A stretch of DNA of 38,221 bases from Clostridiales bacterium. GTDB lineage: Bacteria; Bacillota; Clostridia; Caldicoprobacterales; UBA3941. A model generated the notes under the pieces. It had not been told where the DNA came from, did not search any database, and saw only the letters and a list, made by a program, of their open reading frames with translations. Both the position numbers and the translations under genes were made by a program. Location of the stretch: positions 1-38,221 of the forward strand of contig JAAYSJ010000049.1 of the NCBI GenBank assembly GCA_012518395.1. The letters are read 5' to 3'. Positions 1 to 38,221 of this stretch are shown here, one piece after another (position 1 is the stretch's first letter; each line of letters opens with the position of its first letter).

Positions 1-461
1 CAATACTATAACAAAGAAGTCAAAATAGAAGAAACCACCATACCATATGATACAGTCTTTGTGATTACCAATTTTATCTCCGTATCAATTGACGAGAACC
101 TTATTGATTATATTCATAACAGCGTTGATGATGAAGGGAATTCCACGTATATCTATGATTTTTATCTATGTGGGGACGAGGTAGTATTTATTCACAATAT
201 CGATATGGTTTGATTTACTTACTAATAGATGAGCCGCCGGAGATTCAGGATCCCAAGCTTGTCCGGCTATGGGACGACATGCTTACGATAAAATCGGAGT
301 CGGTGTACATTTTAGAAAGCCGGAGAGCAGCACACAAAGATAGTGGGGTTTATGAGCGTGCTTCTTATAAGACAACATCGCTGTGCAAGTTTGGGGATCT
401 TTACTTAACATGGTACAGTAATCACCCGATTATGGGATCCCCCATCGATAGCAAAGTATGA
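1..461 (+). pseudogene. hypothetical protein fragment, frameshifted and truncated by window start
   Basis: Frame 1 is open from base 1 (QYYNKEVKIEETTIPYDTVFVITNFISV...FIHNIDMV*) to ~212. A second overlapping frame (168-461) continues with IYLLIDEPPEIQDPKLVRLWDDML..., consistent with one frameshifted gene ending 16 bp before the IS inverted repeat. Confidence 0.4.
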
Positions 462-617
462 ATAATACACATTATTTCAGTAGTGTTGCATAAAATGTTC
501 CTTGCTACGAAAATGAGTCACCTGCACCTTGAAAATTGAAGATTAGAAGTAAAATAGCATACAGCAAACAAAGGCAAGAAGAATCCTGTCTTAAAAGAAA
601 GGGTAGAAAAAGCAAAG

Positions 618-1368
618 TTATTTTTGCGGTGTTTCTATGTGGTACCCAAGTTGTTTCAGTTCAAATATATACCGGGATATTCGCTTTTGTTCACAATTTC
701 GGCGGCGCTGTTCAAAACAACGCTCATCATAAAAAGTGCCGGATTTAAGCATCGTATAAATGATGACCAACAGCTTTCTTGCCAAAGCGATGATCGCCTT
801 TTTAGCACCTTTATTTTGTTTTAGCCGCCAGTACCATGAAGAAAGGTAAGTATTTCGCTTCCCCGCAATAACCCATGCCACCTCACAGAGGATACTTTTG
901 ATATATGGGTTGCCTTTGGTCACCGAAGTTCGTTTTTTTTCCTGCACTTTCGTTATTGCCAGGGCTAAGTCCCGCCCATGAGCAAATATGCTCCGCAGTT
1001 TTAAATCGGCTCATATCCACACCGATTTCAGCGATAATAGAAGCCGCTGCCGTACCTGCAATGCCGGGTATGCTGCAAAGGAGGGTCATTTCGGATGAAA
1101 ACTCTTCAACCTCTGCAGCAATGATGCTTTCAACCTCTATGGGTTGCCAGTAAATTCCGGTACTTTCCATGGCTACATAGTGGCAATCAAGTAATACAAG
1201 CCAGTCTTTTAGCGCTTGCATATCAGGAATAAGGGTACTGAACTCCCGAATTTCACTTGTGGCCGTCTTGTTGACAGGGCCGTCCAATACGCATGCTACA
1301 ATGGTATCTTTATGGACATCAAGGCCGCAGCAACGTTCCAATAAATCGTTCATTCTACCAACTCCCAA
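618..1368 (-). pseudogene. IS110-family transposase (DEDD/RuvC-like N-term plus Transposase_20 C-term), internally deleted and frameshifted
   Basis: N-term CCGLDVHKDTIVACVLDG...VAMESTGIYWQPI joins directly to EVESIIAAEVEEF...LLCSIPGIAGTAAASIIAEIG...WAGLSPGNNESAGKK. The C-terminal part GNPYIKSILCEVAWV...YIFELKQLGYHIE is in another frame; the shift occurs at an A8 tract (T8 on + strand, 933-940). Confidence 0.8.
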
Positions 1369-1666
1369 GATAAAATATAGCAGGGGGATTGCCCGAGATT
1401 ATCTGAATTTTGCTACGCGTGCTATCCACTTAATTCGTGGTGCTACAATCTGCTGTGCTCTTAGGCAATGCGTCTACGTTGGAATACGGGGTGCAAATCC
1501 ACCAAAGGTTCTACAGACTTATCCTGCCGTTTCCATTATACTACAAGCGAGTCGTTATATCATTTTCATTTGCGGCTGTGACCGCAATCATGGGACGTTG
1601 GAAAGTCAATAGTAAAACTATGATGGGGCAATTTACATCTTTAGGGTAATAGTGACAATGTGAAAA

Positions 1667-2582
1667 TCAAAAGAAGCACCCACCTAATGCCAAGATGTTT
1701 AGTTTTAAAAATAAGTCATAAACGGTGAAAACGATGTCCTTAACCCCATACTCCGAAATAAGTTTTTTATAAGTCCTTTTCCAGTTAAATCGTCTTGGTG
1801 TACCCTTTAACCTTGTTGGCTTTAAAGTCTCCGTTAAAAACGTAAGGGGGTTCCATAAGCCATTGGCTATAAGTCTAACCATTTTCAGAAAGTTATATTT
1901 CGGGTTCAGTTTCATGTGCAGTAATTTCAGCACGCAGTATAGGATTAGGGCGGCATATATTTGGTTGAGTACTGCATTAAAAGTCGTATTCTTCATAGTC
2001 TGTATATCCGCGGTCAAAAATATAGGTTATACCAGGGCTGGTAACAAACGAATCCATTCTGTATCTATCATGAACCTTACCATCGGTTACTACTATTTTC
2101 TCAGGGCAATCACTAACCAGATCTATGAGGGTATGCATTTTTACTGCCCCAACGGCTTTGCGATAGTGGGTCCAGGGAAAGAGGTTTAGACATACTCTAA
2201 TTAGGGTGGCATCCAGAATCTTAAGATTGCCCCATGCCGATGGAATATCCCTGATACCTTGACACTGGGTAACCCGGGAAACAATGGCCTGAAACATTTG
2301 TTCAAACACTTTGGGGTCGCGATCACTATTTTTGCGAGATATCTGGGAATAGCTAATGGTGTCAGTATACTTCTTAAGATTATGATCCGCTTCTATTGCG
2401 CTTTCAATATCCCTAAGACTCCTTTTCCCCTTTAAGTGGGCGTACATTAGGACGTACAAGTGCCTTAGGGCAGTAAACTTCTTAGCCCCTTGATCAGTAT
2501 TGGTGTCTTCTACAATACTTTCTAGGTTTTTCATCGGCAAAAGGTCTTTCAATGCTTCAAATACTGTGTTAAAATCATTCAT
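1667..2582 (-). pseudogene. IS4-family transposase (DDE), internally deleted and frameshifted
   Basis: ORF 1977-2582: FTALRHLYVLMYAHLKGKRSLRDIESAI...LKILDATLIRVCLNLFPW...KMHTLIDL...ITYIFDRGYTDYEEYDF. ORF 1667-2017 in a different frame carries the C-term TFNAVLNQIYAALILYCVLKLLH...; the central catalytic segment between them is missing. Confidence 0.75.
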
Positions 2583-2828
2583 GTTGATCTCCCCTTGTTG
2601 ATTGATGTGGGTGATTGGATCTCCCTCACTGGTATTAACAAGGAGTTTTCTTATATATCAACAGGAAAATACTTGAAGCATAGACACATATTATATATTG
2701 ACTTTCCAAGGATCACTTTATGCAACACTACTGACCTCAATTATGTTTAAATTTCGCCTTCCACCTTCTTGATTGTTTTACCAAATCAGAATTCTTTTAT
2801 AGATTTTTAGCTTAAGGGTAATTTGCGC

Positions 2829-2857
2829 TTGACTTAAATCTGTATCATATATATAAT
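2829..2857 (+). promoter_or_regulatory. sigma-A-type promoter overlapped by a palindromic operator candidate
   Basis: TTGACT (2829-2834), 17 bp spacer, TATAAT (2852-2857). Overlapping inverted repeat AATCTGTAT-N10-ATACAGATT at 2837-2864. Confidence 0.75.
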
Positions 2858-2870
2858 ACAGATTAGCGAG

Positions 2871-3260
2871 GTGGTATGCTTGCTGGATTTTTCTGATCTG
2901 AAGTTAAATAATCTTGAACCTGTATATCTGCAGCTTATTTTATTTGTAAAACGCAGTTTGCTTAGCGGTACAGTGAAAAATGGTGAAACCCTACCTTCCC
3001 GCCGGGGGCTTGCGGCACAATTGGGTATCAATCCAAATACTGTACAAAAAGCTTATAAACTCATGGAGGACGAAGGTTTTGTGGTAACTCCCCGGAATGC
3101 AGCCTCTATAATCCATACCACACCTGATTTACTTGAACGGATTAGTGAAGAACTTGAACGTGAATTCATACAGGGCTTTTTGAAACAAGCCCATGCCAAC
3201 GGTCTTGGCTATAAACGTGTTATTGAACTTATCAGTCAATATTGGGAGGGAAATGTATGA
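2871..3260 (+). CDS. GntR family transcriptional regulator, YtrA subfamily
   Basis: PVYLQLILFVKRSLLSGTVKNGETLPSRRGLAAQLGINPNTVQKAYKLMEDEGFV is a typical GntR wHTH with short YtrA-like C-term. TTG at 2880 after GAGGTGG may be the true start. Confidence 0.85.
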   Translation: MVCLLDFSDLKLNNLEPVYLQLILFVKRSLLSGTVKNGETLPSRRGLAAQLGINPNTVQKAYKLMEDEGFVVTPRNAASIIHTTPDLLERISEELEREFIQGFLKQAHANGLGYKRVIELISQYWEGNV

Positions 3261-4521
3261 ATCATATGATACAGAACGGCTATAGTAAGCTTGCTAAAAG
3301 GCTTTTTATGCTTGTAATTAAACGCATCTTCTTATTGTGCGCCCTATTGTTTGCACTGACGTTCATATTGCTACTTGTCAGTATCGGTGAAATGAATTTC
3401 ACAAAAACCTACGAATCACTAATCGAGTGCGCGGGAATTCGGTATATTTTTCTTGCCGCAATCGCTTTCTGGATGATGTCCGAGGCAGTGAGCATCTATA
3501 CCGAAAATTTCCGCAACAGCGGTATTTACACCATGATGATGCTGCCCACCCCAAGACGGAACGTCTTTCTGGCCTATTGTACCCGTGGCGTTGTGTGTAT
3601 GCTGATGCTTTGGACAGTGCAAACCCTTGCGCTGCTCGCGGCATATGAGCCGGTCACTGCACTATCCAAAAACGCGGCGGCGCCCTTCGCCGAGGCTAAC
3701 GAAATGATACTCCCTTTTAATACAGTACGCACAAACGGACTGTTTCTTGCCGTAATCCGTAGCGATCTGTTCCGCATCCTGCTGCCGCAAAGCGTGCCGG
3801 AGGCAATAAGCTCCCTGCTGGCACTGCTGGCCGCCGGCTGCCTGCCTGCGCTCATGCTGACGGGAGGACTACGGCACACAACCACATCACGGAGCGTTTT
3901 TGCGGGTTGTGCTGCTGTCTGTGTGCTTTGGGCGCTGGGCTGTCGGTTCGGCAGCGTAATGGCGGGCGCGGTACCGTCACTTTGGATGGGCAGAAGGGTG
4001 AGCAGATTCGCGGGAGGCTTGCCTACATCAGCGGCGAGGGTGCTTCCTTCGGCAGTTTCACGACTGAGCAGACAGGCGAATTTCTTGCCGAATTCTATCC
4101 GCGTTTCGACCGCAAACGCTATGAAGCGTTGCTTCGTTTTTTTGAGCTGTCGGGACAACCGGTGAGAAGCATGTCCACCGGCGAGCGCGCCAAAGCGGAA
4201 CTGTCCGCAGGCGTTTCCCTTGGAGTTGACTATATTCTGATGGATGAGCCCTTTTCGGGCAAGGATATTTTTACGCGCCGAGACTTTCTGAAAATTATGG
4301 CGGGGGGACTGCGTGAGAATGAGACCATTCTTATAAGCACACATCTCATAGACGATATAGAACATCTTATTGACCGCGTCTTAGTGCTGCATGATGGAAA
4401 GCTGGCAGAAGACATGGAAATAGATACGCTTCACCAAAACGGTGGTTCACTGGTAAGCCTCCTTCAAAACGTAACCGGATACGACGATCATCGTATTTTT
4501 GAACTTTTTGATCAAGATTAG
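3257..4521 (+). pseudogene. ABC transporter remnant: permease N-terminal part joined to an ATPase C-terminal part lacking Walker A
   Basis: 3242-~3955 encodes a hydrophobic permease. Frame 3907-4521 encodes the distal half of an ABC ATPase (MSTGERAKAELSAGVSLGVDYILMDEP signature/Walker B; ILISTHLIDD H-loop; LVLHDGKL) with no P-loop. The switch occurs near 3950-3970. Confidence 0.7.
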
Positions 4522-4564
4522 TCTTTTATTCTAAGATTTTTGCACCAGGATGGTGTATATCCCA

Positions 4565-4640
4565 TGGTGGAGATAAGGGGATTTGAACCCCTGACCTCTT
4601 GCATGCGAAGCAAGCGCTCTCCCAACTGAGCTATACCCCC
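4565..4640 (-). tRNA. tRNA-Ala(CGC)
   Basis: Reverse complement GGGGGTATAGCTCAGTTGGGAGAGCGCTTGCTTCGCATGCAAGAGGTCAGGGGTTCAAATCCCCTTATCTCCACCA; anticodon loop TTCGCAT gives CGC; encoded CCA. Confidence 0.93.
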
Positions 4641-4645
4641 ATAAA

Positions 4646-4722
4646 TGGTGGGGAATATTGGATTCGAACCAACGACCTCTACGATGTGAGCGTAGCACTC
4701 TAACCTGCTGAGCTAATTCCCC
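4646..4722 (-). tRNA. tRNA-Val(CAC)
   Basis: Reverse complement GGGGAATTAGCTCAGCAGGTTAGAGTGCTACGCTCACATCGTAGAGGTCGTTGGTTCGAATCCAATATTCCCCACCA; anticodon loop CTCACAT gives CAC; encoded CCA. Confidence 0.93.
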
Positions 4723-4872
4723 GTTTCTTTGTTTTATAATCCCATTATAAAACCAGCCTTCCTAAATATCAAGCAAGAAATTTAGGATTTGGATTGGTTT
4801 TTTGTCATAATAACCGGGATTCGAGGGCAAACTAACTATCAATTACAATAATAATAGTAAAGGGATGAGCTT

Positions 4873-5178
4873 ATGGAAAAGAACGTAGGTACCTTAGATG
4901 CCAATGCCCGTTTATTTATAGGCTTTTCACTGCTGGGTATAGGCATTATTAAATCGTCTAAACTTTTAACCTCTTTAGGGGCCGCTAAAATAGCTATCGG
5001 GATTAGCAAGTTCTGCCCTATGTTATATGCATTAAAGCTTTCAACTGTAGATCAGGATGAATATCTAGGGAAGTTCTTGAAAAAAGTCCCCGAATTTGCA
5101 GAAAAGGCTGCCGAGGATTTGGGTTTGGAACATACAGCCGAAAAAGTAACCGAGAGCCTTGGGCTGGATCCAAAATAA
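4873..5178 (+). CDS. DUF2892/YgaP-like transmembrane domain protein
   Basis: MEKNVGTLDANARLFIGFSLLGIGI resembles the DUF2892 N-terminal motif (KNVGxxDRxxR); followed by a charged C-term. Confidence 0.65.
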   Translation: MEKNVGTLDANARLFIGFSLLGIGIIKSSKLLTSLGAAKIAIGISKFCPMLYALKLSTVDQDEYLGKFLKKVPEFAEKAAEDLGLEHTAEKVTESLGLDPK

Positions 5179-5190
5179 TTAAGCATCGAA

Positions 5191-5217
5191 AAGGAAGGCA
5201 ACCGCCTTCCTTTCTTT
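5191..5217 (+). terminator. Rho-independent terminator
   Basis: GGAAGGC-AACC-GCCTTCC followed by TTTCTTT. Confidence 0.85.
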
Positions 5218-5282
5218 ATCTAATTCTATGCTTCCTAATTTGGGCAGCATAATTGTTCTTTATGCAAAATGTACAGTTTATA

Positions 5283-6272
5283 TCATTTTTCTGCTTCCTT
5301 ATCCTTTTCTGCTTCATTTTCTTTGGCAATGTATTTATATAATTGCCTGTTATGTAATACCCATACTTTTTCGGAAAATTCTCCTGCCTTTAGGGCTTCC
5401 AATTCCTTATGCATATCGTACATCCTGGCATCTATTATATCCAGGTAGTGGAGGACCTCCCCCTCAGGAATCATAGGCCTTTTCGGGCTTCCGAATTCCG
5501 GCTCGTAATGATGAGCCAGCAGCATATGCTGAATCAAAATTATAAGTTCCGGGTCGGCGTTTACCTGCTTTCCTATCCTTTCCACAGTCTTGATACCTTG
5601 GATAATGTGGCCCAGCAACATTCCTTCCATTGTATAGCCCGATACCACTCCCAATTCATTGGCGTCCATTTCATTGACCTTCTCTAGGTCATGGAGTATC
5701 ACTCCACAGTATAATAGATCCCTATCTAAATGGGGGTAGATATCACATACCCTTTCAGCCAGAGACAACATGGTCAGGGTGTGGTATAGAAGACCTGAGC
5801 GTATTGAATGGTGATTCTTCATTGCAGCGGGATAATGCATAAGTTTTTCCTTTTTCTCATTCAAGGCACGGCTGACAATTTCTTTTATATCCCTGTTTTG
5901 TATCTTAATTATGTATTTAAGGATCCCGCCCAGCATATCCTCCGGTGCCACAGGGGCTACGGGGACAAAGTCCTGGGGGTTGATACCATCGGTACTATCC
6001 ACGAGCCTTATCCTATCCACCCTATACTGAAGCCTGCCCTGCCATTCCGTCACCATACCCCGGACTTTAACCAAAGTTCCTGCTGATAAAGTATCCCCTA
6101 ATTCCTTTTTATATTCCCACCATTTGGCATTGATATCTCCAGTTCTATCAGATAATATAAAATCCATATACTCGCTGTTAGTAGTGGTCATCCTAACGGT
6201 CGATGTTTTTACTATAAAAAACCCCTGGGCTATCTTCCCTACTTCAAAATCCTGTATTCTTATATTCTCCAT
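5283..6272 (-). CDS. yhaM: YhaM-type 3'-5' exoribonuclease (OB fold + HD domain)
   Basis: OB-type N-term (FILSDRTGDINAKWWEYKKE...VKVRGMVTEWQGRLQ) and HD domain (HHSIRSGLLYHTLTML...GVILHDLEK...HHYEPEFGSPKRPMIPE). Confidence 0.88.
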   Translation of the reverse strand: MENIRIQDFEVGKIAQGFFIVKTSTVRMTTTNSEYMDFILSDRTGDINAKWWEYKKELGDTLSAGTLVKVRGMVTEWQGRLQYRVDRIRLVDSTDGINPQDFVPVAPVAPEDMLGGILKYIIKIQNRDIKEIVSRALNEKKEKLMHYPAAMKNHHSIRSGLLYHTLTMLSLAERVCDIYPHLDRDLLYCGVILHDLEKVNEMDANELGVVSGYTMEGMLLGHIIQGIKTVERIGKQVNADPELIILIQHMLLAHHYEPEFGSPKRPMIPEGEVLHYLDIIDARMYDMHKELEALKAGEFSEKVWVLHNRQLYKYIAKENEAEKDKEAEK

Positions 6273-6331
6273 TTATAACCTCCTGATCTAAAAGGCTAGA
6301 ATCCATATGGCCGCTTTACAATATGATATCA

Positions 6332-6805
6332 TCATTTAAATATTTTGTCTTTGTTCCTATTAAGAATCAATAACAGCGGATAGCCCAACCCATAACAAGC
6401 TACTGCCTGCCCCAAAGTAACCGTACCTACCGTCAACCAATAAGGCAGTCCCTGCGTAACATGAAGCACCCACCCTATAACAAATCCATTGATGATCACA
6501 GGAGGCAAAGGAACTAACCAAGACTTGGACATTTTCTGCGACAAAATTCCAGCTGCCAGAGAAGCCAGACTGCCAAAGATTATATCCATTAAATTTCCTC
6601 CAAAGATATTGGCTACTATACACCCTACAAAAAGTCCGGGTATAGCCGCAGGCGTAAACCAGGGCAGGATAGTAAGAGCCTCGGCTATTCTTACCTGAAT
6701 CTGCCCATAGCTTATAGGAGCCAAAAGTATCGTAATAACAGCGTAAACAGCGCCAATAATAGCCGCTGTTGTTATAAATCTGGTGTTTTTAAAGTTGATG
6801 CCCAT
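6332..6805 (-). CDS. queT: QueT family queuosine-precursor transporter (ECF S component)
   Basis: TAAIIGAVYAVITILLAPISYGQIQVRIAEALTILPWFTPAAIPGLFVGCIVANIFGG is the QueT signature. Confidence 0.85.
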   Translation of the reverse strand: MGINFKNTRFITTAAIIGAVYAVITILLAPISYGQIQVRIAEALTILPWFTPAAIPGLFVGCIVANIFGGNLMDIIFGSLASLAAGILSQKMSKSWLVPLPPVIINGFVIGWVLHVTQGLPYWLTVGTVTLGQAVACYGLGYPLLLILNRNKDKIFK

Positions 6806-6919
6806 TGCTATTATCTCCTCCGTTGCATTCTATATTTGATTATGACATAAGTCTATTAACCGATCGGAAAGACCCTTCGCAAGCTCAGGATGACACAAAA
6901 ATAATCCAGGAGGACATTT

Positions 6920-6955
6920 AAAAACCCCGGGAGGACATAAACCACCCCCCGGGGT
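6920..6955 (-). terminator. Rho-independent terminator downstream of ileS
   Basis: Minus strand ACCCCGGG...CCCGGGGT stem-loop followed by a T-tract (TTTTTAAATG). Confidence 0.7.
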
Positions 6956-7097
6956 AAAGAAAAGTCCTTAGTTTTGTTTTGGGACAGGATGGTTACGAAC
7001 TGTCCTATTCTATTTTTGTACTTTATAATTCTCCTGGGATTTATAGACCATGAATATCCAAAGTCTGCCCGATCCATCAAGCCAAAGATGCAGTGAA

Positions 7098-10000
7098 TTA
7101 TACCCTCTCTACCTTAATACCGGTTTCATGATCGTTCAGATCAAACCTTTCCATAGTGGAATCCGTCAACTTTTCGATACTTAGTGCCAAGGTCTCTGTT
7201 TTTATATAATCCTCGTAGAGCCCGACGGCCTCGGTTATCTCTTCATCTCCATCAAAGTAAATATGGATATTATCCATTACCTCATAGTCGTTGTTCTTTC
7301 TCATCTGCTGAACTTTGGAGATGAATTCCCTGGCATAGCCCTCGTCCTTAAGCTCCTGAGTCAGGCTTGTATCCAATATCACGAAAAGGTTGTTTTCCAT
7401 TACTACATTAAAGCCTTCTTTTGCAGCGATAGTTATCAAAACATTTTCGCTATTTATTTCAAAAGGTTCACCTTCAAGGTCAACAGTATGGCTTCCACCC
7501 TCGTCCAGCTTGGGCGCCACCGCAGAAGCATCCAACTGGGATAGGCTCTTTTGAAAAGCCCTTAGTTTTGGACCCAATACCGGGCCTAAAACCTTGAAAT
7601 TTGGTTTTATGGTAAAGTTCATATATTGATTTAAGTCTTGAGCAAATACTACTTCTTTAATATTTAATTCTTCCTTAACTAAAGGCACCAAATCGTGGAT
7701 CAAGTCCTTAAACTTCCCGTCTATAAAGATTTCTTTTAGGGGCTGGCGCACCTTTATCCGGGCAGATTCTCTGGCAGCACGACCTAAGGTGACCAGGCTT
7801 CTTACAAGATCCATACGTTTTTCCACACGTTGGTCTATAAGCTCCATATCAACCTTTGGATAATCGCTAAGATGAACGGACAATTCGCCAGTCAAGTTGG
7901 TATAGATCTCTTCGGACATAAAGGGGGCAAAAGGAGCGATCATCTGGGAAAGACCTACCAATACTTCGTAGGTGGTGCTATACACCGCCTTCTTATCCTC
8001 AGATAATTCACTGCCCCAGAACCTTCTTCTGGAACGACGGATATACCAGTTGGACAAATCCTCACTTACAAATTCCTGGATCGCTCTGGTAGCCCTAGTG
8101 AGGTCATAGGCATCCATTTCCTTTTCAACAGTCTTTTTAAGATTATTATACTTGGATAATATCCATCTATCGATTTCTGCTCTATCCTTGTAGTCTACAA
8201 AGTAGTTTCTGGGATCCAAGCCATCGGTATTAGCGTAAAGGGTAAAGAAATTATATACGTTCTTCATAGTTACAAAGAACTTACTTAAAACCTCCCTAAG
8301 CCCATCCACGTCAAAACGGGTAGGCGCCCATACAGGGGATACGAATAAGAGATACCAGCGCAGGGCATCTGCCCCGTATTGGTCAAACAGTTCAAAAGGA
8401 TTCACAGTATTGCCCCTGGACTTGGACATCTTCTTGCCTTCCCTGTCAAGGACCAGATCGTTTACCAATACCCTCTTGTAGGGGGATACCCCTTTTACAA
8501 AGGTGGATATAGCGATTAAGGAATAAAACCATCCTCTTGTTTGGTCTATCCCTTCACAAATAAAGTCTGCTGGGAAAAGTTCTTCAAAGTTATCGCTATT
8601 CTCAAATGGATAGTGATGCTGGGCAAAAGGCATGGAGCCACTGTCAAACCAACAATCGATTACGTCCTCCACTCTTGTCATAACGCCACCGCATTTTGGG
8701 CATTTTATATGAACGTCGTCAACGTAGGGCCTGTGAAGCTCTATACTTTCATCTATTTTCTCTATGGCCTTATCTACCAATTCCTTTCGGGAACCGATAC
8801 TCTCATCATGGCCACAATCACATCTCCAGATATTTAAGGGTGTACCCCAATATCTGCTTCGGGAAATTGCCCAATCATTTAGGTTCTCCAGCCAGTTTCC
8901 AAATCTTTTTTCCCCTACATAGTCGGGATACCATTCCACATTATTATTGTTTTCTATTAGCTTATCCTTCAGCCTGGTCATTTCAATATACCAGCTGGGC
9001 TTTGCATAGTATAGAAGCGGAGTCTGGCATCTCCAGCAATGAGGATAATTGTGCTCCATCCTCTGCTTTCTGAAAAGCTTTCCTTCCTCAGCCAGCCATC
9101 TGATGATAACAGGATCCGCATCCATTACAAACATACCCTTCCAGGGGGTATCCAGATATTTTCCATCCTCATCTACAGGCTGAAGCACCGGGAGATTATA
9201 CGCTACTCCGGTATTGTAGTCGTCCTCACCAAAGGCAGGGGCGGTGTGGACTATCCCTGTGCCGTCCTCAACAGTTACGTAATCGGCCAGGGTTACCATA
9301 AAGGCTTTCTTACCTTCGGGTACATCTATAAAGGGCATAAGCTGCTCATATTCCATATATTCTAAGTCCTTGCCCTGTATTTCTTCTATAACTTCGTAAT
9401 CATCCCCTACAACCTGATTTGCCAGATGCTTTTCTACATAATAGACTGTTCCTTCATGCCTTATTTTCAGGTAGGTTTCATTGGGGTTTACAGTCAACGC
9501 TGCATTTGATGCCAAAGTCCAGGGGGTGGTGGTCCAAACTAAAAAGTATTCTTCTACACCTTTTCTTTTGAACTTTACATAGACCGTATCGTTTTTTATC
9601 TCCTTATACCCTTGGGCCACCTCGTGGGAAGCTAAACCCGTACCACAGCGGGAACAATAGGGCAGGATCTTATGTCCTTCGTATATATATCCTTCTTTGA
9701 AGAACTTGTCCAATATCCACCATTCGGTCTCTATATAATCATTATCAAGGGTGATATAGGGGTTATCAAGGTCAATCTCATAGCCCATTCTTTCAGTCAT
9801 CTCACGCCATTGACCCTCATAAGTGAACACAGAATGTCGGCATTTTTCGTTGAATTTTCCTATACCATATTCCTCAATTTCATGCTTACTCCCAAGACCC
9901 AGTTGTTTTTCTACCTCTATCTCTACCGGCAGACCATGGGTGTCCCATCCGGCTTTTCTCTTCACCTGATACCCTGTCATAGTCTTGTACCTGCATACGG

Positions 10001-10202
10001 TATCCTTTATCGTTCTGGAGATGACATGATGTATCCCTGGACTGCCGTTGGCCGTGGGCGGGCCTTCGTAGAAGATAAAGGATTTCTCCCCATCACGATT
10101 ATCTATGCTCTTTTTCAGGATATCAATCTCTTTCCAACCTTCAGCAATTCTTTTCTCATTATCACTGATAGAAAGATCGGATAGGGGCTTAAATATTTCC
10201 AT
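7098..10202 (-). CDS. ileS: isoleucyl-tRNA synthetase
   Basis: 1034 aa; YEGPPTANGSPGIHHVISRTIKD (HIGH-like), GKKMSKSRGNTVNPFE (KMSKS), editing domain WTTTPWTLASNAAL. Confidence 0.97.
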   Translation of the reverse strand: MEIFKPLSDLSISDNEKRIAEGWKEIDILKKSIDNRDGEKSFIFYEGPPTANGSPGIHHVISRTIKDTVCRYKTMTGYQVKRKAGWDTHGLPVEIEVEKQLGLGSKHEIEEYGIGKFNEKCRHSVFTYEGQWREMTERMGYEIDLDNPYITLDNDYIETEWWILDKFFKEGYIYEGHKILPYCSRCGTGLASHEVAQGYKEIKNDTVYVKFKRKGVEEYFLVWTTTPWTLASNAALTVNPNETYLKIRHEGTVYYVEKHLANQVVGDDYEVIEEIQGKDLEYMEYEQLMPFIDVPEGKKAFMVTLADYVTVEDGTGIVHTAPAFGEDDYNTGVAYNLPVLQPVDEDGKYLDTPWKGMFVMDADPVIIRWLAEEGKLFRKQRMEHNYPHCWRCQTPLLYYAKPSWYIEMTRLKDKLIENNNNVEWYPDYVGEKRFGNWLENLNDWAISRSRYWGTPLNIWRCDCGHDESIGSRKELVDKAIEKIDESIELHRPYVDDVHIKCPKCGGVMTRVEDVIDCWFDSGSMPFAQHHYPFENSDNFEELFPADFICEGIDQTRGWFYSLIAISTFVKGVSPYKRVLVNDLVLDREGKKMSKSRGNTVNPFELFDQYGADALRWYLLFVSPVWAPTRFDVDGLREVLSKFFVTMKNVYNFFTLYANTDGLDPRNYFVDYKDRAEIDRWILSKYNNLKKTVEKEMDAYDLTRATRAIQEFVSEDLSNWYIRRSRRRFWGSELSEDKKAVYSTTYEVLVGLSQMIAPFAPFMSEEIYTNLTGELSVHLSDYPKVDMELIDQRVEKRMDLVRSLVTLGRAARESARIKVRQPLKEIFIDGKFKDLIHDLVPLVKEELNIKEVVFAQDLNQYMNFTIKPNFKVLGPVLGPKLRAFQKSLSQLDASAVAPKLDEGGSHTVDLEGEPFEINSENVLITIAAKEGFNVVMENNLFVILDTSLTQELKDEGYAREFISKVQQMRKNNDYEVMDNIHIYFDGDEEITEAVGLYEDYIKTETLALSIEKLTDSTMERFDLNDHETGIKVERV

Positions 10203-10317
10203 TCTAAAATTTCCTTTCTAAATAACATTTTTGATCTATATCAATTTCGTTTCTGCTACAAGAACTATTTTTAAAAATATAAACTATACACTGATAATTC
10301 TTTCAGTACAATCCTGT

Positions 10318-10565
10318 ATAATAAAAAATCCCCGAGTTAAACTCAGGGACGACTTTGCCGTGTTACCACCCAGCTTACAGGCGAAAAACACCTGTCGCTC
10401 ATTTTTAGTTTAACGCATCTATGCGTGATATCTTAATTGCACTTTTTGACAGGGCTTTCGGATATCCGGCTCCCGGGTGATATTCATCAGGGAATCTGGG
10501 GCAATCTTTCACCAAACCACTGCCTCTCTAAATCCAAATAACCCAAATTACTGTCCCGTTCATAG
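10318..10565 (-). promoter_or_regulatory. T-box leader (Ile) upstream of ileS
   Basis: Minus strand T-box GGGTGGTAACACGGC (10357-10372), terminator GTCCCTGAGTTTAACTCGGGGATTTTTTAT, and Stem I with AGTA.../GAATATCAC giving a plausible ATC specifier (10479-10481). Confidence 0.9.
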
Positions 10566-10655
10566 CTTTTGATAATATATTGTCATAAATTCATACCATG
10601 TCCCATAATACTGCAAAAACCATGATTTTGTCAAGGGAAAATATAGCCTGTTCTT

Positions 10656-12047
10656 TTAGAATTCTGCAGATCTGACAGTCCTGGGGAAAGGAATAACATC
10701 ACGAATATTTGACATTCCTGTTATATACATGATAGCTCGCTCAAAGCCTAAACCATAACCGGCATGCTTTGTGCCACCATATTTTCTGAGTTCTAAATAC
10801 CACCAATATTCTTCTTTTTCTATGCCCATTTCTTCCATGCGCTGTTCCAAAATCTCTAAACGGTCTTCCCTCTGGCTCCCGCCTATAATCTCACCTACCC
10901 CGGGCACTAAAAGATCCATGGCGGCAACGGTCTTGCCATCATCGTTAAGCTTCATATAAAAAGCTTTTATATCCTTGGGATAATTGATTACAAATACGGG
11001 CTTTTTAAATACCACTTCCGAGAGGTATCTCTCATGCTCTGTCTTAAGATCCAATCCCCACTCTACAGGATAAGAAAACTCTTTGCCTGATTCTTTTAAT
11101 ATATCAATAGCATCTGTATAAGTAACGCGGCCAAATTTTGAATTTATTATAGTATTTAGCCTGTCCATAAGCCCCTTATCCACAAATTTATTGAAGAATT
11201 CCATTTCCTCAGGGGCATTTTCCAGGACATAGGAAATAATATATTTCAACATTTCTTCTGCCAAAACCATATTATCTTCAAGGTCTGCAAAGGCAATCTC
11301 CGGCTCTATCATCCAAAATTCTGCGGCATGGCGTGCCGTATTGGAATTTTCCGCCCTAAAGGTAGGCCCAAAAGTGTAGATGTTTCGAAAAGCGTGAGCA
11401 TAGGCTTCACCTTCCAGCTGCCCGCTTACTGTCAAAGAGACTTCCTTACCGAAGAAGTCCCGGGAATGATCCACCTTCCCTGATTCGTCCAGTGTCAGAT
11501 TATCTAAGTCAAAAGTAGTGAGCTTGAACATCTCCCCAGCACCCTCAGCATCGCTACCAGTTATTATAGGGGTATGAACATAGACGAAACCCCTGTCATT
11601 AAAGAATTTGTGTATGGCATAGGACGCCAAGGAACGCACCCGAAACACTGCAGAGAAGATATTGCTTCTAGGCCTTAGGTGTGCAATCTCCCTTAAGAAT
11701 TCCATAGAATGCCTCTTTTTTTGCAGGGGGTATTCGGGGGTTGAACCTCCTTCAAGTTCCACCTGGGAAGCCTTCACTTCAAAGGGCTGTTTCGCCCCGG
11801 GAGTTAGAACAAGTTCCCCCTCAACCCTAATAGCGGAACCCACATTATACCCGGATATTTCTTTAAAATTATCTAGATTCCCTTCGTAAACTATTTGAAT
11901 ATTCTTGAAGAAACTGCCATCATTCAATTCAATAAATCCGAAATTCTTCGATGCCCTAACAGTCCTCACCCAACCTGTAAGGGTCACAACCTGTCCACCG
12001 AATTTTTCGGAATCTCTATAAATTTCCTTTACCAATACCTTCGTCAT
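10656..12047 (-). CDS. asnS: asparaginyl-tRNA synthetase
   Basis: [53 protein letters not shown]...; [48 protein letters not shown]. Confidence 0.96.
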
Positions 12048-12157
12048 TATGTTTCCTCCCTGTATGTAGGGGCCATTTCCAATAGGATCTAAACCCCGTC
12101 CTCTCCATCCAATTATATATCTTTTCCTCATATATTAGCAAAAACCCGCCCTTTTGT

Positions 12158-13047
12158 CTATTCCATAAAGATGCCATCCAATAGCGGCCTGAAACTAAAG
12201 GTTTGAGAAACCAGTTCGCAACCGTTCAAAAAGGTATACTCTGTCTTGCCATCCCCGGCAATTATGGAACCATCCTCATTTCTCAGCTCCTGCATCAATA
12301 CCAGGTTGTATGCGGCGCTGTCCTCAAAACAACTAAACACCGCTCCTGTAAGCCCCCCGGAAGAATAGGTGTAGTCTAAAAACCTTTCTTCAAAGCCAAT
12401 ATCATCATTGGTCAATGCGTACACCATCTGGTCTGTGGGCTTGCAATGGGCATCAAAATCCGCCTCCCCGGAAAAAAACCCCTTCAAAATTAGGTTGTGC
12501 GAATCCCATCGTCGTCGTCTTCACTTATTCCTGCGGTCGCTATCCATTGAACATCGCCTGTATGCTTGTTTTTACATAGCTTAACACCCATATGCTTACT
12601 GACCTGTTCTTCGTAATTGGTGCCAAAGCCTCCTGATTGGATAACCTCCCCTTCGGAAATAGTATAGATATAGTTACTTCTCATATAGGCAGAACTGCTG
12701 AGGATGAGCTCGGGCACACCATCCGCATTAATGTCCATAAGGCTAATACCAAAGAGAACATTATCGCCTTCGGGTTCGGAGTATTCCAATAAAAATTCTT
12801 TGTAAATTGATTTCCAATCTATCTCTTCGGGAATAGTTGGATTCTGAGCATCGTCGAATATTGCAAGTGCTTCCGGCTCAGGAGCATCATCCTCCCCTTG
12901 AGCTGTTATTGAATCAGCCCCCTCATCTTGATTGGACTTATCAGGTTCATTAGGTCTTGAATTACAAGCTGTTATAAATATAAGGCAGACCAGTAATAAG
13001 GCTATTATTGAATATTTTGACTTCATCTTTAACGAAACCCCCCTCAC
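12158..13047 (-). pseudogene. putative lipoprotein split by a frameshift (ORFs 12490-13047 and 12158-12487)
   Basis: Lipobox-like signal (LLLVCLIFITACNS) and acidic linker. ORF1 ends after EDDDDGIRTT*; the +2 frame continues as WDSHNLILKGFFSGEADFDAH.... Confidence 0.55.
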
Positions 13048-13362
13048 ATTAATGCGCCAGTATAATACTGATTTTCCCTTGGGGAAATTTGTTGCTTTGT
13101 GATAAGATCAGAATAGGTAGCCGCGCCTGTATAATACATTTTTTCAGTATATAACGAAGAATGTAACAATATAGACTTTACCATAATATGTATCTGTATA
13201 CAAGCCTTTTTCATTGAGATTTGTCGAGCATCCTTGTTTTTATAATACGACGATTTTTTACTTAACTTTTAATTCCAAACCATGATAGAATCTAAAGTGA
13301 CTTTAACTATCAGGGTGTCACCGCTGAACCGGTGCACTTTGTAAAAAGGGGAGGACTTATCT

Positions 13363-14775
13363 ATGAATACTGAATTACAGATTTATCCTAAGCTGACAAG
13401 ACGGGAGAAATTTTTTTACGGGTTTGGTGATCTCTCCACTGCGCTAGTATGGAACGTCACCATAACTTGGGCTATGTTTTTCTTTACCGATATCTTCCGC
13501 ATTTCGGCTATAGCAGCCGGCACACTAATGCTAATAGCCCGCATCTATGATGCTGTAAATGATCCCATAGCAGGTTTTATAGTCGACCGCACTGATACCA
13601 AATACGGTAAGGCCAGACCCTATTTGTTATGGTTTGCTATCCCCTATGGGCTTGTGGGTAGTTTTCTATTCTATACCCCACATTTGAGTGATTCCGGTAA
13701 GCTAATATACGCTTATGTATTTTATTTTGTATTGATTACAATTTATACCCTTATCAATATTCCCTACAACTCCATGATAGCTCTTATGACCAAGGATCAG
13801 GGGGAGCGCACCCAATTATCAAGGAATAGGCTCCTATTTGCCATGGTAGGATTTATAGTCACCAGCTTTATCCCCGTATTTGCCAATATTCTGGGTAGAG
13901 GCAATTCCGAACTGGAAATACAACGAAGCGGGTTTTTCCGTTCTGCCCTTGTCTTGGGTGTTGTGGCGGCAGCAGGCTTTTTAATTACATTCTTCAATAC
14001 CAAAGAGCATGTGGTTGAAGCGAATAGGGATAGAAAAATTGAGATTAAAAAACATACAATGGGTCAGCAGCTCCGCTCCCTCCTGCAAAACAGACCCTGG
14101 GCAGTTGCCACCCTGATGACCTTTAGTTCCAACCTGCGTACAGCGGTAATGACGGCTGTTGCCGTTTATTATTCGAAATACTATTTAGGACGTCCGGAAA
14201 GCTTTGCCAGCACCATCCTTATTACCACCTTTGCAGGCGCTGCAGTAGGGTTGGTAGTAGGCCCCATGGTGTTAAAAAAATATGGATCCAAAAAATCCGT
14301 TATGGTTTCTTCTATTATCGCCCTTCTTCTCAGTGCGGCAATCCTACCCATAGGCCAGAACACCATGCTACTTCTAATATGCATGTTCTTGATCGGTATT
14401 ACCCAGGGCATCCCCAGCGTAGCCGTATATCCCATGTTTGGGGATGCAGTGGAATATGGGGACTGGAAGACAGGAATACGTACCGAGGGCGTTACCTTCT
14501 CTTCCTTTACTTTCGCCCAAAAGGCTGCATCGGGTTTCGCCAGCTTTCTGGTAGGATTATTGCTTACCCTATTTGGCTATAACAGCGAATTGATAGAACA
14601 ATCAGCAAGAACAGTTAAGGGGATTGTTTCCATGTTTGCCGTGACCCCTATAATTATTAGTGCCATCGTGGTTATAATAGTTTCATTTTATCCCCTGACG
14701 GCAGAGAAATATAATAATATTGTATTGGAGCTTGAAAGGCGCAAACAAAGCAATCCAAATTCCATTACACCATAA
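13363..14775 (+). CDS. GPH-family (MelB-like) glycoside/cation symporter
   Basis: KLTRREKFFYGFGDLSTALVWN, IYDAVNDPIAGFIVDRTDTKYGKARPYLLW, NIPYNSMIALMTKDQGERTQLSRNR. Confidence 0.9.
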   Translation: MNTELQIYPKLTRREKFFYGFGDLSTALVWNVTITWAMFFFTDIFRISAIAAGTLMLIARIYDAVNDPIAGFIVDRTDTKYGKARPYLLWFAIPYGLVGSFLFYTPHLSDSGKLIYAYVFYFVLITIYTLINIPYNSMIALMTKDQGERTQLSRNRLLFAMVGFIVTSFIPVFANILGRGNSELEIQRSGFFRSALVLGVVAAAGFLITFFNTKEHVVEANRDRKIEIKKHTMGQQLRSLLQNRPWAVATLMTFSSNLRTAVMTAVAVYYSKYYLGRPESFASTILITTFAGAAVGLVVGPMVLKKYGSKKSVMVSSIIALLLSAAILPIGQNTMLLLICMFLIGITQGIPSVAVYPMFGDAVEYGDWKTGIRTEGVTFSSFTFAQKAASGFASFLVGLLLTLFGYNSELIEQSARTVKGIVSMFAVTPIIISAIVVIIVSFYPLTAEKYNNIVLELERRKQSNPNSITP

Positions 14776-14867
14776 GGCCAATTTATTATATCTTGGCGTG
14801 TAACAATTAATGCAACAACACGATCAACTAATTGTTTTACCCTGAAATCCACTTGTCTGCTTATGGT

Positions 14868-14900
14868 AAAAGCGGCAAAACAAATAGTTTCGCCGCTTTT
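14868..14900. terminator. bidirectional terminator between convergent genes
   Basis: AAAAGCGGCAAAACAAATAGTTTCGCCGCTTTT stem-loop with A/T flanks. Confidence 0.85.
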
Positions 14901-14934
14901 ATTATGGTTTATATTTAACTTTTTGTAGAGTCCT

Positions 14935-16047
14935 TTATTCTTCAAGTCCCATTTCCTTGGCCTTGATATCCCTTTGAGCCTTCATCTTCACCATAGCAGG
15001 CAGATCCCTTTCAATATCCGGCAGGGGAATCCTTTCGGCTACGGGAAGAATCGGATAATGGATGTGGGGTTCTGTCTGGTACCAATAAGCCGTAGAGGAA
15101 TAATCGTCGTATCGGTTATTATTATGTCCATGTTCAATAGTTACCTTTATAGACTTATCAAACATAATTGGATCCAGTATATGATAGCGATAATAGGTAA
15201 TCTTACCGTACCAGTTGGGTCCGCCAGGCAGGATAATACCGTTGTAGGGAGCGTTGTATTCTTCGGTAGGGCAAAAGGCGGTATTAAAATAATCTTCACA
15301 CCCTGTACCGTGAAGCCTTGGAGGCCAAGGTTCATCATCAATAAATATCATATCATCCCCTTCACCGGGCCAGTTATTCTGGTTGGTATAGCGTAAATTG
15401 TGGATATTCATGTTGCAGCCGACATAGTGACCTTTCCCCCTGGCTTCCAAAATCACATAGTTTTCTTCCCCTGTAAGATTCTCCCCTGCGAACTGAAAGT
15501 ATTCCCCGTCCCAATCCGGATCGGCTGCGCTTTCTGTGAGTTCTCTACGCCAGCTGGCGTGAAACCTTAGGGAACTATCTGGCGCTTCGTCATATTCTTC
15601 GTAGTCTACATAAAAATAGAACAACATCTGAAATTCCGATTGGTTCTCCACCTCAATTCGGGCTGCATCACTGTATGGCATAGGAAAATAGCAATTATAG
15701 CCCCGGCCATCCTGTGGGCACATGGTCAATGGAGCTGATACAAAATTTTTGCTGATACCGTGTCCCATCCCAAAGAAATCCCCAATTGGAGCCTCTACCG
15801 AGGGTTCTTCCTCGTTATCCCAATACATACGAAGGACTACCTTTCGTTCCAACATTGCATCTGCGCCGCCAAGGTATGCCGCCATAGTCACCCATATATG
15901 GGTTATGCAGCCTGGAGCATTAACATCGAAAATAACCTTTTTATCTCCAGGATTAAAACCATAAAAATCAAAATTGCCTCCTGTGCGGTCATAGCTGGAT
16001 TCTCTCTTCCTTTTACCTTTTCGTTCACGGTATAAATCCCTAAGCAT
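14935..16047 (-). CDS. DUF2961 / GH172-family glycoside hydrolase-like protein
   Basis: Conserved DUF2961 motifs: PGCITHIWVT, GDFFGMGHG, LHGTGCEDYFNTAFCP, YRYHILDPIMFDKSIKVTIEHGHNN; no signal peptide seen. Confidence 0.85.
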   Translation of the reverse strand: MLRDLYRERKGKRKRESSYDRTGGNFDFYGFNPGDKKVIFDVNAPGCITHIWVTMAAYLGGADAMLERKVVLRMYWDNEEEPSVEAPIGDFFGMGHGISKNFVSAPLTMCPQDGRGYNCYFPMPYSDAARIEVENQSEFQMLFYFYVDYEEYDEAPDSSLRFHASWRRELTESAADPDWDGEYFQFAGENLTGEENYVILEARGKGHYVGCNMNIHNLRYTNQNNWPGEGDDMIFIDDEPWPPRLHGTGCEDYFNTAFCPTEEYNAPYNGIILPGGPNWYGKITYYRYHILDPIMFDKSIKVTIEHGHNNNRYDDYSSTAYWYQTEPHIHYPILPVAERIPLPDIERDLPAMVKMKAQRDIKAKEMGLEE

Positions 16048-16169
16048 TTAAGTCACACACCTTTCCCTTATCGTTATTTTTATTATATTACGTAATCAAA
16101 GCACCCATCTTTGTAAACAATTTTATCCCTGTTATCCTCATATGTATACGAATCAATTCCTTGAATAAA

Positions 16170-17084
16170 TCAATCCCCGAAAATATATTTTGCATAAGGT
16201 GAATCGGCGGGAAACATTATAACGGTTTCGTCATTAATCATTGTCCTATAGGATTCCAAGGTGGTGTACAAGTTAAAGAAGTCCGTATCCTTTCCATAGG
16301 ATTCATTATAGAGTTTAGCGGCTTCCTCCTTGTCCGCATCGCCTCTGGATTTTACCGTATGGTTTATGATCTCCCCATATCCCAGCTTCCCCAGTTCGAT
16401 TCTTATATTGGAATATATAATATCCCCAAGCCCGGCCTCGGTTACAGCTTTAAAGACCTCGCTAACCTCTAGAGTAGGAAGATCCACATCCTGAAGATTG
16501 ACATTGACTATAGATACTCCAAGGCCATACCGGTCTGCCAGTTTGACGAGATTGTCCCTGATATCATTGGTTATCTGGATCCGTCCATCGGTCAATACAT
16601 CGTCCACCAAGGAACTTCCAATTACACCCCTCAAAGAGGATGAGGTAGCGACCCGAAGCACCTCCTCTGGGTATTAGGTATTATACAAAAATGCTACTGG
16701 ATCTACGATCCTCCATTGTACTTCCATATCCGCCAGGATAATATTTTCGTCCCCGGTTATCATTTTGGATTCTGCCTCATCATAACTTTCTTGACCATTT
16801 AGATCCTCATATCCCAAGGTAAGTGAAAAAGTCTCCTTAGACAGCTTTCTTACGGATTGGATAGGGTATGGATATTTAAACTTCAACCCGGAAGTGATAA
16901 TTTCGGCGCTGGGTTTGCCAAAAGTCAAAAGAACAGCGTATTCGGTCTGATCTACCGTATAAAATGATGATAATAGTATTGCCACTATGATTATAATAAT
17001 TATAGGGATTATAGTGGCTCTTTTGGGAACACGTTTTATGGGTATTACATTTCCCATACTCATTTTATTCACCCTTCCTTTCAT
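16170..17084 (-). pseudogene. HflK-like SPFH protein fused to an HflC-like C-terminus, with one in-frame TAA
   Basis: 17084-16674 is HflK-like (YTVDQTEYAVLLTFGKP...GDENIILADMEVQWRIVDPVAFLYNT*). The same frame continues YPEEVLRVATSSSLRGVIG...DVDLPTLEVSEVFKAV and ends LYNESYGKDTDFFNLYTTLESYR..., which resembles HflC. Confidence 0.7.
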
Positions 17085-17318
17085 GATAATTATAGATATG
17101 TTAGAAACTGTATTACATAAATAGTAATTTTATAAATGTTGCAAAAAAGACTTGCCATTTCAAAACCAAATGAATCTTCTGATATGGATAATTACATTCT
17201 AGCATCAACTTTCGCTATTATCAATAAAATAATGCATCTTGAATCCATCTTGATGCTGGTATTTAACAACCAACAATGCTATAATCTGAAATATACTTTT
17301 CAGGGGGTTTATGACTTT

Positions 17319-18335
17319 ATGCAGACTATGAGCAAAACATTTTTTCCGCCTAAATATAATTCGGTTTTAGATATTCGCCAAACAGTGGCGGCTATTAAGT
17401 TTCTAAAAGATTATTTTGAGAGGCAGCTGGCAAAAGAACTTAATCTCACAAGGGTATCCGCCCCTTTATTCGTAAGACCAGAGACAGGGCTTAATGACAA
17501 CCTTAGCGGTGTAGAAAGGCCTGTATCCTTTGATGTAAAGGATATTGGCGGAACAGCTGAAATCGTCCAATCCCTGGCTAAATGGAAAAGGTTTGCTCTT
17601 AAGAGATATGGGTTTTGTGTAGGCGAGGGGTTGTATACCGATATGAACGCTATACGTAAAGATGAAGAATTGGGCAACCTCCATTCAATCTACGTTGACC
17701 AATGGGATTGGGAGGTAATCATTTCCGGAGCCCAGAGAAACATAGAAACCCTACAAGCAGTTGTCAAAAAGATATACAGGGCTTTTAAGAAATCTGAGGA
17801 ATATATCTGCGAACTATACCCGGAACTTGAAGCTTTTTTACCCGAGGAAATTTGCTTTATCACCAGCCAAGAATTAGAAGATCTCTATCCCGATCTATCC
17901 CCTAAAGATAGAGAAAATGCTATTACCAAGGCCAAGGGTGCAGTCTTTTTAATGCAAATAGGCCATAATCTTAAATCAGGGAAACCCCATGATCAAAGGG
18001 CACCGGATTATGACGATTGGAATTTAAACGGGGATATATTATTCTGGTACCCTGTTCTAAACCAAGCTATGGAGTTATCCTCTATGGGGATTCGTGTTGA
18101 TGAAAAAAGCCTTAGAGAACAGATTCTTTTGACGGGAGCCCAAGACAGGCTGACCATGGATTATCATAAGGATCTTCTGGCAGGGAAGCTCCCATATACC
18201 ATAGGCGGGGGCATAGGCCAATCCCGGATGTGCATGTTCTTTCTGGGTAAGGCCCACATAGGGGAGGTGCAAGCCTCTATCTGGCCTGACGAAATCATAC
18301 AAGAATGCGAGAAATCAAATATTTTTCTGTTATAA
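17319..18335 (+). CDS. asnA: aspartate--ammonia ligase
   Basis: [15 protein letters not shown]..[91 protein letters not shown] opens at 17136, but homology begins near [15 protein letters not shown]. Confidence 0.93.
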
Positions 18336-18489
18336 TTAAAATGACTATTATCCATTATATTAGCAATTATCTTTAGGGGACAGTTTCTAAACCGTCCCCT
18401 AACTTATATCTACTATTGATATAATAATTTACATAACTCCCTAATCATAAGGGATAGTTCTTGTAGAGCATACCGGTATTCTCTCAATA

Positions 18490-19485
18490 TTAAAGCAAAG
18501 TCTTCCTCAGTTCTGCAGCAGACTTCATGGATAGAAGACCCGGTGGCACATCAAATACTGTCCTTGCTCCTGTTTGTCCATCTTTATTCAATCTGTATGC
18601 TGCCCTGGCATAGGCTGTCAAAACACTGCCGGTAAACTCAGGATTACTTTTTAGATCCAATGAAAATTCAACGGTCTGGTTATGTCTATCTGTATCCTGG
18701 CCAGTAACACCACTTCGTATCACCCTACCCCCATGGGGCATCCCGGAATGGTTGAACCTTAAATCCTCCTGGCTGATAAAGGTAACCTCTGTATCATAAT
18801 CCGCAAAATAATTGGGCATGGTTTTAATTTTTCTTTCTATCTCTTCCTTGTCTGCCCCTTCTTCAATAACTACATAGCAATGTCTAAGATGTCTTTCACC
18901 TGGGGATAAGTCCGGATTTTCACCCCCTCTGACCCTGTTCAATGCTTTCTCTATAGGAATGGTATACTGAACAGCATCTTTAACCCCTGGCACTCTCCTC
19001 ACCGCATCGGAATGTCCCTGGCTTACGCCCTTTCCCCAAAAGGTATAGGTGCTCCCCCCGGGCAGAATGGCCTCCATCATAAGGCGATTTACAGAAAAAA
19101 GTCCCGGATCCCAACCCACAGATATGAGGCTGATCTTTGATCCCCTTTTGGAGGATCCATCCATCTCCGTAAAATATTCCGGAATCTTTGCATGAGTGTC
19201 AAAGCTATCCACCGTATTGAATATCCTGGCTAAGAGAGGCCCTTGTACAGGTAAATCCGTGGCTGAACCCCCGCATAATATCATCACATCTATTTTATCT
19301 CTATACTTTTCCACTTCGGATATATGTACTGATTCCACTCCAGGTGTCGGCAGTGCAATGCTCTCAGGGTCGCGCCTGGAAAATACCGCTACCAACTCCA
19401 TATCCGGATTATAGCCGATTGCTGCTTCAACCCCTTTTCCCAAGTTGCCATAGCCTGCTATGCCTATCTTTATCCTTTGTTCCAT
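18490..19485 (-). CDS. ddh: meso-diaminopimelate D-dehydrogenase
   Basis: IKIGIAGYGNLGKGVEAAI, FSRRD, ILCGGSATDLPVQGP, FDTHAKIPEYF, SVGWDPGLFSVNR, FWGKGVSQGHSDAVRRVPGVK. Confidence 0.95.
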   Translation of the reverse strand: MEQRIKIGIAGYGNLGKGVEAAIGYNPDMELVAVFSRRDPESIALPTPGVESVHISEVEKYRDKIDVMILCGGSATDLPVQGPLLARIFNTVDSFDTHAKIPEYFTEMDGSSKRGSKISLISVGWDPGLFSVNRLMMEAILPGGSTYTFWGKGVSQGHSDAVRRVPGVKDAVQYTIPIEKALNRVRGGENPDLSPGERHLRHCYVVIEEGADKEEIERKIKTMPNYFADYDTEVTFISQEDLRFNHSGMPHGGRVIRSGVTGQDTDRHNQTVEFSLDLKSNPEFTGSVLTAYARAAYRLNKDGQTGARTVFDVPPGLLSMKSAAELRKTLL

Positions 19486-19588
19486 ACTTTTCCCTCCCAG
19501 CCTATGATGAATGCCTTCCCTAAGGGTTTACAGGCTAAATTTTCTTTATTTTATCATAACATAAATCAGTTTCCTATGGGATTTTATC

Positions 19589-21661
19589 TTAGCCCACGGC
19601 ATACTCTTTTCTATCTTTGTACTCCTGCGCTTTCCCTTCGTTCCAGTTCTTTATAGGTCGATAATATCCCGTAATCCTGCTGTATACTTCCACTTCAGAG
19701 CCGCAATGAGGACATTTATCATAATCCCCTTCTAGATAACCATGTCCCTCACATACCGAATAAGTAGGACTTATGGTATAGTAGGGCAGTTCATAATTTT
19801 CCGCTATCTTTTTGACCAGCCCGGCCGTGGAGCGCCAATCCGGCATCCTCTCACCTAAAAATGTATGAAATACCGTGCCACTGGTATACAAGGTTTGAAG
19901 CTGATCTTGATTATCCAGAGCTTCAAATATATCCTCCGTATGGCCCACAGGCAAATGTGAACTGTTGGTGTAGTAAGGAGCACCCCCAGTTTTTCCTGCA
20001 ACGATTATATCTGGATAATACTTTATATCGTATTTTGCCAGGCGATAGGCAGTAGATTCAGCAGGTGTAGCCTCCAAATTATACAAATCCCCATATCGTT
20101 CTTGGTAATCGGACAACCTTTCCCTTATATATTTAAGGACTTCCCTGGCAAACTTTAGGGATTCTTCGTTATCCAGATTAGCCCTAAGCCAATTTGCGTT
20201 TAAGCAGGCTTCGTTCATCCCAAGGATTCCTATAGTCGAAAAATGGTTGTTTAATGTCCCTAAATACCTTTTGGTATAAGGATATAAACCTGCTTCTAAA
20301 AACTGGGTAACTACCTCTCTTTTAGTCTTTAAGGATCTTGCTGATATATCCATAATTTTATCAAGGCGAAGGAAGAATTCTTCCCTTGTTTTAGACAGAT
20401 AGGCTATCCTGGGAAGGTTCAAGGTTACCACGCCTATGGAACCGGTGTTTTCCCCGCTGCCAAAAAATCCGCCGCTCTTTTTTCTCAATTCTCGTAAATC
20501 AAGCCGCAGCCTGCAACACATGCTTCTGACATCTGAAGGCTCCATATCGCTGTTTATATAGTTTGAAAAATAAGGAGTACCATACTTCGCCGTCATCTCG
20601 AACAGCAATTGATTATTTTCGCTTTCAGACCAATCAAAATCCTTGGTTATTGAATATGTAGGAATGGGATATTGAAAGCCTCGCCCCTTGGCATCCCCTT
20701 CTATCATTATTTCCAAAAATGCTTTGTTGATCATATCCATTTCTTTTTGACAATCACCATATGTAAAATCCATGAATTCACCGCCAACAACAGCAGGCTC
20801 TTTCCCCAGATCAGAAGGTACTGTCCAGTCCAGGGTAATATTTGAAAATGGCGCTTGGGTTCCCCATCTGCTAGGGGTATTAACCCCATAGATAAAGGAT
20901 TCTATAGATTTTTTGGTCTGTTCATAGGATAGCCCGTCTGTCTTAACAAAAGGTGCCAGATAAGTATCAAAGGAACTGAAGGCCTGAGCCCCGGCCCACT
21001 CGTTTTGCATTATCCCCAGAAAATTTACCATCTGATTGCAAAGGGTTGCCAAATGCTTTGCAGGTGAGGAAGAAATCTTTCCCGGGATTCCTCCCAAGCC
21101 TTCTTGTATAAGCTGGCGCAGGGACCAGCCTGCGCAATATCCCGTGAGCATGGAGAGATCATGGATATGAATGTCTCCCCTTCTGTGTGCATTGGCTACT
21201 TCCTCATCATAAATTTCAGATAGCCAATAGTTGGCCGTTATAGCACCGCTGTTGGAAAGAATCAGCCCTCCCACCGAATATGTAACTGTTGAATTCTCTT
21301 TGACCCTCCAGTCCTCAATATTAACATAATCATTAACAACTCTACTATAATCCAGTAGTGTACCAACGGCCTCCCGTGCTTTCTCCCGTTGTTTTCTATA
21401 TAGAATATATGCCTTTGCTACTTTGGTGTATCCCGCCTGGATTAGAACCACTTCCACAGCGTCTTGAATCTCTTCCACAGATATTCTGTTTTTCGAAATA
21501 TCCGGCTGAAACTGAGCTACCACCCGCAAAGTTAAAAGTTCCATTACCGACTCATCCATTTTCATATTTTCTGCGGTAAAGGCCTTTTCCATAGCAATGC
21601 GAATTTTTTCAATTTTAAAGTCTACCCTTTGGCCATCCCTTTTCTCTACTATATAATTCAT
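19589..21661 (-). CDS. nrdD: anaerobic (class III) ribonucleoside-triphosphate reductase
   Basis: N-terminal ATP-cone (VEKRDGQRVDFKIEKIRIAMEKAF); C-terminal Zn motif CEGHGYLEGDYDKCPHCGSEVEVYSRITGYYRPIKNWNEGKAQEYKDRKEY. Confidence 0.95.
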   Translation of the reverse strand: MNYIVEKRDGQRVDFKIEKIRIAMEKAFTAENMKMDESVMELLTLRVVAQFQPDISKNRISVEEIQDAVEVVLIQAGYTKVAKAYILYRKQREKAREAVGTLLDYSRVVNDYVNIEDWRVKENSTVTYSVGGLILSNSGAITANYWLSEIYDEEVANAHRRGDIHIHDLSMLTGYCAGWSLRQLIQEGLGGIPGKISSSPAKHLATLCNQMVNFLGIMQNEWAGAQAFSSFDTYLAPFVKTDGLSYEQTKKSIESFIYGVNTPSRWGTQAPFSNITLDWTVPSDLGKEPAVVGGEFMDFTYGDCQKEMDMINKAFLEIMIEGDAKGRGFQYPIPTYSITKDFDWSESENNQLLFEMTAKYGTPYFSNYINSDMEPSDVRSMCCRLRLDLRELRKKSGGFFGSGENTGSIGVVTLNLPRIAYLSKTREEFFLRLDKIMDISARSLKTKREVVTQFLEAGLYPYTKRYLGTLNNHFSTIGILGMNEACLNANWLRANLDNEESLKFAREVLKYIRERLSDYQERYGDLYNLEATPAESTAYRLAKYDIKYYPDIIVAGKTGGAPYYTNSSHLPVGHTEDIFEALDNQDQLQTLYTSGTVFHTFLGERMPDWRSTAGLVKKIAENYELPYYTISPTYSVCEGHGYLEGDYDKCPHCGSEVEVYSRITGYYRPIKNWNEGKAQEYKDRKEYAVG

Positions 21662-21694
21662 TATATTTCCCCCTTTATTATCTCTCGAATATTA

Positions 21695-22441
21695 TTATCT
21701 CAACTGAACTGTTGGCATTATTTGGTGTAAATCTTTACAGATCTCTGTCATTTCCCCCCTGGAATATGCCAGAGGCACTATTCCCCCGGTCTTGTAATCG
21801 GATAAGACCATTTGACTTTTTTCAAACCTTTGCAGAAACCACTTGGGGGCGGATTTTTTAATCAGGGCATTCAAGTCCTTGCCCATGCCCATTAAATCAT
21901 CTCTTCTATGTATCCCTTTCACTACGGTGGTCCTTAATTCGTAGGGAACAGAATACTGGTCCAGAATCCTCAGACTTTTCTGCCACTGAATATATTGACT
22001 TTCCTTTGATTGGGTAGATTCTATCCCTGTAGCTTTGTGCCAACCCGAAAAATTACTCTTATAATCTAATGCCACATAATCTATTAACCCTTTGGTAACT
22101 AAGTCCTTTAATAAATTGGGCAATAGTCCGTTTGTATCGAGCTTAATTGAAAACCCCTCGTTTTTCAGCTGATATAGTACTTCTTGTAAATCCGCTTGTA
22201 ATAGGGGTTCTCCACCGCTAAAAACTACGCCGTCTAAAAGATTCTTCCTTTTTAGTACATATGAGAAAAAGTCTTCTGTAATCTTTTCTTGTTCAGTTTC
22301 CGTTACAAATCTTTCTTTCAATACCAAATCCGGATTATGGCAATAGGGACAACGCAATTGGCAGCCTTGGGTAAAACAGATAGCCGCAACCTTTCCAGGA
22401 TAATCTTTTAATGTAACCTTTTGATATCCGCCAATTTCAAT
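21695..22441 (-). CDS. nrdG: anaerobic RNR activating protein (radical SAM); apparent ATT start
   Basis: Homology extends upstream of the listed ORF: (I)EIGGYQKVTLKDYPGKVAAICFTQGCQLRCPYCHNPDLV, containing CxxxCxxC. In-frame codons back to TGA contain no ATG/GTG/TTG before the first cysteines; ATT is at 22441-22439. Confidence 0.85.
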   Translation of the reverse strand: MEIGGYQKVTLKDYPGKVAAICFTQGCQLRCPYCHNPDLVLKERFVTETEQEKITEDFFSYVLKRKNLLDGVVFSGGEPLLQADLQEVLYQLKNEGFSIKLDTNGLLPNLLKDLVTKGLIDYVALDYKSNFSGWHKATGIESTQSKESQYIQWQKSLRILDQYSVPYELRTTVVKGIHRRDDLMGMGKDLNALIKKSAPKWFLQRFEKSQMVLSDYKTGGIVPLAYSRGEMTEICKDLHQIMPTVQLR

Positions 22442-22536
22442 TTGCTTCCCACCATCCTTTCATCAGCCTAATTTTAGTAACGCTACCAAGCTGTTTTTAC
22501 GATATAAACTATAATTTTTAGAAAAATAAATTTTAA

Positions 22537-22718
22537 AATAAAAAACACACCCAAAAAAGAGTGCGGTTTGTCCTGCAAGCAACACTTCTTTCCAGTTTCG
22601 GGAAAGTTAATAAGTGAATAAAGAAGGTAGGCATTCGGACTTAGAGAATAAACTCAATACCGTAGCGGCTCTGTGCAGGATTCTAACCTGCTTCCCCTAA
22701 TCTTCCTTCATATTTAAT
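22537..22718 (-). promoter_or_regulatory. cobalamin (B12) riboswitch with transcription terminator, upstream of nrdG-nrdD
   Basis: Minus strand AGGGGAAGCAGGTTAGAATCCTGCACAGAGCCGCTACGGT...AAGTCCGAATGCCTACCTTC matches the B12-element core. It is followed by CGCACTC-TTTTTT-GGGTGTG-TTTTTTATTTT terminator. Confidence 0.88.
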
Positions 22719-22728
22719 TAATTTTACT

Positions 22729-22750
22729 CTACCACAACTTGTTGTGGTAG
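22729..22750. promoter_or_regulatory. perfect 22-bp palindrome overlapping the putative nrdGD promoter
   Basis: CTACCACAAC-TT-GTTGTGGTAG; on the minus strand it directly overlaps a -35-like TTGACT. Confidence 0.65.
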
Positions 22751-22791
22751 TCAATACATTAAGCCCCATATATTGTTTTTAAGTATAAGAC

Positions 22792-22826
22792 AAAAAAGTT
22801 CCCGCCAGATTCGGCGGGAACTTTTT
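22792..22826 (-). terminator. Rho-independent terminator
   Basis: AAAAAGTTCCCGCC-AGATTC-GGCGGGAACTTTTT. Confidence 0.88.
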
Positions 22827-23217
22827 ACTCCAAGAATTCCAACTGTTCTCTCCTATGGGATTGCTTTTCCATAGCCTTGTTCAGTGTGAATTCGTCCATA
22901 CGGTCAGCATTTTCCTCCAGATAGTTGTCGGTATATTCAATGTTTCGCTTGAGGTTTTCTACTTCATCTTCCTCTTCATGCTTTCCGTAGGCGATTATAT
23001 TCTTTAGGTTATCCATTCTGTCTTCCCGTTCCTTCTGTATATTAGAAGCATGTTCCAGGTTTTCAGGGTCGGAAAATTCAGGATGCTGCTCAAGGTGTCT
23101 TTCTGTCCGGACATAGCGGTTGTTGATATTCATCAGTTCATCTATTCGCCTTTCATTGGCCATTTCCAGCTCTTCCTTACTGTCTATTCCCTTTATTTCC
23201 CTATCTTCGCGGTTCAC
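22825..23217 (-). CDS. hypothetical highly charged coiled-coil-like protein
   Basis: 130 aa ORF, rich in E/R/K/N (ANERRIDELMNINNRYVRTERHLEQHPEF...), followed by its own terminator. Confidence 0.6.
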   Translation of the reverse strand: MNREDREIKGIDSKEELEMANERRIDELMNINNRYVRTERHLEQHPEFSDPENLEHASNIQKEREDRMDNLKNIIAYGKHEEEDEVENLKRNIEYTDNYLEENADRMDEFTLNKAMEKQSHRREQLEFLE

Positions 23218-23336
23218 AGAATTCCTCCCTTTATCATATAATCGCTATTATTTTTCCCACTACGGGGAATATTATTTGATGGAAGTTTCTGGTGACACGA
23301 ATAGGACAACTATTCGTCTATAGCGGTATTAAACAA

Positions 23337-23924
23337 TCACTCATCCGCTGCCTGCCCAGCCAGACCGATTTCTTCTGCAACCTTTCTCATGCCCATTATG
23401 GTTTCTTCGATAATCTTTCCAACATCCATTCCCAACATATCGGCGCCCTTTTTTATAAGGCTTCTGTCAACCCCGGCGGCAAAACTTTTTTGTTTCCATT
23501 TCTTCTTGACAGATTTTGCCCCCATATCCAATATGCTTTTGCTGGGTCTCATAAGGGCGGTAGCAGCCACCAATCCTGTTAGTTCATCAATTGTATACAG
23601 GACTTTTTCCATCCTTTCAATGGGCTCTATATCAGAACAGATTCCCCACCCATGGCTCATTATGGCGCGGATATAGTCTTTGGGCCAACCTCTTTCTTCC
23701 AGAATCTCACCGGTTTTAGTACAATGTTCGTCAGGATATTTCTCGTAATCCAGATCATGAATTAATCCTATGATTCCCCATTTTTCCTTATCTTCGCCTA
23801 AAAGTTCAGCAAAATGAACCATAACAGCTTCCACGGATAAAGCATGCCTTATATGGCTTTCCTCTTTATTGTATTCCTTGAGCAGATCCATTGCTGTTTC
23901 TCTGGTAGGTATTATATTTTCCAT
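23337..23924 (-). CDS. HD-domain (HDIG-type) phosphohydrolase
   Basis: EESHIRHALSVEAVMVHFAELLGEDKEKWGIIGLIHDLDYEKYPDEHC....IMSHGWG. Confidence 0.85.
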   Translation of the reverse strand: MENIIPTRETAMDLLKEYNKEESHIRHALSVEAVMVHFAELLGEDKEKWGIIGLIHDLDYEKYPDEHCTKTGEILEERGWPKDYIRAIMSHGWGICSDIEPIERMEKVLYTIDELTGLVAATALMRPSKSILDMGAKSVKKKWKQKSFAAGVDRSLIKKGADMLGMDVGKIIEETIMGMRKVAEEIGLAGQAADE

Positions 23925-24027
23925 ATGTATTCCTCCCTTTTATGATTCGAAATTTCTTCCCACGGGCTTCATACTGCCGGAATCCCCATGGGTGCATTTT
24001 AGCCATAGAACTTTATTTTGTCCTTTA

Positions 24028-26607
24028 TTATACGCTTTCTTGCCTTAGCCCGTCCATTATATTTTCCCTTTTAATCTTTCCCCCCGAATAAAGCATAGTA
24101 GAGCTTACTACAACAAATATTGCAATAATTACAATAAGGATATCTTTCCAAGGGAGAGTAAAGTTATAAACAAAGGCGTCTGCCATTACATTATAAATTA
24201 AATACATTATAGCCACGCTGATTGGCAATCCGTAGAATAAAGATTTCATACCATAAAAAATGCTCTCATAGTTTACCATTCTGTTAAAGCTTTTTGGTGT
24301 CATTCCCACAGATTTTAGCATTGCAAATTCACGCTTTCGAAGAAGGACACTGGTGGATATGGTATTGAAGATATTAGCTATGGATACAGCGGTGATTAAG
24401 ATAATAAATCCGTAGATAAATATGGACAGCAATAATAGGGTCTGCTCCTCCGATTGTCTATACCTATAATCATTTTGGATGAATACGTCTTCTATTTTCA
24501 TATTTTCTATCTCTTCTTGGGTTTTTATCGGATCTTCACTTATCAGGTGAAGGTTACTGCTAAACCTTAATGGGCTATCCCCTTCACTAAGCTTCTCCAT
24601 CGTTTTTTCGGAGATCACGACATTCCAGGAACCAATGTCGCCTGGGTGTACAATTTTTGGGGATCGGGCTGTCAAACCAACTATTTTTATATTATTTAAA
24701 TCTGTTTCTGTATCGTCTTCCCAATCGTAATCTATCAGCTTAATTTTCTGCCCGGCTTTTATCTTTGCTACCTTGGTTTCAACGTACTTTCTGGAGTCTT
24801 CATCAAAAAAGTTACTGGTATCAATAAGGATTGCAGGCAGATCAGACGAATCCTTCAGGATTTCATAGTCAACCCCTACTTCTTTTGCATATTCTACCAG
24901 GCTCTTCTCATCCAAAGCGTGGAAATGGATTCCTATAAGAAATTTTCCATCCTTAAATAAACCATAATCCGGTTTTAAATAATCCGATAGAGATTCTTGG
25001 TCTATCCATGCATAGCTGTGGGATTCGCTAACTTGGCTGTATTCAGTCACACCGGGCAGAGAAACGACAGACTTTATCGTATTCCCATCCATCTGTGGCG
25101 CGTCGTAATTACCATAGACAGAGATATCATAATTAGTCTCAGCCCTGGCTATTTGAGCTGCTTTTCTTATGCTCTCAGTAAAAAAGGAGACCGTTAAAAA
25201 TAATATAATGCTTATGATAAGGGCAAATACCGTTGCCCGGTATCGCTTTTTATTCCTTTTCAGATTTTTCAGAGCAATATCGGCCTCTACCCCAAAGGTG
25301 AATCTTACCAGTTTTGAAGTCTTAACTGTTTTTTGGGTTAATTTAACATCAACAGTCTGCCTCATGGCATCTACTGCGGATATTCTGGATGCCCTTTTGG
25401 CGGGGATATATGCTGAAATAAGTATCGTTGCCATAGAAACCAGGCAGGTAGTAAGAAGGGAAAGCGGTGTAACCACCAGCCTCAAGTTTTCTGTTAACCC
25501 AAAGGCTCCCTGAATCAAGCTGTTGGCATAGGCAAAAGTAATGTACATCCCCAACATACCAGATATTATCCCCACAGGTATACTAACAAGGCCTATAACA
25601 GCACCTTCAAAGAGAACCCCGTTTCGTTTTTGCTTTTTTGTGGCTCCTGCCCCCGCCAGCATCCCCAGATAGCGGGATCTTTCGGATACGGAAATAGCAA
25701 AGGCGTTATAGATCAGAGAAATAGAACCAGCCATTATAATAAGAATAATTATTGCAGAAAGAGAATAGAGGACTTGATGCATATTGTCATCCATCATAAT
25801 GCCATAATACCTTAATAATTCATTGTTAAATGAGAATGTATCTATATTGTTTTTTCCCGCGAACTTTTCCACATTTTTATAGATAGATCTGTTGACCTTG
25901 TTGAATATAACGGAAGCATTAAAATAATCTTCCGACCCCACAAGACTTTCATCCATATAAGATATAATCGTATACCCGGGAGCCGATGTGGGTTCCCAAT
26001 CAGGCCGTTTAATAATACCTACTATATTGTAGCGCTTCTTTTCTTTAATCTCTAAGAATTCGTCTTCCTCTTCACCTCTTTGAAATGGATTTTGCTGTCC
26101 CAATCCATCGGTCCAGTCCTCGAATACACGGTCTCCTATATCAAGATATAGAACATCGCCTATTTTATACTCAACCATGCCGTTGGTGGATATATGTTCC
26201 GATATTACCACCTCATAATCTGCCTCAGGTAACCGCCCTTCAGAGAGTTCAACAGGTAGCTGTTTAAACCCCTGAGCATCATATTCTTTAATAAATAAAT
26301 AGGGCTTATATTCATTTTGTCCCCCATCCAGATAAGCATAACCCCGATCTCTTGTTATGGCCAAGGCTTTGGTCAGCTTGTCATGTCTCACCGCCTTTAG
26401 CTGATCTTTATTAATATTCTTATAAAGAACATGCCATTCGCCGCCCCTTGAAATAGTCTGCCGGCGCATAAGATCCATAAAGGAAACTGTCAGAGTCGCC
26501 ACCGCCATAACCATCGCCACGGATATAATTACCCCTATTATCGTAACAAGGGTCCGCCTCTTATTAAGCTTTAATTGGCGGAGGGTCAGTTTATTCATAA
26601 TATTCAT
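24028..26607 (-). CDS. ABC transporter permease, FtsX/MacB-like (two FtsX domains)
   Basis: 859 aa; N-term LRQLKLNKRRTLVTIIGVIISVAMVMAVATL; FtsX core SISLIYNAFAISVSERSRYLGMLAGAGATKKQ and C-term NIFNTISTSVLLRKREFAMLKSVGMTPKSF. Confidence 0.9.
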   Translation of the reverse strand: MNIMNKLTLRQLKLNKRRTLVTIIGVIISVAMVMAVATLTVSFMDLMRRQTISRGGEWHVLYKNINKDQLKAVRHDKLTKALAITRDRGYAYLDGGQNEYKPYLFIKEYDAQGFKQLPVELSEGRLPEADYEVVISEHISTNGMVEYKIGDVLYLDIGDRVFEDWTDGLGQQNPFQRGEEEDEFLEIKEKKRYNIVGIIKRPDWEPTSAPGYTIISYMDESLVGSEDYFNASVIFNKVNRSIYKNVEKFAGKNNIDTFSFNNELLRYYGIMMDDNMHQVLYSLSAIIILIIMAGSISLIYNAFAISVSERSRYLGMLAGAGATKKQKRNGVLFEGAVIGLVSIPVGIISGMLGMYITFAYANSLIQGAFGLTENLRLVVTPLSLLTTCLVSMATILISAYIPAKRASRISAVDAMRQTVDVKLTQKTVKTSKLVRFTFGVEADIALKNLKRNKKRYRATVFALIISIILFLTVSFFTESIRKAAQIARAETNYDISVYGNYDAPQMDGNTIKSVVSLPGVTEYSQVSESHSYAWIDQESLSDYLKPDYGLFKDGKFLIGIHFHALDEKSLVEYAKEVGVDYEILKDSSDLPAILIDTSNFFDEDSRKYVETKVAKIKAGQKIKLIDYDWEDDTETDLNNIKIVGLTARSPKIVHPGDIGSWNVVISEKTMEKLSEGDSPLRFSSNLHLISEDPIKTQEEIENMKIEDVFIQNDYRYRQSEEQTLLLLSIFIYGFIILITAVSIANIFNTISTSVLLRKREFAMLKSVGMTPKSFNRMVNYESIFYGMKSLFYGLPISVAIMYLIYNVMADAFVYNFTLPWKDILIVIIAIFVVVSSTMLYSGGKIKRENIMDGLRQESV

Positions 26608-27287
26608 TTGCGGATCACCTCGTCCCTTGCAATCTTTCCGTCTTCTATGGATATAATCCGATCCGCTTGAAGGGCTATTCCTTCATCATGGGTTATGATT
26701 ATAAGGGTTTGACCATATCTTTTATTTGAATCCTTTAAAAGCCCGATTATCTCTGCACTGTTTTTGCTGTCCAGGTTTCCTGTAGGCTCATCGGCCAATA
26801 AAAGGGCAGGTTTGTTGATCAAGGCCCTGCCTATAGACACCCGCTGCTGCTGGCCCCCGGAAAGTTGATTAGGCAGGTAATCTAATCTGTCTGTAAGACC
26901 CAGGGTGCTGGCTATATCGTCCATCTGATCCTTATCTGTCTTTCGTCCATCCAGCAAAAGAGGCAGGGTAATATTCTCCCTTACATCCAAAACAGGTATC
27001 AAATTATAGAACTGATATACCAAGCCTATTTGCCTTCTCCTAAAGATTGCAAGTTTTGTTTCATTCAGACCATATATGTCTACACCTTCAATAAAAACCT
27101 TGCCCTCCGTAGGCGTATCAACGCCCCCCAACATATGCATAAGAGTTGATTTCCCCGAACCGGACGGCCCGATAACAGCAATAAATTGACCCTTATCTAC
27201 AGAAAAAGATACGTTATCAAGGGCTCTGACTGCAGTTTCACCTTTACCATAGACTTTTGACAGATTCTCTACCCTAAGTATTTCCAT
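26604..27287 (-). CDS. ABC transporter ATP-binding protein (LolD/MacB type)
   Basis: [43 protein letters not shown], overlapping the permease start by 4 bp. Confidence 0.95.
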
Positions 27288-27420
27288 AATTATTACACCC
27301 CATTTTATTATGTCACCTGATGCAATAGTACTAATAATAGCAACAGGCCTGCTCAGCGGTGCAACAAAGATCCTATTGCCCCGTTTAAAATTAGTATATC
27401 TGTCTGATATGACTGCCCGG

Positions 27421-27446
27421 TGACAATCTTTGTGACAATTTTGTCA
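27421..27446. promoter_or_regulatory. candidate response-regulator operator between kinase gene and ABC operon
   Basis: TGACAATctttgTGACAATTTTGTCA: two direct TGACAAT copies at 12-bp spacing plus a perfect inverted TGACAA-TT-TTGTCA. Confidence 0.5.
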
Positions 27447-27473
27447 TATAGGATTTTCTGATAACCATTGCCC

Positions 27474-28484
27474 TCATACGACACTTTTGTACAACTTTAG
27501 AATAAACCGGGTTCCTTTGCCTTCTTCACTAATCACTTTAATTGTGCCACCTTGGTGCTGAAGGATGGTCTTTGACATGGCAAGACCTATTCCTATACTG
27601 TCCCTATCTGCATTTTTGCCTTTGTAGAAACGTTCAAATACATAGGGTAAATCTTCTTTATAGATACCAATGCCGTTATCAGATATGTTTATTAAAGTGT
27701 ATATAGGCGTATCTTTAAAATCAATAATTATCTCCCCGCCGTTGGGAGTATGTTCGATACAATTCTTCACAATATTTGTGATGGCCTCCGATGACCAGTT
27801 GAAGTCGCCGATAAAATTTACCCCGTCGTCACCTTCTATTCTTAGAGTTTGCCCCTTTATATCCATGGGGATTAAGAGATGAGAGACAGCCCTTTTTATC
27901 AGGGCTCTTATATTTACCTTTTCTTTTTTAAACTCAATTGCCCCGGCATCTATTTTGGATAACTTTAGCAGAGAAGATACGAGCCATTGGAGCCTTTCAA
28001 GCTCGATACGGATGTTTTGTGTAAATTCTTTGCGTTTGTCCGCAGGCAGATCTTTCTCCTTTAAAAGATCTGTCATAACAGACATTGAAGTTAATGGAGT
28101 TTTTAGCTGATGTGATATATCCGAGACAGCCCCTGCCAGGAAAAGCTTGTCCTTTTTCAGCAATTGGGCCTGCTCCCGCAGCGTTATAGTAACTTTGTAT
28201 ATTTCGCTCTTTAGGATACTGAGTTCCCCTTCGGTATTATCCCTTATGTCAAGGGTATACTCCCCGCTTGCAATCCGTTCTAGATACCCGGATAATTCGT
28301 TTAACCGCCTATACCTCCACCCGGTAAAAATTAAGGCAGTTACCAGCATTAAACCTAAGGCAACAAACGCAATAATTCCTGCCGCTGTATCTATTATAAA
28401 ACAGAATAAACTGCCCATTATAAGGATAACAGACATAGACAATGTGAATAGCCTGATTTCCCTGCCCCTAAACATATCAATCAC
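27474..28484 (-). CDS. sensor histidine kinase
   Basis: HAMP-like region, H-box DISHQLKTPLTSMSVMTDLL, N-box NIVKNCIEHTPNGG, G-box DNGIGIYKEDLPYVFERFYKG. Confidence 0.93.
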   Translation of the reverse strand: MIDMFRGREIRLFTLSMSVILIMGSLFCFIIDTAAGIIAFVALGLMLVTALIFTGWRYRRLNELSGYLERIASGEYTLDIRDNTEGELSILKSEIYKVTITLREQAQLLKKDKLFLAGAVSDISHQLKTPLTSMSVMTDLLKEKDLPADKRKEFTQNIRIELERLQWLVSSLLKLSKIDAGAIEFKKEKVNIRALIKRAVSHLLIPMDIKGQTLRIEGDDGVNFIGDFNWSSEAITNIVKNCIEHTPNGGEIIIDFKDTPIYTLINISDNGIGIYKEDLPYVFERFYKGKNADRDSIGIGLAMSKTILQHQGGTIKVISEEGKGTRFILKLYKSVV

Positions 28485-29163
28485 CTGCCTTATAGCCTAT
28501 TCCCCGTATAGTCTTTATAAGGACAGGCTTCTGGGGGTCGTCTTCAATTTTTTCCCGAAGCCTCTTTATATAAACTGTCAGGGTATTGTCATTGACAAAT
28601 TCTCCGGCATAATCCCAAAGGCTGTCCAAAAGGTGGTCACGGCTCAGAACCCGACCTGTATTGTTGGCCAAGATTAGGAGCAGGCGGTATTCCAAGGCGG
28701 TCAGTTCAACTTCCCTCACACCTTTATATACCTTCATCGTTGCCTTATTGATTTTTATATTTCCCAGCTCCAGCAAATCTTTACGATGCTCTTCCCTGTT
28801 ATACCGGCGAAGCACAGATCCAATTCTTGAGAGAAGCTCCCTTACCCGAAAGGGCTTTGTTATATAGTCATCTGCCCCCATATCAAGGCCCATGACCACA
28901 TTTACTTCGTCATCTATCGCAGACAAAAATATAACGGGGATATCCCCCTTTGCTTTAATGATTTTACACAGATCATAGCCACTCCCGTCGGGGAGGGATA
29001 AATCTAATATGGCAAGGTCAAATTGATTGGCCCATATAAACTTTTCCGCATCTTTAGCCCCTGTAAAATGAAAAACCGAATAACCTTCTTGCTCCAGGGA
29101 ATACTCAAGCCCCGACGCAATAATTTTGTCGTCTTCCACGAACATTATCCTCACAAAATTCAC
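28477..29163 (-). CDS. OmpR-family response regulator
   Basis: Receiver (IMFVEDDKI...LDLSLPDGSGYDLC...DYITKPF) and winged helix (LTALEYRLLLILANNTGRVLSRDHLLDSLW...VYIKRLREKIE). Confidence 0.95.
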   Translation of the reverse strand: MNFVRIMFVEDDKIIASGLEYSLEQEGYSVFHFTGAKDAEKFIWANQFDLAILDLSLPDGSGYDLCKIIKAKGDIPVIFLSAIDDEVNVVMGLDMGADDYITKPFRVRELLSRIGSVLRRYNREEHRKDLLELGNIKINKATMKVYKGVREVELTALEYRLLLILANNTGRVLSRDHLLDSLWDYAGEFVNDNTLTVYIKRLREKIEDDPQKPVLIKTIRGIGYKAGD

Positions 29164-29477
29164 CCCGATCTATCATACGATTATCTCCCGCAAAATAAGT
29201 TAAACTAAATTATATTCAATAGCTTGTAGATAAGGTTCAACTATATATTTTTGGGATAGAACTACCATGTAACATCAATTCTATATCAGAATATAGAAAA
29301 CATAAAGCAGATAAAATACTAGAAAACTGCAAGCATATTTATACATTTTAGTTCGACCTACATACCCAAATTTCCCCTTGATTTCAGCCCGAACATATTA
29401 TAATATTAGAAGTAATTGTCAATGCAGGTAATATCCTGTTCCTTATCTGCAAGTATAAAACTTAAAGGATGAAATTT

Positions 29478-30503
29478 ATGGACAGAATAAAGCGAATATT
29501 TAAAAAGTTATTAAAAAGATATGGTCTGGACGCCTTTAGCGCTATGGCCTTGGGTCTTTTCTCCTCGCTGATTATAGGGTTGATCCTTTCACAGATTTCG
29601 AAGATCCCCGGTCTGGGGTTCATCAAAGATTTTTCCGACATTTTATCGGCCCAATCCCCTGTTATAGGGGCTGCCATAGGTGTGGCCGTTGCCCATGGTC
29701 TTGGTGCCAAACCCTTGGTTTTGTTTTCCTCCGCCGCTACGGGGGCTTTTGGCTACAGCTTCATGGGGGCGGGCCCCATGGGTGCTTTTGTAGCCGCTGT
29801 AGTGGGGGCGGAATTCGGACGATTAGTTGCCGGCAAGACCAGGGTAGATATCGTTCTGGTACCTACCGTTACTATTTTAGCCGGGGGCTTGGCAGGAAAA
29901 TTCTTTGGCCCATATATATCAAACTTTATGGTCTGGCTGGGGGTTCTAATAAACAATGCTACTACCTTGCACCCTATCCCGATGGGTATCCTGGTTTCAA
30001 TCTCTATGGGGATGATCCTTACGGCTCCCATAAGCAGTGCAGCCTTGGCTATATCAATGCAGCTATCAGGCCTGGCAGCTGGTGCAGCCACTGTGGGTTG
30101 TTCTACCCAGATGATAGGCTTTGCCGTAGCCAGCTATCGTGAAAATAAGATGGGGGGGCTAATTGCCCAAGGTTTAGGGACTTCTATGCTCCAGGTGCCA
30201 AATATTATTAGGAAACCAATAATTTGGATTCCTCCAATCCTTGCAAGTGCCATCCTCGGTCCTGTATCATCTGCAATTTTAAGGATGGAAAGCAATCCAA
30301 TAGGCGCTGGCATGGGTACCAGTGGTCTTGTAGGGCAATTTGCGCTTTGGGCAACTATGGAGGGAATGATCTCGCCCTGGCTTTTGATCACTGAAATACT
30401 ATTGATGCATTTTATTTTACCGGCTCTTTTAACCCTATTATTCTCCGAGTTTATGAGAAAGAAGAAATGGATAACCTATGGTGATATGGAGCTGCAACTA
30501 TAG
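29478..30503 (+). CDS. PTS EIIC-type (PTS_EIIC_2-like) membrane protein
   Basis: YGLDAFSAMALGLFSSLIIGLILSQIS..., SAATGAFGYSFMGAGPMGAFVAAVVGAEFGRLVAGKTRVDI. Start at MDRIKR chosen from AAAGGA spacing; no IIA/IIB genes adjacent. Confidence 0.8.
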   Translation: MDRIKRIFKKLLKRYGLDAFSAMALGLFSSLIIGLILSQISKIPGLGFIKDFSDILSAQSPVIGAAIGVAVAHGLGAKPLVLFSSAATGAFGYSFMGAGPMGAFVAAVVGAEFGRLVAGKTRVDIVLVPTVTILAGGLAGKFFGPYISNFMVWLGVLINNATTLHPIPMGILVSISMGMILTAPISSAALAISMQLSGLAAGAATVGCSTQMIGFAVASYRENKMGGLIAQGLGTSMLQVPNIIRKPIIWIPPILASAILGPVSSAILRMESNPIGAGMGTSGLVGQFALWATMEGMISPWLLITEILLMHFILPALLTLLFSEFMRKKKWITYGDMELQL

Positions 30504-30509
30504 ATTAAG

Positions 30510-31196
30510 GTGATGATAATGCAGATTTTAAAGAATGATTGGCATGAACTATTAGGTGACGAATTTGAAAAAGAATACTATCTTGATTTAAGACAATTTC
30601 TTATATCCGAATACAAAACGAAAACCATTTATCCGGATATGCATGATATATTCAATGCTCTCCATTACACCCAGTACCGGGATGTAAAGGCGGTGATTTT
30701 AGGTCAGGACCCCTACCATGGACCTAATCAGGCCCACGGTCTTAGCTTCTCGGTAAAGCCGGGAGTTCCTGCCCCACCCTCTCTACAAAACATCTTCAAA
30801 GAGTTAAATAGCGATATGGGTTGTTATATACCCGATAACGGATACTTAAAAAAATGGGCAGATAATGGGGTTATGCTATTAAACACCGTTTTAACTGTAA
30901 GAGGAGGACAGGCCAATTCCCATAAAGGCAAGGGTTGGGAACAATTTACCGATAGAGTTATAGAATTGCTAAACCAAAGGGAGGATCCCGTTGTCTTTAT
31001 TCTATGGGGCAGAAACGCCCAGTCCAAAGAAAGTCTAATTACCGAATCCCAGCACTATATAATAAAGTCCGTGCATCCTAGCCCCTTATCGGCTCATAGG
31101 GGGTTCTTTGGAAGCAAACCCTTTTCCAAGACGAACGACTTTCTTTCGTCTATTGGCAAAGACCCTATAGATTGGCAGATTGAAAATATTGGCTAA
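30510..31196 (+). CDS. ung: uracil-DNA glycosylase family 1
   Basis: [69 protein letters not shown]. Confidence 0.97.
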
Positions 31197-31261
31197 TTAT
31201 ACTGCACATAATGCACAGACAGACATAATCAAACGCAATCAGCTTTATGTTTTGGCAAGTT

Positions 31262-31585
31262 TCAAATTCTCCATAAGGAAATCTTTATATCAACACAGCC
31301 ATTAGCTTTGAAGGTTGTACCCTCATCCAATAGCATTTTTCGTTGTTTATCCTTGCCGCCGAAAGCATGGGGCGGCGCCATCTCACCTTTGCCGTTTACA
31401 ACACGATGGCAGGGAAGCCCTAATTGCTTGGAACTACAAGCCAGTGCTCTGCCCACCCTTCGGGCATAATACCTGGAGCCCAGCATAAACCCAATTTGCC
31501 CATAAGTCATAACCTTCCCCTTTGGAATCTCTGCTACTATATTGTATACTGCCTTATAAAATTCTGCCCTTTCCATATCTAACAA
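31262..31585 (-). CDS. single-domain MGMT family protein retaining PCHRV
   Basis: VAEIPKGKVMTYGQIGFMLG...YARRVGRALACS...LGLPCHRVVNGKGEM; 107 aa, so no separate N-terminal domain. Confidence 0.88.
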   Translation of the reverse strand: MLDMERAEFYKAVYNIVAEIPKGKVMTYGQIGFMLGSRYYARRVGRALACSSKQLGLPCHRVVNGKGEMAPPHAFGGKDKQRKMLLDEGTTFKANGCVDIKISLWRI

Positions 31586-31597
31586 AATTTCTCCGGA

Positions 31598-32965
31598 TTA
31601 TTTTGCCTTATCCCTTCGTGATTTAATAAAGGTTACAGCCATCATAGCCAGCATATATATAAGTATTATTATAAAGGTAACATAGTAATACATAGGCTTG
31701 TTTTCCGTATACCCTATAACAGGGAGCCCCAATGCTATCATCAAAGGTATCCCCAAAGGAGCTGCAATAGCGCTGCCTAAAACAAAGTTTTGGGCTACGT
31801 CTGTATCCAGGTTTGGATCTATACCCCTTAAAAGCGCTAATCCCGTAGAGGCTGTCCCCGTTAGCATTCCAAACATGGCCAATATATAATGAATCGTGTT
31901 GTTGTGGAAGGTTCTCCTCCCAAACCAGACGATATAGACTAGGGACGTTATAGCACCAAAAACAGATATAACGGCTAACAATTCCCAATAGTCCTTCATC
32001 GCCTCTATGGAAATAGCCATAACGGATGCTGTAATCATTATATTAAAAAACAATGAGGCCAGGTTGTTCATCATATACCTGTCCAAAAGTGATTTTGTCC
32101 TCTTGCTAATTTTGGTTGTCAGCCCCAAAATCTTTTTAAATAATAGAGCCAATATAATACCAAACAAATAATTGAACCCCTTTATAAGGCTGGCAATAGT
32201 TTCACCAATGGAACCTAAATGGGACAACAACGAACCAAGACCTAAAATAGTAAAATAAGTTACCATATAAATTATAGCTATCCAGACAATCTGCACAGTA
32301 ACGTTATCAAAAAAGTTTATTTCATTAACAGAGGATACAGTCAGCTCTTTAGATTGAAGACCCTTTAAAGTCCTCAGCCTTTCAACAGGTATCTTGTACT
32401 TTCTGATATAATAGTTCAGCATTATTACACCGACAATTCCGCCTACCAAAAACCCCACAGTAGAAAGGGTTAGTCCATATTGATTTGCAAAACCAAAGGG
32501 AAGTACCATATCCCAAGATTCCCCTATGGATGAAGCAAAGCCCGGCCCCTGCCCGTATGCCAAGGGCAACATCAGACCTAGGCCTACAAAGAGATCAGGC
32601 TTAAAGGTCGCTACCATGCCCCATACAACCAGCATACCTATTACTCCTTGGAAACAATAGGTGGAGATGATAAACAGACCCGACTTTATCGAATCGGTTC
32701 TGTGCTTGACCCCTTCCTCAGTAAGGGTCAAGGCTATAAATCCAAGACCCATGGTGTGAAATACCAACTTCTCATAAAAATCCGTATTGAACCGAACCCA
32801 CCCCAATACTTCCGGTCCAATAATTAAGCCTAAGAAACCAGCCAGCAGAGCAGTTGGAATAACGATACTCTTAAACAGACCCAGTTTTTCTTTTATGAGC
32901 TTGGCTACAAACATTAGCACAAAGATTAATAGAATATTCATAACTATTGCCCAATCAGAACTCAT
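31598..32965 (-). CDS. sodium:glutamate symporter (GltS/ESS family)-like
   Basis: Multi-TM protein with GLGLMLPLAYGQGPGFASSIGESW and AMFGMLTGTASTGLALLRGIDP, ESS-family-like repeats. Confidence 0.75.
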   Translation of the reverse strand: MSSDWAIVMNILLIFVLMFVAKLIKEKLGLFKSIVIPTALLAGFLGLIIGPEVLGWVRFNTDFYEKLVFHTMGLGFIALTLTEEGVKHRTDSIKSGLFIISTYCFQGVIGMLVVWGMVATFKPDLFVGLGLMLPLAYGQGPGFASSIGESWDMVLPFGFANQYGLTLSTVGFLVGGIVGVIMLNYYIRKYKIPVERLRTLKGLQSKELTVSSVNEINFFDNVTVQIVWIAIIYMVTYFTILGLGSLLSHLGSIGETIASLIKGFNYLFGIILALLFKKILGLTTKISKRTKSLLDRYMMNNLASLFFNIMITASVMAISIEAMKDYWELLAVISVFGAITSLVYIVWFGRRTFHNNTIHYILAMFGMLTGTASTGLALLRGIDPNLDTDVAQNFVLGSAIAAPLGIPLMIALGLPVIGYTENKPMYYYVTFIIILIYMLAMMAVTFIKSRRDKAK

Positions 32966-34128
32966 TGATTTGTCCCCCTTTTAAGCATTGTTATCAGATC
33001 AAAAAATAGTTTAACCGACATATGTTTTTTAGGATCGAAAGTAAAACGATATTTTGTTCCATTCACAAAAAATTCAACAACATCTAAAAATGTTATGCTC
33101 AGACCCGATATGCTCCCGGGGCGGATATCCTCTGTCTCATTATCGCAATTCTTTATAGTGACCTTTTCCTGCGTAAATATGAGATCAACAAAACCCTGTG
33201 TTCTGTTATTTGCCTTTGTCTCTATTCTCTCTAATAAAATCTGGCTATTGGTAAAGAAAAAACCGTCCTCGATTATCTTGGGCAATAGGCTTCTTTGCCA
33301 TCTATTCCAAGAAACGGTTTCATTAAACCGTTTACAGTCTTCGATCATACCGTATTCATTTATTGAGTGCCTTGTATGGCAAATCTTACAATAGAATTCA
33401 TTGCCCTTAGAACTAATGCTGTTAACAGCCTGACAATCGGCGCAGATATATAAGAGCCTTTCAATATCCTCGGCAAGTCTTTTTCCCCTAAAGAGAATCC
33501 TATTTTCCTTTTGCCATTGAAATTCATCATAGCTCAACTCTTCTACCAATAGGTCATGCAATTCACCCGCAGTTTTCCCTGCGATCCTTTCTCTGCTGAA
33601 AATTTCTTTTATATCAAGAACCATTTTCCCTTTTCTAAAGTGGGATGCCCAACGGGGCTTGCTCAAAAACCCGCCTTTATAAAAAATAGCATAGACGGGA
33701 ACCTTTAAGAGCTTGATCAGCTTTGCAGTGGAGGGTATTATTATATCGGTTTCCCCGTCCCAGTTTCTACCGCCTTCAGGGTACAGGCCAACGGGTCGTC
33801 CCATTTTTATATGCCTCAATATCTCCCTTATAGACCTTGAATCCGATCTGTTTTTTGAAAAAGGAATGCTTTCTAACATATCTAATAAAAACTTTTTTAG
33901 CTTACTATCATAATTAGCGTCTGCTGCTATATATCGAATCAATCTGTTTGAAACCATATTGCTAATAATAGGATCAAAAGCGGTGACATGATGCCCCAGC
34001 AATAAATAAGGCCCGTCAATATTCTTTAAAGGATTATTTTCTATATGAATATTGAACTTATTTTTTAGATATAAATTAACGGGCTGTTTTAATAGTGTAT
34101 AAAAGAAATCTCCCTTGGTACGTTTCAT
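32962..34128 (-). CDS. PlsC-type acyltransferase with zinc-ribbon insert and C-terminal extension
   Basis: GHHVTAFDP (HxxxxD), LYPEGGRNWDG (EGxR), then CADC...CKIC zinc ribbon and an additional ~120 aa domain. Confidence 0.8.
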   Translation of the reverse strand: MKRTKGDFFYTLLKQPVNLYLKNKFNIHIENNPLKNIDGPYLLLGHHVTAFDPIISNMVSNRLIRYIAADANYDSKLKKFLLDMLESIPFSKNRSDSRSIREILRHIKMGRPVGLYPEGGRNWDGETDIIIPSTAKLIKLLKVPVYAIFYKGGFLSKPRWASHFRKGKMVLDIKEIFSRERIAGKTAGELHDLLVEELSYDEFQWQKENRILFRGKRLAEDIERLLYICADCQAVNSISSKGNEFYCKICHTRHSINEYGMIEDCKRFNETVSWNRWQRSLLPKIIEDGFFFTNSQILLERIETKANNRTQGFVDLIFTQEKVTIKNCDNETEDIRPGSISGLSITFLDVVEFFVNGTKYRFTFDPKKHMSVKLFFDLITMLKRGTNQ

Positions 34129-34173
34129 AACCCACTCCCTATATCTACGTGATTTGCGTTAAATAACAATTAT

Positions 34174-34256
34174 GCAGTAGGGAATGGATCCTGGATCATT
34201 CCGGGTTCCTGTCCCGTATATATTGGCGGAACGACACAGGGGTCGTTCCCTACCGC
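34174..34256. repeat. MITE-like / interspersed palindromic repeat
   Basis: Ends GCAGTAGGGAAT ... GTTCCCTACCGC form inverted repeats; internal GGAACGAC-ACAGG-GGTCGTTCC and GGAATGGATCCTGGATCATTCC hairpins. Confidence 0.65.
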
Positions 34257-34360
34257 TATATCTAATGTCGCGCTATTTATATATTGTGTAAATCATAACC
34301 CCCGAAATATGTCGAAGTATTGTTTTTTTATTATACCAGAAAAAGCAGAGAATAAAAAAT

Positions 34361-34759
34361 TTATTTATGATAAGGTTCATTATTTATAATCCGATAGGCT
34401 CTGTAAATTTGCTTATAGAGGATTATTAGCATCAAATTCCTGTCAATATCCATATTGGATATATTCAGTGCAAAATCGGCCTTTACCTTGGCATATTCAT
34501 CCTCGAAAACGAAAATCATATCGCTGGTGCCGCCTATTCCCAAAGCTTCTATTTTCCCAGCCAATTGATCTGAAGAAATAGACTCCCCGCTCTGGCCTAT
34601 TTTAAAAATATAAGCAGTATCCTTTATTTCCTTGTGGATGTTTACGCCAATTTTTAGTTCGACCCTACAATATTTGCCCAATCTTTTGGCATATTCATTT
34701 ATGCCCTCAAGGATAAATTTGTCCTTAATCTTTTTCCCTCTGATTATCTTTATCTTCAA
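34361..34759 (-). CDS. RlmH-like SPOUT protein lacking the GGSxG SAM loop but keeping the C-terminal tail
   Basis: MKIKIIRGKKIKDKFILEGINEYAKRLGKYCRVELKI...; C-term LYKQIYRAYRIINNEPYHK is intact; FVIGGSLGL equivalent replaced by FVFEDEYAK. Confidence 0.8.
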   Translation of the reverse strand: MKIKIIRGKKIKDKFILEGINEYAKRLGKYCRVELKIGVNIHKEIKDTAYIFKIGQSGESISSDQLAGKIEALGIGGTSDMIFVFEDEYAKVKADFALNISNMDIDRNLMLIILYKQIYRAYRIINNEPYHK

Positions 34760-34900
34760 TTTCTCAGGCTCCCGCTAATTGAGTTACTACATAAAATTCA
34801 ATCAAATTATTCCAAATCTATCATCACTATTAATTCCCTGCTACTGCCCGGTAAAAGCACTTTGGAAGTTATTGCGGTATTCAATATAATCGGATTACTT

Positions 34901-35353
34901 CTATTCTATTATATGTCTGATCTGGTCTAACAGAATTAGTCGCATTAGCTGATGTGGGAAGGTTAGCCTTGAAAAAGACAGCGATAAATCCGCCATTTTT
35001 AATATCCCTGCATCCAGCCCCAAGGAACCGCCGATTATAAAATCCACATTTTCCTTGCCTTCCTCCACCGCGTCCCGGATACTTTTTCTGAAATTTTCTG
35101 TAGATAAGGCTTTGCCTTCTATTGCCAACGCGATTATAAATGAATTAGGTCTGATTAAATTATTGATTCGTTGCCCTTCTTTTACCTTTACCATGTTAGT
35201 TTGAGCCAAGGATAGTCTTTCCGGCGTCCTTTCGTCGGTAACCTCCATGATTTCAACAGGACAAAATCGCCTCAGATTCAGGAGGGTTTTTTCAATATTC
35301 TGACGGAGATATTTTTCCTTGATTTTTCCTACCGCTATAATTCTTATGTCCAT
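34901..35353 (-). CDS. rlmH: RlmH-like SPOUT methyltransferase keeping the GGSLG loop but truncated at the C-terminus
   Basis: MDIRIIAVGKIKEKYLRQNIEKTLLNLRRFCPVEIMEVTDERTPERLS...FIIGGSLGLDAGILKMADLSLSFSRLTFPHQLMRLILLDQIRHIIE*; expected YRAxxIxxGxxYHK tail is absent. Confidence 0.85.
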   Translation of the reverse strand: MDIRIIAVGKIKEKYLRQNIEKTLLNLRRFCPVEIMEVTDERTPERLSLAQTNMVKVKEGQRINNLIRPNSFIIALAIEGKALSTENFRKSIRDAVEEGKENVDFIIGGSLGLDAGILKMADLSLSFSRLTFPHQLMRLILLDQIRHIIE

Positions 35354-35420
35354 ATATTCCGCAAATTCTATATCCTTTCAATGAAAAAATATCGATATTT
35401 CGGATACAAAACCCAAAATT

Positions 35421-36413
35421 CTAAAGATTAAGTACACCGCTCATATACAATATTTCAGTAACAAGGCTTACCAGCACTATAAAGGCAGCCACCAGGGCAG
35501 GCGCTATTTCAAAGAAGGTAGATCGCCTCAATTCCTGTACCCCTACTGCTCTGATACGGCCTTTATTCTTGGTGCATCTATGAAATACCGTTGCGAATAT
35601 AGCAAACAATACCAAAGAAAAAAGCCCGATTACAGACCATGCGATAATCGCTACTACAAGTTCTTCCTTTGGAAGTTGGCTTAGGTCTTGGGGCAGGGTC
35701 TCGGCTCCCCCCATATTATCCATTGCCCAGTTTTGCACAAATAAAATGCACACCGTGGCAGCATTATGTACAAAGTGATATATGACTCCTGCAAAAATAG
35801 AGTCTGTCCTGTATACTACATAGCTTATCACTATCCCAAGCAGAATAATGGTAGGTATGGTCATCAGCTGAAGGTGAAGCATACCAAATAGCACACCTGT
35901 AATCAGGATAGCCCCTTTGGCGCCTAACCTCTCATACCCCCTGAGGATAAGACCCCTGAATAAAAATTCTTCAACCATAGCAGGAACCAACCCAATTGCC
36001 AAAAGGGCGGCTAAAAGCTGTGATCCTGTTTCAATGACAGGGAGTTCCTGACCTATCGGGGTACCTATCTGACTAATGATAAAATACCATATAAGATTGA
36101 TAATTAAAGTAACACCATATCCAAATACAGCCATACCCAAAACCAACAAAATCTCTGCAGGCTTTATTCTATTGTAGCGTACAGTTTTAGCGATATTGAT
36201 CCTGGTAACAAGCATATAAATAAGAGCTGGCAGACCTATAAGTAATATTTCCAGGATGGCTAATCTGGCATAATAATTTGCCCCATCCTCCCTCTGGGGC
36301 AGCCATTTTAATGAAACCGCCTGGACGCCTATCATCAATACCAGTACGCTCAGATATACCAGATTTACCCCCCATATCGTGGGCTGTTTCCCTGTCCTGT
36401 TCAAACCTTGCAT
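35421..36413 (-). CDS. CPBP family intramembrane glutamic endopeptidase
   Basis: EEFLFRGLILRGYER (EExxxR), FGMLHLQ (FxxxH), HFVHNAA (HxxxN). Confidence 0.92.
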   Translation of the reverse strand: MQGLNRTGKQPTIWGVNLVYLSVLVLMIGVQAVSLKWLPQREDGANYYARLAILEILLIGLPALIYMLVTRINIAKTVRYNRIKPAEILLVLGMAVFGYGVTLIINLIWYFIISQIGTPIGQELPVIETGSQLLAALLAIGLVPAMVEEFLFRGLILRGYERLGAKGAILITGVLFGMLHLQLMTIPTIILLGIVISYVVYRTDSIFAGVIYHFVHNAATVCILFVQNWAMDNMGGAETLPQDLSQLPKEELVVAIIAWSVIGLFSLVLFAIFATVFHRCTKNKGRIRAVGVQELRRSTFFEIAPALVAAFIVLVSLVTEILYMSGVLNL

Positions 36414-36588
36414 ATATTTCTCCTTTCCGTAGTACCGATATAAGTATTAAATGCAATCCACTGGGATCCCTGTAAGGCTGGATCCCTCGGCATGATCCAA
36501 TGGGAATAAAGAACCTTCCTATCACCTTATTAGTATTATAACCCAGGTTTGGGGCTTTGAGAAACCAGCAAAACTATAAAAACTTTTT

Positions 36589-36618
36589 TTGACAAACAAC
36601 TAGAAAAGATAGTATAAT
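36589..36618 (+). promoter_or_regulatory. sigma-A-type promoter for citrate synthase gene
   Basis: TTGACA (36589-36594), 18 bp spacer, TATAAT (36613-36618). Confidence 0.8.
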
Positions 36619-36720
36619 ATTGTTTCACACAATTATATCCCAAGCCTTGACGTACTTCATTATATTTTGTATCTTATACTTCTATATTATCATAGTTATG
36701 TACATAGAAAGGAGAAAAAT

Positions 36721-38088
36721 ATGCCGGATAACAAGTATTCCCGAATTACGCCTGAAATTATGGGTTTTGCCCAATTATGTCTGCAAAATAGCAATATTGA
36801 CCCCGCCCTTTATACAAAATATGATGTGAAACGAGGGCTTAGAGATCTTAATGGAAAAGGTGTATTAACCGGTCTTACTGAGATAAGCGAGGTTCAGCCT
36901 GATTCAACTGATGAAAATGGGGAACTGGTTCACGGAAAAGGAAAGCTCTATTATAGGGGAATAGATGTGGAAGACATCGTGAACGGTTCTATGGAAAATG
37001 AATTCTTCTGTTATGAGGAGACAGCATATCTCCTTTTATTCGGTCAACTCCCAACCAGGGAGCAATTGAAACAATTCGTTGAGATATTGGCCTTTTACAG
37101 GACACTTCCGACGAATTTTGTCAGGGATATCATTCTAAAAGCGCCCAGCGCAAATATGATGAATACTCTGGCTCGGAGTGTCCTTACCCTATACTCCTAT
37201 GATACTAATTCAGAGGATGTATCTATACCCAATGTCCTTAGACAGTCCCTGCAGCTTATTGCCCTCTTTCCCTGCCTATCGGTATATGCTTATCAGGCAT
37301 ATAACCATTACAAGGAAGGCAAAAGTCTGTTTATCCATAAACCAAAAGCTGAACTTTCCACTGCGGAAAACATTTTACGTATTCTCCGCCCGGATAAGAG
37401 ATATACGCCCCTTGAGGCCAGGCTTCTGGATGTAGCCCTGGTTCTCCACGCCGAACACGGGGGTGGCAACAATTCAACCTTTACCACCCATGTCGTAACC
37501 TCCTCGGGCACGGATACCTATTCTTCCGTCGCCGCATCCTTGGGTTCGTTAAAAGGACCAAAACACGGCGGGGCTAACATAAAAGTGGTGGAAATGTTTG
37601 AAGATATTAAGACAGCTGTCTCCGACTGGTCTGACGAGGACGAAATCCGTAAATATCTTAGCAAAATTCTGGATAAAAAGGCCTTTGATAAAACCGGGCT
37701 TATTTACGGGATGGGTCACGCTGTTTATTCCTTATCCGATCCCAGAGCCAGGGTTCTGAAAAAACTGGTCAAAGGCCTTAGTGAAGAAAAGGGTCTGGCC
37801 AAGGAATATAAACTTTATACTAGCGTGGAACGCATAGCCGCAGAACTTATATCAGAAAAAAGGAAGATCTACAAGGGTGTAGGTGCCAATGTTGATTTTT
37901 ACAGTGGTTTTGTGTACGATATGCTGGGGTTGCCTATTCAGCTATATACCCCAATTTTTGCTGTTTCCCGTATTGCGGGCTGGAGCGCCCATAGAATTGA
38001 AGAGCTCATAAACGGTGGCAAAATTATACGGCCTGCCTATATGCAGGTTCAGGAACGCACCCCCTATAAACCTATAGAAAAAAGATGA
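36721..38088 (+). CDS. citrate synthase
   Basis: LYYRGIDVEDIVNG, AYLLLFGQLPTREQL, LHAEHGGGNNSTFTTHVVTSSGTDTYSSVAASLGSLKGPKHGGAN, GMGHAVYSLSDPRA, NVDFYSGFVYDMLG. ATG at 36721 after AGAAAGGAG. Confidence 0.95.
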   Translation: MPDNKYSRITPEIMGFAQLCLQNSNIDPALYTKYDVKRGLRDLNGKGVLTGLTEISEVQPDSTDENGELVHGKGKLYYRGIDVEDIVNGSMENEFFCYEETAYLLLFGQLPTREQLKQFVEILAFYRTLPTNFVRDIILKAPSANMMNTLARSVLTLYSYDTNSEDVSIPNVLRQSLQLIALFPCLSVYAYQAYNHYKEGKSLFIHKPKAELSTAENILRILRPDKRYTPLEARLLDVALVLHAEHGGGNNSTFTTHVVTSSGTDTYSSVAASLGSLKGPKHGGANIKVVEMFEDIKTAVSDWSDEDEIRKYLSKILDKKAFDKTGLIYGMGHAVYSLSDPRARVLKKLVKGLSEEKGLAKEYKLYTSVERIAAELISEKRKIYKGVGANVDFYSGFVYDMLGLPIQLYTPIFAVSRIAGWSAHRIEELINGGKIIRPAYMQVQERTPYKPIEKR

Positions 38089-38095
38089 GCAAATG

Positions 38096-38121
38096 TTAAA
38101 AAGCCGATCTTAGATCGGCTT
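38096..38121. terminator. terminator-like hairpin between convergent genes
   Basis: AAGCCGATC-TTA-GATCGGCTT; T-run is better on the minus strand (GGCTTTTTAAC). Confidence 0.75.
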
Positions 38122-38221
38122 CTTGACTAAGGTCATATTAAGTATTATTTCTTGCCCATCTCTGATAATCCTTATGTCAATATTTTGCCCTACACCATAG
38201 GAATAGATGCCCCTTCTTAAG
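38110..38221 (-). CDS. C-terminal end of an HtrA-like PDZ serine protease (partial, runs off window)
   Basis: Minus-strand translation ...RRGIYSYGVGQNIDIRIIRDGQEIILNMTLVKKPI* resembles the end of a PDZ domain; htrA is a common rlmH neighbour in Firmicutes. Confidence 0.6.
   Translation of the reverse strand, partial: LRRGIYSYGVGQNIDIRIIRDGQEIILNMTLVKKPI

Follow-up and report, generated by a model that had tools for sequence, protein, structure and literature searches.

We think it highly probable (about 0.82, by our own estimate) that two adjoining genes, here called A and B, make up a single split RlmH enzyme, that the B family has been spread by mobile elements, and that in the bacterial family described here the pair has become fixed without the element. 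RlmH is a small knotted enzyme in which identical chains do different jobs. Known also as YbeA or OrfX, it is the SPOUT methyltransferase for m3-Psi1915 of 23S rRNA, a homodimer with a composite active site (PMC5430550). In the arrangement that we propose, A would provide the SAM-binding knot, and B would provide the C-terminal tail (Tyr152, His153, Lys154) along with Arg142 and an RNA-binding pair, Lys25-Arg26. That is, an active site would arise only in the A–B dimer, an obligate heterodimer with one composite site, in which B would help to bind helix 69 and donate the catalytic tail in trans. The dimer, its activity, and the element ancestry of this particular pair are all inferences of ours, made with no biochemical data.

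The gene pair and the division of residues

The window—by which we mean the whole stretch of 38,221 nucleotides that was analysed—holds two adjoining RlmH-family open reading frames on its minus strand, and the details that a preliminary description had read from them by eye are correct. A keeps FIIGGSLGLD and FPHQLMR and ends at LLDQIRHIIE without the YHK tail; B ends in that tail and has neither of the two knot motifs (GGSLG and FPHQ). The features are as follows.

34901..35353, minus strand: A, the native rlmH minus its C-terminal tail and the predicted SAM-binding subunit; 150 aa, ATG start (PF02590 134.9 bits, profile 1-141 of 154; NF000985 185.4 bits)
35012..35041, minus strand: FIIGGSLGLD, the SAM-knot motif of A, missing in B (Gly107 column: A 27/27, B 0/35)
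34940..34960, minus strand: FPHQLMR motif of A, with the His129 equivalent, missing in B (His129 column: A 27/27, B 0/35)
34901..34933, minus strand: lesioned 3' end of A, LLDQIRHIIE and then a stop, with no YRAxxIxxGEPYHK
34760..34900, minus strand: gap of 141 bp between A and B, in which no recombinase or separate att site was recognised
34361..34759, minus strand: B, the putative tail-donating RlmH paralogue; 132 aa, TTG start (PF02590 80.2 bits, profile 1-154; B clade, support 100/99)
34682..34687, minus strand: Lys25-Arg26 of B, the RNA-binding pair of the tail monomer (35/35 B; Arg26 in only 13/27 A)
34436..34513, minus strand: stretch of B that has lost the GGSLG and FPHQ segments, FVFEDEYAKVKADFALNISNMDIDRN
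34412..34414, minus strand: AAG codon, giving Lys at the Glu138 position of B (in this genome only, among B proteins)
34364..34411, minus strand: intact catalytic tail of B, QIYRAYRIINNEPYHK (Arg142, Tyr152, His153, Lys154 in 35/35 B)

The Pfam cut-off for PF02590 is 27 bits. The NCBIfam RlmH equivalog NF000985 has a cut-off of 172, which A exceeds; B lies under every NCBIfam RlmH equivalog cut-off, its best score being 88.4 bits against 172. A complete rlmH elsewhere in the genome would have spoken against the pairing of A with B, and none exists in the window's 2.16-Mb assembly (98% complete), where a genome-wide PF02590 search gave two matches, A and B. We also ruled out an assembly error or frameshift as the source of the missing tail of A: the A proteins of related genomes lack YHK too, with other endings, so the loss is not a local sequencing slip.

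What makes the two defects worth taking together is the way in which they fall on the enzyme. In E. coli RlmH, the SAM monomer supplies Lys11, Lys42, and Arg43 and the tail monomer Arg25, Arg26, Arg142, and Arg154, and the variants Y152F, H153F, R154A, and E138A/Q are inactive (Koh et al., PMC5430550). Our residue counts come from 49 canonical sequences, 27 of A, and 35 of B, and are given in that order. Gly107 is present in 49, 27, and 0, His129 in 48, 27, and 0, Arg133 in 49, 23, and 0, and the Lys of the column adjoining Lys11 in 44, 26, and 6; 34 of the 35 B proteins have a deletion at the Lys42 position. Arg26 is found in 49, 13, and 35, Arg142 in 49, 16, and 35, Tyr152 in 49, 5, and 35, and His153 in 49, 4, and 35, with the YHK tail in every B. 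Glu138 is retained on both sides (49, 24, and 34). As far as these alignments can tell, then, the losses in A and B follow the crystal-structure assignment of residues to the two monomers of the E. coli enzyme.

The one B without Glu138 is the window's own. It has Lys there (YKQIYRAY), and the window's A has Asp; Glu stands at this position in all other B proteins and in all canonical RlmH examined. The Lys could be real drift or a consensus error in a metagenome-assembled genome (MAG), and because of it the window's pair is the one least certain to be active.

We also modelled the window's A, linker, and B as one chain, with stops read as glycine. Given a deep alignment for A, the fused model reached a pTM of 0.75, with pLDDT of ~90 in A and ~83 in B and low values only in the linker; given a deep alignment for B only, pTM was 0.46. 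Superposed on B. subtilis RlmH, the A half fits at 1.3 Å. Alignments that mixed A with B scrambled the halves and were dropped. The better run suggests a defined placement of B against A in the model; the contact between the B tail and the A knot was not measured, and the other run stayed at 0.46.

Recurrence of the pair and loss of the tail

The preliminary description had asked whether other genomes carry the same pair, and more than 30 do, across Bacillota. Four of the five other genomes of the window's family have both A and B, the fifth has B at a contig end, and no complete rlmH was found in the family. Beyond it, the pair occurs in one genome of the same order (G007) and in five of the same class (G058, G108, G136, G251, G360), and several other orders have it without a complete RlmH. 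A scan of named genomes with the B alignment found B in Lutispora saccharofermentans, Clostridium sp. cel8, Clostridium brassicae, Youngiibacter fragilis, Acidaminobacter, and Alkaliphilus, as well as in Brevibacillus massiliensis, Cytobacillus gottheilii, Bacillus mediterraneensis, Evansella, two Paenibacillus, Aquibacillus, and various MAGs. Within Bacillales, B is sporadic, being present in 1 of 299 genomes when the seed is excluded, and that genome carries one of the lesions listed below (DAYHTKP).

Whole-genome searches found at most one other RlmH in each genome with B, and it was mostly a lesioned A, ending (before the stop) in MGER, RGEP, YRNLL, DAYHTKP, GYRTKL, GEPYRL, CRLCRE, or ESAVKA. 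Four carriers have an A with an intact tail alongside B: the isolates P. alkaliterrae and Aquibacillus and two MAGs (G404, G417), which could be mixed assemblies. Whenever A and B share a contig, B lies downstream of the A 3' end.

It had also been asked whether loss of the tail and loss of the knot go together, and they do. We judged tail integrity by a proxy, the profile coordinate of the rlmH 3' end, in a class sample of 391 genomes drawn regardless of B. Every genome with B and a readable A proved to be lesioned, 11 of 11 (nine from the class sample and two from the window's family). Among genomes without B, the last profile position was reached in 62 of 63 (the other being cut by a contig end) and in 79 of 80 (the exception being G336), so a lesioned tail without B appears once in more than 140 readable genomes; B-less genomes with frameshifted or contig-cut copies were left out of the count. 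In G336, an element end severs the tail and B was not found; the contig stops within the element, which makes this genome either a counterexample or an incomplete case. Among the matches listed in a further profile search, only G108, which carries B, falls short of the tail. The Fisher p is ~6e-16 if genomes are taken as independent and ~1e-8 with an approximate family count; a phylogenetic independent-pairs test gave three pairs for and none against and is underpowered.

Both genes are under purifying selection, by the dN/dS check that had been proposed for them. Within the window's family, pairwise Nei-Gojobori comparisons put A at 0.15 and 0.17 and B at 0.18 and 0.11, between relatives and not on the window's own branch, and a canonical RlmH pair at similar divergence gave 0.15.

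Elements at the rlmH 3' end

Two genomes, those of Lutispora saccharofermentans and Clostridium sp. cel8, have a 15-16 kb serine-recombinase element in the 3' end of rlmH, and B is part of its cargo. The large serine recombinase (704-706 aa; PF00239, PF07508, PF13408) begins just past the severed rlmH, and the element also carries type I restriction-modification genes, a tyrosine recombinase, an RNase H-like gene, and B. The rlmH tail is neither kept nor rebuilt in cis, the two genes ending in MGER and RGEP. The empty site survives in a sister genome, G376, as GGGGGAGCCGTACCATAAGTAA; the Lutispora flank is 93% identical to it up to the junction and then reads GGGGGAACGGTGATTTACCGAATACATGACTCC. 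At the far end (attR), ~1.7 kb past B, ACACGGTGAACC is followed by TTATCACAAATAA in Lutispora and ATATCATAAGTAG in cel8, which are the severed YHK codons. The inner ends, GAATACATGACTC and GAGTCATGTATTC, repeat each other in inverted orientation and fit what one would expect of attP arms. Exact ends were determined in these two genomes and an empty site for one of them. We considered a swap of tails through an attR inside B and rejected it for both, given where attR lies and given that B has a tail of its own.

Elsewhere, the traces are more varied. G108 has an identical left junction and B but no recombinase, and its locus is a decayed element. P. senegalimassiliensis has a different serine recombinase beside A and att-like sites past B, and Youngiibacter and UBA4821 have a B whose own 3' end resembles an att site. 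Element genes are absent around the adjacent A and B of the window's family, Acidaminobacter, and others. The window has no element remnant beyond B; near rlmH only the B 3' end fits the att pattern, and the window's genome has no close match to the Lutispora recombinase. Domestication in the window is therefore an inference.

We lean toward the following account, with moderate confidence. Serine-recombinase elements would spread B by inserting into the rlmH 3' end; for some of them, integration would remove the host's YHK codons, and B would replace the tail in trans, so that host RlmH and the separate tail chain become an obligate heterodimer. Repeated loss of the element would then leave the enzyme permanently split, as in the window's family, where the pair would be domesticated and the element gone.

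Origin of the pair and relation to known systems

With the tail columns excluded, a maximum-likelihood tree unites 34 of the 35 B sequences in a single clade (support 100/99). The remainder is the B-like protein of G360, on a long branch, which may have an independent origin. A sequences stand beside the canonical relatives of their hosts. On this tree, 13 changes are required to account for tail loss, eight of them forced by well-supported branches, and the tail would on that basis have been lost in at least 8 separate events and probably 13. Between Cytobacillus and B. mediterraneensis, B has zero synonymous differences and the rlmH genes are distant; between Lutispora and G108, B is 92% identical in DNA and neighbouring host genes 66-70%. 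Judged by the tree and these identities, the B phylogeny is in conflict with that of the hosts.

This conflict bears on the rival that survives best, in which there is indeed a heterodimer but its origin was an ordinary duplication in the chromosome with division of labour, and elements acquired B only later. The idea remains possible, in our view, and we hold it without conviction: A and B are neighbours without element genes in the window's family, Acidaminobacter, and others, and the root of the B clade is unknown, but one B clade at odds with the host trees, a tail lost independently in each host, and a B found downstream of the A 3' end wherever the two share a contig are not what it would lead one to expect.

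Under a second rival, B acts on its own account, for example as a regulator, by competition with host RlmH, or as an element-encoded RNA-binding protein that has a target of its own, and insertion of the element costs A its tail only as a side effect. The four genomes with B and an intact A could be read in this way, as could the location of B among defence genes. What speaks against it, and leads us to call it quite unlikely, is that B retained precisely the tail-side residues and dropped precisely the SAM-side ones, that the tail-less A is under purifying selection, and that sibling elements that restore the tail have no B. Two such siblings, in G081 and G361, have recombinases at rlmH that are 68-71% identical to that of Lutispora, and their left end rebuilds the rlmH tail in cis (GGTGAACCGTATCATCGCTAA, GEPYHR and a stop). 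Each genome has a single RlmH match and hence no B; the G081 element is homologous to those of Lutispora and cel8 on both sides of B, and B is absent at that place.

That both genes are non-functional, decaying remnants of a duplicated or transposon-hit rlmH, which the preliminary description had named as its alternative, is very improbable and was not borne out: each gene does lack residues essential in E. coli, the window's B has Lys at the Glu138 position, and some relatives (family f2, same order) have no RlmH at all, which makes the enzyme dispensable there, but dN/dS is 0.11-0.18 for both genes, the tail is invariant in 35 B and the knot in 27 A proteins, and the pair, conserved across families and classes, recurs in more than 30 genomes. 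The split-enzyme reading is thus the one that we keep, and the heterodimer first proposed for the window is supported, with dimer formation and activity untested.

How does such an enzyme compare with what is known? The RlmH homodimer (PMC5430550) agrees with the proposed A/B enzyme in fold, in motifs, and in having a composite site to which one chain brings the SAM pocket and the other the tail; the A/B enzyme differs in using two genes, A without the tail and B without the knot, neither of which should work alone. SCCmec and the Enterococcus cassette chromosome (ECC) (PMC6222049) share serine recombinases, insertion at the rlmH 3' end, att sites on the GEPYHK codons, and defence cargo. As far as is known, rlmH there still encodes its tail, whereas the Lutispora and cel8 elements sever it and carry a tail-bearing paralogue. 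Islander genomic islands (PMC4383910) likewise split a conserved target gene and leave the displaced fragment at the far end, but they restore the gene in cis, as the G081 and G361 siblings do; here, restoration would be in trans, by a separate subunit. The trypanosome AdoMetDC-prozyme (PMC6221367), an enzyme-pseudoenzyme heterodimer, also went from homodimer to heterodimer after duplication. In the A/B case, neither chain is intact, and the line of division runs between the two halves of a composite active site. In the open-access literature searched, we found no comparable SPOUT case, no description of RlmH as a heterodimer, and no rlmH-targeting cassette reported to carry an rlmH paralogue (subscription papers lay outside the search).

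If we are right, natural A–B pairs divide the roles of RlmH genetically, and the asymmetric mechanism proposed from the crystal structure could be tested without engineered mutants. The element account offers a concrete route from homodimer to obligate heterodimer, in which one role is broken and then supplied in trans, and it gives an island a second way to spare its host, beside rebuilding the gene end in cis. There is also a practical point: annotation pipelines may label both genes RlmH and overlook that neither is complete.

Several smaller observations belong with these. B as phage, plasmid, or viral cargo was rejected, since only full-length RlmH turned up there. G251 (L050, 3464-4300), a 1.5-Mb single-contig genome and perhaps a relative of segmented filamentous bacterium, has a strongly eroded adjoining A/B pair, possibly a split of independent origin; in G360 (L049, 2646-3790), the A/B pair is convergent, and its B lies outside the B clade. 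Seven genomes of the sister family f2 (G006, G009, G012, G015, G018, G020, G022) gave zero RlmH matches, so m3-Psi1915 may be missing there.

P. alkaliterrae, a Paenibacillus, has two tandem Ccr-like serine recombinases downstream of its intact rlmH, an SCC-like cassette (L201 4225-7462), and its B is on another contig (L183) with type I restriction-modification genes. G295 has a recombinase 93% identical to that of Lutispora in the 3' end of an ABC transporter ATPase gene (L217, 6168-7805), together with an intact rlmH and no B. Displaced rlmH 3' fragments (G165:C10:7347-7542, G199:C208:1-87, G246:C17:19826-19906) are probably traces of islands that rebuilt the gene in cis. The Bacilli B loci L210 10457-14217 (G470), L207 11011-11370, and L076 3649-4711 have in common neighbouring small genes with a conserved FPW motif, perhaps the cargo of a second element type with left end GATGCTTACCACACCAAACCC. 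Outside Bacillota, the RlmH of an Acidobacteria MAG (L132) and of a Polyangiaceae MAG (L141) ends in PYPR and PYSH, respectively, rather than in YHK or YHR, and the genome with PYPR has one RlmH match.
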